Shown piece by piece: positions 1 to 64,000 of a stretch of DNA of 64,000 nucleotides. Every line of letters starts with the position of its first letter. The first letter of the stretch is position 1. The notes under the pieces were generated by a model. It made no database searches, was not told the origin of the DNA, and was given only the letters and a program-made list of their open reading frames with translations. The position numbers were made by a program, and so were the translations under genes. This DNA is from an uncultured Roseicyclus sp. (GTDB lineage: Bacteria > Pseudomonadota > Alphaproteobacteria > Rhodobacterales > Rhodobacteraceae), in the NCBI GenBank assembly GCA_947494975.1, contig CANLXA010000002.1, forward strand, positions 248,001-312,000. The letters run 5' to 3'.

Positions 1-1932
1 GCGATAGGGCGCGCGGCCCTGGGTCCCGCAGGATTGCAGGAGGGAGGATTGGAACCAACCCCGATGCTGATCGGTGCCCTCAAGGTAGAGGTCAGCCAGC
101 CCGTCGTCGGACCCGTCCTCGCGGTCGCGCAGCACGAAGGCGTGGGTGGACCCGCTGTCGAACCATACGTCGAGCACGTCAAACACCTGCTCATAGGCAT
201 CGTGATCGTGGTCATTGCCCAAGAACCGTGTCTTGGCATCTGCCGCGTACCAGGCATCGGCCCCCTCGGCCTCGAACGCTTCAAGGATGCGGGCGTTGAC
301 GGCCGGATCGCGCAGCAGGAAATCCTCGTCACCCGGCTCCGCACCGACCTTCACGAAGCATGTCAGCGGCACGCCCCAGGCGCGTTGGCGGCTGAGGTTC
401 CAGTCGGGGCGGTTCTCCACCATGGAGTAGAGCCGGTTTCGCCCGGTCTGCGGCGTCCACGTGACCAACTCATCGATTGAGCGCAATGCGCGTTCCCGGA
501 TCGTCGTGCCATAGGTGTCGTCGCCGCCCACGGCCTTGTCGATCGCCGCGAACCATTGCGGGCGGTTAAGGCGGATGACCGGGGCCTTGGAGCGCCACGA
601 ATGCGCGTCCGAGATCGTGATCCGCCTGCGCGCCAGAAGACGGTCAAACGAGACCAGCTTGTCGATGACGGCCTTGTTCGCCCCGCCGGGTTTGCCGTTC
701 GGCTTGATGATGACCTCACCGCCGAAAAACGGCAGATCGTCGCGGAACGAGCTGTCGTCGAGGATGTTGTAGGTCATCTCCAGCTTGTGGGTCAGGCCGA
801 TCTGGTAATCGTCCTCACCATGGCTGGGGGCTGTGTGCACAAAACCCGTGCCTGCATCGTCGGTGACGTGATCGCCGGGCAGAAGCGGAACGTCGTAATC
901 CCATTCGCCCTTGGCTCCGTCCGCCCCCCGCAACGGGTGCGCGCAGGCCATGCTGCCAAGCTCATCCGCCGTCACGTCGCGCAGGCGGGTCCACTGGTCG
1001 GCTTCCAACCGCATCGCGGCGAAGGCGTCTTCGGCCAGGGCATCAGCGATCAGGTAGCGGTCACCGGTTTTGGCCCAACATTCCTCGGGCGTTCCGGTCA
1101 CTTCATAAAGGCCATAGCTTATCTTTGGTCCGAAGCAGATCGCCCGGTTCTGAGGCAGCGTCCAGGGTGTCGTCGTCCAGATGATGACACGGGCACCCGA
1201 TAGATCGCCCATGGCGGCGACCTTGCCCTCGCCCTTAGAAACAGCGTCGGTTTCTGACAGCAGCGCGAACGGCACCCAAACCGCGTCGGTCTGGCGGTCG
1301 TGATACTCCACCTCGGCTTCGGCCAGCGCGGTTTTCTCCACGGGCGACCACATCACCGGCATCGAGCCACGATAGAGCGCGCCGTTCATGAGAAACTTCA
1401 TGAACTCTTCCGCGATCACCCGCTCGGCGTGGTAATCCATTGTCAGGTAGGGTTTGTCCCACGTGCCTTCGACGCCCAGGCGTTTGAACTCATCGCGCTG
1501 CACGTCGATCCAGCCCTCGGCGAAGGCGCGGCATTCGCGGCGAAACTCGACGACGTCAACCGCATCCTTGTCGCGCCCCTTCTGACGGTATTGCTCCTCG
1601 ATCTTCCATTCGATGGGCAGGCCGTGGCAATCCCAGCCGGGGATGTAACGCGCATCATGGCCCAACATCTGCTGCGAGCGGACGACCATATCCTTGAGGA
1701 TCTTGTTGAGCGCGTGGCCGATATGCAGATGCCCGTTGGCATAGGGCGGGCCATCGTGGAGGGTGAAGGGCGGGCGGCCGGTCTTGGCACGCAGTTGGCC
1801 ATAGATGTCCATCTTGTCCCAACGCGCCAGCCAGCCGGGCTCGCGTTTGGGCAGGCCCGCGCGCATCGGGAAATCGGTCTTCGGCAGGTTCAGCGTGGAT
1901 TTGTAATCCACCGCAGGTGTCTCAGCGCACAT
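1..1932 (-). CDS. ileS: Isoleucine--tRNA ligase, 3' end cut by the window edge
   Basis: Cytoplasmic class I aminoacyl-tRNA synthetase that charges tRNA-Ile. The frame is open from the ATG to the window edge, giving 644 residues of a family usually near 950, so the KMSKS loop and anticodon-binding region lie outside. The HIGH signature is visible at about residues 70-73 (HLHIGH, followed by ALNKILKD), as are the [10 protein letters not shown] and editing-domain TTPWTLPQN motifs. The start is supported by a GAGGAG ribosome site about 9 bases upstream. The provided ORF track misses this gene because it has no stop in the window. Confidence 0.97.
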
Positions 1933-2146
1933 CTGGGCGCTCCTCATATTCGAATGTCATGTGGGGTGTAGCAGGGCGGTGCGGAGGCTCAAGCCCCGCG
2001 CAGCAGAATTCCCGGCGTCTCAGAGATCAGAGCGCCGGGGTGCTAATTCGAATGGAGGTGTCGAAATGCTGTGCCATGGGCGCGGTATAGTCCTGCACGC
2101 CGGGAAGGTCAAAGGGACTTGCGCTGCCCGGCGGTGCATCCGCAAT

Positions 2147-2449
2147 TCAGCACGGGCCGCCGATGATCCCGAGGCCCACCAGCACGTGGAAAATGCCCAC
2201 AAGCGATGCGCCGCCAGAGGCCAGAAGATTGGGAATGCGCGCGGCAGACATGCGGAGCGCCGAGACTTCACCCAATCCTCCAACCATGATCGCAAGTCCG
2301 CCGAAGATGAGCTTGCCGTAATCGACAAAGCTGCAGTCGGTCACGCCGTTGACCGAGCTGGTGTTCAGCGTCGTGAAACTGAACAGGAAGCCGGCAAGGG
2401 CAAGGCCGATGGCAATCTTGGACAGCAGCGTCAGGTCGGAGAGTTTCAT
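2147..2449 (-). CDS. Small integral membrane protein, function unknown
   Basis: A 100-residue protein with about three hydrophobic segments: IAIGLALAGFLFSF near the N-terminus, LIFGGLAIMVGGLG in the middle, and GIFHVLVGLGIIGG at the C-terminus. The start chosen is the internal Met (MKLSDLTLL) of the longer 253-residue ORF, because the upstream part is antisense to the neighbouring flavoprotein and has no protein-like character. It is divergent from that flavoprotein gene. I do not recognise a family; it is most likely an inner-membrane protein. Confidence 0.6.
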   Translation of the reverse strand: MKLSDLTLLSKIAIGLALAGFLFSFTTLNTSSVNGVTDCSFVDYGKLIFGGLAIMVGGLGEVSALRMSAARIPNLLASGGASLVGIFHVLVGLGIIGGPC

Positions 2450-2578
2450 CAGGTGTCTTTCGCGAGGGGTGCATGCGCAGATCACCATGCCGCCCGGCCC
2501 CAGCGCAATGGGCGTTTCCCGTAAACGTGCGCCGCATGCCGCATGGGCGCGTGGCGTCGGACCGTTAAAGTGCACAAC

Positions 2579-3772
2579 ATGAAACTGAATATCGCAATTG
2601 CAGGTGCCGGGATCGGTGGGTTGGCGGCGGCGGCCCTGCTGGCGCGGGACGGCCACAAGGTGCGGGTCTTTGACAAGTTCGATGCGCCCCGCCCGGTAGG
2701 CTCGGGGTTGGTGATGCAGCCGGTGGGTCTGGATGTGCTGCACGCGGCCGATGCCGCGGAGGAGGTAATGGCCCGCGGCGCGCCGATCACGCGGATGTTC
2801 GGGGATGAGGTGGACCGGAACCGGGAAGTCCTGTCGGTGCGGTATGGGGCCAGCCGGGATCGGCAGGGGCTTGGCATTCACCGTTCTGCACTGTTCCAGG
2901 CGCTCCATGACGCGGCGGGCCGGGCCGGAGTTATGGTTGAGGCATCAAGCCCTGTCGACGGACGGGACGGCGCCTATGTGTCGGTTGCCGGGCGGCGTGT
3001 GGGGCCGTTTGACCTGATCGTCGACGCGCTCGGGGCGTCGTCGACCCTCTCGCCGCTGCGGTCCCGCCCGCTGCCTTACGGGGCGGTTTGGGCAACGGTT
3101 CCATGGCCCGACGCGGCCCCCTTCGCGCCGGACCAGTTGACGCAGCGCTATCGCAAGGCGGATCGGATGCTGGGTGTCCTGCCCGTAGGGACGAGGCACG
3201 ACGCGCCGGACCGGCCCCTGGCGGCGATATTCTATTCCCTGAAATCGGACGCGATCGATGCCCATTTCGCCCGTCCCTTCGCGGAGTGGGCCGTCGAGGC
3301 GCGGGCGCTTTGGCCTCAATTCTCCGCCTTCCTGCCAGACGGCCTCAGCCATGGGGATTTCACCGCGGCGCGGTACACCCATGGATCGCTGCGGCGGCCC
3401 TATGGGGATAGGATCGCGCATATCGGGGATGCGGCCCACCGCGCATCGCCGCAACTGGGGCAGGGGGCGAATATGGCGCTTCTGGATGCGCGGGCTTTGC
3501 AATTGGCGCTGCGGCGGGCCCGTGGGGAAGAGGCGTTGCGCCTCTATTCCGGGGCGCGGCGGTGGCATGTGGCGGCCTATCAGGCCCTCAGCGCATCCTT
3601 CACGCCGCAATATCAATCCGACAGCACCGTTCTGCCGGTACTCAGGGATACGGTACTCGCGCCGCTGAGCCGGACATGGCCGGTGCCACGGATCCTGACG
3701 CGCCTGGTTTGCGGCGATCTGGTGCCGCCGATGCCCGCACTTACGCCACGGGCGGCGCCGCGGCGCGGCTGA
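2579..3772 (+). CDS. FAD-dependent monooxygenase / aromatic-ring hydroxylase-like
   Basis: A 397-residue flavoprotein of the PheA/UbiH-like family. The N-terminal dinucleotide-binding motif GAGIGG directly follows the start, and the second FAD motif GDAAHRASPQLGQG is near residue 285. The family uses NAD(P)H and O2 to hydroxylate an aromatic or related substrate, which cannot be named here. The start is taken at MKLNIAIAG rather than 12 codons upstream because it places the Rossmann motif at the canonical distance. Its 3' end overlaps the convergent transporter gene by 32 bases. Confidence 0.85.
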   Translation: MKLNIAIAGAGIGGLAAAALLARDGHKVRVFDKFDAPRPVGSGLVMQPVGLDVLHAADAAEEVMARGAPITRMFGDEVDRNREVLSVRYGASRDRQGLGIHRSALFQALHDAAGRAGVMVEASSPVDGRDGAYVSVAGRRVGPFDLIVDALGASSTLSPLRSRPLPYGAVWATVPWPDAAPFAPDQLTQRYRKADRMLGVLPVGTRHDAPDRPLAAIFYSLKSDAIDAHFARPFAEWAVEARALWPQFSAFLPDGLSHGDFTAARYTHGSLRRPYGDRIAHIGDAAHRASPQLGQGANMALLDARALQLALRRARGEEALRLYSGARRWHVAAYQALSASFTPQYQSDSTVLPVLRDTVLAPLSRTWPVPRILTRLVCGDLVPPMPALTPRAAPRRG

Positions 3773-4664
3773 CGGCCCGTTCGCGCAGCACGATGTAGAC
3801 CCCGGCGGCAATCGTCACCGCGATCCCGGCGGCTGCAAGGCCATTGGGCAGATCGCGAAACATCACGAAACCCACTAGCGTGGCCATCGGGATCTCGAGA
3901 TACTGCATCGGTGCAAGGGTGGCTGACGGCGCGAACCGCAAGGACCACGTCATCAGCAGATGGCCGATGGATCCGAAGATGCCGAGGGCGATGAACAACC
4001 AGATTTCCGGCCCGACGGGCGCCAACCAGCCGACCAGCGGTGCGATATCGGCCACGGGCAGGGCGGCCAGCGGTGCGATCAGCGGCAGTGCAAGAAGGCC
4101 CGACGCACCCTGAAGGGCAAGGGGGTCGATCTCCCTCGCCATGGCGCGGGTGACCAGCATGAAGAAGGCAAAGACGAAGGCCACGCCAATCGGTAGCAAC
4201 GCGGCCCATCCGACGGCCACGAAGCTGGGTTGCACCACCATCAGCGTGCCGATGAAACCGACGGCGCAGGCCATCAGGCGGCGGGGGCCGACCTCTTCGT
4301 CGAGGAAGAACCGCCCGAGCAGAAGCATGAGAAACGGCATCACGAAGGCGATGGCGATGGCATCCGCAAGCGGCAGAACACGCAGGGCGGCGAACATCAT
4401 AAGGAGCCCGGCAACCTGCAGGAGGGCCCGCAGCAACGTCAGGCCCACCACCCGGCGGGAGGGGAACAGGACGGCACCAGCCCAGAGCGCCAGCGGCACG
4501 AACAGGATCGCTTGCGTTGCAAACCGGACCAGCACCAGTTGCATCAGGGGAAAGTCCTCCCCCAGAAGCTTGGCCAGCGCGTCGGCAAATGGGATGATTG
4601 TGCAAAAGCCAAACATCAGAAGGATGCCGAGGAGGGGCCGGTCGGTGGACGTGTCGCGTGTCAT
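3741..4664 (-). CDS. EamA/DMT-superfamily transporter
   Basis: A 307-residue polytopic inner-membrane protein with about ten hydrophobic segments in two homologous halves, typical of drug/metabolite (EamA, RhaT-like) exporters. The second half carries the LAPMQYLEIPMATLVGF stretch seen at the end of EamA repeats. The start used is Met28 of the longer ORF (MTRDTSTDRP), which leaves a short cytoplasmic lead before the first membrane helix. The gene is convergent with and overlaps the flavoprotein gene. Substrate unknown. Confidence 0.85.
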   Translation of the reverse strand: MTRDTSTDRPLLGILLMFGFCTIIPFADALAKLLGEDFPLMQLVLVRFATQAILFVPLALWAGAVLFPSRRVVGLTLLRALLQVAGLLMMFAALRVLPLADAIAIAFVMPFLMLLLGRFFLDEEVGPRRLMACAVGFIGTLMVVQPSFVAVGWAALLPIGVAFVFAFFMLVTRAMAREIDPLALQGASGLLALPLIAPLAALPVADIAPLVGWLAPVGPEIWLFIALGIFGSIGHLLMTWSLRFAPSATLAPMQYLEIPMATLVGFVMFRDLPNGLAAAGIAVTIAAGVYIVLRERAVSRAAAPPVA

Positions 4665-4695
4665 CCCAAACCCATGGCACGGTCTGCCGGGATTG

Positions 4696-5277
4696 TCAGC
4701 GCCGCCCGTGCAGGACAAGCCAGGTCCACGTGACCCCCGCCGCACGATTGACGGGTTGCACCGACGGGGCCTCGATCCGGTCGGTGCAGATCATGCCACT
4801 TGCGTCCGCCAGCAACAGGGTCTCCTCCACCGGGTTTGACCAGATCGGGCGGTCATCCGGCACCTCTCCGTGGCGCAACGCCATGATAACGCGTCCCTGC
4901 GCTGCCATGGCCCGGGCCAGTCGCGCCAGCGCGGCGGGGCGGTCGGGTGGTGCAACATGCTGCCAGACACCCAGAAGCAGAATGGCGTCGAACACCCCGT
5001 TGATGCCATCCAGCTCGGGCAGTCTGGCGTTGACCCATGCCGGGCCAGCGGTTCCGTGAAAGGCGGCGACCGGCTCGGCGGCCACCACGTCATGGCCCAG
5101 ACGGCTCAGATGTCGGGCAATCTGCCCGGTACCGGCGCCGACATCGAGAATGCGGGCGGGAGGGGTGGGAAGATGGGCGCGAACCGGCGCCAGCAAGGCG
5201 GCCGGATCAAGCCGCTGCCATGCGGCCCGCAACCGTGCGGCATGGTCCGCGTAAAACGCAATAGCGTCGTCGGTCAC
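4696..5277 (-). CDS. Class I SAM-dependent methyltransferase
   Basis: A 193-residue protein whose glycine-rich motif ILDVGAGTGQIARHL, followed by the acidic strand end VVAAEP, identifies an S-adenosylmethionine-dependent methyltransferase; LLLGVWQHV is the motif-IV region. Substrate unknown. The start is a GTG that overlaps the stop of the upstream oxidoreductase gene as GTGA, so the two are probably co-transcribed and translationally coupled. The longer ORF in the track runs back through the oxidoreductase gene and is not the real start. Confidence 0.85.
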   Translation of the reverse strand: MTDDAIAFYADHAARLRAAWQRLDPAALLAPVRAHLPTPPARILDVGAGTGQIARHLSRLGHDVVAAEPVAAFHGTAGPAWVNARLPELDGINGVFDAILLLGVWQHVAPPDRPAALARLARAMAAQGRVIMALRHGEVPDDRPIWSNPVEETLLLADASGMICTDRIEAPSVQPVNRAAGVTWTWLVLHGRR

Positions 5278-6899
5278 GCCTGACTCTGCAGGAAATCCCA
5301 GACGCGGCTGATCACAACGGAGCCTTCGCCGACGGCACTTGCAACCCGTTTCACGCTGCCGGCCCGCACGTCGCCCACGGCGAAGATCCCCGGGCAGGAG
5401 GTGGAATAGGCGCTTGGCGCGCCGACGTTTTCGCCTGTTTTGACAAAGCCCTGTTCGTCCAGATCCACAAGGCCCGAAAGCCAAGCCGTGTTCGGGGCTG
5501 CTCCCACCATGACAAAGACGGCGCGGGTGTTGATCCGCCAGGATTGCCCTGCCGCTTTCTCGCGGATCGTGATCGCTTCCAATTCATCCTCGCCGTGCAG
5601 GTCCTCCATCTGGGTGCCGTAATGGATCGTGATGCGGGGATGTGCCTCCAGCCGGTCGGTCAGGTAACGGGACATGGAGGCGGCCAGTGACGTGCCGCGC
5701 ACCAGGAGGTGCACGTGGCGCGCGGTGCGGCTGAGGAACATGGCGGCCTGGCCTGCTGAATTGCCACCTCCGATCACCACAACCTCGGTATCGCGGCAAT
5801 AGCGCGCCTCCACATCCGTCGCCGCATAATAGACGCCCGCGCTCTCGAACGCCTCGAGCCGGTCGATGGGCAGGCGGCGATACTGCACGCCCGTGGCCAC
5901 CACCAGCGCACGGGCGCAGGTTTCAGCCCCATCCTCAAGCACGATGTGGAATGTGCCGTCGTCCTTGCGGGTCAGGGCCGTCGCGCGGCGCGGGACGGCA
6001 AACCGGGTGCCGAACTTCATCGCCTGCACTTCCCCGCGCCAGCACAGATCCGCCCCGGAGATGCCGGTGGGAAAGCCCATGTAATTCTCGATCCTGCTGG
6101 ATGTGCCAGCCTGCCCGCCGATGGCCAGATCCTCCAGCACCAGCGCCTTGAGGCCCTCGGATCCGGCATAAACTGCGGCCGCCACACCTGCCGGGCCGCC
6201 GCCCACGATCAGGACATCATGCAATTCGTCGGCATCGAAGTTCAGGTCCAGCCCAAGGCGCGCCGCAATCTTGCGGGGCGTCGGATCCGGGATGACCTCC
6301 CCCTTGCCGAAGATAACGGCGGGTTCGCTCGGCGCGATGGAGCAGGCATGGGCAACCGCCTCGGCCTCGGCCTCATCCAGGGTCAGCATCCGAACGGGGA
6401 TCTTGTTGCGCCCGGCAAAGCCCGCGATTTCCCGGATCGTCCGGTCGACCTCTGCCCCGATCAGGGTGAGGCTGGAGGCGCCGCGATCGAGCTGGCCCCG
6501 GCGGCGGGCGGCGAGAACCGTGATGACGATGTCCGACATTTCCGGGATCCGGGCCATCAGATCGAGCATCTGTTCCCGGCTCAGGCACAGCAGGCGGGTA
6601 TCCTGCACGGCGCGCAGGCCGAATTGCACCGCGCCCCCGGACAGCAGGCTGATATCGCCGGTGAATTGCGTTGGCCCAAGCGTGGCGCCATCGCCATACC
6701 GTTCGCCCGTCGTCGGATCGATGGCCTCGATCTCTCCATCGAGCAGGTAGCAGAACCGGTCCGCCGGATCGCCCGGGCGGAACAGGTAATCGCCCTTGGC
6801 CAGTACCTCTTCGGTTCCGACTTTCCGCATCGCGGTCACGTGCGCCTCTTCAAGCGGCGTGCGCGCCATGGTGCGCAGATCGGCGGCCAGTGTTTCCAT
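5274..6899 (-). CDS. Cyclic nucleotide-binding domain / thioredoxin reductase-like flavoprotein
   Basis: A 541-residue cytoplasmic fusion. Residues about 15-140 form a cyclic-nucleotide-binding-type beta barrel (KGDYLFRPGDPADRFCYLLDGEIEAI). The remainder is thioredoxin-reductase-like, with FAD motif VGGGPAG near residue 235, GGQAGTSSRIENYMGF, a NAD(P)H motif GGGNSAGQAAMF and the FAD-closing motif GIFAVGDV. The redox CxxC of true thioredoxin reductases is absent: the expected site reads YYAATDVEA. It therefore cannot reduce thioredoxin by the classical route. It is coupled to the methyltransferase through a GTGA overlap. Confidence 0.9.
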   Translation of the reverse strand: METLAADLRTMARTPLEEAHVTAMRKVGTEEVLAKGDYLFRPGDPADRFCYLLDGEIEAIDPTTGERYGDGATLGPTQFTGDISLLSGGAVQFGLRAVQDTRLLCLSREQMLDLMARIPEMSDIVITVLAARRRGQLDRGASSLTLIGAEVDRTIREIAGFAGRNKIPVRMLTLDEAEAEAVAHACSIAPSEPAVIFGKGEVIPDPTPRKIAARLGLDLNFDADELHDVLIVGGGPAGVAAAVYAGSEGLKALVLEDLAIGGQAGTSSRIENYMGFPTGISGADLCWRGEVQAMKFGTRFAVPRRATALTRKDDGTFHIVLEDGAETCARALVVATGVQYRRLPIDRLEAFESAGVYYAATDVEARYCRDTEVVVIGGGNSAGQAAMFLSRTARHVHLLVRGTSLAASMSRYLTDRLEAHPRITIHYGTQMEDLHGEDELEAITIREKAAGQSWRINTRAVFVMVGAAPNTAWLSGLVDLDEQGFVKTGENVGAPSAYSTSCPGIFAVGDVRAGSVKRVASAVGEGSVVISRVWDFLQSQA

Positions 6900-6902
6900 A
6901 TC

Positions 6903-7907
6903 CTAGGGCTCCCGTTGTCCAAACAATCCCGTCAAGGCGCACCGGATCATGCCGGTGACGCTTGGCCGTGTGGCCAGCCCGAAGGGCAGCGGGCGGCACA
7001 CCTCCATGGTGGCGACGCCCACCCGCGCGGTCAGCGCTCCGTTCACGACGCCTTCGCCAAAACGGCGCGAGACCTTCGACAGGACGGATCCGCCGAGCGC
7101 GGACCCCAAGAGGTCATCCCCGATCGCCACCGCGCCCGTGGCCACCAGATGGGTCATCACCGCGCGGGTCAAACGCCAGGACCCAAGCGTGCCGGCCCGG
7201 CCGCCGTAGATCTCGGCAATGCGCCGGATCATGCGCAGGTTCGCGGTTAGCGCGGTGAAGACATCGGCCAGCGCCAGCGGCACCAGGGCCGTGACCGTCG
7301 CCACCTGCCGGGCGGCGGCCTCCACTTCCCGCTCTGCGGCGCGGTCCAATGGCGCCATCAGCTGCGCCTCGGCAAGCGCGAAGAGGCTTGCCGGCTCAAA
7401 CATCTCATCGCGTTGCCGGTCCAGAGCCTCGCGGCCCACCCTTAGGTCTGGGCGCCCTGCATAGAGCGCCGAAATCTGGCGCACGACGTCACGTGCGCCC
7501 TGCAGATCACCCGCGGCCAGGGCCGCCTCTGCCGCCTGATGCACCCGATCCAGCCGTCCCAATCGCGAGAACGCCGCCAATTCGCGCAGGCAGATCAGGA
7601 TCAGCGCAAGGATGACCGCGCCAATCAGGCCGGTCGCGATCCATCCCAGAACCGGGTTGTCCTCCAGCAGGCCCGTCACGAAATTCCATGCGGCAAGCGA
7701 GGCGACGAAGCCCACCAGCCCCAGAAGGGCGGACCAGAAAAACCGCCCCAACCGCGAGGCCCGGCGCGCGCCGAGCGTGGCCACAACCTGCATCGCGCGC
7801 CCTTCCGGTTGGCTGAGGCCGGGATCGGGAACCGGCGCGGCCTCCTCCGGCCCCAGCTCGGGTGCCTCGTCCAGCTCGATCAGGACCGGGCCCTTACGCT
7901 CGCTCAT
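6903..7907 (-). CDS. TIGR01620 / DUF697 family membrane protein (YcjF-like)
   Basis: A 334-residue inner-membrane protein with two adjacent hydrophobic segments (WSALLGLVGFVASLAAWNFV and WIATGLIGAVILALILICL) after a charged N-terminal tail, then a helical domain and a C-terminal DUF697-like region with GVATMEVCRPLPF. The start at MSERKGPVLIELDEAP is favoured over Met1 of the ORF by a GGTGGAGA ribosome site. The family is paired with YcjX-type GTPases, and a YcjX gene lies immediately upstream. The exact role is unknown; the pair is often linked to envelope stress. Confidence 0.85.
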   Translation of the reverse strand: MSERKGPVLIELDEAPELGPEEAAPVPDPGLSQPEGRAMQVVATLGARRASRLGRFFWSALLGLVGFVASLAAWNFVTGLLEDNPVLGWIATGLIGAVILALILICLRELAAFSRLGRLDRVHQAAEAALAAGDLQGARDVVRQISALYAGRPDLRVGREALDRQRDEMFEPASLFALAEAQLMAPLDRAAEREVEAAARQVATVTALVPLALADVFTALTANLRMIRRIAEIYGGRAGTLGSWRLTRAVMTHLVATGAVAIGDDLLGSALGGSVLSKVSRRFGEGVVNGALTARVGVATMEVCRPLPFGLATRPSVTGMIRCALTGLFGQREP

Positions 7908-8018
7908 ATCGGTCTCCACCCAAGTCATATCCGGCCATGTTACGTGGCCCGGTGTCCCTTCTGACCTCCGGGCGCGTGCCACCATAATCGTGGCCTGGGT
8001 CAAAGACGTAACCTGCCA

Positions 8019-9440
8019 TCATCGCAACTTGTCCCCGATCAGGAATTCCGCGGCCCGGTCGAGCCTGATATGGGGCGGGCCCTCGCCCCGGCGCAGGGAC
8101 AGCGGCGCGGGGGCAAACCGCATGATGCCGAAATCTCCATCCAGCCAATCCCGCGCCCCATCGCGGGCGGGCGACAGAAGCACGCCGGGATCCTGCGGCA
8201 GATCGCCGGGGTGCAGCGCGGCTTGTCGTCCGTCTTCCAGCAGCTTGCCCCGCACCACGCCCAGATCCGCCCCGTTGACACGCCGTGTTTCCTCCACCGT
8301 CGCGCGGAGCGAGGCCAGTGCCATGGCACCGGTCTGTGCGCCGGAAAAATCCGCGCGACGTTGCGCGTCGGCCACCAGCGCCTCGATAATGGCCTGAAGG
8401 CGCGCATGTTGGTCGTGGTGCAGATGATCGGCCTTGGTTGCCGCAAACAGGATCTTGTCCACCCGTCGCCCGAGGATCGATGTCAGGAAGCTGTTCCTGC
8501 CGGGTCGAAACGCGCCGAGAATGCCGGTCAGGGCCTGGCGCAGATCCTCCAGTGCGGGTGGTCCGGCATGGATCGCGCCAAGGGCATCCACCAACACCAC
8601 TTGCCGGTCGATCCGCGCAAAATGGGACCGGAAGAATGGCTTCACGACCTGAGATTTGTACGCCTCGAACCGGCGTGCGAACTCACGGGCGAGGGAGCCG
8701 CGGGGTGCCGCGCCGGGCGGCAGGGGGGCGAAGGTCAGCGCGGGAGAGCCTTCCAGGTCGCCGGGCAGAAGGAACCGCCCGGGCGTGCAGTCGGAATACC
8801 CGGCCGCGCGGGCCGCGCGCAGGTAGGCGGTCCAGCCCTCGGCCAGCGCCTTGGCGGTGAGTTCATCAAGTTTCTCGCCCGGCTCGGATCCCCGGACTTG
8901 CGCGACATAGGCCGCACCTTCTGCGCGCGCTTCAGCGCGGGCCAGAGCCCGGGCGGACCACGTGGTGAAATCCATGTCCAGCAGCGCCAGATCCAGCAGC
9001 CATTCGCCGGGGTAGTCCACGATATCCAGATGAACGGTCCGTGGCCCCGACAGGCCGGACAGAAGCCCCTTGGGCCGCACCCGCAAAGACAGGCGCAATT
9101 CCGAGACCGACCGGGTGGAATCCGGCCAGTAGGGTTCGGCCCCCGTCATCGCGGCAAGGTGGGTCTCAAATTCGAAGCGCGGGACAGTATCGTCGGGTTG
9201 TGGCTGCAAAAACGCGGCTTCGATCCGGCCCGACGCCGCCGCCTCCAGCCCCGCCATGCGGCCCCGATCCATCAGGTTGGCGACGAGCGACGTGATGAAC
9301 ACGGTCTTGCCCGACCGTGCAAGGCCCGTCACGCCTAACCGGATGACGGGCTCAAAGAACGTCTCCGACACGGCGCCCGACACGCCTTCAATGCCCCGGC
9401 CCAGGGTGTCTGCAATGGCTCCGATCACCAAGGGGGGCAT
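8019..9440 (-). CDS. YcjX-family P-loop GTPase
   Basis: A 473-residue protein with a Walker A motif near residues 38-46 (GLARSGKTVFIT) and the YcjX signature HLDIVDYPGEWLLDL. YcjX proteins are predicted nucleotide-binding partners of the adjacent DUF697 membrane protein. The ATG start is preceded immediately by GCGAGAGG, which is too close to be an ideal ribosome site; an in-frame GTG five codons in (GTGATCGGAGCC) is an alternative start. The gap to the next gene is about 110 bases. Confidence 0.88.
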   Translation of the reverse strand: MPPLVIGAIADTLGRGIEGVSGAVSETFFEPVIRLGVTGLARSGKTVFITSLVANLMDRGRMAGLEAAASGRIEAAFLQPQPDDTVPRFEFETHLAAMTGAEPYWPDSTRSVSELRLSLRVRPKGLLSGLSGPRTVHLDIVDYPGEWLLDLALLDMDFTTWSARALARAEARAEGAAYVAQVRGSEPGEKLDELTAKALAEGWTAYLRAARAAGYSDCTPGRFLLPGDLEGSPALTFAPLPPGAAPRGSLAREFARRFEAYKSQVVKPFFRSHFARIDRQVVLVDALGAIHAGPPALEDLRQALTGILGAFRPGRNSFLTSILGRRVDKILFAATKADHLHHDQHARLQAIIEALVADAQRRADFSGAQTGAMALASLRATVEETRRVNGADLGVVRGKLLEDGRQAALHPGDLPQDPGVLLSPARDGARDWLDGDFGIMRFAPAPLSLRRGEGPPHIRLDRAAEFLIGDKLR

Positions 9441-9534
9441 CCTCTCGCGCTTGTGACCGTGTTAGAATAGGCATTCCGTCCAAAGGTTTCGAGGGCCGAT
9501 GGACGCCGATGCGATCATGCGGTAGCCCGGTGCC

Positions 9535-10359
9535 ATGCCCCGCTACGCGTTCAAGATCGAATATGACGGCCTGCCGTTTGCCGGATGGCAGCGCCAGACC
9601 GATCAAACCACGGTTCAGGGATGCGTCGAGGCGGCGCTGGCCGGGCTGCAGCCGGATGCGCCGGGTGTCGTGGCCGCCGGGCGCACCGATACCGGCGTTC
9701 ACGCTCTGGGCCAGGTGGTCAGCGTGGATCTGGAGCGGGATTGGGATCCGTTTCGCCTGGCCGAGGCGCTCAACTGGCACCTCAGGCCCGACCCCGTGGC
9801 GATTGTGGCCTGCGCGCGGGTGGACGATGATTTTCATGCCCGGTTTTCCGCGCGCGGCCGGAGTTACACCTATCGCCTGATCTGCCGCCGCGCGCCCCTT
9901 GTGCACGGGGCGGGCCAGGCCTGGGCGGTGAAGGGTGATCTGGACGTCGGGGCCATGACAGAGGCCGCGCGCCATCTGGTTGGCAAGCACGATTTCACCA
10001 CCTTCCGGGCCGTCCATTGCCAAGCGAAATCACCGATCAAGACGCTTGATGAGCTGCGGGTGGAGGAGGTGCACCTGCCAGCTGGGCGCGAGATCCGGTT
10101 TCACCTCCATGCGCGGTCTTTCCTTCACAATCAGGTCCGCTCCATCGTCGGGTCGCTGGAGCGGGTCGGCGCGGGATCCTGGGTGCCGGATGATATGCGG
10201 ACGGCTTTGGAGGCCCGCAACCGCGCCGCGTGTGGGCCTGTTGCGCCGTCGGAGGGGCTTTACCTGACATCCGTGGGTTATCCGCAAGATCCGTTCCGTC
10301 AAGGCTGGCGAGAGGCGGGCCTTCCGCCTGCGGCCATGCCAGTCTCGGACCAGAGTTGA
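9535..10359 (+). CDS. truA: tRNA pseudouridine(38-40) synthase
   Basis: A 274-residue cytoplasmic enzyme that isomerises uridines 38-40 of the tRNA anticodon stem-loop. The catalytic aspartate is D52 in [13 protein letters not shown]; the N-terminal FKIEYDG..FAGWQRQ and the C-terminal [13 protein letters not shown] motifs are canonical. Length is normal for the family. It is divergent from ycjX and followed 20 bases later by the SelD fusion, so the two may be co-transcribed. Confidence 0.96.
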
Positions 10360-10379
10360 ATTAGGGAGGGGGCGGGTCT

Positions 10380-12530
10380 TTGGAGCGCAGCGTGCCGATT
10401 GTGAAGGAGCTGGTGTTTCTGGGCGGCGGGCATACCCACGCGCTGGTGCTGCGCAAATGGGGCATGCGACCGGTGCCCGGGGTTCGTGTGACATTGGTGA
10501 ACCCCGGGGCCACCGCGCCCTATTCCGGCATGTTACCGGGCCACATTGCGGGTCATTACGAGCGCTCGGCGCTTGATATCGACCTGGTGCGGCTGGCGCG
10601 GTTTGCGGGCGCGCGGTTGATTGTGGACCGCGCCGTTGCGCTTGATCCGGCGGTCAAGTGCGTCACCCTCGGCTCCGGGCGGGTGCTGCCTTACGATTTG
10701 CTGTCGCTTGATATCGGGATCACGTCCGAGATGCCGCTGCTGTCCGGATTTGCAGAGCATGGCATTGCCGCCAAGCCACTGGGCCGGTTCGCCGATCTCT
10801 GGGCCGAGACCTGCAAGGGCACCGGGCCGATCCGGATTGCAGTTCTGGGCGGCGGCGTGGCCGGATGCGAGGTGGCCATGGCAGCGGTGCACAGGATGCA
10901 ATCGCTGGGGCGCGACGCGTCGGCCTGCGTGATCGATCGGGGCGAGGTTCTGTCCAACGTCGTGCCCGCCGCTCGCCGGAAACTCATATCGGCGTTGGCA
11001 GATCACGGCGTAGAGTTGATCGAACACGCCACGCCGGTTGCGGTCGAGGCGGATGCCGTTGCGCTGGAAGGCGGGCGGCGGGTGCCCTCGGATCTGACCA
11101 TCGGCACCGCCGGTGCAACGCCGCAGCCCTGGGTGGCTGAAACCGGGCTGCCCTGCCGTGATGGGTATCTGGAGGTCGATGAATACCTCCGCTCCACCGC
11201 CGACAAGACGGTGTTCGCGGCGGGCGATTGCGCCCACATCGCCCATGATCCGCGCCCGAAAGCGGGCGTCTACGCGGTGCGCGCGGCCCCTGTCTTGGCG
11301 CACAACCTGCGGGCCGATCTCGTCGGCCTGCAGCGCAAGGCGTTTCGCCCGCAAAAGGATTTCCTGAAGCTCATTTCCCTGGGCGATCGGGTGGCCGTGG
11401 CCGAGAAGGCGGGGCTGGCCCTGTCCGGCCCGCGCCTGTGGCGGTTGAAGGATCGTATCGATCAGAACTTCATGGATCAGTTCCGCACATTGCCCGCGAT
11501 GCCCGTCCCGGCTGTGCCCGCAGGCGCCGCCAAGGGCCTTGCGGCTGAGATGGCGGGCCCGGCCCCCTGTGGTGGCTGCGGCGCAAAGCTGTCGTCGGGC
11601 GCGTTGGGCGGCGTCATCGCAACCTCACCGGGGGCCACCCGCAAGGATGTGGAGGCTGTGCCGGGTGATGATGCGGCAGTCCTCAAGATGGGTAAGACGC
11701 GGCAAGTGATCAGCACGGACCATTTGCGCGGCTTCGCGCTTGATCCGGCCCTGGTTGCGCGGGTCGCTGCGGTGCACGCATTGGGCGATATCTGGGCCAT
11801 GGGCGCGGAGCCACAGGCGGCGCTGGCGCAGGTGATCCTGCCGCATGCCGCCGCGCGATTGCAGCGGGCGCAGTTGGACGAGGTGATGGAGGCCGCCGGT
11901 GAGGTCTTTGCAGCCGAAGGCGTTGCGGTGGTGGGCGGACATTCGACCGCCGGTGCCGAACTGACGATCGGCTTCACCGTCACGGGCCTCCTGGCTCGTG
12001 CACCGATCACGTTGGCGGGCGCCAATGCGGGGGATGCGATCATCCTGACCAAGCCGATCGGCACTGGCGTGATCCTGGCCGCCGAAATGCAGGCCTTGGC
12101 CGACGGCGAGGATGTGCTGGCCTGCTGGACGTCGATGACAACTCCGTCCAGCAAGGCCGCCCGGGCGCTGGCCCCCCTGGCCCATGCGATGACGGACCTC
12201 ACCGGGTTCGGGTTGGCTGGTCATCTCGGCAACATATGCTCGGCGTCGGGCGTCGGGGCCGAGGTCACCCTGGAGGCGGTCCCAGTGCTGCGCGGCGCGG
12301 ACGACCTGGCCGCCGCTGGCATCAAATCTTCCCTCTGGGCGCAGAACCGCGCGGCGCAAGCGGTCGATGTACCGGGCATTCCGCGCGGCGATCTGATGTT
12401 CGATCCACAGACGGCCGGCGGCCTTTTGGCAACCGTGCCGCAATCCCGGCTGCAAGAGGCGCTGACCGATTGTCCGGGCGCGGTCCTGATCGGCCAAATC
12501 ACCAAGCAAAAGGGCGTGGTGTTCCGGTAG
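10380..12530 (+). CDS. selD: FAD/NAD(P)-oxidoreductase fused to selenide, water dikinase
   Basis: A 716-residue two-domain protein. Residues 1 to about 370 resemble an NDH-2-type pyridine-nucleotide oxidoreductase (GGGHTHALVLR, VLGGGVAGCEVA, VFAAGDCAH). About 390-716 is SelD, which makes selenophosphate from selenide and ATP. The catalytic Cys-x-x-Lys is C400/K403 in CGGCGAK, with ATP-binding features GDDAAVL and VVGGHSTAGAE. The start is a TTG with GGGAGG about 10 bases upstream; a GTG at 10392 or 10401 is also possible. No selA, selB or selU gene is in the window, so whether the selenium goes to selenouridine or selenocysteine cannot be decided here. Confidence 0.93.
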   Translation: MERSVPIVKELVFLGGGHTHALVLRKWGMRPVPGVRVTLVNPGATAPYSGMLPGHIAGHYERSALDIDLVRLARFAGARLIVDRAVALDPAVKCVTLGSGRVLPYDLLSLDIGITSEMPLLSGFAEHGIAAKPLGRFADLWAETCKGTGPIRIAVLGGGVAGCEVAMAAVHRMQSLGRDASACVIDRGEVLSNVVPAARRKLISALADHGVELIEHATPVAVEADAVALEGGRRVPSDLTIGTAGATPQPWVAETGLPCRDGYLEVDEYLRSTADKTVFAAGDCAHIAHDPRPKAGVYAVRAAPVLAHNLRADLVGLQRKAFRPQKDFLKLISLGDRVAVAEKAGLALSGPRLWRLKDRIDQNFMDQFRTLPAMPVPAVPAGAAKGLAAEMAGPAPCGGCGAKLSSGALGGVIATSPGATRKDVEAVPGDDAAVLKMGKTRQVISTDHLRGFALDPALVARVAAVHALGDIWAMGAEPQAALAQVILPHAAARLQRAQLDEVMEAAGEVFAAEGVAVVGGHSTAGAELTIGFTVTGLLARAPITLAGANAGDAIILTKPIGTGVILAAEMQALADGEDVLACWTSMTTPSSKAARALAPLAHAMTDLTGFGLAGHLGNICSASGVGAEVTLEAVPVLRGADDLAAAGIKSSLWAQNRAAQAVDVPGIPRGDLMFDPQTAGGLLATVPQSRLQEALTDCPGAVLIGQITKQKGVVFR

Positions 12531-12609
12531 AGCTCGCGGCCACTGGACACTGCCGCTCGCACGCCTAGTGTCGCCCCTATCCCGATAGCCCATGCGAAAG
12601 GTGCGCGAG

Positions 12610-14907
12610 ATGTCGAAATTCGGTTCCAGCCAGTCCGTGGCCCGCTTCGAAGATACCCGGTTTCTGACGGGCCGGGGCGCCTATGTGGACGATCTGGCCC
12701 CGGCGGATGCGCTCCACGGCTATGTCCTGCGCGCTCCGATGGCCCATGGCGTCATCACCGATCTGGATGTCGGCGAGGCCCGTGATGCGCCCGGTGTACA
12801 CGCCGTCTATACCGCGGCGGATCTCAAAGACGCGGGCCTGAAAAACGCGATGCGGTTTTCGACCGTCAAGAACCGCGACGGCTCCAATGGCAACCGCGCC
12901 CCGCGCCCGATCCTGGCGGAGGGACGTGTGCGGTTTGTGGGCGACGCCGTAGTCTTTATCGTGGCCGATACGCTGGCGCAGGCCAAGGACGCGGCCGAAT
13001 TGATCGTGCTTGATGTCGACGACCTGCCGGTGAAGCTGGATCTGCAACCGGGCGGCCCGGTGATCCACGACGACGCGCCCGATAACGTCGTCTACGATTT
13101 CGGGATGGGGGATGAAGTGGAAACCGACGCGGCGCTGGCCAAGGCGGCCCATACCGTCACGCTCACCACCTACGACAACCGGGTGATCGTCAACTCCATG
13201 GAACCCCGTGGATGCTACGCGAAAATGGAGGGGGATCGCATCCATGTCTCCGTCAACGGGCAGGGTGTCTGGGGCACGAAGAAGGATGTTGCCAAATTCC
13301 TTGGCATCGACGCGGAGCGCGTGCGCGTGACGACCCCCGATGTCGGCGGCGGCTTCGGTATGAAGGCGATGGGCTATCCGGAATACCTTCTGGTGGCGCT
13401 CGCCACGAAGCAAACGGGCCGGTCGGTGCGCTGGATCGGCGAACGGACGGAATCCATGTTGTCGGACAATTCCGGGCGCGACCTGAACGTGACCTGTACC
13501 CTTGGTTTCGACGCCGATCACAAGATCACCGCCTACAAGGTCGACAGCCTGTCGAATATGGGGGCCTACAATTCCGAGTTCGGGCAGGGCATCCAATCGA
13601 GCCTTTTCTCCAAGGTCCTGACCGGCCCCTATGACATCCAGACCATGTCGTTCCGCAATCGCGGCATCTTCACCAACACGACCCAGGTCGATGCCTATCG
13701 CGGTGCCGGGCGGCCCGAGGCGATCTATGCGCTGGAACGCGTCATGGATTTCGCCGCGCGGGAGCTCGGCGTCGATCCCGTGGAGCTGCGGCGCAAGAAC
13801 TTCATCACGCCCCAGGCCTTCCCCTACAGGTCGGCCACCGGTGAGCTTTATGACGTGGGCGAGTTTGACCGGGTGCTTACCCGCGCGGAAGCGGAGGCCG
13901 ACCTTGCAGGGTTCCCCGCCCGTCGCGCCACAGCGGAGGCGGAGGGCAAACTGCGCGGCCTTGGCATCGCCTATTACATCGAGAGTATCCTTGGATCGCC
14001 CGAGGAAACGGCGACGGTTGAGCTGACGCAAACCGGCGCCACCCTCTATGTCGGGACCCAATCCAACGGGCAGGGGCATGAGACGGTGTACCGCCAGATT
14101 CTCCACGATCAGACGGGGCTGCCCTTCGACAAGATCACCGTGGTTCAGGGCGACAGCGACCGCATCGCCAATGGCGGCGGCACGGGCGGATCACGCTCGG
14201 TCACAGTTCAGGGAACCGCGATGCGCGCCACGGCGGATGTGTTAATCTCGCAGCTGACCGCATTTCTGGAACGCGACATGGACGCCACCGATATCACATT
14301 CGACCCCGAGGAGGGCGTGTTCCGCGCCCCCGGCTCGAACGTTGTGATCACGCTTCTGGAGGCGGCCGGCCGTGCCGCGGCGGCGGGGCAGGCGGAACTG
14401 GCGCGGGCCTCCGAGACCACCACGCTTCCGGGCCGCTCCTACCCCAATGGATGCCACATCGCCGAGGTCGAGATTGACTGCGACACCGGCGTGACGCGGG
14501 TGGATCGCTACACGGTGGTTGATGATTTCGGGATTCTGATGAACCCGATGCTGGCCGAGGGACAGGTTCACGGCGGTGTGGCCCAGGGCATCGGGCAGGC
14601 GATCACCGAGCACACGATGTTCGACGCCGATGGTCAGCTTCTGACAGCCACGTTCATGGATTACGGTATGCCGCGCGCCGATGACATGCCGTTCGTGGCC
14701 TTCTATACTGAGGAGGTGCCGTCAACGGCCAACCCGCTTGGCATGAAGGGCTGTGGGGAGGCCGGAACCGTCGGCGCGCTTGGGGCCGTGGCCAATGCCG
14801 TGCAGGATGCGCTCTGGCCCCTCGGGATCAGGCAGGTGGACATGCCGTTCACCCCGTCGCGGGTTTGGGCGATGTTGGAGGAAGCGAGGGCGATTGCAGC
14901 GGAATAA
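12610..14907 (+). CDS. Xanthine dehydrogenase-family molybdopterin subunit (form II CoxL-like)
   Basis: A 765-residue molybdenum hydroxylase large subunit. It starts with the typical GSSQSVARFEDTRFLTGRGAYVDD, contains molybdopterin-binding loops (QSNGQGHETVY, GGTGGSRSV) and ends with the catalytic-glutamate loop KGCGEAGT. The active-site loop reads AYRGAGR, the form II/aldehyde-oxidase type, rather than AYRCSFR of true CO dehydrogenase, so CO oxidation is unlikely. Met7 of the ORF is used as the start by family alignment. No FAD (CoxM) or 2Fe-2S (CoxS) subunit gene is adjacent, which is unusual. Confidence 0.9.
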   Translation: MSKFGSSQSVARFEDTRFLTGRGAYVDDLAPADALHGYVLRAPMAHGVITDLDVGEARDAPGVHAVYTAADLKDAGLKNAMRFSTVKNRDGSNGNRAPRPILAEGRVRFVGDAVVFIVADTLAQAKDAAELIVLDVDDLPVKLDLQPGGPVIHDDAPDNVVYDFGMGDEVETDAALAKAAHTVTLTTYDNRVIVNSMEPRGCYAKMEGDRIHVSVNGQGVWGTKKDVAKFLGIDAERVRVTTPDVGGGFGMKAMGYPEYLLVALATKQTGRSVRWIGERTESMLSDNSGRDLNVTCTLGFDADHKITAYKVDSLSNMGAYNSEFGQGIQSSLFSKVLTGPYDIQTMSFRNRGIFTNTTQVDAYRGAGRPEAIYALERVMDFAARELGVDPVELRRKNFITPQAFPYRSATGELYDVGEFDRVLTRAEAEADLAGFPARRATAEAEGKLRGLGIAYYIESILGSPEETATVELTQTGATLYVGTQSNGQGHETVYRQILHDQTGLPFDKITVVQGDSDRIANGGGTGGSRSVTVQGTAMRATADVLISQLTAFLERDMDATDITFDPEEGVFRAPGSNVVITLLEAAGRAAAAGQAELARASETTTLPGRSYPNGCHIAEVEIDCDTGVTRVDRYTVVDDFGILMNPMLAEGQVHGGVAQGIGQAITEHTMFDADGQLLTATFMDYGMPRADDMPFVAFYTEEVPSTANPLGMKGCGEAGTVGALGAVANAVQDALWPLGIRQVDMPFTPSRVWAMLEEARAIAAE

Positions 14908-15985
14908 GGGCATATGGGCCCGGCTTCTGGGCTTTCGTAACGCTGAGCCGCCTGCGCCTGAGCCGCAGAAAAGCTGCACCCACGTTATCCTTCTGGATGG
15001 GACGATGTCCTCCCTGACCCCGGGTTGTGAGACGAATATCGGGCTGACCTATCGGCTGTTGATGGAGGCCGACCGTAGCTCCGGTCTGCGCCTCTATTAC
15101 GAGCCCGGCATCCAGTGGCGCGGCCTGTCGCGCGCCCATGAGGTTATGGCCGGGATCGGCATCAACCGGCAGATCCGCCGTGCCTATGTCTGGCTGTCCC
15201 ATGCCTATCGCCCCGGCGACAAGGTGATCCTTCTGGGCTATTCGCGTGGGGCTTATGCGGTGCGTTCCCTCGGGGGGTTGATCGACCGTATGGGTCTGAT
15301 GAAACGCGAGGCGCTCAGCCAGGAACGGGTTGAGGCGCTTTATGAGCTTTATCGCGCCGCACCCAACAGTGTGGCCGCCGAAGCGATGCGCGCCCAATAT
15401 TGCGGCCCGTCGATCCCCATCACGTTTGTAGGTGTGTTCGATACGGTCCGCGCCCTTGGCATCCGTTGGCCCCTTGTCTGGCGGATGTTGCCCCTGCCGC
15501 ACCCCTACCACAACCATACGTTGGGCCCTCACGTTGAGGTCGCGCGCCACGCGCTGGCGCTGGATGAGACACGCGTGGCCTACGATCCGATCTTGTGGGA
15601 CACGGATCGGGAGATGCCGGGCCAAAGCGTGGTTCAGATGTGGTTTCGCGGCAGTCATGGCGATATCGGCGGCCAGTTGAATGGGCGCGCCGCGGTGCGG
15701 CGGAGGTCCAACATTGCACTGAACTGGATGTTGGCCGAAGCAGGAGCCGCCGGCCTGCCCCTTCCCGACGGGTGGAAGACGCGATTTCCGACGGATGCCA
15801 ACGCGCCATCGGTGGGCACGTTCGGTGGGTTTGGGAAACTTCTATGGATGCGCAAGCGTCGGATCGTCGGGCGCGATCCATCGGAACGCGTGCATCCAAG
15901 TGCCAAGGATTGGGCCAGTGCCAAGGGCTTGGATCTGGGGGACGCCACGGAAGATGTGGATCCTGATACGGCTGTGCCCGGCTAG
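14894..15985 (+). CDS. DUF2235 alpha/beta-hydrolase domain protein
   Basis: A 363-residue protein of the DUF2235 family, which includes phospholipase-like T6SS effectors but also many orphan proteins. Visible features are the N-terminal ILLDGTMSSL, the nucleophile elbow GYSRGAYAVR and a late GSHGDIGG histidine motif. The start is not obvious: a TTG at 14894 overlapping the 3' end of the molybdenum hydroxylase, with GGAGG/GAGGG purine runs just upstream, fits best. No T6SS, VgrG or immunity gene is nearby. Its TAG stop overlaps the hrpB stop on the other strand within CTAG. Confidence 0.8.
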   Translation: MQRNKGIWARLLGFRNAEPPAPEPQKSCTHVILLDGTMSSLTPGCETNIGLTYRLLMEADRSSGLRLYYEPGIQWRGLSRAHEVMAGIGINRQIRRAYVWLSHAYRPGDKVILLGYSRGAYAVRSLGGLIDRMGLMKREALSQERVEALYELYRAAPNSVAAEAMRAQYCGPSIPITFVGVFDTVRALGIRWPLVWRMLPLPHPYHNHTLGPHVEVARHALALDETRVAYDPILWDTDREMPGQSVVQMWFRGSHGDIGGQLNGRAAVRRRSNIALNWMLAEAGAAGLPLPDGWKTRFPTDANAPSVGTFGGFGKLLWMRKRRIVGRDPSERVHPSAKDWASAKGLDLGDATEDVDPDTAVPG

Positions 15986-18390
15986 CGCCCGCGCGGTTTG
16001 GCGCGCAGCGTGGGATCCGCCTCACGCGGGTTCTCCGGCCATGGATGCCTGGGGTACTTGGCGCGCATATCCTTGCGGACATCGGCGTAGGACCCGTCCC
16101 AGAACCCTGGCAGATCGGTGGTCACCTGCACCGGGCGTTGTGCGGGTGACAACAGCACCATTCGAAGCGGCAGGTTGTCCGGCCCCACGCGAGGGTGCGA
16201 CGTGGTCCCGAAGACCTCCTGTAGGCGCAGGGACACTTCGGGTGTATCCTCCGAATAATCAATCGATGTCCGGCGCCCCAGTGGCGTAATCCACCCCTCG
16301 GGCGCCAATGCATTGACCTTTTGCAACGCGTCCCAGCCGAGCCATGCTTCCAGCGCTTGGGCCGGATCGAAGCGGGCAAGATCCTCCGCCGTTTTCAGGC
16401 CGTCCAGATACGGCGCGGCCCAGTCCGGCAGAGCGTCCAGAAGGGCGCCGTCCGACATATCGGCAACGCCGGAAAATCCAACCCGCGCCCGCAGAAGGCG
16501 GGCCCGTTTCGACCAGCCAAGCGCCGCAAGCCCCAGATCGCGAATTCCGTCCAGAAGCGCCGTGGCCATCGCCTCTGCCGGCGCGTCGCGCCAGATCCGG
16601 TCATCCAGGACCAGCGCACCAAGCCGCTCCTGCTGCCGCGCCTCGACCCGCTTGTGGCGTTTCGACCAGCGGCACACATTCTGCCACCCGATCTGATCGG
16701 CAAAAACCTCCCGGATCTCAGCTTCCGACACCTCAACGGCCAAGCGAATGCGCGCCTCGCGCGGGTTGCCGTCCAGATCGGTCGCGATGATCAGGCGCGA
16801 TCCCTGCAACGCGTCGCCGTCCGGCAAAACCGCTCCCTTGCCACCGGACAGGACATAGCGGGGCTGCTCCCCCGGGCGCCGCAACCCGATCCGGTCGGGA
16901 TAGGCCAGCGCGGCCTGCGCACCGGTGCTTCGACGTGGGCCTTTTTCGAACCGGGTCAGGCGTTTGGCCTCGGTCCGGATGCGTGCAATCGCGCCGGGAT
17001 CCGCCCCGAATTCCTGCGATCGGTCCAACGCCCGCAGACGGCGCATGATGTCCACCCCTTGCCCCCGGAGCGGGTCGCGTTCCGACATCAACGCGGCCAG
17101 CCTGGCGCTGCTCGGCCCGCCCAGGGTCAACATATGCCCAAGGCGCGGGTGCAGCGGCAAACGCGCCAGGCGCCGCCCATGCTCGGTGATGCGGCCCTGC
17201 CCATCCAATGCCCCCAAGCCCGTCAAAAGCGCCCGCGCCTCCGCCATGGCGCCGTCGGGCGGCGGCGTCAGAAAGGCCAGCCCCGCATCCGCGCCCCACA
17301 CCGCCAGCTCCAGGGCAAGGTTCGACAGATCGGCCGCCTCGATCTCCGCCGGGGGAAAGGCGGGCAGCGCCCCCTCCGCCCCTTTCGTCCACATCCGGTA
17401 ACACGTGCCCTCCGCAACCCGCCCCGCGCGGCCCCGCCGTTGATCGGCCTCTGCTCGGCTCACCGGTTCCGTCACCAGCCGCGTCATCCCCGAACCGGGA
17501 TCAAACCGCGCCCGTCTCGCGCGCCCGGCATCGACCACGATGCGAATGTCTTCAATGGTGAGCGACGTTTCCGCGATGGCCGTGGCAAGGACCAGCTTGC
17601 GGCCCTGCGCCTCGGGGCGGATCGCGGCGCGCTGGTCGGCCAGCTTCATGGCCCCGAAAAGGGGGCGCACATGCACATTATCGGGAAGCCGACCGGTGAG
17701 CGCAGTCGCCGTCCGGCGGATCTCCCCCTCACCCGGCAGGAAGACAAGGCAGCCGCCCTCAACGTCTTCCAGGGCACGCAGAATTGTATCTGCGGCGGCG
17801 TGTTCCAGTCGGGCGCCTGCGGGCAGGGGGCTTTCAAGCCACCGTGTCTCCACGGGAAACGCCCGCCCGTCCGAGGAGATCAACGGCGCATGGTTCAGCA
17901 GCGCCGCAACCGGCTCCGCATCCAACGTCGCTGACATCACAAGCAGCCACAGATCCGGGCGCAGGGCCCACCGCGCCTCCCATGTCAGGGCAAGGCCCAG
18001 ATCGGCATTGAGCGAGCGTTCATGGAATTCGTCGAAAATGACCGCGCCAATGCCCGGCAATTCCGGATTATCCTGCAACATCCGTGTCAGGATGCCTTCC
18101 GTCACAACCTCGATGCGCGTGCCTTTACCCACTGCGCTGTCGCCACGAATGCGGTAGCCGACCGTACCGCCCACCTCCTCGCCCAATGTCTTCGCCATAC
18201 GGTCCGCCGCCGCGCGGGCGGCCAGGCGGCGCGGCTCCAGCATCACGATCCGCCCCTGCACCTCCGGCAATAGGGCCAGCGGCACACGGGTCGTTTTCCC
18301 CGCGCCCGGCGGCGCCTGTAGCACGGCACGGCCGTCGGCGCGCAGGGCGTCCAGAAGCTCCGGAAGGATGGCATCAATCGGCAAGTCCAT
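15982..18390 (-). CDS. hrpB: ATP-dependent RNA helicase HrpB
   Basis: An 802-residue DEAH-box helicase of the HrpB family. Motif I is APPGAGKTT near residue 30, motif II DEFHER, motif III SATLD and motif VI QRRGRAGRV, followed by HA2 and the HrpB-specific C-terminal domain ending in YADVRKDMRAKYPRHPWPENP. The biological substrate of HrpB is not established. The ATG at 18390 is used; a TTG two codons upstream is the alternative. It is divergent from meaB, with about 95 bases between the starts. Confidence 0.96.
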   Translation of the reverse strand: MDLPIDAILPELLDALRADGRAVLQAPPGAGKTTRVPLALLPEVQGRIVMLEPRRLAARAAADRMAKTLGEEVGGTVGYRIRGDSAVGKGTRIEVVTEGILTRMLQDNPELPGIGAVIFDEFHERSLNADLGLALTWEARWALRPDLWLLVMSATLDAEPVAALLNHAPLISSDGRAFPVETRWLESPLPAGARLEHAAADTILRALEDVEGGCLVFLPGEGEIRRTATALTGRLPDNVHVRPLFGAMKLADQRAAIRPEAQGRKLVLATAIAETSLTIEDIRIVVDAGRARRARFDPGSGMTRLVTEPVSRAEADQRRGRAGRVAEGTCYRMWTKGAEGALPAFPPAEIEAADLSNLALELAVWGADAGLAFLTPPPDGAMAEARALLTGLGALDGQGRITEHGRRLARLPLHPRLGHMLTLGGPSSARLAALMSERDPLRGQGVDIMRRLRALDRSQEFGADPGAIARIRTEAKRLTRFEKGPRRSTGAQAALAYPDRIGLRRPGEQPRYVLSGGKGAVLPDGDALQGSRLIIATDLDGNPREARIRLAVEVSEAEIREVFADQIGWQNVCRWSKRHKRVEARQQERLGALVLDDRIWRDAPAEAMATALLDGIRDLGLAALGWSKRARLLRARVGFSGVADMSDGALLDALPDWAAPYLDGLKTAEDLARFDPAQALEAWLGWDALQKVNALAPEGWITPLGRRTSIDYSEDTPEVSLRLQEVFGTTSHPRVGPDNLPLRMVLLSPAQRPVQVTTDLPGFWDGSYADVRKDMRAKYPRHPWPENPREADPTLRAKPRGR

Positions 18391-18484
18391 GGCCAATCGC
18401 GATAGGCGGCTGTCTTGCGGGCGTCAACGGCTGGACAGCCGCGCCTTGGCCGGGTCAAGTGGCGCTGACAGCGGCGGAGGGGAC

Positions 18485-19459
18485 ATGGACGACGATTTGG
18501 CAGATCGGATTGCGACGGGAGATCGTCGCGCCCTGGCCCGCGCCGTGACGCTGGTGGAAAGCACCCGCGCCGATCACCGCGCGCAGGCCGCCGCCCTGCT
18601 GGATCACCTGCGGGGCCTTGGGCGGCAGGCGCTGCGCATCGGCCTGTCGGGCACGCCGGGCGTGGGCAAATCGACCTTCATCGAGGCCTTCGGAATGAAG
18701 CTGACGGACGCGGGCCTGAAGGTGGCTGTCCTTGCCGTGGATCCGTCCTCCACCCGCTCCGGTGGGTCCATTCTGGGTGACAAGACCCGGATGGAGCGGT
18801 TGAGCCGCGAGAAGAACGCCTTTATCCGCCCCTCGCCCTCCGCCGCGGCCCTGGGCGGTGTGGCCCGGCGCACCCGTGAGGCGATCAGCCTTTGCGAAGC
18901 GGCGGGGTTCGACGTGGTCCTGATCGAAACCGTCGGCGTCGGCCAATCCGAAACGATGGTGGCCCAGATGTGCGATCTCTTCGTGCTGCTTCTGGCCCCG
19001 GCCGGTGGCGACGAATTGCAGGGGGTCAAGCGCGGGATCATGGAAATGGCCGATATGATACTGATCAACAAGGCGGATGGTGAGTTGAAATCCACCGCGA
19101 TCCGTACCGTCTCGGACTATGCCGGTGCACTGCGCCTGTTGCGCAAACGCCCGCAGGATCCCGACGACTTCCCCAAGGCCCTGGCCGTTTCCGCCTTGGA
19201 GGGGGAGGGGTTGCAGACCGCCTGGGACGAGATGCAGGCGCTGGCCGAATGGCGCCGTGACCACGGATTTTGGGATCGCACACGCGCCGAACAAGCGGCG
19301 CATTGGTTCGAATTCGAGGTGCGCGAAGGCCTGTTGGCGCGTCTGCGCGAGGATCAGGCCCTGCGCTCGGCGATGACGGATCTGGCGCAATCGGTGGCGG
19401 CCGGTGAGGTAACGCCGACCGCGGCGGCCCGACAGATCCTTGACCAGATGCGCGGCTAG
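18485..19459 (+). CDS. meaB: MeaB/ArgK-family G3E GTPase
   Basis: A 324-residue P-loop GTPase that in known cases loads and protects adenosylcobalamin-dependent methylmalonyl-CoA mutase. It shows Walker A GTPGVGKST, the switch region AVDPSSTRSGGSILGDKTRM, ETVGVGQSE and the base-specificity motif INKADG. The start at MDDDLADRIATGD is preceded by GGAGGGG; the upstream ORF extension is not protein-like. The mutase and propionyl-CoA carboxylase genes are not in the window, so the client is inferred from the family only. Confidence 0.93.
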   Translation: MDDDLADRIATGDRRALARAVTLVESTRADHRAQAAALLDHLRGLGRQALRIGLSGTPGVGKSTFIEAFGMKLTDAGLKVAVLAVDPSSTRSGGSILGDKTRMERLSREKNAFIRPSPSAAALGGVARRTREAISLCEAAGFDVVLIETVGVGQSETMVAQMCDLFVLLLAPAGGDELQGVKRGIMEMADMILINKADGELKSTAIRTVSDYAGALRLLRKRPQDPDDFPKALAVSALEGEGLQTAWDEMQALAEWRRDHGFWDRTRAEQAAHWFEFEVREGLLARLREDQALRSAMTDLAQSVAAGEVTPTAAARQILDQMRG

Positions 19460-19583
19460 GCCCGCACGACCGGTTGGCCAGGCCGCCCGCAATCATTAAC
19501 TTCGGTTAACCTTGCGTTAACCATAGCCACGGCAGGATGGATGTCGGGCCGATTTTTGTGGCCTGCAAGAGAAGACATTTGCC

Positions 19584-20459
19584 ATGGCCACCAACGATAG
19601 CACCCCGATGTCGGCACGCGGATTTTCCGAAGACGCGATGCGAGGGCTCGAGGATCTGGACGCGCGGCTGCCGCCGCCGGGCGCCTCCACCAAACCCGCC
19701 TTTACCCGCAGCTTTCGCAAGACCGATCGCCTGTCGAAGGACATGGCGGCGGGTGGCGGGCTGATCACCGGCAAGGATGGCGAGAAACGGCCGCATTATT
19801 GGGGCCATCGCGAGCGGTTGCGCACGCGGTTCCTGTCGGGCGGGCACCAGCCGATGCCGGATTACGAGGTGCTTGAACTGCTGCTGTTCAACGCCATTCC
19901 GAAGATCGACGTAAAGCCCCTGGCGAAGCGATTGCTGTCGGCCTTCGGGGATCTCAACGGCGTTGTCGCCGCGTCCGAGCACCGGGTGCTGCAGATCGAA
20001 GGGGCCAACCGCAAGGTCTATCTCCAACTGCGTATCGTGGAGGCCTTTGCCCACCGCATGGCGCAGGCCAGCATCCTGCACCGGGAGGTGGTGTCGAGCT
20101 GGGACGCGCTGATTTCCTATTGCCGCACCGCCATGGCCCATCGTGAAACCGAGCAGTTCCGGGTTCTGTTCCTGGACCGCAAGAATGTGCTGATCGCCGA
20201 TGAAGAACAGGCGCGGGGGACGGTCGACCACGTTCCGGTCTATCCGCGTGAAGTGGTGAAGCGCGCGCTGGAATTGTCAGCCACGGCGATCATCCTGGTG
20301 CATAACCACCCCTCCGGCGATCCGACCCCGAGCCAATCCGACATCGAGATGACCGACAAGATTGCCGAGGTTTGTGGCGTGCTGGACATCACGGTCCACG
20401 ATCACGTCATTATCGGGAAGGCCGATGAGTTGAGCTTCCGCTCCGCGGGGCTGCTCTGA
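19584..20459 (+). CDS. radC: RadC-family JAMM-domain protein
   Basis: A 291-residue protein with an N-terminal helix-hairpin-helix-like region (YEVLELLLFNAIPKIDVKPLAKRLL) and a C-terminal MPN+/JAMM domain whose metal motif is HNHPSGDPTPSQSD. The family is named for a DNA-repair phenotype later disputed; the biochemical role is unsettled. An N-terminal extension of about 65 residues, rich in charged residues, precedes the conserved region. It is convergent with the DUF4166 gene, with 19 bases between stops. Confidence 0.94.
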   Translation: MATNDSTPMSARGFSEDAMRGLEDLDARLPPPGASTKPAFTRSFRKTDRLSKDMAAGGGLITGKDGEKRPHYWGHRERLRTRFLSGGHQPMPDYEVLELLLFNAIPKIDVKPLAKRLLSAFGDLNGVVAASEHRVLQIEGANRKVYLQLRIVEAFAHRMAQASILHREVVSSWDALISYCRTAMAHRETEQFRVLFLDRKNVLIADEEQARGTVDHVPVYPREVVKRALELSATAIILVHNHPSGDPTPSQSDIEMTDKIAEVCGVLDITVHDHVIIGKADELSFRSAGLL

Positions 20460-20478
20460 GCGCGCGTGATGTTCGCCG

Positions 20479-21003
20479 TTATTCCGGGCCGGACAGGACG
20501 CCCTGATATCGGACGATCAGCCCGATGACCCGGATACGCGCGTGGACGTCAAACGTGATGTCACCTTCCTCGGTCACGGTTTCTACCCCCTCGCAACTGG
20601 CCAGAACTCCGCTTGGGAGCGGCAGGCCAAATCCGCGCAGGCCTATGATCGGGATGTAGAGGTCGGATCCGCGCAATTGCGGCTGCATCAGGAATTCGCT
20701 TGTCCCGACACGCTCCGCAATCACGCCGGGCCGGAGCAATCTTTGGGTGGAGCGTGTGATGTGGCCGTCGAAATTGCGCTCCCAGATCTCTTCCTCTCCG
20801 TCCCGCGTCGCGCGGAAGGTGAAGGGCATTCGGCCGGAGGTCGCCGGCATCCCACCGGCCTTTGCGATCCTCCGCCCCAAGGCGCTGCCATGACTTACCG
20901 TGACATGGCCGCGGTAAAGCGTGCTGTCGGCCACGTTGTGGAAGGCCTGTAGCGCCTCGGGCAGGTCATTGAATGCGGCGCCCATGGCGCGCGGATACAG
21001 CAT
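20479..21003 (-). CDS. DUF4166 domain protein
   Basis: A 174-residue protein beginning LYPRAMGAAFNDLPEALQAFH, which matches the start of DUF4166 (a domain often found attached to saccharopine-dehydrogenase-like or DCC proteins). No catalytic motif or membrane segment is evident. Its ATG overlaps the stop of the upstream DCC-oxidoreductase gene by one base (TGATG), so the two are almost certainly an operon with coupled translation. The function is unknown; linkage to a DCC thiol oxidoreductase is a recurrent context. Confidence 0.8.
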   Translation of the reverse strand: MLYPRAMGAAFNDLPEALQAFHNVADSTLYRGHVTVSHGSALGRRIAKAGGMPATSGRMPFTFRATRDGEEEIWERNFDGHITRSTQRLLRPGVIAERVGTSEFLMQPQLRGSDLYIPIIGLRGFGLPLPSGVLASCEGVETVTEEGDITFDVHARIRVIGLIVRYQGVLSGPE

Positions 21004-21464
21004 CAGGCCGCTCCAGTGCCGCGGTCAATGAACCGGGCCATCACGGCGGGATCTGGCATCATGCAGGTGTCGTACCGTCCGAACAGCCGGTAGCGGTTGC
21101 GCGCGATACGATTGTAGACGAAGCCTTTCAGCGGCTCGGGAATAAACCGCGAGATGGCCAGCGCCCGGTAGGGCCAGCCCACGGCGCGCATGGCGGCCGC
21201 GAAGCTGTCGAGCTTGGTGTGGATCGTGCCGTCCACGATGATCAGGTTGGTCTCGAACTCGGTCTCATCCATGCCGAGTGCCCTGTAGAGCGCTGCGCCA
21301 AGCTCTGATTGCGCGTGGGCAAAGGCGAAGCGCTGGGTCGTGTCGATGCGGGTGATGAGCCGGAAGAAGCCGGAGCAGAGCACGCATTCGCCGTCGAACA
21401 CGATCAGATCGCGCGCGCCGATGCGGGACTGGAGGGCATCGGGGAGGGTGGAGACCGGTATCAT
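21003..21464 (-). CDS. DCC-family thiol-disulfide oxidoreductase (DUF393)
   Basis: A 153-residue protein with the family-defining N-terminal motif VFDGECVLCSGF, containing a CxxC that follows a conserved Asp, and the late conserved stretch RNRYRLFGRYDTCMMP. These proteins adopt a thioredoxin-like fold and are presumed to carry out thiol-disulfide chemistry. It is the first gene of a two-gene unit with DUF4166. Confidence 0.88.
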   Translation of the reverse strand: MIPVSTLPDALQSRIGARDLIVFDGECVLCSGFFRLITRIDTTQRFAFAHAQSELGAALYRALGMDETEFETNLIIVDGTIHTKLDSFAAAMRAVGWPYRALAISRFIPEPLKGFVYNRIARNRYRLFGRYDTCMMPDPAVMARFIDRGTGAA

Positions 21465-21521
21465 GGACGCACCATACGCGCGGATGGGTGCAAACGGATG
21501 TGGCGGGGTGCCGCTGGTGGA

Positions 21522-21791
21522 TTATCGGAAGATCGTCTCACCTTGCTGATCGATCAGCAACTTGGCCTTCAGGACCGAGGTTGTCTTCGCCTCCTCCGCC
21601 GATTGGCAGACATCGGCGCGGATCATCTGGTGGGTTTTCATCTCCCCGTTGATCTCTTTCTCGATCCGGGCGGCGACCCGAAATCCGCCGCTGTCCGATT
21701 GCGGCTCGGCGAAAATACGGAACCCGTCATGCTCCTCGGCCTGGGGCTCCGCTTTCGCGCCGCCGCCGAAGAGTTTCGAGAGGATGGACAT
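21522..21791 (-). CDS. HlyU-family protein
   Basis: An 89-residue protein starting MSILSKLFGGG, with the HlyU-family core GFRIFAEPQSDSGGFRVAARIEKEINGE followed by KTHQMIRADVCQSAEEA. In spite of the name, this DUF is unrelated to the Vibrio HlyU ArsR-type regulator, and its role is unknown. The start is Met of the tail portion of a 193-residue ORF; the upstream part is not protein-like. Confidence 0.8.
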   Translation of the reverse strand: MSILSKLFGGGAKAEPQAEEHDGFRIFAEPQSDSGGFRVAARIEKEINGEMKTHQMIRADVCQSAEEAKTTSVLKAKLLIDQQGETIFR

Positions 21792-21954
21792 GGGGCTGCT
21801 CCGGGTCGTTTTTGGGTCGGGGTAGAAGGTAGCGCGATGGGGAGGGGAGGGGAAGGTGGGGCTTCTGTGCAAGCTTGCACAAGCAGGGCAAACTTCTGAA
21901 ATAATTGGGAAAACGGATTTTCGTTTACCTTTGGTTAACCACGTTTGTGGCTGC

Positions 21955-22311
21955 TCACGGCGTGGCATCGAGATGGTCCAGGTCGTGGGCCACGCAATCC
22001 TGCACCCGGCGGAAGCGGTCGCCGCCCAGATGCACACCGCCGACCCAGCGGGTGACGATGCTAAGGGGGGGTTGCAGGTCCGCGCGTTCCAGCATGCGGA
22101 CAATCACCATGCCCGCGCCGGCCTCTCCGTCGTCGTTCTAGAGCGGGCCATCGGGGGTGAGGGGTGCCCAGGTGTTGTGGGTGGCGTTGGCGAATTTCTT
22201 GTGGCGTTTGAGGGATTTGAGGAGGGCCTCGGCCTTATTTGTCGCGGGTCCGCCGGCGACGGCGTATTTCGAGCCGCGGTCGGTGAGGATGGTGTCGTGG
22301 GTGGTGCGCAT
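21955..22311 (-). pseudogene. IMPACT/YigZ-family (UPF0029) gene interrupted by an amber codon
   Basis: Reading the minus strand from the ATG at 22311 gives MRTTHDTILTDRGSKYAVAG, then KRHKKFANATHNTWAPLTPDGPL, a TAG at 22138-22140, and then in the same frame NDDGEAGAGMVIVRMLERA and RWVGGVHLGGDRFRRVQD before a TGA. The DDGE and GGVHLGGDRF motifs belong to the IMPACT/YigZ family. The frame is intact on both sides, so one substitution (for example AAG to TAG) explains the break. The track does not list it because each half is short. It could be a recent pseudogene, a sequencing error, or readthrough. Confidence 0.8.
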
Positions 22312-22543
22312 GGAGCGGGCTTAGGTGGCCGGACGGGGCGTCGCAACGGGGTACCCGGGCCACGGCCCGGTCTACGGGTCGCTTGCGACCCGCCCGCGCG
22401 CGTATGCGCGCGGCCCCCGGCGACGACGCAGTCGGCGCAATCCCGGTTTGAGGGGGAGTGCTGAAGCCGCGCCAGCGTCGGGCCTCGGACTGGCGATCCG
22501 GACAGGTGGTGTTTGGCAGTTTATGGTGGCCAGGTCTTTGTGA
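22312..22543. other. Intergenic, GC-rich hairpin-containing DNA
   Basis: Stretch between the broken IMPACT gene and the HEPN-like gene. It contains short overlapping inverted repeats (CCCGGGCCACGGCCCGG, GGGTCGCTTGCGACCC, CGCGCGCGTATGCGCGCG) and no credible coding frame. Its right part passes into the dispersed repeat described next. Confidence 0.6.
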
Positions 22544-22636
22544 CTTAACGGGCGAAGCACCAAGCGGCAGCCAAATCGCCGGGCCGTGGGGAGGCCCGAC
22601 GATGGCGGGGCGGCTGCGCCGCTGTTAACCCGCTTA
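22544..22636 (+). repeat. Dispersed intergenic palindromic repeat, copy 1
   Basis: Runs from CTTAACGGGCGAAGCACC through CCAAATCGCC, GGCCCGACGATGGCG and GGCGGCTGCGCCGC to GTTAACCCGCTTA. The arms pair as an imperfect hairpin (AGCGGC/GCCGCT, AGCC/GGCT, CGCC/GGCG, GGGCC/GGCCC). Other copies are at 27541, 42101, 42262 and 45664. The GTTAAC end points at the HEPN-like gene, 12 bases away. Confidence 0.75.
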
Positions 22637-22647
22637 GGTGCGCAAAC

Positions 22648-23331
22648 TTAGGTTCCTCGCTGGGTGTCTTCGGGCGGCGGCTCCTGTCCCAATTCGCCGC
22701 GTTCCAACCGATCAATCAATTCCGACATTGGCACGCCGTTGAGTTTGAAATCCCAAGGACTGTCTAAGTAACCAGATGTCGCGTCTCTCGCCACAGCAAC
22801 GATCTCTTGCCAATGCTCAACTATGGCAGTTCGGCGGTCTCCCAAGAAATGCTCAGGCCTGGCGAGCCGTTCACTTGCTTTGTAGTGGTCCAATTCGTCA
22901 AGAACGCGCAGGTAAAGAATTTCGGCACTAGCTCTCAGCGGCCCAAGAAACGGATATGCGCTAGGACGCGTGTCGAGGTTGAAGTCGTGGTGGGCGAAAC
23001 CACGGTTCCTCATTGCCTCGATGTCTTTCCAAAGCTGTTCAAGGTTTTCGACTGGCTGGTCCTCAAGCGCCGACTCAAGCTGATCCCTAAAGGCTTCGTG
23101 CTCTTCTTCCGGCAGTAAATTGGTCCAATGACTCGATTCCCTTCGGTTGCCAAAATAGCGCCACCAATAGATCACGCTGGAAATCATAAGTGTTCCGCCG
23201 AAGAGACGGAAAAAGTTCAACCGTTCGCGCTCGGTGAGGTCGAGGGCGTCATGCATCGAAAGAAATCGGAGTAGCTCAAGAACACTATAGGCGACTTCAC
23301 GAAGCCGCCTAATCCGATCGTTAAGGCTCAC
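22648..23331 (-). CDS. HEPN-like (AbiU2-type?) accessory protein
   Basis: A 227-residue helical protein of composition clearly poorer in GC than its neighbours. The sequence [25 protein letters not shown] followed after about 50 residues by [13 protein letters not shown] fits the layout of HEPN domains, with an R-x5-H motif (R108, H114) where HEPN RNases keep their catalytic Arg and His. AbiU2-like abortive-infection proteins have this arrangement; the assignment is by eye. Its GTG start overlaps the rpoD stop as GTGA, so it would be translated from the rpoD message. A repeat copy abuts its 3' end. Confidence 0.6.
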
Positions 23332-25328
23332 TGATCCAAGAAACTCCGCAGCTTCCGGCTCCGGCTCGGATGTTTCAGCTTCCGCAAAGCCTTGGCCTCG
23401 ATCTGGCGGATCCGCTCCCGCGTCACGCTGAACTGCTGGCCGACTTCTTCCAGCGTGTGATCGGTGTTCATGCCAATGCCGAACCGCATCCGCAGCACCC
23501 GTTCTTCACGCGGGGTCAACGACGCCAGAACCCGGGTCGTCGTCTCTTTCAGGTTCTCCTGAATGGCGGAGTCGAGCGGGAGGACGGCGTTCTTGTCCTC
23601 GATGAAATCGCCGAGCTGAGAATCTTCCTCGTCGCCGATGGGCGTTTCGAGCGAAATCGGCTCCTTGGCGATCTTCATCACCTTGCGGACCTTTTCGAGC
23701 GGCATTTGCAGCTTCTCGGCCAATTCCTCCGGCGTCGGCTCGCGGCCGATTTCGTGGAGCATCTGGCGGCCGGTGCGGACCAGCTTGTTGATCGTCTCGA
23801 TCATGTGGACCGGGATGCGGATCGTGCGGGCCTGATCGGCGATGGACCGGGTGATCGCCTGCCTGATCCACCATGTCGCGTAGGTGGAGAACTTGTAGCC
23901 GCGGCGGTATTCGAACTTATCGACCGCCTTCATGAGGCCGATGTTGCCTTCCTGAATGAGATCAAGGAATTGCAGGCCGCGGTTGGTGTATTTCTTGGCG
24001 ATGGAAATCACGAGGCGCAGGTTGGCTTCGACCATTTCCTTCTTGGCCTGACGCGCTTCCTTCTCACCCTTCTGGACCTGATTCACGATGCGGCGGAATT
24101 CGGGGATGTCGAGGCCGACATATTGGCCGACCTGGGCCATGTCGCCGCGCAACTCCTCGATCTTGCCGCTTGAACGCTCCATGAGCGCGGTCCAGCCGCG
24201 CCCGGACTTCTGGGTCATCCGCTCCATCCAGGTGGGATCAAGCTCCTGACCGCGATATTCCTCGATGAATTCGCGGCGATTGATGCGGGCCTGGTCGGCC
24301 AGCTTCACCATGGACGAGTCGATGGACATGATCCGGCGGTTGATGCCGTAAAGCTGATCGACCAGCGCCTCGATCCGGTTGTTGTGCAGATGCAGCTCAT
24401 TGACCAGTTCGACGATTTCGGAACGGAGTTTTTGGTAGGTTTTCTCTTCTTTGGCGGAAAAGCTGCCATCTTCGTTCAGGGTGGCCGAAATCCGGCTGTC
24501 CTGCATTTCGGACAATTGCACGTAATCGGCGGCGATCCGGTCGAGCGTGGCCAGAACCTGCGGCTTCAGTGCGGCCTCCATCGCGGCAAGCGACATGTTG
24601 GCGGCTTCATCCTCGTCCTCATCGTCATCCTTGGCGATGGGGTTGCCGTCGGCATCCAGCTCCTGCTCGGGCTCGTCCTTCTTGGCCTCGGCGCCTGCGG
24701 CGGGAGCGGCGGCGGGGGTGACGCCCGGCTGAACCACCGGCGTGTCGCTGTCTTCGCCCATCTGGCGCCCGAAGGTGGTATCGAGGTCGATCACGTCGCG
24801 CAGCAAGATGTCTTCGTCGAGAAGTTCGTCGCGCCAGATCGTGATGGCCTGGAAGGTCAGCGGGCTTTCGCACAGGCCGGAAATCATCGTGTTGCGCCCG
24901 GCCTCGATGCGCTTGGCAATCGCGATCTCACCCTCGCGGGAAAGCAGCTCCACGCTGCCCATTTCGCGCAGATACATGCGCACCGGGTCATCGGTGCGGT
25001 CGAGTTTTTCCGTCTCGGTGGCGGCGACGGCCACTTCGCGGGAGCCGGAGGTTTCGACAACATCCGTGCCGGCCTGCTTGTCGTCGCTCTCTTCGGCTTC
25101 CTCGTCCTCGATCACGTTGATGCCCATCTCGGAGAGCATCGACATGACGTCTTCGATCTGTTCGGAGCTGACCTGCTCGGGCGGCAGAACCGTGTTGAGC
25201 TGATCATAGGTGATGTACCCTTTGACCCGCGCATCGGCGATCATTTTCTTGACGGCGGTTTGGCTCATATCGAGGCCAAGTTCCTGCTCTTCTCCGTCCT
25301 GCTTTCGATCGTCCGTATCTTTGGCCAT
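23328..25328 (-). CDS. rpoD: RNA polymerase primary sigma factor RpoD
   Basis: A 666-residue housekeeping sigma-70. Region 1.1 starts near [29 protein letters not shown]; region 1.2 has [21 protein letters not shown]; regions 2.1-2.4 carry [27 protein letters not shown] and [14 protein letters not shown]; region 4.2 ends with [23 protein letters not shown]. The acidic non-conserved region between 1.2 and 2 contains [11 protein letters not shown] and DDDEDEDE. The start [10 protein letters not shown] has AAAGGA about 8 bases upstream and is preferred to the ORF start 19 codons earlier. It follows dnaG, as in the classical macromolecular synthesis operon, here without rpsU. Confidence 0.98.
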
Positions 25329-25397
25329 TCGGTCTATCCTTTGGGCTTGAGTCGATTCGGGTGAGTCGAACCCTTGCGTCTGCAATCGATCCTAGCG

Positions 25398-25412
25398 CGA
25401 ATCAGTGATTCG
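25398..25412. promoter_or_regulatory. Perfect palindrome between dnaG and rpoD
   Basis: CGAATCAGTGATTCG is a perfect seven-base inverted repeat around one base, about 70 bases upstream of the rpoD start and just beyond the dnaG stop. It has no T-run, so it is more likely a protein-binding site or mRNA-processing hairpin than a terminator. Two GAGTCGA repeats lie between it and rpoD. The function is inferred only from position. Confidence 0.3.
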
Positions 25413-25419
25413 GACAGGT

Positions 25420-27366
25420 CTATTTGCTTGTTTTCTTGCCCTGACCCGCGGTCGAGAGCAACTGGTGGAAGGCCGAACGCGCTTCGGCCGTCTCTCCGAA
25501 TTGTTCTTCGTTATCATCCCCCTTCGGATGAAGGGCCGCATGTTTGCCGCGCACGGCTTCGTTCAGGCGGAAGGCAAGTGTGTGGTCCTCGGCGTCGGTG
25601 ACGGCCCCCAGGTCCTGGGTGGCCTCAACCATCTCATCCTCGATGGCGCGGGCGGCATTCAGCTTGGTGAACTCCTCGGCCAGACAATCGGCCGCGCGGA
25701 CGGCGTCGCCATCGCCAATAAGGAACGGTGTAATCGCCAAGTGGGAAAGGCCCAGAAGGCTTTCAAGGGCGGGGCGCAGGGAAGATGCGGAAATTTCTTC
25801 GGTCAGGGCGGCGGCGTTGCGGATCTGGGTGCGCAGGAGGTGCGCGATCAGCGCCGCATGATCGGGATCGCGGGGGGCAAGGCGCTCAAGCTGATCCTCG
25901 AAGGCGTCGATCAGGTCGGGGAAGCGGAGCAGCGTGGCGAGGATGAGCCCGGTTTTCAGGACATCGCCGTTGAGCGAGACGGCCTTGGCCCGCGTGCTGG
26001 CGAGCGGGGACTGGGCCTCGGCAAACCCGCGGGTCCGGCCCCCGGATTTCCCGCCGGGCCGCCACGGCCTGGGGGTCCATTGCGGGCGGAACAGGGCGCG
26101 GCGCAGCTCTGCGATGGCGTCGCCGTAGTGCCGCCGCAGGCCGGGATCGGCGATCCGCTTGAGTGCCTCGCGCAGCCTCAGGTCCAAGGCCGACCGGCGC
26201 TCGGGGCTGTCAAAGACCTGCCCCTCGGTCTCGCGGCGCCACAGCAGCGTGACCATCGGTTCGGCCTTGTCCAGAAGTGCCTGCATCGCGCCGGGCCCCT
26301 GCGCGCGCAGCAGATCGTCGGGGTCCTGGCCCTCGGGCAGGATGACGAAGCGGAGCGACTTGCCGCCGTCCAGCATCGGCAGCGCCAGATCGATCAGCCG
26401 CATCGCGGCGCGCAGGCCGGCCTTGTCACCATCCAGCGCGACGATGGGTTCATCGGAAATGCGCCAGAGCAGCCGCAGCTGATCCTCGGTGATCGCCGTC
26501 CCGAGGGGGGCGACGGCGGCCCCGAACCCGGCTTTCACGAGCGCAATGACATCCATGTAGCCTTCGGCCACGATCAACGGCTGGCCTTTGCCCGCCGCCT
26601 CGCGCGCGGGGCCGTGATTGTAGAGCGCGCGGCCCTTGTCAAAGAGCGGGGTTTCGCGGCTATTCAGGTACTTGGCACGGGCATTCGGGTCCATGGCCCG
26701 GCCACCAAACCCGATGCAGCGGCCGCGCGGATCGCGGATCGGGAAGATGATCCGGTCGCGGAAGGCATCATAGGGCGAGCCGCCATCGTCGGGTTGGGCG
26801 GCGATGTTCGCGTCGACCAGATGTTCGGGATTGAGGCCCTTGCCCGTCAGGGCCTGAAAGGTGGCGTCGCGGGCATTGGGGGCGAAGCCGATCTCGAACC
26901 GGTCCAGCACCGCCTGATCCAGGCCGCGCCGCTCCAGATAGGCGCGGGCCTCTGCGGCGGCCTGTGTCTTCAATTGCAGACGGAAATGGGACACGGCCGC
27001 GTCGGTGACCTTGGCCAGTTCCGTATTCCGGTCCGCCTTCTCCTGTGCCCTGGGGTCACGCTCGGGCATCGGCATCCCGGCCTCGTTGGCGAGCAGTTGC
27101 ACCGCCTCCATGAAACCCACATTCTCCGTTTCCTGAACGAATTTGAACATGTCGCCCTTCGCATGGCATCCAAAGCAATAATAGAACCCCTTGCGGTCCT
27201 CCACATGGAAGCTGGCGGTCTTTTCCTGGTGGAACGGGCAGGGCGCCCACATGTCGCCCTTGGCCTGGTTGGATTTGCGATTGTCCCAGATGACCTTGCG
27301 CCCGACAACCTGCGCCAGCGAGGTGCGGTTTCGAAGCTCATCAAGGAATCCGGGGGGCAGGCTCAT
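25420..27366 (-). CDS. dnaG: DNA primase
   Basis: A 648-residue primase that lays down RNA primers at the replication fork. The N-terminal CHC2 zinc finger is C43/H46/C64/C67 (CPFHQEK...YYCFGC). The catalytic core has the TOPRIM glutamate in VAEGYMDVIAL and the acidic DGD in ALDGDKAGLRA. A C-terminal helicase-binding region follows a low-complexity linker (WTPRPWRPGGKSGGRTRG). The start ATG is the first codon of the conserved MSLPPGFLDELRNR. Upstream of rpoD with a 91-base gap. Confidence 0.98.
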   Translation of the reverse strand: MSLPPGFLDELRNRTSLAQVVGRKVIWDNRKSNQAKGDMWAPCPFHQEKTASFHVEDRKGFYYCFGCHAKGDMFKFVQETENVGFMEAVQLLANEAGMPMPERDPRAQEKADRNTELAKVTDAAVSHFRLQLKTQAAAEARAYLERRGLDQAVLDRFEIGFAPNARDATFQALTGKGLNPEHLVDANIAAQPDDGGSPYDAFRDRIIFPIRDPRGRCIGFGGRAMDPNARAKYLNSRETPLFDKGRALYNHGPAREAAGKGQPLIVAEGYMDVIALVKAGFGAAVAPLGTAITEDQLRLLWRISDEPIVALDGDKAGLRAAMRLIDLALPMLDGGKSLRFVILPEGQDPDDLLRAQGPGAMQALLDKAEPMVTLLWRRETEGQVFDSPERRSALDLRLREALKRIADPGLRRHYGDAIAELRRALFRPQWTPRPWRPGGKSGGRTRGFAEAQSPLASTRAKAVSLNGDVLKTGLILATLLRFPDLIDAFEDQLERLAPRDPDHAALIAHLLRTQIRNAAALTEEISASSLRPALESLLGLSHLAITPFLIGDGDAVRAADCLAEEFTKLNAARAIEDEMVEATQDLGAVTDAEDHTLAFRLNEAVRGKHAALHPKGDDNEEQFGETAEARSAFHQLLSTAGQGKKTSK

Positions 27367-27540
27367 GGACCCAATATCGGGCCGCGCAGGGGGAGTGTCC
27401 AGATGGCGAAACGGGCGTTTGGTTAACCGGTTGGGCGGGCTGGAGAATTGGGTGTGTGTCGTGGGAGCCCCGCTATCGACGGGCCGGGGACTGTCGATCC
27501 AACGCCGGTTCGGAGCACTTTATCCCAGCCAAGCCCCTCA

Positions 27541-27635
27541 ACCCAACGAAGGATGCATCAAGCGCACCCAAATCGACAGGCCGCCGGACGGCCCGTTGAT
27601 AGCGGGGCGGCTGCGCCGCCGTTCACCCGCTTTAG
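27541..27635 (+). repeat. Dispersed intergenic palindromic repeat, copy 2
   Basis: Starts with ACCCAACGAAGGATGCATCAAGCG, followed by CCCAAATCGACAGGCCG, GGCCCGTTGATAGCGGGGCGG and CTGCGCCGCCGTTCACCCGCTT. It aligns throughout with copy 1, in the same orientation but with more changes in the core. It lies in the 291-base gap between dnaG and soxG, which otherwise holds nothing I can identify. Confidence 0.7.
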
Positions 27636-27657
27636 CGCTCTGCCTGAAGGTCGGTGC

Positions 27658-28203
27658 TCAGGCGTCTGCCCGCGCCACCACCATCCGCATCGCGCGCGCG
27701 ATCTCGTGGGCGCAGGTGGATGCCATGGACCGGAACACCATGATCTCGTAGCGCGCCGCGCCCGTGCGCATCAGCACGCAGTTCATGTGGCCAAGGACCG
27801 TCCGCGCGGCATGGCCGACGGCGAAGGTGTCGTCGCGCAGGTCGATCGGCACCAGGCGCGCCAGGACCTCCGCCGCGTGATCCCCTTCGAGGGCGCAGGC
27901 GGCCCAGGCGCTGGTCTGATCCGCCATCGCGGCCCCGGTGATGGGTTTGAGCGGCTTGCCGAGGACGAAAGCCTGCCCCGGCCCGGTCCAGACCGCCCGC
28001 GCGTCGCCGCTGCCGGTTGTGCGGTTCGGGTCGGGGAAGACGGCCGCGATCTGCTTGTCCAACGCCTTGGAAACGGCGGCGGCCTTGCCTTGGTAGGGCG
28101 CGACCCAGGTGATGGCATCGAAGGTGATTTCGCTCAGCGTCACATCGCCTTTTGCGATCGGCAGCAAGCCGTCAAAGGCGGTCTTGGCGGTCAGATTAGC
28201 CAC
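27658..28203 (-). CDS. soxG: Sarcosine oxidase, gamma subunit
   Basis: A 181-residue subunit of the heterotetrameric sarcosine oxidase. The fold resembles part of the aminomethyltransferase domain, and the sequence TWVAPYQGK...VWTGPGQAFVLG is typical of SoxG. Last gene of soxBDAG. The second of two in-frame GTG codons is used because AAGGAGG lies 8 bases upstream of it; the first GTG would leave only 2 bases. It overlaps the soxA 3' end by 8 bases. Confidence 0.9.
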   Translation of the reverse strand: MANLTAKTAFDGLLPIAKGDVTLSEITFDAITWVAPYQGKAAAVSKALDKQIAAVFPDPNRTTGSGDARAVWTGPGQAFVLGKPLKPITGAAMADQTSAWAACALEGDHAAEVLARLVPIDLRDDTFAVGHAARTVLGHMNCVLMRTGAARYEIMVFRSMASTCAHEIARAMRMVVARADA

Positions 28204-31123
28204 GGGCACGTCCTCCTTCGGGATCGAAGAACACCGGATCGCAGATTTCCACCTCTGCCGTTACGCCGCGCAGATGGTCGACCATTTTCATGTGGTGCCC
28301 GATGCGGCTTGGCCCGCCCCGCAAGAACCCCAGCCCGATGAAATGGCCCAGGGTCGGCGAGTAGCCGACGGAGGTGATGTAGCCCAGATCGTTGACGCGC
28401 GTGGCCTCGGCATCTTGTTCGAACAGATGCGCCCCGGCGGTGAGTTCCTTGACCGCGCCCACCGGTCTCAGGCCGATCAGGCGCTCGCGGTCCTCCTCCA
28501 GCAGGCCGGGGCGGGTGGCCGCCGCCTTGCCGATGAAATCCTTCTTCTTCGACAGCATGCCCTGCATGCCGGTATCGAAGGCCGTGACCCGCCCGTGGAT
28601 TTCGGAATGGGTGATGAAGCCCTTCTCGATCCTGAGAACGTTCAGCGCCTCCATGCCATAGCCGCCGCCGCCAAGCGCCTCGGCCCGCGCCACCAGATCA
28701 CGGTATAGCGCGTCGCCATAGGTGCTTGGCACCGCAACCTCGTAGGCATGTTCGCCGGAGAAGGAGATGCGGAAGAGGCGGCCATCAATGCCGTGGATGC
28801 GGGCGGTGCCGCATTGCATGAAGGGGAAGGTCTCATCGCTGATCGGGTCGTTGAGAACACCGTTGAGCAGATCCCGCGCCCGTGGCCCGGCGACGGAGAA
28901 TTGCGCCCATTGCTCCGTTACCGACACGAAGCGGACGTCCCAATCGGGGCGCAGAACCTGCGAGACGAATTCCATATGCGCCATGACCTGCCCGGCGGCG
29001 GCAGTGGTGGTGGTCATGACGTAGTGGTTTTCGCCGAGGCAGGCGGTGGTGCCGTCATCCATCACGTGCCCGTCTTCGCGCAACATCAGGCCATAGCGGA
29101 CGCGGCCCGGCTTCAGGGTGGAGAACATGTTCGTATACAAGAAGTCGAGGAAGGCCCTGGCATCCTTGCCCATGATCTCGATCTTGCCGAGGGTCGAGAC
29201 ATCGACCACACCCACGGCGTTGCGGACCATATTGACCTCGCGGTCGCAGCTTTGCCGCCAATGGGACTCGCCGGGCGCGGGCAGGTAGGAGGGGCGATAC
29301 CACAGGCCCGCCTCGATCATCGGCGCGCCGCGCGCGGTGACGGCCTTGTGGGAGGTGGTGAGGCGTTCGGGCGCGAAGCCCTTGCCCTGCGCACCCGCCG
29401 CCATGGTGCCAAGCGCCACGGGCGTGAAGGGCGGGCGGTAGGTGGTGGTTCCGGTCTCGGGGATGCCGCGGCCGGTGGCGTCGGCCAGCACCGCCAGCGC
29501 GCCGATATTGGAGCTTTTGCCCTGGTCCGGGGCCATGCCCTGGGTGGTGTAGCGCTTCATGTGCTCGACGGATTTGAAGCCTTCGCGGGCGGATTGCCTG
29601 ACGTCCTTGGTGGTGACGTCATTGGCGAAATCGAGCCAGGCGCGGCCTTTGCCCTCGACGCTCCAGAGCGCGGAGGTGGTGCCTGCTTCGTCGCTGGCTT
29701 TTGGGATGTCCGGTTTGCGGAGGCGTTTGCCGAGGGTTTTGAGGGCTGTGCTGGCCGCTTCAACGCCTTGCGCTAAAGCGTCTGCCGTTGAGAATGCGCC
29801 GGTGCAGGCGCCCGCGATGTGCAGGCCCTTGACGGCGTTTTCGGCTGGCACAAAGGCATGGATCGCGTCGTTCCAGACGGGGCGCGCGCCGAGATGGCAG
29901 ATCAGGTGGACGGAGGGGTTCCAGCCGCCCGACATGCCGAGGCAATCCGTTTCGAGATCATGGGTGCCGGACGCGGTGCGGTAAGTGATGCCGGTGAGCG
30001 CGCGGCGGCCCTTGGTGCCGATCACCTGCGCGCCGTCGATCACGCGGTAATCGCCCCGTGGCGACACGCCCGGGCGGCTGTCGAGAACGGTTGCCTTGAT
30101 CCCGGCATCGACCAGCTCCAGCGCCGTCTTGTGCGCTTCATCGTTGGTGGTGAAGAGGGTCACGTTTTCGCCGGGTGTGACGCCGTAGCGGTTCACGTAG
30201 GTCCGGATGGCGGAGGCGAGCATGATGCCGGGGCGGTCATTCATCGGGAAGGCGATGGGGCGCTCCAACGCGCCTGCGGCGAGCACGGCCTGACCCGCCT
30301 GGATGCGCCAGAAGCATTCTTGTGGAAGATCTTCGATGTGGGACTGGTGGCTGCCGACCCGCTCCACCGCGCCGAAGGTCAGGCCGTCATAGACGCCGGT
30401 TGCGGTGGTGCGGGTCATGATCCGGACGCGGCCGGTCTCTTCCAGGGCGTCCCGGATTTCCTGAACCCAGATCGAGCCGGGCACGCCATCGATATCTTCA
30501 CCGTCAGACAGGAGCCGCCCGCCCAGATCGGCGCTGTCCTCCAGCAAGATCACATCGGCGCCGGAGCGCGCCGCGGTCAGCGCCGCCATCAGGCCCGCCG
30601 GGCCGCCGCCGATCACGAGCACGTCGCAGAAGGCAAAGGCACGCTCGCTATCGTCGGGTGGCGCGCCTTTGGTCATCCGCCCCAGCCCCGCCGCGCGGCG
30701 GATCGTGGGCTCATAGACCTTTTCCCAGAAGGCGCGGGGCCACATGAACGTCTTGTAATAGAAGCCCGCGCCGAGCCAGGGCCAGAGCAGGTCATTCACG
30801 CTCATCAAGTCGCGGTCGAGGGGGCCGAGGCGGTTCTGACTGCGCGTCTCAAGGCCGGTGAAAATCTCCTGCATCGTCGCACGGACATTGGGCAGCATCG
30901 CGTCGCCCGCGCCCACCTGGATCAGCGCGTTGGGCTCTTCCGATCCGGCAGTCATCACGCCGCGGGGGCGGTGGTACTTGAACGAGCGGCCCATCAGCTT
31001 GACGCCATTGGCCAGCAGGGCGGAGGCGACGGTATCACCCTTGAAGCCTTCGTAGGCCTTGCCGTCGAAGTGGAACCGGACGGGCGTGTCGCGGTCGATC
31101 AGGCCCTTGCCGTCGAGCCTCAT
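28196..31123 (-). CDS. soxA: Sarcosine oxidase, alpha subunit
   Basis: A 975-residue large subunit. The N-terminal part is ferredoxin-like without the cysteine cluster (PVRFHFDGKAYEGFKGDTVASALLANG). A pyridine-nucleotide domain follows (VIGGGPAGLMAALTAARSGADVILLED), with a second Rossmann region near RPIAFPMNDRPGIML. The C-terminal third is a GcvT-like tetrahydrofolate-binding domain that captures the formaldehyde equivalent. The reaction is oxidative demethylation of sarcosine to glycine, giving H2O2 and methylene-THF. Overlaps soxD by ATGA. Confidence 0.97.
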   Translation of the reverse strand: MRLDGKGLIDRDTPVRFHFDGKAYEGFKGDTVASALLANGVKLMGRSFKYHRPRGVMTAGSEEPNALIQVGAGDAMLPNVRATMQEIFTGLETRSQNRLGPLDRDLMSVNDLLWPWLGAGFYYKTFMWPRAFWEKVYEPTIRRAAGLGRMTKGAPPDDSERAFAFCDVLVIGGGPAGLMAALTAARSGADVILLEDSADLGGRLLSDGEDIDGVPGSIWVQEIRDALEETGRVRIMTRTTATGVYDGLTFGAVERVGSHQSHIEDLPQECFWRIQAGQAVLAAGALERPIAFPMNDRPGIMLASAIRTYVNRYGVTPGENVTLFTTNDEAHKTALELVDAGIKATVLDSRPGVSPRGDYRVIDGAQVIGTKGRRALTGITYRTASGTHDLETDCLGMSGGWNPSVHLICHLGARPVWNDAIHAFVPAENAVKGLHIAGACTGAFSTADALAQGVEAASTALKTLGKRLRKPDIPKASDEAGTTSALWSVEGKGRAWLDFANDVTTKDVRQSAREGFKSVEHMKRYTTQGMAPDQGKSSNIGALAVLADATGRGIPETGTTTYRPPFTPVALGTMAAGAQGKGFAPERLTTSHKAVTARGAPMIEAGLWYRPSYLPAPGESHWRQSCDREVNMVRNAVGVVDVSTLGKIEIMGKDARAFLDFLYTNMFSTLKPGRVRYGLMLREDGHVMDDGTTACLGENHYVMTTTTAAAGQVMAHMEFVSQVLRPDWDVRFVSVTEQWAQFSVAGPRARDLLNGVLNDPISDETFPFMQCGTARIHGIDGRLFRISFSGEHAYEVAVPSTYGDALYRDLVARAEALGGGGYGMEALNVLRIEKGFITHSEIHGRVTAFDTGMQGMLSKKKDFIGKAAATRPGLLEEDRERLIGLRPVGAVKELTAGAHLFEQDAEATRVNDLGYITSVGYSPTLGHFIGLGFLRGGPSRIGHHMKMVDHLRGVTAEVEICDPVFFDPEGGRARG

Positions 31124-31383
31124 TGCCCACCCTCCGAGGCCAGCTTTGCGCCGAAGACCTCATGCGTGACCGTATCGCGGTCGACGATCAGCCAGGCGGA
31201 GCAGCCGCCGCCGTGAAACCAGAGCTCCTCCGTCCGGCCCGCGGGATTGTCGCGGTTGTGGATGAAGTCATCCCAGTCGGCGCTCCAGGTTTCCCCTTCG
31301 GGCCGTTTGGCGCCGAGCGCGTGGCCGCGGATGGAAAACTCGCGCAGATCGCGGTTGCCGCAAAGGGGGCAGGGAATTTGCAT
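31120..31383 (-). CDS. soxD: Sarcosine oxidase, delta subunit
   Basis: An 87-residue zinc-binding subunit with the N-terminal IPCPLCGNRDLREF knuckle and the family's central TWSADWDDFIHNRDNPAGRTEELWFH...CSAW motif. Translationally coupled to soxA by an ATGA overlap, and 12 bases downstream of soxB, in the canonical B-D-A-G order. Confidence 0.97.
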   Translation of the reverse strand: MQIPCPLCGNRDLREFSIRGHALGAKRPEGETWSADWDDFIHNRDNPAGRTEELWFHGGGCSAWLIVDRDTVTHEVFGAKLASEGGQ

Positions 31384-31395
31384 GTCTCGCGTCCC

Positions 31396-32649
31396 TCAGT
31401 GCAGGTTGTGCTGGCTACCGGTGGCCTCTTCATCCATCAGGCCTCGGCCCGTGGTGAAGCGATCCAGCCGATGCTTTGTGGCGGCCTCGTGCGGGCGGTC
31501 GGTGGCCATGAGATGGGCCATGCAATGGCCCGATCCCGGCACCGCCTTGAACCCGCCATAACACCAGCCGCCGTTGAAATAGAGCCCGTCGATATGGGTC
31601 TTGTCGATGATGGGGGAGCCGTCGGACGACATGTCCATGATCCCGCCCCAAGACCGCAGCATCCTGGCCTTTCCGATCATCGGCATCAGGGTCATCCCCG
31701 CCTCCACCACATGTTCGGCCATGGGCAGGTTGCCGCGCGCGGCGTAGGAGGCGTAGAAATCCAGATCGCCGCCGAACACCAGCCCGCCCTTGTCGGACTG
31801 ACTGATATAGAAATGGCCCATGCCGTAGGTCACGACATGGTCGATCACGGGCTTCAAGCCCTCGGTCACGAAAGCCTGCAAGACGTGGCTTTCAATCGGC
31901 AGACGCAGTCCGGCCATGGCGGCCACCTGTGAGGAGCGGCCCGCCACGATGATCCCGACTTTCTTGGCGCGGATCGCCCCGCGCGTGGTCTGCACCCCGC
32001 GCACCGCACCGCCTTCGATATCAATGCCGGTAACCTCGCAATTCTGGATCAGGTCCACCCCGCGCCGATCCGCGCCGCGGGCGAAGCCCCAGGCCACGGC
32101 GTCGTGCCGGGCCGACCCGCCGCGCGGATGGTAAAGGCCGCCGTAGATCGGGAAGCGCGTCTGTTCGTAATCCAGATAGGGCAAGATCTTGCGCACGCCG
32201 GCGCGGTCCAGCAAGATCGCATCGTCGCCCTGATTGATCATGGCGTTGCCGCGCCGGGCGAAGGCATCGCGCTGGCCGTCGGAATGGAACAGGTTGATGA
32301 TGCCGCGTTGCGAATGCATCACGTTGTAGTTCAACTCCTGCTCCAGCCCTTCCCAGAGCTTGAGGGAGTGGGAGTAGAATTCGGAATTTCCAGGCAGCCC
32401 GTAATTGGCCCGCACGATCGTGGTGTTGCGCCCGACATTGCCGCCGCCCAGATACCCTTTTTCGAGGACCGCAACATTCGTCAGCCCGTGCTCGGCCGCA
32501 AGGTAATAGGCGGTCGCCAGACCATGCCCGCCGCCGCCGATGATGACGATATCGTATTCGGATTTGGGATCCGGATCACGCCATGCGGGGCCCCACCCCC
32601 TGTTGCCGGTCAGGCCTTGCCACAGTACCTGAAGCCCTGAATATCGCAT
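31396..32649 (-). CDS. soxB: Sarcosine oxidase, beta subunit
   Basis: A 417-residue DAO-family flavoprotein that carries the sarcosine-oxidising site. The FAD motif is IIGGGGHGLATAYYLA near residue 37; GNVGRNTTIVRANY and the histidine-containing GGLYHPRGGSARHDAVAWG region (where family members bind FMN covalently) are present, as is the C-terminal NGGWCYGGFKAVPGSG. First gene of the operon; the start ATG is 12 residues before a conserved LTGNRGW. No glyA, purU or folD gene follows here, unlike many sox loci. Confidence 0.97.
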   Translation of the reverse strand: MRYSGLQVLWQGLTGNRGWGPAWRDPDPKSEYDIVIIGGGGHGLATAYYLAAEHGLTNVAVLEKGYLGGGNVGRNTTIVRANYGLPGNSEFYSHSLKLWEGLEQELNYNVMHSQRGIINLFHSDGQRDAFARRGNAMINQGDDAILLDRAGVRKILPYLDYEQTRFPIYGGLYHPRGGSARHDAVAWGFARGADRRGVDLIQNCEVTGIDIEGGAVRGVQTTRGAIRAKKVGIIVAGRSSQVAAMAGLRLPIESHVLQAFVTEGLKPVIDHVVTYGMGHFYISQSDKGGLVFGGDLDFYASYAARGNLPMAEHVVEAGMTLMPMIGKARMLRSWGGIMDMSSDGSPIIDKTHIDGLYFNGGWCYGGFKAVPGSGHCMAHLMATDRPHEAATKHRLDRFTTGRGLMDEEATGSQHNLH

Positions 32650-32769
32650 CCATCCCTCATGACGTCATCAACGGCCCGGGTCAGGCCGGTCATGCAGAGC
32701 GTAGGAGGAGTGGGATGCGAGGGAAACCCCGCCCGCGACATCGCGCGGGCAGGCTGCGACCGAACCGTC

Positions 32770-33345
32770 TCAGGTGGCGCCGTCGTCGTGATCCGTGCCA
32801 TGCACCGTCGTGCCATCATCGAACAGCACCTGGGTGGTGGAGTTTCGCGGGCGCGTCAGAATGAAATTGTCGAATGTCAGATCATTGAGCCCGACATCGA
32901 AGGTCGGAGCGTAGTCGATATAGCTTTCGACGAGGATCACGCGCTCACCCGCTGCCATGGCAGGCAGACGATCCTCCAGCGGCACGAGGTTGGGCGTTGC
33001 CAATTCGGCAAGCGTGCCGGTGGCGAAGGATCCGTCGACCCGGTAATCGTCATCCGTGCTGCGCAGGATCTGGGTTACCCGGATCTGCACATCATCGTTG
33101 CCGCGGATCATGGAGACCAGCATGTTGCGCATGCCGTCAATCTCGGCCTGGTCGACCTCCTCCTGGCGGGAGATGAGGTCGGCGATCGTGTAGGTCGCCT
33201 TCACGGACGTATTGTAGGTGCGATAGGCATCGAAGAACGCGAAGGATCCGATCCAGGCAAGTGCCAGGACGGGGAACAGAATCACGGCTTCGAAGGCCAC
33301 CGCGGCAGAGGTTTCGGACCAGAAACGGGTTATCAGACGTTTCAT
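32770..33345 (-). CDS. TadE/TadG-like pilus assembly protein
   Basis: A 191-residue protein with a short basic N-terminus and one membrane helix, VAFEAVILFPVLALAWIGSFAF, matching the TadE-like motif in which a conserved Glu sits at the start of the helix; the rest would be periplasmic. It is the last of three consecutive Tad-type genes, 14 bases after the previous one. Probably a minor pseudopilin-like component of a tight-adherence pilus. Confidence 0.8.
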   Translation of the reverse strand: MKRLITRFWSETSAAVAFEAVILFPVLALAWIGSFAFFDAYRTYNTSVKATYTIADLISRQEEVDQAEIDGMRNMLVSMIRGNDDVQIRVTQILRSTDDDYRVDGSFATGTLAELATPNLVPLEDRLPAMAAGERVILVESYIDYAPTFDVGLNDLTFDNFILTRPRNSTTQVLFDDGTTVHGTDHDDGAT

Positions 33346-33359
33346 CTAAGGCGCCTTTC

Positions 33360-33917
33360 TCAGGTCGGTTCAACGACGAAGATCGTCGAAGCAATCATGT
33401 GCAACCCGCCGCTATCGTCGCGCGCCAGGTTCAGGCCGAAGCCGGAAATGGGCAGGATCCGATCCACCACCATACAGGTCCGGATCAGCAGGAAGTCGTT
33501 GTTTGCATCGTTCAGATTGTCGTCGCCGAATTGAAAGGCATTGGCGGGGCGCACGATCATGTCGTTGCCCCGTTGGGCGCAAATCTGGTCGTCCTCCGGC
33601 AATTCATAGGTACTGCGATCGACGATCTGCAGATCGATCTCGAGCAGGTCCTCGCAATTGGGCAGCAGAGAGGTGTTGGCGCACATCGTGGCGCGCACTT
33701 CATCCGCGTTTGTAATGACACCCTGGGCGAGGCGCAGAACCCGCACCGACATGTCGAGCGTCCGCTCCAACATGACCTGACGCGTCAGGATCATGGCCGA
33801 TTCGAAGGCTGCGATGAACAGCAGGATCAGTATTGGGAAGACGATCACCAATTCCATTGAGGCGGTCGCGGCTTCGTCGTCCCGAAACTGACGCAGCTTG
33901 TGTTTGAGGGTGTACAT
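33360..33917 (-). CDS. TadE-like minor pilin / pilus assembly protein
   Basis: A 185-residue protein with basic N-terminus and a helix ASMELVIVFPILILLFIAAFESAMIL that contains the conserved TadE Glu (SMELVIVFP). The remainder is presumably periplasmic. The ATG at 33917 is used; a GTG at 33926 overlapping the upstream stop as GTGA is equally possible and would add three residues. Coupled to the von Willebrand-type TadG gene. Confidence 0.82.
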   Translation of the reverse strand: MYTLKHKLRQFRDDEAATASMELVIVFPILILLFIAAFESAMILTRQVMLERTLDMSVRVLRLAQGVITNADEVRATMCANTSLLPNCEDLLEIDLQIVDRSTYELPEDDQICAQRGNDMIVRPANAFQFGDDNLNDANNDFLLIRTCMVVDRILPISGFGLNLARDDSGGLHMIASTIFVVEPT

Positions 33918-33922
33918 GACAA

Positions 33923-35635
33923 TCACTGAATAAGCCGAAGCTGGTTGATGGAGCGGGCGATCGAGGCGAATGCCTCACTGATCTCGACCCCCTCCACATC
34001 ATAGTAGTGGGCCGCCGTTGAGGCGCAGTGGCGCATGACGGCCTGGCCGTCGGCGGGCGCTTCGAAGCCGATGGCGAACACCACGATGCCGGCCTCATTG
34101 GCGCGGTCACAGATCGCGCGCAGGTTGGCATCCGCTTCGGCCTGAGCCGCGTAGCGGTAGTTGGAATTGTCGGCCACATCGTTGTGGTAATCCCAGATCC
34201 CCGACGCGCGGGCCGGTTCCTCGAACCATTCCTCGGCGATGAACTCGGCGGTATAGGTGGCCCAGAGATCGGGCCAGTACAGAACGGTACCGCCAGCAGA
34301 TCCTGTAGGATCGAAGGCGTTCGGACCATCGGCCGCGAATTCGGTGCTGGTGATGCCGTAGTGACCCCATCCACCATGGGGTTCGGCTTCCCACGAGCCG
34401 CTTGCATCGCGCGGATCGCCGGCAGGCAGCCAGAATTGTCCCTGGTCTTCCCACCAGACCGAGTACTGGTCGTCACCGGGATGGTAGAAGATCGGTGCGT
34501 AGCCGGTCCGATACCGATCGCGCAGGTCGTACTGGTTGGTGTTGGCGCCATCGGTCATCAGCACGACGACCTTGATGGTTTCGTCGTCCAGCTGGGTGGC
34601 CTGATCGCCATCGACGAAGGGTGCCGGACGCAGGCCGAAATCGGGATGCACATGGCCCGATGCGATCAACCCCTGCAAGGCCGGGGCCGCTGTGGGATCA
34701 AGAAGGCCAACGCCCCAGTTCATGCCCAGGTCGATGGCGGTCCAGCCGCCGGTGCCCAGGCTGTTGATGTGGTTGTGCAGCACCGTTTCATCGTGTTGCC
34801 ACGGCAGGATGGCGCCGTATTGGTCGGTCTGACAATGGGGCGTTTCGAACAATTGGTCGTCGTCGTCGTTGACGCGATCAAAGTGCGAAATGCGCCGGAT
34901 CGGCACAGCCGGATCGATGGCCGTGGTCTGGTAATCCGCGGCGCTGAAGCGTGCGCAGTTGGAGGCATTGTGCACGTCGTCGAACGCGAAGACGCTGCCG
35001 ATCAGCGCGCCGCCATTCACGCGCCCGTTATAGGGCACGATGGAGATGGAGACGAAGTTTTCGCTGGCCAGTTCGCCGTTGACGTCCAGAACCTCGGTGA
35101 CGAATTCCCGCGCCGCGGGGCGCAGGTTCACCATCCGGTTGTTGGATCCCATGGAGCCCGAGATATCGAGAACCATCGACACTTCGATGTTGTTCACGCG
35201 TTCCTCGGCGGCGCCGAGGGCCGGGGAGGTCATCAGGCGCACTCCGAAGAGCTGCATGAAGAGCGAGCGGATTTCCAACTCGGCATAAGCGTGGACGCGG
35301 CGGAAGTTCAGGCCCTGCTCCACGCGGATATCCAGGCGATAATTGGTGAGCCCGGAAATCTCGAAATAGTCGCGAACGACCCCTTCCGGGTTGTAGGGCT
35401 GCGTCAAGGAGGCCGCGGCCAGGATGGCGCGGTCCAACGTATATTGCAGCTGAGCGCGCTGGGTTTCGTAGCGCATCACGTCAATTGCGATGCCACCTGC
35501 GCCAATCATGAGAACAAACATGAACATTGCGAAGGCGGTGACAGTCCCGTCTTCGCGGTTCTTGAAACGTGTCGGCGAAAGGCGCGCAGACATTGCGCGT
35601 GCCGAACTTGCCATTTTGCCAAAGAGGCCCGTCAT
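33923..35635 (-). CDS. TadG-like protein with von Willebrand factor A domain
   Basis: A 570-residue protein. The N-terminal membrane helix VTAFAMFMFVLMIGAGGIAIDVMRYE is the TadG/Flp-Tad leader. A VWA domain begins near residue 150 with the MIDAS motif DISGSMGSN and continues to the metal-proximal VVLMTDGANTNQYD. An inserted, Trp- and Asp-rich stretch (residues about 380-480, WEDQGQFWLPAG...WGHYGITSTEF) separates parts of the VWA fold. The ATG at 35635 has GGAG eight bases upstream. The rest of the tad locus (rcpA, tadA-C) is not here. Confidence 0.85.
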   Translation of the reverse strand: MTGLFGKMASSARAMSARLSPTRFKNREDGTVTAFAMFMFVLMIGAGGIAIDVMRYETQRAQLQYTLDRAILAAASLTQPYNPEGVVRDYFEISGLTNYRLDIRVEQGLNFRRVHAYAELEIRSLFMQLFGVRLMTSPALGAAEERVNNIEVSMVLDISGSMGSNNRMVNLRPAAREFVTEVLDVNGELASENFVSISIVPYNGRVNGGALIGSVFAFDDVHNASNCARFSAADYQTTAIDPAVPIRRISHFDRVNDDDDQLFETPHCQTDQYGAILPWQHDETVLHNHINSLGTGGWTAIDLGMNWGVGLLDPTAAPALQGLIASGHVHPDFGLRPAPFVDGDQATQLDDETIKVVVLMTDGANTNQYDLRDRYRTGYAPIFYHPGDDQYSVWWEDQGQFWLPAGDPRDASGSWEAEPHGGWGHYGITSTEFAADGPNAFDPTGSAGGTVLYWPDLWATYTAEFIAEEWFEEPARASGIWDYHNDVADNSNYRYAAQAEADANLRAICDRANEAGIVVFAIGFEAPADGQAVMRHCASTAAHYYDVEGVEISEAFASIARSINQLRLIQ

Positions 35636-35901
35636 GGCCTTCACTCCACAAATAATACCCTCTGGGCGCAGTTTCCCCGACAGACCGCACCAAGGATCGT
35701 TGTCCCCTGCAAGGAAGGCAAAAATGAGGCAGAGCCGTGATCGAATGTGGCCACTTTTACCCTTCGCGCCGGTTACGCGCGGTGCAGCGGGCCATGTGAA
35801 GGTTGCGAAAACAAACGTCCTGTGCCCTTCTGGCCGAGGGCGCCCGCGGCCCCGCGGCGCCTCAGCCTCGTATGAGGTAACGGCGATAAGGGAGGAGCGC
35901 C

Positions 35902-37335
35902 ATGACCACTGACAGGGCAGAGCCCAGTTTCCGACAATCCGTGGATCTGATGTTCAACCGCGCGGCGGCGCTGTTGGATCTGCCGCCTGGTCTGGAAGAG
36001 AAAATTCGTGTCTGCAACTCCACTTACACCGTGCGCTTCGGCGTGAGACTGCGCGGCAAGGTGCACACGTTCACCGGTTATCGGTCGGTCCATTCCGAGC
36101 ACACCGAACCGGTCAAGGGCGGCATCCGCTATGCAATGGGCGTGAACCAGGATGAGGTCGAGGCGCTGGCTGCGCTGATGACGTACAAATGCGCGCTGGT
36201 GGAGGCACCGTTCGGCGGCTCCAAGGGCGGGCTGCGCATCGATCCGCGCGAGTGGGACCAGGACGAGCTTGAAAAGATAACGCGTCGCTTTGCCTACGAG
36301 CTGATCAAGCGTGATCTGATCGATCCGGCCCAGAACGTGCCCGCCCCCGATATGGGAACGGGCGAGAGGGAAATGGCCATCATGGCCGACCAATATGCCC
36401 GGATGAACACGACCGATATCAACGCGCGCGCCTGCGTGACGGGCAAGCCGCCCCATGCGGGCGGCATCCAGGGCCGGGTGGAGGCCACGGGCCGCGGCGT
36501 GCAATACGCGTTGCAGGAGTTCTTCCGCCACCCCGAGGACATCGCCCATGCCGGCCTGTCGGGCAGCCTCGACGGCAAGCGGGTGATCGTGCAGGGCCTC
36601 GGCAATGTGGGCTACCACGCCGCGAAGTTCCTGAGCCAGGAAGACGGTTGCGTTGTCACCCATGTGATCGAACGGGACGGGGCCATTGCCGACGAACATG
36701 GTATCGACATCGATGCCCTGCACCGCTGGATCGGCGAACACGGCGGTGTGAAGGGCTATCCGAACGGCCAATATATCGAGAACGGGACTGCGGTTCTGGA
36801 GGAGGAATGCGACATCCTGATCCCGGCGGCGCTGGAAGGGGTGATCAACCTGTCGAACGCGGCCGACGTGAAGGCCTCCCTGATCATCGAAGCCGCCAAC
36901 GGCCCGATCACGGCCGGGGCCAATGACATCCTGATGGAGAAGGGCACGGTCATCATTCCGGACCTCTACGCCAATGCGGGCGGTGTGACGGTGTCCTACT
37001 TCGAGTGGGTCAAGAACCTGAGCCATATCCGGTTTGGCCGGATGCAGCGCCGCCAGGAGGAATCGCGCCACCAGCTGATCGTCGATGAGATGGAACGGAT
37101 CAGCAAGGACAGCTCGATCAACTGGACGCTGTCGCCGGGCTTCAAGCAGAAATACCTGCGTGGGGCCGGGGAGTTGGAGCTTGTCCGCTCGGGCCTCGAT
37201 GACACGATGCGCGAAGCCTATGCCGCCATGCGCGAGGTGTGGCATTCCCGCGAGGATGTGCACGATCTGCGGACGGCCGGTTTCCTTGTCTCGATCAGCC
37301 GCGTCGCGGCCAGCTATCAGGCGAAAGGCATCTGA
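35902..37335 (+). CDS. Glutamate dehydrogenase (Glu/Leu/Phe/Val family)
   Basis: A 477-residue cytoplasmic enzyme that interconverts glutamate with 2-oxoglutarate and ammonia. The substrate-binding lysine motif VEAPFGGSKGGLRID is near residues 96-110, preceded by VKGGIRY, and the coenzyme-binding VIVQGLGNVGYHAAKFL follows near 230. It is longer than the roughly 450 residues of the NADP hexameric enzymes because of a C-terminal tail. The GGGAGG site before the ATG is strong. NAD versus NADP preference cannot be judged by eye. May supply 2-oxoglutarate from glutamate made by the hut pathway. Confidence 0.95.
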   Translation: MTTDRAEPSFRQSVDLMFNRAAALLDLPPGLEEKIRVCNSTYTVRFGVRLRGKVHTFTGYRSVHSEHTEPVKGGIRYAMGVNQDEVEALAALMTYKCALVEAPFGGSKGGLRIDPREWDQDELEKITRRFAYELIKRDLIDPAQNVPAPDMGTGEREMAIMADQYARMNTTDINARACVTGKPPHAGGIQGRVEATGRGVQYALQEFFRHPEDIAHAGLSGSLDGKRVIVQGLGNVGYHAAKFLSQEDGCVVTHVIERDGAIADEHGIDIDALHRWIGEHGGVKGYPNGQYIENGTAVLEEECDILIPAALEGVINLSNAADVKASLIIEAANGPITAGANDILMEKGTVIIPDLYANAGGVTVSYFEWVKNLSHIRFGRMQRRQEESRHQLIVDEMERISKDSSINWTLSPGFKQKYLRGAGELELVRSGLDDTMREAYAAMREVWHSREDVHDLRTAGFLVSISRVAASYQAKGI

Positions 37336-37350
37336 AAGATCGCGGCGGGA

Positions 37351-37860
37351 TCAGCCAGCCTGGTCCCGCTGCACCAGCAACACGATCATCAGATCGGCGA
37401 CTTCCTTGCCTTCGCGCCGGGCCGAGACGCCGCCCACCGCGAGCGTGCGCCCCGCGCGCCACCAACTGCCCGGCGCATAGACCCGGCCCACCGGCTCTTT
37501 CAGGCGGACCAGAAATCCGCCCGCGGGTTTGAACGCGAACATCCCGCGGTCCACCCTGGCCACATTGTCGATGGTGCAAAGCACGCGGCCATCCGGCCCG
37601 ACTTCCCGCAATTCCGACCGGGTCAGCTCGATCTCGCGGCCCGTTGCCTGCCACATCGCCCAGGCGAGCCAGAGGCAGAGCGCCCCGAAGAAGACCAGGA
37701 ACAGCATCCACCCGAAGATCGCCGGCGGGCTGCTGATGGCGACGCTCAACACGATCAGGCCCAGGATCACGAGCATGCCGACGGCCACGACGCGGCGGGG
37801 CTGTTTGGGCGTGATCGTTGCCAGAACTTCGTTGGGGTCGATCTTTGTCTTACGCGCCAT
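37351..37860 (-). CDS. Membrane protein of unknown function
   Basis: A 169-residue protein with two adjacent hydrophobic helices (VVAVGMLVILGLIVLSVAI and AIFGWMLFLVFFGALCLWLAWAMW) and a soluble C-terminal domain with a PH-like beta pattern (GREIELTRSELREVGPDGRVLCTIDNVARVDRG). It is convergent with glutamate dehydrogenase, 15 bases between stops, and a GCGGGA/TCCCGC inverted repeat spans its 3' end. No specific family recognised. Confidence 0.7.
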   Translation of the reverse strand: MARKTKIDPNEVLATITPKQPRRVVAVGMLVILGLIVLSVAISSPPAIFGWMLFLVFFGALCLWLAWAMWQATGREIELTRSELREVGPDGRVLCTIDNVARVDRGMFAFKPAGGFLVRLKEPVGRVYAPGSWWRAGRTLAVGGVSARREGKEVADLMIVLLVQRDQAG

Positions 37861-37949
37861 CGCACACCTTCCGTGCCGCCGCGCGGAATGGACGGCAGGC
37901 TGGGCCCGTCCTACCTAGAGCGCCAACACCCCGCAAGGAGGCAACAGAC

Positions 37950-38861
37950 ATGTCCATTCGTCCCATCCTCGAAACCCGTCCCGCCCAGCCGACCATGGAG
38001 GGCGCCGGTGTGCACCTGCACCGGGCCTTCGGGTTTCAGGACCCGTCGGAGCTTGATCCCTTCTTGCTGTTCGACGATTTCCGCAACGATGACCCGGCCT
38101 TCTATGCGAAGGGCTTCCCCTGGCACCCCCATCGCGGGATCGAGACGATCACCTATGTGCTGGAAGGCACGGTGGAGCATTCCGACAGCCTGGGCAATAC
38201 CGGCAAACTCGGGCCGGGATCGGTACAGTGGATGACGGCCGGATCGGGCATCCTGCATCAGGAGATGCCGCTTGGAAACGCGAAGGGGCAGATGCATGGC
38301 TTCCAGCTTTGGGGCAATCTCCCGTCGAGCCAGAAGATGACGGCCCCGCGCTATCAGGACATTCAAGGCGCGGATATTCCGGAGGTTGTGGACGATGACG
38401 GCACCCGCGTGCGCGTGATCACCGGGGAATTCTGGGGCCAGCGCGGCCCGGTCGACGGCATTGCGGCCGATCCGCAATATCTGGATGTGTCCGTGCCCGC
38501 CGGTGTGAAGAAGACCTTCCGCATCGACACCTATCGCCGCGCCTTCGCCTATGTGTTCGAGGGCGCCGCTGCCTTCGCCGACGCCTCGGCGCCGCAAGGT
38601 GTGCTGCTGGAAAAGGAGGTGATGGGGCAGGAGGTGAACATCCGCGACCTGTCCGGCAACCGGACCCTGATCCGGTTCGGCACCGGCGACGAAGTGACGG
38701 TTCAAGCCGGTGCGGAGGGTGTTCGGTTCCTGTTGATCTCAGGTGCCCCGATCGAGGAGCCCGTCGCATGGCATGGGCCGATCGTGATGAACACGCAGGC
38801 CGAGCTGCAGCAGGCGATGCGCGATCTGCAGAACGGGACGTTCATCAAGCCCGCCCATTGA
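37950..38861 (+). CDS. Pirin-family protein
   Basis: A 303-residue bicupin. The N-terminal cupin carries the metal ligands H59, H61, H103 and E105 (HPHRGIETITY and GSGILHQEMP). Some bacterial pirins are quercetinases; others bind partner enzymes, so the role here is open. The start is placed at MSIRPILETRPA, with AAGGAGG eight bases upstream; the longer ORF start lies in non-coding DNA. Confidence 0.93.
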   Translation: MSIRPILETRPAQPTMEGAGVHLHRAFGFQDPSELDPFLLFDDFRNDDPAFYAKGFPWHPHRGIETITYVLEGTVEHSDSLGNTGKLGPGSVQWMTAGSGILHQEMPLGNAKGQMHGFQLWGNLPSSQKMTAPRYQDIQGADIPEVVDDDGTRVRVITGEFWGQRGPVDGIAADPQYLDVSVPAGVKKTFRIDTYRRAFAYVFEGAAAFADASAPQGVLLEKEVMGQEVNIRDLSGNRTLIRFGTGDEVTVQAGAEGVRFLLISGAPIEEPVAWHGPIVMNTQAELQQAMRDLQNGTFIKPAH

Positions 38862-38865
38862 GGGC

Positions 38866-39237
38866 CTAGACCGGGCTTTGCCATTGAAGGATGGCAAGGC
38901 CGGCGCCGATGACGACGAGGGTGCGAAAGCCGATCTCGGCCATCAGGAGGCTGCGTTGCCGGCTGGCGCGGGCGCCGGGGCGATGGGCTTTCAGGGTTGC
39001 GCGGAGCGTGTCGGCGGCGCGGGCCGCATGGGCGGGATCGGTGCGGGCGGCGAGTTTGGGATGCGCGAGGCGCTGTTCGAGTTCGATCAGCTCGTCCGCC
39101 GCGGCGCGGGCATTTGCGGGCAGCAGACGTCCCGCCTTGCGCACGGCGCGGGGGAAGGTGCGGGCGCGGATCGAGAGGCGGTCGGCCATCAGCGCGCGGA
39201 GATCTTCCGTCATGTCCGTGTAGCGCGCATGATCCAT
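38866..39237 (-). CDS. Small hypothetical protein with C-terminal membrane anchor
   Basis: A 123-residue, Ala- and Arg-rich helical protein (MTEDLRALMADRLSIRARTFPRAVRKAGRLLP) with one C-terminal hydrophobic segment (AEIGFRTLVVIGAGLAILQW). It reads towards the pirin gene, with 4 bases between stops, and is divergent from the hydrolase. The start is the internal Met34 of the ORF, MDHARYTD, because the preceding residues overlap the promoter region of the divergent gene. Family not recognised. Confidence 0.6.
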   Translation of the reverse strand: MDHARYTDMTEDLRALMADRLSIRARTFPRAVRKAGRLLPANARAAADELIELEQRLAHPKLAARTDPAHAARAADTLRATLKAHRPGARASRQRSLLMAEIGFRTLVVIGAGLAILQWQSPV

Positions 39238-39335
39238 GGAATCGGCCCTCAGCCCTTGAACCGGGCCAGGATACCGGGGAGGTGCGTGCGGCTCAACCCA
39301 TTGGTATCGGGCGGATTTCGGCATAGGGTGGGGCA

Positions 39336-40085
39336 ATGTTGAACGTGGTGGAATACGGCGCGGGCGCGCCTTTGGTGATCGTGCACGGGCTTTTTGGGTC
39401 GGCGCGCAACTGGGGGGTGATCGCGAAGCGGTTGGGCGAGACGCGGCAGGTGATCGCGGTGGACATGCGCAATCACGGGTTCAGCGACTGGGCCGCGCCC
39501 CATGATTACCCGGCGATGGCAAGCGATCTGGCGGAGGTGATCGACGCCTACGGGGGCCGCGCCGATGTGATCGGGCATTCGATGGGCGGCAAGGCGGCGA
39601 TGCTGCTGGCGCTGACATGTCCCAATGTTGTCAATCGGTTGATCGTGGCGGATATCGCGCCGGTTGCGTATGCGCACACCCAGACCGGGATGATCGACGC
39701 GATGCGCGCGGTGGATCTGGCGCGGGTCGAGACGCGGGGGGATGCGGACCGGCAACTGGCCGGGATCATCGAGGAGGCGGGCGTGCGGGCCTTCTTGCTG
39801 CAATCGCTCGACGTGAAGGCGAAACGCTGGCGGCTGAACCTGGACCAGCTTGAGGCGGATATGCCTGATATCATTGGATTTCCAGAGGCTTCCGGCGCCT
39901 TCGAGGGGCCTGTTTTCATGCTCTCGGGCGCCGCATCCGACTACGTTCTGCCCGCGCATCGCGACACGATAAAGGGCCTGTTCCCGGCGGCGCGGTTTGC
40001 GAAAATCCCCGGCGCGGGGCACTGGCTCCACGCCGAAAAACCGCGCGAATTCGAAGCCGCGTGCCGGGCGTTTCTGGACGCATAG
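39336..40085 (+). CDS. Alpha/beta-fold hydrolase (YbfF-like esterase)
   Basis: A 249-residue hydrolase with the oxyanion-hole HGLFGSARNW, the DMRNHGFSDW segment, the nucleophile elbow GHSMGGKAAM and a terminal catalytic histidine in GAGHWLHAEKP. The pattern is that of the YbfF acyl-CoA/carboxyl esterase group. Substrate not known. Confidence 0.9.
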   Translation: MLNVVEYGAGAPLVIVHGLFGSARNWGVIAKRLGETRQVIAVDMRNHGFSDWAAPHDYPAMASDLAEVIDAYGGRADVIGHSMGGKAAMLLALTCPNVVNRLIVADIAPVAYAHTQTGMIDAMRAVDLARVETRGDADRQLAGIIEEAGVRAFLLQSLDVKAKRWRLNLDQLEADMPDIIGFPEASGAFEGPVFMLSGAASDYVLPAHRDTIKGLFPAARFAKIPGAGHWLHAEKPREFEAACRAFLDA

Positions 40086-40235
40086 AGCAGGCCGATCCGC
40101 CGCCGCACCGCCCGTGCACAGGCTGTACGCAACCTCTGCACCGCCGGGCCGGGCACGGGCGGGCGGCACGGCGCGGGGAACCCGATGGCGTGCCCGCGCG
40201 TTGTCTTGCCGGACATCATCCCGAAGGAGACCATC

Positions 40236-40376
40236 ATGATCCGTATCGCATTGATGCTGACCGCCATTCTCGGCCTGGCCGCCTGCGAAACCATCGGCGG
40301 CTTTGGCGAAGACGTCAGCACCGCCGGACAAGGCATCACCGCCGTTGCCCAGGACGTGGAAGACGAACTGGACTGA
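40236..40376 (+). CDS. Entericidin-like small lipoprotein
   Basis: A 46-residue protein with a lipoprotein signal (LTAILGLAAC, lipidated Cys17) and the entericidin core GFGEDVSTAGQGITAVAQD. Entericidins are tiny cell-envelope lipoproteins; EcnA/EcnB in E. coli act as an antidote/toxin-like pair, but single-copy homologues are widespread and usually of unknown effect. Start at MIRIALML, with GAAGGA upstream. Followed by a strong terminator. Confidence 0.85.
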   Translation: MIRIALMLTAILGLAACETIGGFGEDVSTAGQGITAVAQDVEDELD

Positions 40377-40399
40377 AGAGGCCCGGTTTGACGACGCCG

Positions 40400-40432
40400 A
40401 ACGCTCCCCGCAAGGGGGGCGTTTTCTTGTTT
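40400..40432 (+). terminator. Rho-independent terminator after the entericidin-like gene
   Basis: AACGCTCCCC, loop GCAA, GGGGGGCGTT, then TTCTTGTTT: a ten-pair stem (one G-T pair) followed by a T-rich tail, about 25 bases after the stop. Confidence 0.9.
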
Positions 40433-40490
40433 GGAGGGCGGGGACTGGTCCGATCCCGCCGGATCAGACCGGGGGCGGACCGGACGCCGG

Positions 40491-40679
40491 CTAGCGCAGG
40501 TTGCGGATCTGGCGGGTGGCGAAGAGCGTGACCGGCACGGCCACCAGCGCGCCGAGCGCCGCGGCGATCACGATGGGCTGCCAGCCGTCATACCCGGCGG
40601 CCAGAACACCGGTGATCGCGGCACCGGCAAGGGCGGTGGAGGCCATGATGAATACGAGAAGCGGCAGGCCGAGGCGCAT
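40491..40679 (-). CDS. Small two-helix membrane protein
   Basis: A 62-residue protein, nearly all hydrophobic: LPLLVFIMASTALAGAAITGVLAAGY and IVIAAALGALVAVPVTLFAT, ending in a basic RQIRNLR. Homologues are common in Rhodobacteraceae, sometimes misleadingly labelled CTP synthetase. Function unknown. GGGAGATCCCCC lies just upstream of the ATG. Confidence 0.65.
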   Translation of the reverse strand: MRLGLPLLVFIMASTALAGAAITGVLAAGYDGWQPIVIAAALGALVAVPVTLFATRQIRNLR

Positions 40680-41123
40680 GGGGGATCTCCCGATGAAGGT
40701 TGCGTGCGGCGGGAGTGTAGCGCGAGGCGCAGTGGGCCGCGTTGATGTGGGTCAAGATGGGGGGTGAGAGGCGTGCTGGAAACGGTCCAGCGGATTGTTT
40801 CAGGGCCGACCGGGCGGAGCCCCGGGGGCGATGGGGATGATCTCGCTAAAGCGGGTTGCCGAGATGGCCCGCGTCGCAGGCGGGGAGGAGGAGGAGCGGG
40901 AGGGCGAGGAGGGGGCGCATGGGGGAGGATGCGCCGAGTGGTGGAGGTTGGGCAAGGCTGGGTGTGTTGAGTGCGGAGGGCAGCGCCCGGACCGAGGGGT
41001 GGGCGAGAAGTGCCCGCACTGTGGGGGCGGTTCGAGCGCTGCCCGGCCTAGGGGCGGAAATAGTTCTCTGACAATAGCGTTACCACCGGTGTTTGAGATT
41101 TCAGCTACGAACATCATGGGTAT
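40680..41123. other. Intergenic with purine-rich tract and a sharp composition boundary
   Basis: A 444-base gap with no credible gene. From about 40880 to 41040 the plus strand is strongly G/A rich (GGGGAGGAGGAGGAGCGGGAGGG and similar). Near 41055-41065 composition drops abruptly to AT-rich DNA, marking the edge of the low-GC cassette that holds the NDT/TIR-like gene. Confidence 0.6.
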
Positions 41124-41981
41124 TCACGCATTACCGTACTCTGAAATGGCAAGTTGAACTCGCCTCACGGACATATGAGCAACTTCGGTCTCCGGATCCA
41201 TATCGAAAATAACTATGACTCTTTTCGGATCTCTATCTAACTCGCCCTCAATGCCAACAACAAACCTAATGCCAAATAATTTTTCTACCAATGAGTCATA
41301 TTCCTGTGGGGAAATATTGTCAGGGAGTAGAAAAACTTGGGGAAAAAATTTTGGAGCTAACGCTGCATGTAAGTTGGACTTGCGTGGGGAACTATCCGCT
41401 GTGAATTGGCGCAGGGAATTTCGAAGATCAGCTATTTGCCGTTTTGTTGCCTGGAGTTCTTCCAGAATAACTGTGTCCACTGGCGCATGTTCGACCTCAA
41501 TCTTGGCAACCTTAAATGACCCAAAGCTCTTTAGGAAACTGGTATCACCACCGCCATCTGCGGTTGATTTTATTTTTTCTTGAAGTTTTTTCTGAAATGC
41601 CTCGATTTGCGAGAACCGAAGATCACGCGGGTAACTGAGGTGTTCGATTGGTGAAGTGTCAAACGAAAATGGCGTTTTGTCGTCCTTGATTATGATGGTG
41701 GGTTTGTCAAAAGCCAATCTCATGCCTAATTCGAACATCACGTTGGGGTTCCGACCGCTTATATCGCAAACAACAACTGGGTTGTCGTAGAGGTTTTGAA
41801 CAATTCTCTTTTGGATAACACCCATCTCATCAGCGTCGCTCACTAAGTTTGGAGAAAATCCAGCAGATTTTATGGTTCGTTTCAAAATATTCAATACTTC
41901 TGACCAATGGGATTCGGAGCACCCATCAAACTCTGAAATCGGCATAACTATGCCACAGTTTGGTTCTTCTTCTGTAGTCAC
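41124..41981 (-). CDS. Low-GC protein with nucleoside deoxyribosyltransferase/TIR-like N-terminal domain
   Basis: A 285-residue protein with markedly AT-rich codons. The N-terminal 110 residues show the flavodoxin-like pattern GIVMPISEF...VVVCDISGRNPNVMFELGMRLAFDKPTIII; the Glu in MFELG fits the catalytic glutamate position of NDT-like and TIR-like glycosidase folds. A short coiled coil (ILEELQATKRQIADLRNSLRQF) and a C-terminal alpha/beta domain of unknown type (FVVGIEGELDRDPKRVIVIFDMD) follow. The start is GTG (TTEEEPNCG) with a weak ribosome site. NDT-like domains act as effectors in some retrons; no reverse transcriptase is here. Function inferred only. Confidence 0.6.
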   Translation of the reverse strand: MTTEEEPNCGIVMPISEFDGCSESHWSEVLNILKRTIKSAGFSPNLVSDADEMGVIQKRIVQNLYDNPVVVCDISGRNPNVMFELGMRLAFDKPTIIIKDDKTPFSFDTSPIEHLSYPRDLRFSQIEAFQKKLQEKIKSTADGGGDTSFLKSFGSFKVAKIEVEHAPVDTVILEELQATKRQIADLRNSLRQFTADSSPRKSNLHAALAPKFFPQVFLLPDNISPQEYDSLVEKLFGIRFVVGIEGELDRDPKRVIVIFDMDPETEVAHMSVRRVQLAISEYGNA

Positions 41982-42100
41982 TTTTCTTGTCCGCCCTCTA
42001 CGAATTGGATTGCCCCATGTGCGCCAGTCTTACAGTTGTGGGCTACTGTGTCATCCTGATTGTGCCTCTCTTCTAGCTGTGCAATCCCAACTAACTAGCT

Positions 42101-42231
42101 GGTTAACAGCAGCGGAGCCGCCCCGTTATCTACAGGCCTGTCCGGGGCCCCCTTCTCGGCATCTTTTGCTGGGCAAAAGAGCCTGTCGGGCAGTGGGCGA
42201 TTTGGTGAGGCTGGGTGCTCCGTTCGTTAAG
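42101..42231 (-). repeat. Dispersed intergenic palindromic repeat, copy 3
   Basis: On the minus strand it begins CTTAACGAACGGAGCACCCAGC, then CACCAAATCGCCC, and ends GATAACGGGGCGGCTCCGCTGCTGTTAACC, matching copy 1 at both ends. The middle contains an extra hairpin, CTTTTGCCCAGCAAAAG, which makes it longer. The GTTAAC end faces the NDT/TIR-like gene. Confidence 0.7.
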
Positions 42232-42261
42232 TAGGATGTTGGGGCGACCATTAAGTGCCAG

Positions 42262-42320
42262 AGCACGACCGTTGGGATCGCCGGTCCCAGGCCCGTCGAT
42301 GGCGGGGCTTTGGGGCGGGT
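42262..42320 (+). repeat. Dispersed intergenic repeat, partial copy 3b
   Basis: AGCACGACCGTTGGGATCGCCGG, then CCCAGGCCCGTCGATGGCGGGGC, aligned with the first two-thirds of copy 1 and with the 45.8-46.0 kb repeats. It is in opposite orientation to copy 3, 30 bases away. Confidence 0.55.
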
Positions 42321-42376
42321 GTTTAAAGGAGCGCGGGGTTACTGGTGCGCCCGAATTTTATCTGTGTGGGGCGGCA

Positions 42377-42396
42377 GACTTTTGCGAGCAAAAGTC
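42377..42396. other. Perfect hairpin GACTTTTGC/GCAAAAGTC
   Basis: Nine-base perfect inverted repeat with a two-base loop, located 17 bases beyond the lepA terminator hairpin on the lepA transcript. The motif CTTTTGC..GCAAAAG recurs inside repeat copy 3, 200 bases away. Confidence 0.5.
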
Positions 42397-42412
42397 GCTT
42401 TCCCCCACCGTT

Positions 42413-42432
42413 GAGGCGGGGCAAGCCCCGCC

Positions 42433-42434
<2 letters not shown>
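42413..42434 (-). terminator. Hairpin at the lepA stop
   Basis: GAGGCGGGGC, AA, GCCCCGCCTC is a perfect ten-base inverted repeat that begins inside the lepA stop codon. No T-run follows on the lepA strand, so it may be a Rho-assisted terminator or 3'-end stabiliser. Confidence 0.55.
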
Positions 42435-44232
<1,798 letters not shown>

Positions 44233-44344
44233 GGACGGGCCTTGAAGCGTTGGGTTTCAAGGGGATGTAGCGTGTGGGGGAAAGGGAGGGAAGGGGGCGG
44301 TTGCGCCACTGGTATAGCAATGCCAAAGCCACTACGCAGTGTCG

Positions 44345-44518
44345 CTAATTTCTCTTGTGGTCCTGTTGCGTGGAGATGGCATGTAAACCTAAACTGATAG
44401 AAACCTCTTTCCTCGCATCCTTCCAAACCGCCACGATTGGTGTCTTCCGCCAGATTGCGATTAACAAAAGGACGAATACACCTCCCCCTACGATTGCTAG
44501 TGTCGGAAGTTCAAACAC
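44345..44518 (-). CDS. Small single-helix membrane protein
   Basis: A 57-residue protein, GTG start, with one N-terminal helix (LPTLAIVGGGVFVLLLIAIW) and a basic cytoplasmic tail (RKTPIVAVWKDARKEVSISL). The track only shows it within a longer 110-residue ORF, whose first part overlaps the ImmA gene. AAAGGCGG lies about five bases before the GTG. It starts 10 bases after the ImmA/IrrE stop, so it probably ends that operon. No family recognised. Confidence 0.5.
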   Translation of the reverse strand: MFELPTLAIVGGGVFVLLLIAIWRKTPIVAVWKDARKEVSISLGLHAISTQQDHKRN

Positions 44519-44528
44519 GTTCCGCCTT

Positions 44529-45227
44529 TCATTTTTGCCTCGATTGCTCAAGAAACAAGGCTCGCTGGTAGTCCTTGGCCAGCATTGCCGCCTGATACGC
44601 AGTTCTATTCGTGACGTCGTAAGTCTTGGACAATTGAGTGATCGATAGTGAGCCATCAAGTTTCGCAATGGGAACAAGGCAGGCGTACATGAAGCAGTCC
44701 GCTTCTTCTTCTAGGTCAAGGTTCTGCGCCTTTAGGGCCAAGGGGTCGGCGCTGCTTCCGCGGTGTTGATTGTGGGCGGCCCGGACCGTGGAAAGGGTGG
44801 CCGATCGAGCGCGAGCGATTAGTTTCCTTCGATGGCTTGGGAGATGAACATGTCCCAACTCGTGAGCGATAACTTCGAACGCGTGCCGGCGATTGGCGCA
44901 TCCAGTTTTCGCTCCGTAAAGGTGGTCCCAAATGAACTCACGCATAAAAACAATAGTTTCCCCGGAAAAGTCACAAAAGGCTTCGACACCTTCCATGAAA
45001 CCGCGTTCTGCGATGAAGTGCTGGTCGTCTGGCATGAAGTAAACGCCATCTGGGAGGCCATGCTGAATGGCTAAGAGTGCATCGAAGACGCCAAACAAGT
45101 CAGAAAATTTAGTTCGATAGACCGCAGCGGTGTCACAGACTTCCAAAAGCCGATTATGCCCCATGTTTCTTCGGGGGCGGTCGTCCCTCAAGTTGGAATA
45201 CGGAAACTTCGGGATTCTAATACTCAT
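44529..45227 (-). CDS. ImmA/IrrE-type metallopeptidase domain protein
   Basis: A 232-residue protein whose zinc-peptidase motif HELGH is at residues 122-126 (AFEVIAHELGHVHLPSH), with the third ligand expected in LDLEEEADCFMYACL. ImmA/IrrE peptidases typically cleave or inactivate a partner XRE repressor, as in ICEBs1 ImmA-ImmR; the preceding gene is such a repressor. The ATG is four bases after the XRE stop, with GGAG nine bases upstream. Composition is lower in GC than surrounding core genes. Confidence 0.85.
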   Translation of the reverse strand: MSIRIPKFPYSNLRDDRPRRNMGHNRLLEVCDTAAVYRTKFSDLFGVFDALLAIQHGLPDGVYFMPDDQHFIAERGFMEGVEAFCDFSGETIVFMREFIWDHLYGAKTGCANRRHAFEVIAHELGHVHLPSHRRKLIARARSATLSTVRAAHNQHRGSSADPLALKAQNLDLEEEADCFMYACLVPIAKLDGSLSITQLSKTYDVTNRTAYQAAMLAKDYQRALFLEQSRQK

Positions 45228-45231
45228 GGTC

Positions 45232-45552
45232 TTACTCCGGGAGGTAGTCATCGCCGCGCAAAGTTTGCATGAACGCAACAATCTTTTTGGCCTCTTCGGG
45301 CCCCTTGGGTCTAACCGATATCTTGTACTGGCTGATCTTCGCCAGAAATCGCAGTTCCTCAGCTTCGGATGCTGTAAGAGCGAACGCTTTAATGGTGGCA
45401 TCTACAAATGCTGTGGTCGGAGGCCGCGAGCCATTTAGAACCCTCGCCAGCAGTGCCGGAGATAGCCTCATTGAATTTGCGATGGATCGATAGCTCCGCG
45501 CGCTCTTGCGAGCCAGATCCTGAAACCTTTTCGAGAACGGGGAAATCGACAT
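45232..45552 (-). CDS. XRE-family transcriptional regulator
   Basis: A 106-residue protein with an N-terminal helix-turn-helix: FQDLARKSARSYRSIANSMRLSPALLARVLNGSRPPTTAFVDATIKAFALTASEAEEL, the usual lambda-repressor-like pattern. The start is Met29 of the ORF (MSISPFSKRF), with TTGGAGGC five bases upstream. First gene of the XRE-ImmA-membrane protein unit. It likely autoregulates through the palindrome at 45579-45602. Confidence 0.85.
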   Translation of the reverse strand: MSISPFSKRFQDLARKSARSYRSIANSMRLSPALLARVLNGSRPPTTAFVDATIKAFALTASEAEELRFLAKISQYKISVRPKGPEEAKKIVAFMQTLRGDDYLPE

Positions 45553-45574
45553 TTGGGCCTCCAAGTTTGAGCTA

Positions 45575-45602
45575 AGTATTGACGGTTTACGGAAATTGTC
45601 AA
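45575..45602 (-). promoter_or_regulatory. Promoter and probable operator of the XRE-ImmA operon
   Basis: On the minus strand, TTGACA (45597-45602, perfect -35), a 16-base spacer and AATACT (45575-45580, -10), about 25 bases before the XRE start. An imperfect palindrome TTGAC-N14-GTCAA with inner TTT/AAA (9 of 12 positions paired) covers 45579-45602, so a bound dimer would occlude the polymerase. Autorepression is inferred. Confidence 0.65.
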
Positions 45603-45663
45603 CACAATATTGCGATAGGCCGGGAAAAGGCAACAAGATGTAGTGCTTCGGCTCGGCCAGCGC

Positions 45664-45741
45664 GTTAACAGCGGCCCCTGGGCCGCCGCGCCATCGTCAG
45701 GCTGCCCCCGGCACGGCGATTTGGTGAGGCCGGGCGCTGCA
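45664..45741 (-). repeat. Dispersed intergenic palindromic repeat, copy 4
   Basis: On the minus strand: GCCTCACCAAATCGCCGTGCC, then CAGCCTGACGATGGCGCGGCGG and GCCGCTGTTAAC. It matches copy 1 in the AAATCGCC, GACGATGGCG and CCGCTGTTAA blocks. The GTTAAC end faces the XRE-ImmA operon. Confidence 0.7.
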
Positions 45742-45797
45742 CTTTGAGGGTACGGGATTTGGCGGGGATAAAGGGCGATGGCGGGACCGTCCGGTTC

Positions 45798-45862
45798 GCC
45801 GTACCGCGGCCCGAAGATGGCGCGGCTTCGTGTCGTGTGGTGGAGGTGAGAGAGCAGGGCTG
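45798..45862 (+). repeat. 65-base direct repeat, unit 1
   Basis: GCCGTACCGCGGCCCGAAG, ATGGCGCGGCTTCGTG ... GTGAGAGAGCAGGGCTG. Unit 2 lies 140 bases downstream with the same length and about 85% visible identity. The CGGCCCGA(A/C)GATGGCG block is shared with the dispersed repeat family. Confidence 0.7.
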
Positions 45863-45937
45863 CCGGTTTTGCGATTTCGTGAGGTTGGGGCCAGGGCATT
45901 TGGTGAGCATGAAGTGTTATTGCGCTGCCGGTTGAGT

Positions 45938-46002
45938 GCCGCACCGCGGCCCGACGATGGCGCGGCTTTGGGTCGGGCGGTGACCGTGAGAGAGCGGGGC
46001 TG
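45938..46002 (+). repeat. 65-base direct repeat, unit 2
   Basis: GCCGCACCGCGGCCCGACG, ATGGCGCGGCTTTGGG ... GTGAGAGAGCGGGGCTG; aligned without gaps to unit 1. Confidence 0.7.
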
Positions 46003-46062
46003 TTGGCGGCACGGGGTTGTGTTGGGCGATCCCGACGGCGCGTCTTGCCGGGCGTTTGCCAC

Positions 46063-46545
46063 TCACGCGGTGGGCGGCGCGGGCCTTCGTCCGATCGGGT
46101 GCATCGTGTCGCGGTGGAACTTCTCGGTTCCGGCGGCGCGGAGGGTGAGGTGGGCGATTTTCCAGCCGTCGGGCGTGCGGCGGAGATCGTGGTGGTATTG
46201 GCCCCATAGCTCGCTGTCGGGGCGTCCGTCGCGGTAGCGGTGCCAGGCGTAGAGGTAGCACACGGAGTGCGCCGCATCGGGGCCGTCGAACCGGATCGTG
46301 ACGTTGGAGACATGGTGGCTGGTGGCGGCGAAGAGATTGGCGAGACCGCCCGCGACCATGGGGCCGATCGTGTCGGTGCCTGTCATCCTCGGCACGTCGG
46401 GGCCGTAATCGACGACGGCATCGGGCGTGAAGAGCGCCAGAACTGCCTCCGCCTCGGCCCGGTCGAAGTGAATGCAATAGGCGTGGATCACATCGGTGAT
46501 CGCGGCCTTGTCGAGGAGGCCGTTGAGGGTGTTGGCGTGATCCAT
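46063..46545 (-). CDS. SnoaL/NTF2-like domain protein
   Basis: A 160-residue protein with the SnoaL_4 pattern: LLDKAAITDVIHAYCIHFDRAEAEAVLALFTPDAVVDYGPDVPRMTGTDTI, then TSHHVSNVTIRFDGPDAAHSVCYLYAWH and WGQYHHDLRRTPDGWKIAHLTL. Such cone-fold proteins act as isomerases, dehydratases or ligand binders; the reaction here is unknown. Convergent with nothing; it reads into the repeat region. Confidence 0.85.
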   Translation of the reverse strand: MDHANTLNGLLDKAAITDVIHAYCIHFDRAEAEAVLALFTPDAVVDYGPDVPRMTGTDTIGPMVAGGLANLFAATSHHVSNVTIRFDGPDAAHSVCYLYAWHRYRDGRPDSELWGQYHHDLRRTPDGWKIAHLTLRAAGTEKFHRDTMHPIGRRPAPPTA

Positions 46546-46739
46546 GGCTGTGTCGTGTCCGGTATGAGCGCTGTGGTGTGCAGTGTTTCATGGGGAGGGT
46601 GGGGCGGACAAGGCGGGTTGCGGCGCCGCAGGATGTGTGTGGGCGCCTGTCCACTTCCGCCAAGACAATCGCGATCCTTCCGCGTAGGCTGTGCGCAGCC
46701 CTCTCGACGCCCCGGCCGATCCCCGGCCCCGGGGGCTGG

Positions 46740-47177
46740 GTGGCAACCGGGAGAACGGCCATCGCGGATCTCGTTCAACTTATCTATTCCTCGCGCCCGT
46801 TCGGGTATGACAGCGCCATGCTGAGCGGCATCCTGGTCGATGCCCGGCGGTGCAACACCCGCGACGGCGTGACCGGCGCGCTGGTGTGCCGCAATGATGT
46901 GTTCCTGCAGCTGCTGGAAGGGCCCGCGGCGGCGGTGGAGGCGACATTGGCGCGGATTGCGCGGGACGATCGGCATGTGGATGTGACGGTGCGCGTGTCG
47001 AAATCGGTGGCGGCGCGGATGTTCGGCGATTGGGCGATGCTGCATGATCCGGCGACCTCGTGGATCTGGTCGGCCCAGGAGATCTCGGGCGGGGCGCTCG
47101 ACCGCGCGGCGCCGGAAGATTACGAGGCGATCTTCGAGACGCTGGCGCGGCAGGCCGCCGCGGGGCGGGCGACGTGA
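46740..47177 (+). CDS. BLUF-domain blue-light sensor
   Basis: A 145-residue single-domain photoreceptor. Residues 11-105 match BLUF (FAD blue-light sensing): LVQLIYSSRPFGYDSAMLSGILVDARRCNTRDGVTGALVCRNDVFLQLLEGP. The flavin-interacting Tyr (Y16), Asn (N39) and Gln (Q57) are all present, as is the DDRHVDVTV and FGDWAM tail. The start is uncertain: a GTG at 46740 is the nearest candidate and has a weak ribosome site. No output domain is fused, so it must signal through a partner. Confidence 0.88.
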   Translation: MATGRTAIADLVQLIYSSRPFGYDSAMLSGILVDARRCNTRDGVTGALVCRNDVFLQLLEGPAAAVEATLARIARDDRHVDVTVRVSKSVAARMFGDWAMLHDPATSWIWSAQEISGGALDRAAPEDYEAIFETLARQAAAGRAT

Positions 47178-47232
47178 GGGCGGGGACCCCGGTGCTGCGC
47201 CCTGATCCTGCCGCCGGTTTGAAGGTGTCCTG

Positions 47233-47481
47233 ATGCCCAATCCGATCCCGCTGCGCATTGCCGATATCTATGTGCCCGTCAAACGGGCCAAGACGCTGCA
47301 GCCCGAGAAGGTGGAGGCGCTGGCCAATGATATCCTCGAGAACGGCCAGACCACGCCGATCAGCGTGCGCGAGGGCAAGGGGCGCTATGTGCTGATCGAG
47401 GGGTATCACCGGCTGGAGGCGCTTCGGGCGCTGGGCGAAGAGCGGGTGGTGGTGTTCGTGGTGCAGGCCCGCCAGCACTAG
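47233..47481 (+). CDS. Small ParB/sulfiredoxin-fold protein
   Basis: An 82-residue protein consisting only of a ParB N-terminal-like domain: LRIADIYVPVKRAKTLQPEKVEALANDILENGQTTPISVREGKGRYVLIEGYHRLEALRALGE. The GYHRLEA motif is the nucleotide-binding GxxRxxA-like box of the ParB/Srx fold. It has no helix-turn-helix, so it is not a partition ParB. Role unknown. AAGG lies about 8 bases before the ATG. Confidence 0.8.
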   Translation: MPNPIPLRIADIYVPVKRAKTLQPEKVEALANDILENGQTTPISVREGKGRYVLIEGYHRLEALRALGEERVVVFVVQARQH

Positions 47482-47597
47482 GGGCGGCGGCCCCGGGGGT
47501 TTCGAAAGCGTGAATTGATCGCTCGCGCGGGTTCTGGCATATTCGAGTGCAGAGCAGACCCGGGCGCAAAGACCCGATCCCAACCGAGGCGACATTG

Positions 47598-47897
47598 ATG
47601 AAACTGATTTATCCGGCGCTTGCGGCCGTATTTCTGGCCGTTCCGACCTCCGCATCTGCAAACCCGATCCAGCGGGCCTGTCTGGCCTCGGACAACAATT
47701 CCTCGCGCGCCTTGTGTTCGTGTATCGGCGACGCGGCCGATGCCACGCTGTCGCGCAGCCAGATGCGGGAAGGCGCGCGGTGGTTCGACGATCCGCAGCG
47801 CGCGCAGGATGTGCGCCAGTCGGACCGCGCGTCTGACGAGGCGATGTGGCAGGCGTGGCGGACCTTCTCGTCACTGGCCGAGCAGCGCTGCGGCTGA
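47598..47897 (+). CDS. Small secreted Cys-containing protein
   Basis: A 99-residue protein with a Sec signal peptide (MKLIYPALAAVFLAVPTSASA, cleavage near ASA/NP) and four cysteines in the mature part (ACLASD, LCSCIGDAA and the C-terminal RCG), suggesting disulfides in the periplasm. The start is the internal Met18 of the ORF. It is convergent with the phosphatase gene. Family not recognised. Confidence 0.7.
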   Translation: MKLIYPALAAVFLAVPTSASANPIQRACLASDNNSSRALCSCIGDAADATLSRSQMREGARWFDDPQRAQDVRQSDRASDEAMWQAWRTFSSLAEQRCG

Positions 47898-47909
47898 TCG
47901 GCGATCGGA

Positions 47910-48338
47910 TCAGGTGCTGAGCGCGCGGGCCCATCCCTCGGCCGCCGCTTCGATCAGATCCAGCGCCCCGTCGAAATCACCGGTATAATACGGATCCGGC
48001 ACGGCCCCGCCGCCGACCGGCGCGCGGAACAGGTCGATCCGTGTGCCCTGCGGCGCCATCCTCATCAGGTCCGACAGGTTCTGCTCATCCATGGCAAGGA
48101 TCAGGTCGAAGGCGGTGAAATCCGCGGCCGTGACCTGCCGGGCGCGTTGGGTGCTGAGATCGTAGCCGCGGGCGGCGGCGGCGTCGATCGCGGGCGGGTA
48201 GGGCGGCTTGCCGATATGCCAATCGCCGGTGCCCGCGCTGTCGATCCGCATCCCGGGCAGCCGCGCGCGCAACACGGCTTCGGCGGTGGGGGAGCGGCAG
48301 ATGTTGCCGAGGCAGACGCAGAGGATAGAGTGGGTCAT
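47910..48338 (-). CDS. Low-molecular-weight protein tyrosine phosphatase
   Basis: A 142-residue cytoplasmic phosphatase with the signature loop C9-LGNIC-R15-S (C-x5-R-S) and the general-acid Asp in VPDPYY near residue 114. Substrate unknown; such enzymes often act on arginine or tyrosine phosphates in exopolysaccharide or stress regulation. Divergent from the secreted-protein gene downstream. Confidence 0.93.
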   Translation of the reverse strand: MTHSILCVCLGNICRSPTAEAVLRARLPGMRIDSAGTGDWHIGKPPYPPAIDAAAARGYDLSTQRARQVTAADFTAFDLILAMDEQNLSDLMRMAPQGTRIDLFRAPVGGGAVPDPYYTGDFDGALDLIEAAAEGWARALST

Positions 48339-48372
48339 CGCCGAGAGATGACAATCGGAAGGCCCATACGCA

Positions 48373-48948
48373 ATGGCAAAGTTTTGGAATTGGATCGCGG
48401 CCTGGATGCTGGCGTTGTGTGGCGCGGCCCAGGCGCAGGCGCCGGATTGGGTGACGGCGGGAGAGCAGTTGATCTACCCGTTGCCCGAGGCGGCGGTGCT
48501 GATTGGAACGGAAGACACGGGCAGGTTTTTCGAACGGCAATATGTGATGCCGGACCCGGAGGGTGGGGGGCCGCAGGGCGGGTTGCTGATCACGGTCTAC
48601 GAAATCGCCCCCGGCTCGGCCGAGGCAGAGGCGCTCTTGGTCGAGGCGGCCACGAGTATCGCTGATGCCTGCCCGGCCCTGGAGATACACGAAGAGGGCG
48701 CGCTGGACGTGGCCGGGCGGCGGGCCGATGGGGCGCTTCTGGCATGCCCCGCCGCGATCCAGTCAGACGAGGTGGTGATCGACACTTATGAGATCCTCGT
48801 GGTTCTGCCCGGCGAAGAGCGCATGTTCCTTGTGCTTCGGATTTTGCAGGCCGCGGCATCGGAGCTGTCATTCACCGATCATTTCCAGCGGCTGGGGGAC
48901 GCCGTGTTGTGCGGGTCCGCAAATGCCGGGAGGTGCAGCGATGACTGA
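48373..48948 (+). CDS. Secreted hypothetical protein
   Basis: A 191-residue protein with an N-terminal signal (MAKFWNWIAAWMLALCGAAQA) and a mature region without recognisable motif. It contains four cysteines (DACPALE, LACPAA, LCGSAN, RCSDD), consistent with a periplasmic fold. Its stop overlaps the sirtuin ATG by 8 bases, so the two are translated together. Confidence 0.65.
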   Translation: MAKFWNWIAAWMLALCGAAQAQAPDWVTAGEQLIYPLPEAAVLIGTEDTGRFFERQYVMPDPEGGGPQGGLLITVYEIAPGSAEAEALLVEAATSIADACPALEIHEEGALDVAGRRADGALLACPAAIQSDEVVIDTYEILVVLPGEERMFLVLRILQAAASELSFTDHFQRLGDAVLCGSANAGRCSDD

Positions 48949-49630
48949 AACAGGGCCTCGCATCGTGGTTCTGACCGGGGCGGGCGTGTCGGCGGAAAGC
49001 GGGCTGGGCACGTTTCGCGACAAGGATGGGCTCTGGACGAAATACGATCTGGCGGAGGTGGCCACACCGGAAGGGTTTGCCGCCGATCCCGCGAAGGTCC
49101 ACGCCTTCTACAACGCACGTCGCAAGAATGCGCGGGCGGCGGAACCGAACGCGGCCCATGGGGCGCTGGCGCGGCTGGAGGCGGCGGGGGCGTTAATAGT
49201 GACGCAGAATGTCGATGACCTGCATGAACGGGCGGGGGCGGCGGGCGTGGTGCATATGCATGGCGAGTTGATGCGCGCGCTGTGTGCGGCCTGCGGCGCG
49301 ACATGGGAGGCGCCGGACGTCATGGAGGTGGGCGATGCCTGCCCCGATTGCGGCGGCGGGCCATGCCGCCCCGATATCGTGTGGTTCGGGGAATTCCCCT
49401 ATCACATGGACCGGATCGCGGAGGCGGTGCAGGGGTGTGAGCTTTTCGTGGCCATTGGCACGTCGGGCGAGGTCTACCCGGCGGCGGGGTTTGTGGAGGA
49501 GGCGCGGGGCGCGGGGGCGCGGACGCTGGAGATCAATCTGGAGGCGACGGGCGGGCGGTTTGACCAGCGGATCCTCGGCCCGGCCAGCGACGTGGTGCCG
49601 GATTGGGTGGAGGGCCTTCTGGGCCGCTGA
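48941..49630 (+). CDS. cobB: NAD-dependent protein deacylase (sirtuin, CobB-like)
   Basis: A 229-residue Sir2-family enzyme that removes lysine acyl groups using NAD. Motifs seen are GAGVSAESGLGTFRD, TQNVDDLHERAG, the catalytic HMHGEL and the zinc pair CAAC...CPDCGG. The Tyr-x2-Arg (YNARR) near residue 53 is the class III feature linked to desuccinylation. The start at MTETGPRIVVLTG overlaps the preceding stop; the longer ORF extension is the other frame. Confidence 0.93.
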   Translation: MTETGPRIVVLTGAGVSAESGLGTFRDKDGLWTKYDLAEVATPEGFAADPAKVHAFYNARRKNARAAEPNAAHGALARLEAAGALIVTQNVDDLHERAGAAGVVHMHGELMRALCAACGATWEAPDVMEVGDACPDCGGGPCRPDIVWFGEFPYHMDRIAEAVQGCELFVAIGTSGEVYPAAGFVEEARGAGARTLEINLEATGGRFDQRILGPASDVVPDWVEGLLGR

Positions 49631-49695
49631 CGATTCTGTGACCGCGCCGGGGCCCGGGGCCGGGCTATACCCTTGCACACAGGAGCGACCGGGGG

Positions 49696-50295
49696 ATGTG
49701 GGCGATGGATCATCGGATGAAAGTGGCGGCCATTGGCGCGGTTATCTGCGCGCTGGCATCCCCAGCCACGGCCTGGGTGCTGGGCGGAGAGATCGTGCAG
49801 CAAAGCGGGGCGGGGGAGTTCGTGATCCTCGACCCGTCGGAACCCTTCGCCGTGGGGGCGGATACGTTCAACACCGATCACCTCTATGCGTTCAACGAGG
49901 ATCAGAACATCACCCTGATCGAGCCGATCCGCGTGGATATCGGCGGCTGCATGGCCGCGCCTACGGGGCGTGGTGGCGTGATTGCCGCGGGGACCGTCGT
50001 GGCGAGCCATTACGTGTTTTTCGACAGCGTCGATGGCATCCATTACGGTTATGTCGATTTCGACGCGCCGATCCTGGGCATCGCGGCGTTTCAGGACAGC
50101 ATGGCGGCGACGGATTTTCTGGCCAACACCAACGTGACCTATCTGAGCCTTGAGCTGCGCGGGCTGGAGCGGGGGGATCAGGTGTGGGTGGATGAGGACG
50201 ACCCGCACCGCCTCTGGGTCTATTGGGCGGGGTCGAGCCCCGGCGATTACATCCGGGTGTTCACCGCACAAAGCTCTGCCGCGCCGTTGATGTAG
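49696..50295 (+). CDS. Secreted hypothetical protein
   Basis: A 199-residue protein with a signal peptide (MKVAAIGAVICALASPATA following a short basic lead) and an all-beta-looking mature part (DNITLIEP..DIGG, GVIAAGTVVASHYVFFDSV, GYVDFDAPILGIAAF). No family identified. The ATG at 49696 is used; an ATG at 49717 would also give a complete signal peptide. Confidence 0.65.
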   Translation: MWAMDHRMKVAAIGAVICALASPATAWVLGGEIVQQSGAGEFVILDPSEPFAVGADTFNTDHLYAFNEDQNITLIEPIRVDIGGCMAAPTGRGGVIAAGTVVASHYVFFDSVDGIHYGYVDFDAPILGIAAFQDSMAATDFLANTNVTYLSLELRGLERGDQVWVDEDDPHRLWVYWAGSSPGDYIRVFTAQSSAAPLM

Positions 50296-50409
50296 GGGGG
50301 GGCGGGATCGGTGGCCGGATTGAACAGCCCGCAGCACGGCGCTGGCCCATGTCGCGCGCGGTTGGCCCACCAGATCGACGGTCGGCCCTCGTAATCCCGG
50401 GCACTGGTC

Positions 50410-51111
50410 TTACAGAACCGTGCGCAGTTGGTGACCAGGGCCGAACAGCAACCGAACCTTCGTAACGGACGCGGCTCCATCCCAGGTGAGGCGGTCGATT
50501 GCGAACAGGGCGCTGCTGGCAGGGCAGCCCAGGATGGCGGCCTCGTCGGGTGTTGCCGAGGTGGCCGAAAAGGCGATTTCGCCATGGGTGTAGGGGGCGT
50601 GGCGGAGCAGCCATTCATTGGCGCTGACGCTGTCGAAGGGCTCCTGCATCGCATCGGGGACCACGTCCGGATTGATCCAGCGATCCTCGAAGGCGTAGGG
50701 CGCATCATCGGCCAGATGCAGGGCGCGGATATGCAGAAGCGGACGCTGGGCGCTGGTTTTCATCGCCCCGCTGATCGCCAAGGGCGGCACGGCGGCGTCC
50801 CGTTCGATCCGCTGATATCCGTATTTCTGCCCGCGCTCCTCAACCTCGATGCGGATCACCGAGATATCCAGCGTGGCCTTGGCGACCGGCTGGGCGGCGA
50901 CGCGGGTGCCGGCCTTGCGGCGCCTGTCCAGCACACCGCTCTCGGCCAGCGACCGCAAGGCGCGGTTGACCGTGGTGCGGGCGCAGCCGAATTCCTGCGC
51001 CAGTTCGGATTCATTGGGGATCAGGTCGCCGGGCTTCCATTCGCGGGCATGGATGCGGCGGCGCACTTCCTCCTGCACCGATTGCCAATTCCGGAAGGAT
51101 GGGCGGTTCAT
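50410..51111 (-). CDS. hutC: Histidine utilisation repressor HutC (GntR family)
   Basis: A 233-residue GntR/HutC-type regulator. The winged-helix domain is residues about 5-75 (SVQEEVRRRIHAREWKPGDLIPNESELAQEFGCARTTVNRALRSLAESGVL), followed by a UTRA ligand domain (LLHIRALHLADDAPYAFEDRWINP...). Urocanate is the usual inducer in this family. Translation is coupled to hutF by an ATGA overlap, so the repressor lies in the operon it controls. The 441-residue ORF in the track is extended by the hutF antiframe. Confidence 0.95.
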   Translation of the reverse strand: MNRPSFRNWQSVQEEVRRRIHAREWKPGDLIPNESELAQEFGCARTTVNRALRSLAESGVLDRRRKAGTRVAAQPVAKATLDISVIRIEVEERGQKYGYQRIERDAAVPPLAISGAMKTSAQRPLLHIRALHLADDAPYAFEDRWINPDVVPDAMQEPFDSVSANEWLLRHAPYTHGEIAFSATSATPDEAAILGCPASSALFAIDRLTWDGAASVTKVRLLFGPGHQLRTVL

Positions 51112-52475
51112 AGGGCATCTTTCAAGGCGTCGATGGTGCGCCGGTAGGCCGCCACGATCCGGGCGCGGGCGATATGTTCGCCGTCCCTTACCATGTGCCG
51201 TCCCGCCGACCAAACATCGCGCACCAGCCGATCGTCGCCTGCAAAGATCCACGCGTCGAGCGCGGTATCGCCACTGCGCCCCCACAGGGGGTCGGAGGAC
51301 GTATCGAGCGCCAGCATGTCCGCCCAATACCCAACCTCCAGCCGCCCGGTCCTGCGCCCCGTGGCCTGCGCGCCACCTGTCAGGATGCCTTCGAACAGGC
51401 GCCGCCCGGTGGATTGATCGGGGGAGGCGAGCGCCGCCCGCGTGCCATCGCGCAGGCGTTGCGAATAGTCGAGCGTGCGCAGCTCTTCGCTCAGGGCGAT
51501 GCGGATGTTGCTGTCCGATCCCACGGCGATGGCGCCGTTGGCCGCCATCCACCGCACCGCGTCGAAAATCCCGTCGCCCAGGCTGCTTTCGGTGATGGGG
51601 CACAGCCCCGCCACCGCCCCCGTCCGCGCCAGGCGCTCGGTTTCCCGCGGCTGCATCTGGGTGCAGTGGATCAGGCACCACCGTGGGTTCAGGTCCATGT
51701 GGTCCAGGGCCCAGTCGACGGGCCGCGCGCCCCAATGGGCCTGCACTTCGTCGACTTCGGGGCGCTGCTCGGCCAGGTGCATATGGATCGGGCCGGACGG
51801 AAAGTGCCGGGAATAGGCCGAGAGGTCATCGCGGCCCACGGCGCGGAGCGAATGGGGCGCGACGCCGTGGGTTGTGTCCACGGGAAGCGGGGAGAGGGCT
51901 GCGATGGCGCGATCGTGGAGGGTTTGAAACCGCTCCAGATCGTTGCCGAACCGGATCTGCCCGGCGGTCAGGGCGCGCCCGTCACATCCGCCGAACTGGT
52001 AATGGACCGGTAGCAGACAGAGCCCGATGCCGGTTTGACCGGCGGCCGCCGCGATACGCGCCGACATCTCGGCGATATCGTCATAGGGGGCACCACCGGG
52101 CTGGTGGTGAAGGTAGTGGAATTCGGCGTTGGTGGCATAGCCCGCTTCCAGCATTTCCATCTGCACCAGCGCGGCGATGGCCTCGACATGGTCGGGCGTC
52201 AGCCGGTCGAGGAAGCGGAACATCAGCTGCCGCCATGTCCAGAAGCTGTCGCTCGCCGTTGGCCCGCGCCGTTCGGTGAGGCCCGCCATCGCGCGTTGGA
52301 AGGCGTGGCTGTGAACATTGACAGGTGCGGGCACCAGAAGGGCGGTCCGCGTGCCGGCGGCGGGCGCATCGTGCTGGACGTTGGCAATCCGCCCGTCCGC
52401 GTCGATATCGATCCGCACGCCCTGGGCCCACCCGGTGGGGAGCAACGCGGTTTCGGCCCAGAATGTGGTCATCAT
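51108..52475 (-). CDS. hutF: Formimidoylglutamate deiminase
   Basis: A 455-residue amidohydrolase that deaminates N-formimino-glutamate to N-formylglutamate, the five-step variant of histidine catabolism. Metal ligands: the HxH in VNVHSHAFQ, the histidine in IHMHLAEQRPE and the Asp in AVGSDSN. Start at MMTTFWAE (52475 or the adjacent ATG, 52472). It is paired with hutG downstream of hutI, consistent with the HutF/HutG route instead of HutE. Confidence 0.95.
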   Translation of the reverse strand: MMTTFWAETALLPTGWAQGVRIDIDADGRIANVQHDAPAAGTRTALLVPAPVNVHSHAFQRAMAGLTERRGPTASDSFWTWRQLMFRFLDRLTPDHVEAIAALVQMEMLEAGYATNAEFHYLHHQPGGAPYDDIAEMSARIAAAAGQTGIGLCLLPVHYQFGGCDGRALTAGQIRFGNDLERFQTLHDRAIAALSPLPVDTTHGVAPHSLRAVGRDDLSAYSRHFPSGPIHMHLAEQRPEVDEVQAHWGARPVDWALDHMDLNPRWCLIHCTQMQPRETERLARTGAVAGLCPITESSLGDGIFDAVRWMAANGAIAVGSDSNIRIALSEELRTLDYSQRLRDGTRAALASPDQSTGRRLFEGILTGGAQATGRRTGRLEVGYWADMLALDTSSDPLWGRSGDTALDAWIFAGDDRLVRDVWSAGRHMVRDGEHIARARIVAAYRRTIDALKDAL

Positions 52476-52483
52476 GCGCTCGC

Positions 52484-52513
52484 TTGACAGATTATTATGT
52501 ATGCACATAACAT
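52484..52513 (+). promoter_or_regulatory. Predicted hutIHGU promoter
   Basis: TTGACA at 52484-52489, an 18-base spacer, then TAACAT at 52508-52513. It faces hutI and overlaps the palindromic operator. Inferred from consensus matches only. Confidence 0.5.
52495..52510. promoter_or_regulatory. Predicted HutC operator
   Basis: TTATGTATGCACATAA has perfect six-base arms around ATGC and resembles GntR-family operators (TGTATNNNATACA-like). It sits between the divergent hutF and hutI starts, overlapping both predicted promoters. Binding by HutC is inferred. Confidence 0.6.
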
Positions 52514-52535
52514 CATTAAACACAATTTATTGCAA
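52507..52535 (-). promoter_or_regulatory. Predicted hutFC promoter
   Basis: TTGCAA at 52530-52535 as -35, a 17-base spacer, and TGTTAT at 52507-52512 as -10, reading toward hutF. Its -10 overlaps the hutI -10 and the operator. Confidence 0.45.
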
Positions 52536-52548
52536 GCGAGTCGATCCG

Positions 52549-53742
52549 ATGCTGTTGACCAACGCCAAGATCGCGACGCTCCGAACCGATGACGATTTCG
52601 GGATCATCGAGGCGGGGGCGATCGTACTGGACGGCGCGCGTATCGCGTGGGTCGGCGCGGCGGGTGAGCTTCCGGGCGAGTATCAGGTGCGGGAGACGCA
52701 GGATCTTGACGGCGGCCTTGTCACGCCCGCGCTGATCGATTGCCACACCCACGTGGTGTTTGGCGGCAACCGGGCGGCGGAATTCGAGTTGCGCCTCAAT
52801 GGCGCGAGTTATGAGGAACTGGCCAAGGCGGGCGGGGGGATTGCGTCGACCGTTGCCGCGACGCGGGCCGCGTCCGAGGCGGAGCTGCTGGCCGACGCGC
52901 TCCGCCGTGTGGATGCGATGATCGCCGAGGGCGTCACCCTGATCGAGGTGAAATCCGGCTATGGGCTGGATCGCGGGACGGAGCTGAAAATGCTCCGGGT
53001 TGCGCGGCAATTGGCGCGGAGGCGGCCCATCGAGGTGCGCACCAGCTTCCTCGGCGCCCATGCGGTGCCGCCGGACCATACCGGCAATGCGGATGCCTAT
53101 ATAGACGAGGTTTGCATTCCCACCCTGCGGGCCGCCCATGGCGAGGGTCTTGTCGATGCGGTTGACGGATTTTGTGAGGGCATTGCTTTTGACACGGTGC
53201 AGATGGCGCGGGTGTTCGCGGTCGCCCATGAGCTTGGCCTTCCGGTCAAACTCCATGCCGAGCAATTGTCCCATATCGGCGGCACCCGGCTGGCCGCCGC
53301 GCATGGTGCGCTGAGTGCGGATCATGTGGAATATGCCACCGAGGCGGATGCGCGGGCGCTGGCCGCGGCGGGCACCACCGCCGTCCTGCTGCCCGGCGCG
53401 TTCTACACCCTGCGCGAGACGCAGGCGCCGCCGATCCAGGCGTTCCGTGACCATGGGGTGCCGATGGCGCTGGCGACCGATTGCAACCCCGGATCGTCGC
53501 CGCTCAGCTCGCCCCTGCTTGCCATGAACATGGCCTGCACGCTGTTTCGCCTGACCCCGTTGGAGGCGCTGTTGGGGATGACGGCCCATGCGGCCCGCGC
53601 CTTGGGCGAGAGCGGCAGGGGCCGGATTGCGCGCGGCGCCATCGCCGATCTTTGCGTCTGGGATGCCGCACATCCCGCGGAGCTGGCCTATCGTATCGGG
53701 TTCAACCCGCTTCGCTCTCGCATTTTCGGGGGCGCGCCATGA
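52549..53742 (+). CDS. hutI: Imidazolonepropionase
   Basis: A 397-residue amidohydrolase that opens imidazolone propionate to formimino-glutamate. Metal-binding [10 protein letters not shown] is near residue 65, followed by [17 protein letters not shown] and the late [10 protein letters not shown]. The ATG at 52549 is the first of the conserved [11 protein letters not shown]; the ORF in the track extends through the promoter region. Ends with an ATGA overlap to hutH. Confidence 0.96.
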
Positions 53743-55280
53743 CCATCACGCTGACGCCCGGTGCCGCGACCCTGGGGCAGTTGCACGACATCTGGGCCAA
53801 CGGCCATGCCGTCGCGCTCGACCCAGCCGCCCGTGCGGGTATCGAGGCCGCGCAGGCGCTGGTGGCACAGGCGGCGGCGGGCGAGGCCGCCGTTTACGGC
53901 GTCAATACCGGCTTCGGCAAACTGGCCAGCGTGAAGATCGCCGCCAGGGACGTGGCGACGTTGCAGCGCAATCTGATCCTGTCCCATTGCTGTGGCGTTG
54001 GGGAGCCGCTGGATGCAGCGACCACGCGCCTGATGATGGTGCTGAAATTGCTGTCACTGGGTCGCGGGGCCTCGGGCGTTGCACAGCAGACCGTGGCCCT
54101 GATCGAAGCCATGTTGGAACATGACGTGATCCCGGTGATCCCGTCACAGGGCTCGGTCGGGGCGTCGGGTGATCTGGCACCCTTGGCGCATATGGCCGCC
54201 GCGATGATCGGTGAGGGAGAGGTCATCTGGGCTGGCGACCGGATGCCTGCCGACGCGGCGCTTGCCTTGACGGGCCTGTCGCCGGTGGTGCTCGGGCCGA
54301 AAGAGGGGCTTGCGCTGATCAACGGCACGCAATTTTCCACCGCCTGTGCGCTGGTGGGCCTGTGGGGCGCGTGGCGCAATGCGGAGACCTGCGTGCTGAC
54401 CTGTGCGCTGTCCACCGACGCGATCATGGGCTCCACCGCGCCGTTGCAGGACGCGATCCACACGTTGCGCGGCCATGCAGGCCAGATCGCCGTGGCGCGC
54501 GCGCAGCGGGCGCTGATGGAGGGCAGCCAGATCCGGGAAAGCCACCGCGACGGGGATACCCGCGTGCAGGACCCCTATTGCATCCGCTGCCAGCCCCAGG
54601 TGACGGGTGCGGCCATGGACCTGCTGCATTTCGCGGGGCGCACGCTGGAGGTGGAGGCCAACGCCGTGACGGATAATCCGCTGGTGCTGGTGGAGGAGGG
54701 CCTGATCGTGTCCGGCGGGAACTTCCACGCAGAACCGGTGGGCTTCGCCGCGGACCAGATTGCCGTGGCCATTTCCGAGATCGGAGCCATTGCGCAAAGG
54801 CGTGTCGCGCTGATGGTGGACCCGACGCTGAGCTTCGATCTGCCGCCGTTCCTGACACCCGATCCGGGCCTGAATTCCGGCCTGATGATCGCCGAGGTCA
54901 CGACGGCGGCGCTGATGAGTGAGAACAAGCATCTGGCTAATCCCTGCACGACGGACAGCACGCCGACCTCCGCCAATCAGGAGGATCACGTGAGCATGGC
55001 CGCCCATGCCGCGCGGCGGCTGGAGCGGATGAATGCGAACCTCAACGTCATCCTCGGGGTCGAGGCGATGTGCGGCGCGCAGGGCATCGAGTTTCGCGCG
55101 CCGTTGCAGACCAGCGCGCCGCTGCAGGCGGCGATGGCGGTGCTGCGCGCCGAGGTTCCCGCGATTGCGGAGGATCGCTACATGGCGCCGTCGATCGAGG
55201 CCGCCAGCGCGCTGGTGCGCAGCGGAGCGCTGGCGGGGTCCGTGGAGCTGCCCGGCTTCGTGAAGGGGCATGTAGCATGA
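53739..55280 (+). CDS. hutH: Histidine ammonia-lyase
   Basis: A 513-residue enzyme that converts histidine to urocanate and ammonia. The self-forming MIO cofactor comes from A142-S143-G144 in [24 protein letters not shown] and [11 protein letters not shown] are also canonical. ATGA overlaps couple it to hutI upstream and hutG downstream. The product is the inducer of HutC, so it closes the regulatory loop. Confidence 0.98.
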
Positions 55281-56074
55281 GGCCCGTCAGCATTGTCCAA
55301 GGCAGCGGCCCCATCGTTCTGGGCCTGCCCCATACGGGCACCTTTGTGCCCGACGACGTTGCCGCGCGGCTGAATGAGAACGGGCGCAAGCTGGCGGATA
55401 CGGATTGGCATATCGACCGGCTCTATGCCGGGCAGCACCCGGACGTGACCACCGTGCGCGCCAATTTTCACCGCTATGTCATCGACGCGAACCGGGACCC
55501 TGCGGGCGAAAGCCTGTATCCGGGGCAGAACACCACCACGCTGGTGCCGCTTACGGATTTTGACGGGGTGGAGATTTGGGACGACCCGCCCACCGAAGCG
55601 GAGATTGATGCCCGCCGCCGTGAGTTCCATGCGCCATATCATGCAGCGTTGGAAGCGGAGTTGATGCGGGTGCGGGACCTGCGCGGGGTGGCGATCCTCT
55701 ATGATTGCCACTCGATCCGGTCGCATATTCCGTTCCTGTTCGAGGGCACCTTGCCCGATTTCAATGTGGGCACGAATGGCGGCACCACCTGTGCGCCAGA
55801 GATCGAGGCCGCCACCGTCGCGATCTGCGCCGCCGCGCCCTGCACATCGGTGCTGAATGGGCGGTTCAAGGGCGGCTGGACCACGCGGCACTACGGGCGG
55901 CCCGCCGAGAACATCCACGCCATCCAGATGGAACTGGCGCAATCCACCTACCTGACGGACGAGGCCGCGCCCTGGACCTGTGACGCGGCCAAATCCGCCG
56001 CCCTGCGCCCATATCTGACATCCATCCTGACCGAACTGGCCGCTCTGGCCCCGTCCCTAGGAGGCTCCCGATGA
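55277..56074 (+). CDS. hutG: N-formylglutamate deformylase
   Basis: A 265-residue amidohydrolase that cleaves N-formylglutamate into glutamate and formate. The family signatures are [40 protein letters not shown] and [11 protein letters not shown], with GGWTTRHYG later. It is the FGase type, not the arginase-like formiminoglutamase. ATGA overlaps on both sides. Confidence 0.95.
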
Positions 56075-57741
56075 ACACTCCCCGCCACAACCTGCGCGAC
56101 GTCTTCCCGCCCACGGGCCCCGAGATCACCGCGAAGTCCTGGCTGACCGAGGCACCGATGCGGATGCTGATGAACAACCTGCATCCCGACGTGGCCGAGA
56201 ACCCCCATGAACTGGTCGTCTACGGTGGTATTGGCCGCGCCGCGCGGACGTGGGAGGATTTCGATGCGATCGTGGCCGCCCTGAAGGATCTGGAAGACAC
56301 GCAGACGCTGCTGGTGCAATCGGGCAAGCCGGTGGGCGTTTTCAACACCCACAAGGATGCGCCGCGCGTTCTGATAGCCAATAGCAACCTCGTGCCCCAT
56401 TGGGCGACTTGGGATCACTTCAACGCGCTCGATAAGAAGGGTCTGGCGATGTACGGCCAGATGACGGCGGGCTCGTGGATCTACATCGGCACGCAGGGCA
56501 TCGTGCAGGGCACCTATGAGACGTTCATGGAGGCGGGGCGGCAGCATTACGACGGCAACCTCAGGGGCCGCTGGATCCTGACGGGCGGCCTGGGCGGCAT
56601 GGGCGGTGCGCAGCCTTTGGCGGCTGTGATGGCGGGGGCCTGTTGCCTTGCCGTGGAGTGCGACGAGACCCGGGCCGATTTCCGGCTGCGCACGCGCTAT
56701 GTGGATGAGAAGACGCAATCGCTGGATGAGGCATTGGCGATGATCGACCGCTGGACGACGGCGGGTGAGGCGAAATCCGTCGCCCTGATCGGCAACGCGG
56801 CCGATGTGTTCCCTGAACTGGTGAAGCGCGGCGTGAAGCCGGATATGGTGACGGACCAGACCTCTGCCCATGACCCGATCCACGGTTATCTGCCGCAAGG
56901 CTGGAGTGTGGCCGAGTGGCGTGAGAAGCAGGAGAGCGACCCGAAAGCGGTGGAGAAAGCCGCGCGCGCCTCGATGAAAGTGCAGGTCGCGGCGATGGTG
57001 GAGTTCTGGAACCAGGGCGTGCCGACGCTCGATTACGGCAACAACATCCGGCAGGTCGCGCAGGAAGAGGGGCTGGAGAATGCCTTTGCCTTCCCCGGTT
57101 TCGTGCCCGCCTATATCCGCCCGCTCTTTTGCCGGGGCATCGGGCCGTTCCGCTGGTGCGCGCTATCCGGTGACCCGGAGGATATCTACAAGACCGACGC
57201 CAAGGTGAAGGAGCTGATCGACGATCCGCACCTGCACAATTGGCTCGACATGGCGCGCGAGCGGATCGAATTTCAGGGGCTGCCCGCGCGGATCTGCTGG
57301 GTGGGTCTGGGCCAGCGGGACAAGCTCGGGCTGGCGTTTAACGAGATGGTGCGCAATGGGGAATTGTCGGCACCTGTCGTGATCGGGCGGGACCACCTCG
57401 ACAGCGGCTCCGTCGCCTCGCCCAACCGCGAGACGGAGGCGATGAAGGACGGCTCGGATGCGGTGTCGGACTGGCCGCTGCTCAACGCGATGCTGAACGT
57501 CGCGGGGGGCGCCACCTGGGTGTCGCTGCACCATGGCGGCGGCGTTGGCATGGGGTTTTCGCAGCATTCCGGCATGGTGATCTGCTGTGACGGCACCGAG
57601 GATGCCGACCGTCGCATCGCAAACGTCTTGTGGAACGACCCGGCCACCGGCGTGATGCGCCATGCCGATGCAGGCTACGAGGATGCGCTGAAATGCGCGC
57701 GCGAGAAGGGGCTGAATTTGCCCGGCATTCTGGGGCGGTAG
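56071..57741 (+). CDS. hutU: Urocanate hydratase
   Basis: A 556-residue, tightly NAD-binding urocanase that hydrates urocanate to imidazolone propionate. It starts with the canonical [18 protein letters not shown], and has [19 protein letters not shown] (NAD-binding), a Cys-containing [17 protein letters not shown] and the late [18 protein letters not shown]. It ends the hutIHGU operon. Confidence 0.98.
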
Positions 57742-57967
57742 GCCCGCGGTTTTGCAGGACGCCTAGCGGGTCGAGGCGGGGGATCACGGCGACGCGGGAT
57801 CTGTGGAAGACCGGTGTGTTTGGCGGGGCGGTCTGCTTGTCTTGTACCACCCGGGGGCAGGTTGGCTTACCCCCGACCCTCGACGATCTGGCGCGCAAGG
57901 CCCGACCCCGTCCCGCAAGGACCGACCCCGCCCCGCAATTCGGCGGCGGAGCCGGTCCTGTCAGGCC

Positions 57968-58489
57968 TCAACCGTCAGTGCCGTGGCCGGATTGGTCATC
58001 GCCGTGACTATCCGCGTCGCCGTCCATTTCCATCTCGACGTGACCGGCCAATGCATTGGCCGCCTCGTTATCTACGGTCACGGTGACGGTGACAGGGATC
58101 CAGACGTCGAAGAACATCAGCAGTTCGAACGTGTCGCCCGGTTCCAGCGGTTCGGTCAGGCCCAGAAGCATGATGTGATCGCCGCCCGGCGCCAGTTGGT
58201 GACTGGCGCCGCTGGCGATGGCGATGCCGTCTTCCAGCTCGACCATGCGCATGACGCCGTCATCGGTCTGGATGTTGGTATGGATTTCCACCCGGTCCGC
58301 GGCATCGCTTTCGACGCGGAACAGGCGATCATCCTCGTCGGAATGGTTGCGGATCGACATGTAGATTGCGGCGGTCTGGGCCAGAGGGCTGGCGACGCGG
58401 GCGACGGCGCCCTCGATCTCGACATGGGCCGCGGCAAGGGCGGGCAGCGCCGCGATGGCGGCGGCAAGGACGGTGGTTCTGAGGGTCAT
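57968..58489 (-). CDS. Copper chaperone PCuAC family protein
   Basis: A 173-residue periplasmic protein with a signal peptide (MTLRTTVLAAAIAALPALAAA). It has the PCuAC layout HVEIEGAVARVA, TAAIYMSIRNHSDEDDRLFRVES and MRMVELEDGIAI, with the Cu(I) site of H(M)X10MX21HXM type partly visible (EIHTNIQTDDGVMRM, GDHIMLL). The last 20 residues are His- and Asp-rich (MEMDGDADSHGDDQSGHGTDG), a likely extra metal-binding tail. Family members deliver copper to cytochrome oxidase. Confidence 0.88.
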   Translation of the reverse strand: MTLRTTVLAAAIAALPALAAAHVEIEGAVARVASPLAQTAAIYMSIRNHSDEDDRLFRVESDAADRVEIHTNIQTDDGVMRMVELEDGIAIASGASHQLAPGGDHIMLLGLTEPLEPGDTFELLMFFDVWIPVTVTVTVDNEAANALAGHVEMEMDGDADSHGDDQSGHGTDG

Positions 58490-58524
58490 TTTGGTTTCTC
58501 TCGAAGGATCAGGTTGGGGTTTGC

Positions 58525-58887
58525 TCAGGCGCGCATCCGGGCCGGGGGCGCGCGGGCACTCCGGTCGATCCGGGTTTCGAGAGCAGAGAGGGTGGGTAGG
58601 GGACCCGCGGGGGCGTTGAAAACAAGACGGTGTGGTGCCGTTGGCGCGGCTGACGCCGAACCATCCAGCGCGGCGGAAAGGGTACAGATCGGGCAATCGA
58701 ACCCGGCCACGGCCTGCCCGTCGCCATCGAGCTGCGGCAGGCCCGCCGCATCCAGCAAGATGTCCGGCGTAGCCGCGCCGCAAAATCCGCCCGCCGCCGC
58801 CATCCGCGTTTCGGCCACCACGGCGGCGGTGCCGGTCAGCACAAGGCTGAGCGCAAGGAGCGTGGAGAGGAGCGCGCGGCGGATCAT
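58525..58887 (-). CDS. Secreted CPxC protein (DUF2946-like)
   Basis: A 120-residue protein with signal peptide (MIRRALLSTLLALSLVLTGTAAVVA), then a Cys-containing stretch FDCPICTLSAAL. The CPxC motif and the adjacency to PCuAC suggest a copper-related or DUF2946-like protein; the identity is uncertain. 35 bases separate it from the PCuAC start, so they are likely one operon. The start is Met21 of the ORF. Confidence 0.6.
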   Translation of the reverse strand: MIRRALLSTLLALSLVLTGTAAVVAETRMAAAGGFCGAATPDILLDAAGLPQLDGDGQAVAGFDCPICTLSAALDGSASAAPTAPHRLVFNAPAGPLPTLSALETRIDRSARAPPARMRA

Positions 58888-58948
58888 GGCGCGGTAATAG
58901 CGCGGGTCACGCCCATGGGCGCTGCGACAAATGCGTAGGGCGCACACG

Positions 58949-58982
58949 AAAACGCCCCACGCGGGAAAATCCCGGCGGGGCG
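58949..58982 (-). terminator. Terminator after rpmB
   Basis: On the minus strand CGCCCCGCCGGGA, TTT, TCCCGCGTGGGGCG, then TTTTCGT: two stacked stems (CGCCCC/GGGGCG and CGGGA/TCCCG) with a T tail, about 20 bases past the rpmB stop. Confidence 0.85.
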
Positions 58983-59003
58983 CAGATCCGCGACGCGATT
59001 GGA

Positions 59004-59294
59004 TCAGGCCTGAGCAGCCTGGGCCTTCGCGATCTCTTTCTTGATCTTGAGCGCCTTGGGGCTCAGCTCATCATCCTTGGCTTTCGCCATGAACGAATCC
59101 AGCCCGCCGCGGTGGTCGACGGTGCGCAGGGCCGCATTCGAGATGCGCAGCTTGAACCGGCGATCCAGAATGTCCGAGCCGAGCGTCACTTCGCTTAGAT
59201 TCGGCAAGAAGCGGCGCTTCGTCTTGTTGTTGGCGTGGCTTACGTTGTTGCCCGTCATCGGGCCCTTGCCGGTCAGTTCGCAGACGCGCGACAT
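59004..59294 (-). CDS. rpmB: 50S ribosomal protein L28
   Basis: A 96-residue ribosomal protein of the large subunit: [33 protein letters not shown], with [22 protein letters not shown] in the middle. The Cys-containing zinc knuckle is reduced, as in other alphaproteobacteria. GTCAAACGTGTGC-type sequence is not needed; the ATG is preceded by GAGAGGACACCCC, a good ribosome site. A single-gene unit with its own terminator. Confidence 0.97.
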
Positions 59295-59490
59295 GGGGTG
59301 TCCTCTCAATTCAAATCCGGGGCGCGAGCAAGGGTGCCTGCGGGGCCCGAAACCAAAAGGGCGCGGAGAACGGCTCCACGCCCGGAAATCTGCGCAGGCA
59401 TTACGAAGGCGGGGGCGGGGTGTCAAGCCGGGAATCGGGCCTTTCGTGGGGGATTCACGGGCGCGGTGTTTGTGCGTAGGCTGCGCGGCG

Positions 59491-60129
59491 ATGCGTGAGA
59501 GTGATCTATATCCGCCGGTCAAAGCGTTTTTGCAGGCCCAGGGCTACGAGGTGAAGGGCGAGATCGGCCCGGCGGATGTGGTGGGCGTCCGGGATGAAGA
59601 TGACATGGTGGTGGTGGAGCTGAAGCGCGGCTTTTCGCTGGCGCTGTTCCACCAGGGGATTGCGCGGCTGTCGGTGTGCGATTGCGTCTATGTGGCGGTG
59701 GCGCGCGGCCAGGGGCGGCCCTGGATGAAGGCGTTGCGCGAGAATAGGACGCTGGCGCGGCGGCTGGGACTGGGCCTGATGAGTGTGCGGATGGAGACCG
59801 GCGCGGTGGAGGTGCATTGCGATCCCGGGCCCTACGCGCCGCGCAAGGTGGCCCGGCGCAAGCGCGCGATGCTGGGCGAGTTCGAGCGGCGCGAGGGCGA
59901 TCCGAACCTGGGCGGAATTCGCGGCGCGCGGGTGACGGCCTATCGGCAGGAGGCGGTTCTGTGCGCCGAGTTCCTGGCGCTGGCGGGTGAGGCCAGGGGC
60001 GCGGAGGTGGCGCGCTCGACCGGGGTGAAGCGGGCGACCACGATCATGCGGGACAATCATTATGGCTGGTTCGAGAAGATCTCCGTCGGGGTATACCGGC
60101 TGAGTGAGGGCGGTCGAGGCGCAATCTGA
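59491..60129 (+). CDS. DUF2161 PD-(D/E)XK-like protein
   Basis: A 212-residue protein of DUF2161. The N-terminal part contains [22 protein letters not shown], a D-x(n)-E-x-K arrangement typical of PD-(D/E)XK nucleases, and the C-terminal part a helical domain ([40 protein letters not shown]) that looks like a winged helix. A role in DNA processing is inferred from fold only. The ATG at 59491 is used; the ORF in the track extends through the rpmB antisense. Confidence 0.8.
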
Positions 60130-60249
60130 AGGCGCGCCTTGCGGCGCATATCCTTGCCTCGCGGCCCCCCGTTTGGGGGCCGCTCAGGCAGGGCCCGGCC
60201 GCTGGTGCCGGATCGCGTCATCGACGTTGGCCGGGGCGGAGAGGTTGGG

Positions 60250-60696
60250 ATGTGCATGTTCAAGGAACAAAGATTGGGGGGCGGGGTGCAAAAAGAGATC
60301 GTGATCGAGACACGGGGGCCGGGCTTGTACGAGTTCACAAGGGCGGTCGCCGATTGGGTGACAGGCGATGGGTTGATGACCTTGCTGGTGCAGCACACCT
60401 CGGCCTCGCTCCTGATCCAGGAGAATGCCGATCCGGATGTGAAGGTGGATCTGATGGGGTTCTTCGGGCGGCTGGTGCCGCGGGGGGACGACCCGTCGAT
60501 GACCTGGATGCGCCACGTGATGGAGGGCCCCGATGACATGCCGGCGCATATCAAGGCGGCTTTGCTGCCGGTCTCGTTGCAGATTCCCGTGGCCGATGGG
60601 CGACTGAGGCTTGGCACGTGGCAGGGGATTTACCTGGTGGAGCATCGCGACGCCCCCCATCGGCGGCGCGTGGCGGCGCAGTTTTTGCGGGCGTGA
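60250..60696 (+). CDS. YjbQ family protein (UPF0047)
   Basis: A 148-residue protein with the UPF0047 core: GLYEFTRAVADWV, GLMTLLVQHTSASLLIQENADPDVKVDL and DGRLRLGTWQGIYLVEHRDAPHRRRV. Its conserved histidine and Ser/Thr cluster is thought to bind a thiamine-like or metal ligand; E. coli YjbQ has weak thiamine-phosphate synthase activity. The start is MCMFKEQ (60250) with GAGAGG just upstream; 60256 is possible. Confidence 0.88.
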   Translation: MCMFKEQRLGGGVQKEIVIETRGPGLYEFTRAVADWVTGDGLMTLLVQHTSASLLIQENADPDVKVDLMGFFGRLVPRGDDPSMTWMRHVMEGPDDMPAHIKAALLPVSLQIPVADGRLRLGTWQGIYLVEHRDAPHRRRVAAQFLRA

Positions 60697-60865
60697 CGGC
60701 GGGACGCGGCGTTGGCGCAACACCTAGATGCTGTGGTGTCTATTTGACTCTACCCAATCCTCAGGTGCATCCGTATAGTGCCTGTGGATAAGCGGGCATG
60801 AGACCCAAGGACGAGGCAGGCGCGGCGGGTCCCCTTCGCGCGACCAGGGACAGGAGGGAGCGGCC

Positions 60866-61333
60866 ATGCGCTGCCCATTTTGCGGAAATGTCGACACTCA
60901 GGTGAAGGATTCGCGCCCCGCTGAGGATCATGTGGCGATCCGGCGGCGGCGGTTTTGCCCCGCCTGTGCCGGGCGGTTCACGACCTATGAGCGCGTGCAG
61001 CTACGCGATCTGGTGGTGATCAAATCGAGCGGCAAGCGCGAGGATTTTGATCGCGACAAGCTGGAGCGGTCGATCCGGATCGCGTTGCAGAAGCGCCCGG
61101 TGGACCCCGACCGGGTGGATCAGATGATCTCGGGCATGGTGCGTCGGCTGGAATCTTTGGGTGAGACGGATATCCAGTCGAAGGTCATCGGCGAGATCGT
61201 GATGGAGCGCCTCGCGGCGATCGATACGGTCGCCTATGTGCGGTTTGCGAGCGTCTACAAGAACTTCCAGGCGACCGGTGATTTCGAGGATTTCCTGTCG
61301 GAGTTGCGGCCCCCGACCACCCCCGAGAGCTGA
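60866..61333 (+). CDS. nrdR: Transcriptional repressor NrdR
   Basis: A 155-residue regulator of ribonucleotide reductase genes. The N-terminal zinc ribbon has C3/C6 and C31/C34 (MRCPFCGN...FCPACAGRF), and the ATP-cone domain follows ([28 protein letters not shown]). ATP/dATP ratio tunes its DNA binding. Starts a unit with ribD, one base between stop and start. Confidence 0.97.
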
Positions 61334-61334
61334 C

Positions 61335-62429
61335 ATGGACGATGTGCGCTGGATGCGTCTGGCGCTGTCGCTTGGGCGGCGTGGATTGGGCCGGGTTTGG
61401 CCCAATCCGGCAGTGGGATGTGTTCTGGTGCGCGGTGGCCGCGTGGTCGGGCGCGGACGGACGGCGCCGGGCGGGCGACCCCATGCGGAAGTGCTGGCGC
61501 TGAGCCAGGCCGGTGATCTGGCGCGGGGGGCTTGCGCCTATGTCTCGCTGGAGCCCTGCAATCATCACGGACAGACCGGGCCATGTGCCCAGGCTTTGAT
61601 CGACGCCGGTGTATCGCGGGTGGGTGTGGCATGTGAGGATCCCGACCCCCGCGTGGCTGGTGGCGGGATCGCCCGGATGCGGGCGGCGGGGATCGAGGTG
61701 GTGACCGGCATCTGCGCGGCGGAAGCGGCGGCGGATCATGCGGGCTTCTTCAGCCGCGTGCGGTCCGGGCGGCCGATGCTGACGCTGAAACTGGCGATGT
61801 CGCTGGATGGGCGGATTGCGACGGCGAGCGGTGAGAGCCAGTGGATCACCGGGCCGGAGGCGCGGCGGCACGTCCATGGGATGCGCGCCAATCACGATGC
61901 GGTTCTGGTTGGCGCGGGAACGGCGCGGGCCGATGATCCGTCGCTGACGGTAAGGGGCCTTGGCGTGGCGCATCAGTCGGTGCGGGTGGTGATCTCACGG
62001 CGGTTGGATTTGCCGGTTGCCTCGGTGCTGGGGCGCAGTGCGCGGGACGTTCCGGTTTGGCTGATCCACGGAGAGGATGCCCCCGATACGGCCCGTGCCG
62101 CGTGGCGGGAGGCTGGGGCGCGGTTGCTGGAGGTGGAGACCGGACCGGGCGGCCAGGTAGACCCCGCCGCGGCGTTGGTGGCCCTGGGTGAGGCGGGGCT
62201 GACGCGGGTGTTCTGCGAAGGCGGCGGGGCGCTTGGCGCATCGCTTTTGGCGGCGGATCTGGTGGATGAACTGGCCGTGTTCAATGGCGGCCTGATCCTG
62301 GGTGCAGAGGGCACACCGGGGATTGGGGCCCTGGGTATTGCAGCGCTGGGTGAGGCGCCGCGCTGGCGGCTGGATCGGGTCGAACGGGCGGGCGAAGATA
62401 CGATCAGCCGCTGGCGGCGGGATCGATAG
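61335..62429 (+). CDS. ribD: Riboflavin biosynthesis bifunctional deaminase/reductase RibD
   Basis: A 364-residue enzyme with an N-terminal cytidine-deaminase-like domain (zinc ligands in RPHAEVLAL and EPCNHHGQTGPCAQAL) and a C-terminal NADPH-dependent reductase (MLTLKLAMSLDGRIATASGESQWITG, FCEGGGALGASLL). It acts on 2,5-diamino-6-ribosylamino-pyrimidinone phosphate in riboflavin synthesis. Start ATG 61335 follows nrdR directly. The rest of the rib operon is not in the window. Confidence 0.97.
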   Translation: MDDVRWMRLALSLGRRGLGRVWPNPAVGCVLVRGGRVVGRGRTAPGGRPHAEVLALSQAGDLARGACAYVSLEPCNHHGQTGPCAQALIDAGVSRVGVACEDPDPRVAGGGIARMRAAGIEVVTGICAAEAAADHAGFFSRVRSGRPMLTLKLAMSLDGRIATASGESQWITGPEARRHVHGMRANHDAVLVGAGTARADDPSLTVRGLGVAHQSVRVVISRRLDLPVASVLGRSARDVPVWLIHGEDAPDTARAAWREAGARLLEVETGPGGQVDPAAALVALGEAGLTRVFCEGGGALGASLLAADLVDELAVFNGGLILGAEGTPGIGALGIAALGEAPRWRLDRVERAGEDTISRWRRDR

Positions 62430-62502
62430 GCAGATCGCGTTCACGTCGTTTTTCGGGGGATAAAACGGTGGATAACCCGGTTTCGTGTCGCGTAATCGAT
62501 AG

Positions 62503-64000
62503 TCACCGCCGCCAGATCCAGCTTTGCCCCGCAAACCAGCCCTGTAGTTTTGCGAGCCCGCGAAGGGCTGGTTTTTGCGCCAGCCCTTCCCCGGAGACGA
62601 GGCGCGCCACCGCCACCTCCACCGCGCAGGGCAGGCCCGTGGCCGGGTCCATGTAGCGCGGGTAGGTGATCAGCGCCGCGTGAACCAGGGCGGCGAGGGA
62701 TGGCCGCGCCGTGCGCCTGTCCGGCACCGGCCCGAGATCGCTGGTGAGGCCCCATCCCGCGTAAAACGGCGCGCCGAGCGTGGTGACGGGAATGCCACGG
62801 ATCAGGGCCTCGAACCCCATGGCCGATGTCATGGTGACGACCCTGTCGGAGATGGCGAGCAGCGCCTCGGCGCTGGTGGTCTGCGCGATGTGATCGGCCA
62901 GGCCGTGGGCAGCCTCGGGCAGGGCGCCGGACCGCAGACCGGCCTCCACGTCGGGGTGGGGTTTGTAGATCACGAAGGCCTGCGGGTTGAGGCGGCGGGC
63001 GGTGCGCAGAAGCTCATCATTGGTGTTCACATCACCGGCGCCGAGGCGGATGGAGGCGTCATCCTCCACCTGCCCTGGCACGAGGATCACCGGCCGGTCA
63101 TCGGGCATGGGCGGGGCCGGGTCGCCCGGGAGATTGTACTTCGTCAACCCGGCGCGGCGCAGCGATTGGATCAGGCGCTCCGCCCGGTCCAGCCGCGCGA
63201 CCGGCAGGGCGGCGGCCTCGGCAATCAGATGCTCAAGGCGGCTCTCGCGGGTCGGATCGTAGTAGATCCCGAGGTCATCCAGCACGAGGGAGAGCGGTGC
63301 GATCAGCTCGGCCCCGAGCCCGCGGGACCGCAGGAACCCGTCCTCGACACGGTAGAGCGGCGCGTCGGCACAGGCCTGCCGGATCGCCTCGGTCTCGCGC
63401 CCGGCCCAGACGAGGACGGGGCGGCCATCCCCTCCGGCGCGCGCTGCATCCTCCTCGAAATCAAGTTGTCCGTGGCGGCCGAACGCCGTGCGCAGATGGC
63501 CTTTTTTCCAGCTCCGCATCCCCAGCGCCACGTAACCGCGCCGATCCTCGCGCCAGGACCGGGCCTGCGCCTCCAGGGCGCCGAGCACGTCTTCGACCTC
63601 ACCCAGGGCATCGGCATGGGGATCGTACCATGTGGGGTAGAGCACCAGTGCGCCTGCGATCAGTTGCGCGCGGGTCAGGTGGCGCTGACGACGGGCAGGT
63701 GTAGGGCGGCGATCATCGGTCAGGCCCCAGCCGGCATAGAACGGCACGCCGAAGGTGACGGGTTTGTGGCCTGCCAGAATGGCCTCGAACCCACCCTGGG
63801 AGGTCACGGTATAGACGGCGCGGGCATGGTCGAACATCCGCCAGAGCGAGATCGGGCGGTCATCCAGGATGACGTTGGGGGGCAGGGTGTCGGGATCGAA
63901 ATGGCCGGGACGGTGGCCTTGCTGCGTTTCGGGATGAGTCTTGATGACGATCTGCGCGTCGGGGTGATCTTCGCGGGCCCAGGTCAACGCCTCGGCGAAA
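62503..64000 (-). CDS. kpsC: Capsule polysaccharide glycosyltransferase (KpsC-like), 5' end cut by the window
   Basis: A partial frame open to the window edge (TTTCGCC... reads FAEALTWAREDHP). Two tandem homologous halves each carry the YAGWGLT motif (VPFYAGWGLTDDR and APFYAGWGLTSDL) and VIKTHPE/VIYKPHPD-type blocks, as in KpsC, the bifunctional beta-Kdo transferase that builds the lipid-linked Kdo linker of group 2 capsules. About 499 residues are visible; the full-length family is near 650-700. Convergent with ribD, 73 bases apart. Confidence 0.92.
   Translation of the reverse strand, partial: FAEALTWAREDHPDAQIVIKTHPETQQGHRPGHFDPDTLPPNVILDDRPISLWRMFDHARAVYTVTSQGGFEAILAGHKPVTFGVPFYAGWGLTDDRRPTPARRQRHLTRAQLIAGALVLYPTWYDPHADALGEVEDVLGALEAQARSWREDRRGYVALGMRSWKKGHLRTAFGRHGQLDFEEDAARAGGDGRPVLVWAGRETEAIRQACADAPLYRVEDGFLRSRGLGAELIAPLSLVLDDLGIYYDPTRESRLEHLIAEAAALPVARLDRAERLIQSLRRAGLTKYNLPGDPAPPMPDDRPVILVPGQVEDDASIRLGAGDVNTNDELLRTARRLNPQAFVIYKPHPDVEAGLRSGALPEAAHGLADHIAQTTSAEALLAISDRVVTMTSAMGFEALIRGIPVTTLGAPFYAGWGLTSDLGPVPDRRTARPSLAALVHAALITYPRYMDPATGLPCAVEVAVARLVSGEGLAQKPALRGLAKLQGWFAGQSWIWRR

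Follow-up and report, generated by a model that had tools for sequence, protein, structure and literature searches.

Organization of the locus

The window (the whole stretch of 64,000 nucleotides analyzed here, from an uncultured Roseicyclus sp. of the Rhodobacteraceae) carries on its minus strand three co-directional genes that encode, in order, an XRE-family repressor, an ImmA/IrrE-like zinc metallopeptidase and a small protein with a single transmembrane (TM) segment (Table 1). The first two genes are separated by 4 bp and the last two by 10 bp. The GC3 of the three genes is 0.52–0.59 vs 0.88 for lepA and 0.86 for the next upstream gene, which marks the block as foreign in composition. An earlier note on this DNA had described such an operon, unaccompanied by integrase or phage genes, and both points stand: the three genes form a tight, low-GC unit, and neither kind of gene is evident near the locus in the window or near its relatives. 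In the closest relative, genome G308, homology breaks off at window position 44234 and picks up again at 45640; an unrelated 374-aa gene fills the interval, and the cassette is therefore exchangeable. Also near the cassette is a gene for a BLUF blue-light sensor (46578–47177; PF04940, 2.7e-25).

Table 1. Features of the locus, in window coordinates (G591 and G308 are related genomes described in the text).
Feature	Position	Strand	Details
XRE-family repressor gene	45232–45552	-	106 aa, ATG start; PF13560 HTH_31; 56% identity with the G591 XRE gene
ImmA/IrrE-like zinc metallopeptidase gene	44529–45227	-	232 aa; HELGH and EEEAD; capP and phrog_87 matches
Small single-TM protein gene	44345–44518	-	57 aa, GTG start; conserved tail PI.A.W....E.S.SLG
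Conserved 26-bp block, predicted operator, ATATTGTGTTGACAATTTCCGTAAAC	45585–45610	-	half-sites GTTGAC-N7-GTAAAC at 45585–45603
Sigma-70-like promoter TTGACA-16-AATACT, overlapped by the predicted operator	45575–45602	-	consensus scan 10/12
Exchangeable low-GC cassette region, from lepA to the upstream SnoaL-like gene	44235–45640		G308 homology breakpoints
lepA (EF4), core gene anchoring the putative hotspot	42433–44232	-	Pfam LepA_C 8e-50

Relatives of the cassette

The peptidase lineage is rare. A scan of one genome per species (84,980 species) returned a single relative, the Rhodobacteraceae MAG contig L003, which starts inside the peptidase gene (57% identity over residues 131–232) and continues into a small gene of 61 aa. 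A profile run over 395 genomes of the order added G591, in which the XRE gene is intact and both the peptidase and the small gene have decayed: the peptidase gene is broken between two contigs, whose ends resemble inverted insertion-sequence termini, and the third gene is frameshifted past the TM segment, its downstream frame still reading VSAMWKAKSFEIILKFG (a short match, weak alone). This decay concerns one locus and cannot distinguish cost from drift, being compatible with either. The apparent insertion in the G591 peptidase (L005 1890–1974, L004 1–97) lies just after HELGH and has the inverted ends GAGCGTTT; the L003 contig starts at about the same codon as this interruption, perhaps by coincidence. 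A later search yielded G993, with a distant XRE–peptidase pair (PF06114 9.9e-9, above the cut-off) that has no small gene. There is no second copy in the genus of G591, and samples of the family, order and class held nothing else convincing of the peptidase lineage. Weak profile matches in frames of about 810 aa in other genera were set aside as false after three that were inspected proved to be PheT; a weak match in G137 (an 807-aa frame) probably belongs to the same group. We also rejected G895 as a relative, its candidate being a fused HTH-peptidase of another kind.

These searches bear on whether the cassette could be what remains of the immunity switch of an integrative element or prophage, with no function of its own. 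Its architecture is the same as that of ImmR/ImmA and of phage repressor–protease pairs; however, no relatives of the cassette were found in plasmids, phages or IMG/VR, no integrase or phage gene is evident at the window locus or in relatives, and the module is conserved together with its operator in different genera, so that we consider a functionless remnant improbable.

The repressor and the peptidase

The XRE protein matches PF13560 (HTH_31) at 4.7e-6, barely over the Pfam cut-off. The peptidase carries HELGH followed by EEEAD and has no match to PF06114, the Pfam M78 model, yet it is similar to the G591 product, which in turn resembles the PF06114 peptidase of G993. It matches PADLOC capP (PDLC04141) at 6.5e-5, over 81 residues only, and the phrog_87 metallo-protease at 5.3e-6; its matches to RmrA models are marginal (E 0.012–0.03), and the XRE protein has none to these models. 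AlphaFold models of the peptidase (pLDDT 37) and of the XRE protein (pLDDT 56) are both too poor for a fold search, and sequence searches of the PDB gave nothing useful, the only match being a weak one to CapP (0.12) for the G993 peptidase. The F94-M95 pair of the XRE protein, which may be an ImmR-like F-M cleavage site, is only loosely conserved and serves as a lead only.

The motifs, the gene order and the dedicated operator described below fit the earlier reading of the pair as a switch in which the peptidase removes the repressor. By analogy with IrrE/DdrO, ImmA/ImmR, MpaR and CapP/CapH, autorepression is probably relieved when the peptidase cuts the XRE protein. Cleavage within the C-terminal domain of DdrO by IrrE abolishes both dimerization and DNA binding (PMC8072749), ImmA/ImmR and MpaR provide further repressor–protease precedents (PMC6872733), and in the CapP/CapH system the peptidase is activated by single-stranded DNA (PMC13373217).

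Promoter and predicted operator

A consensus scan places a promoter upstream of the XRE gene (Table 1), as the earlier note had proposed; its further proposal that a 24-bp imperfect palindrome over this promoter forms the operator is not upheld. The palindrome (45579–45602) pairs at 18 of 24 positions, a level reached by 68 of the 63,977 24-mers in the window, which corresponds to about 0.09 expected occurrences in the 108 bp preceding the ATG; in G591 the homologous 24-mer pairs at only 10 of 24. With a weak, near-chance score and no retention in G591, it was rejected as the operator. The window and G591 do have ATMTTGTGTTGACANNNTCCGTAAAC in common, upstream of the XRE gene and at nearly the same distance from its ATG; the alignment of the two operator regions scores 32, against a mean of 16.1 and a maximum of 25 among shuffled sequences (0/500 reach it). 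Within it, inverted half-sites (GTTGAC-N7-GTAAAC, agreeing at 5/6 positions) cover the -35 box TTGACA. The predicted operator is this conserved 26-bp block, which overlaps the palindrome, and not the palindrome itself. The whole genome has a single copy of its motif GTTKAC-N7-GTMAAC, at the XRE promoter, and the repressor thus looks dedicated to its own operon.

The small membrane protein

The 57-aa reading frame, which the earlier note had picked out although the ORF track gave it no entry of its own, starts at the GTG at 44518, is preceded by an SD-like AAAGG and is nested in a listed TTG frame of 110 aa. Its product has one TM segment (residues 4–22, mean KD 2.5); the basic residues after it suggest, by the positive-inside rule, an N-out/C-in topology. 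It has no family match, and a profile of it run over 363 family genomes matched its own genome and no other. The 61-aa counterpart in L003 (335–520) is 41% identical over 44 residues and has the same kind of GTG start with an SD-like sequence ahead. The alignment of the two proteins scores 85, whereas shuffles that keep the hydrophobic pattern reach at most 57 (0/5000 attain the observed score), and the two genes differ by a dN of 0.61 and a dS of 1.42, a dN/dS of about 0.43 (NG86).

That the frame is no gene at all, as its absence in G993 and its frameshift in G591 could be taken to mean, is very hard to reconcile with the identity, the dN/dS and the shared start context of the L003 counterpart, and we regard it as highly improbable; judged by its substitution pattern, the small ORF is a real gene under purifying selection. 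The earlier note had named absence of the small ORF beside homologous pairs as a finding against its three-gene unit, and the relatives do not refute the unit: a small gene lies behind the peptidase in 3/3 close loci, frameshifted in one and intact in the window and L003, the only two intact copies known, and it is missing only beside the distant G993 pair.

The lepA flanks

The loci of the peptidase lineage adjoin lepA in 4/4 cases (the window, L003, G591 and G993). In the window the cassette is upstream of lepA and co-directional with it, lepA starting 112 bp downstream of the small gene; in L003, G591 and G993 it is convergent at the lepA 3' end, where the gene that overlaps lepA is the small one in L003 and the peptidase gene in G993. 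Within about 5 kb of lepA in 91 other neighborhoods (11 of the genus and 80 of other genera), tblastn found no relative and no convincing HEXXH...EA[DN] frame was present; the one further motif match, in L087, looks like chance. The four loci may reflect shared ancestry or recombination in the lepA flank, and are not proven independent insertions.

The orientation of lepA bears on a reading in which the small membrane protein is a sensor or anchor that gates the peptidase or tethers it to the membrane, with the output elsewhere, for example in lepA by read-through. The small gene always lies directly behind the peptidase, and in the window the short co-directional gap to lepA would suit such an arrangement. 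However, lepA cannot be the output in the three loci where it is convergent, the single genomic occurrence of the operator motif leaves no other XRE target visible, and the G993 pair does without the small gene; a sensor or anchor therefore seems unlikely to us, and we continue to favor the small protein as effector.

The flanks of lepA in the genus hold RelA_SpoT proteins (PDC-S33), Fic, DUF5343+HEPN (PDC-M34AB), TIR, MerR/DUF433 with DUF5615, Phd/Doc, HNH and a methylase-Mrr gene. In 37 of 80 genera the GC content of the 1.5 kb on the 3' side falls short of that of lepA by 7 points or more (5' side, 4/80), and low-GC ORFs in the flanks match DRT reverse transcriptases, PDC-S34, PDC-M32, PDC-S31, NsnA, PD-T4-2, Panacea, GmrSD, HEPN, TIR and nSTAND models. 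These counts and matches, which cover lepA neighborhoods only, suggest that the lepA flanks, mainly on the 3' side (L028–L038, L082–L161), may be a hotspot for short low-GC toxin-antitoxin (TA) and anti-phage cargo across Rhodobacteraceae genera.

Two further observations concern these flanks. On the other side of lepA in the window, a low-GC (0.43) gene of 285 aa (41124–41981) matches a TIR-type effector (PADLOC 1e-7) and phrog_3634 (6e-22), and L032 carries a relative of it in the corresponding position (39% over 60 residues). The 5' flank of 5/11 genus relatives holds a recurring family of 374–573 aa proteins with no Pfam match and 22–31% identity (L028 6575–7699, L031 4499–5641, L035 6787–8373, L036 6830–8446 and L038 4568–6289), and it is this family that replaces the module in G308.

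Comparison with known systems

CapH/CapP, which controls CBASS and other immune operons, shares with the cassette a separate small HTH repressor and a zinc peptidase placed ahead of the controlled gene, and capP is the best PADLOC match of the peptidase, at weak similarity; in the window, however, the pair is followed by one 57-aa TM gene and lepA rather than by a known immune operon (CBASS, Pycsar, Bub or others). RosmerTA likewise combines an HTH and an ImmA-like protease with a variable toxin, one of which, RmrT-D5 of the Kita phage, depolarizes membranes (PMC10440598), but RmrA is usually a single, fused protein (profiles of 357–400 aa) whereas the window has two genes. The cassette would work like both systems but lacks one tested feature of each, a known immune operon in the first case and an RmrA-type protein in the second, so we file it as a variant of the XRE + ImmA/IrrE repressor–protease kind. 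ImmR/ImmA of ICEBs1 and IrrE/DdrO of Deinococcus resemble it in pairing an XRE repressor with a cognate HEXXH peptidase, the repressor controlling its own operon; unlike them, the window module has no integrative-element genes, no regulon (a single genomic operator) and an extra small TM gene.

Pairs of COG2856 and Xre, which have the same pair architecture, were listed among predicted TA systems by Makarova et al. (2009), who also proposed a three-component TA in which the protease cleaves the repressor (PMC2701414). The third component in that survey is mostly RelE or PIN, whereas in the window it is a small TM protein, and Xre–membrane-protein pairs were excluded from the survey (PMC2701414). 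Such pairs, together with the pair that G993 carries alone, could argue for a two-gene type II TA with the peptidase as toxin, the XRE protein as antitoxin and the small protein as an accessory; however, the characterized peptidases of the ImmA/IrrE/CapP kind act on the repressor, and the small gene is under selection, which leaves a peptidase toxin quite unlikely.

Proposed mechanism and implications

The best reading is a repressor–protease switch akin to CapH/CapP or Rosmer, with one small membrane effector, located in a lepA hotspot. Apart from the repressor and the peptidase, the operon encodes only the small membrane protein, which is hence the likeliest output, and we infer its role as effector from the order of the peptidase and small genes, the decay in G591 and the TA- and defense-rich location. 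The XRE protein would repress its own promoter through the dedicated operator over the -35 box; a signal of stress or infection would lead the neighboring zinc peptidase to cleave it, probably in its C-terminal part; and derepression would supply more of the closely linked 57-aa protein, which may act at the inner membrane by growth arrest or depolarization, as a toxin or in abortive infection. A toxin or abortive-infection effector is favored because the small gene is retained beside the peptidase, because the two were lost but the XRE gene was kept in G591, and because of the TA and defense genes that keep company with lepA. Cleavage, signal, toxicity and a defense role are presumed, and we give even chances to the whole, a horizontally acquired three-gene module that is self-repressed and peptidase-switched, with the 57-aa protein as its membrane toxin or abortive-infection effector. 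Slightly short of even, in our estimate, is the prospect that it represents a new compact defense/TA type, in which a split XRE + ImmA-like peptidase and a single-TM micro-effector with the PI.A.W....E.S.SLG tail have moved between Rhodobacteraceae genera into lepA flanks.

The dedicated operator and the three genes make the proposal directly testable. If it is true, the repressor–protease switches known to guard immune operons would gain a minimal output in the form of a single membrane protein of 57 residues. The lepA flanks of Rhodobacteraceae look accessible to mining for new anti-phage and TA genes.
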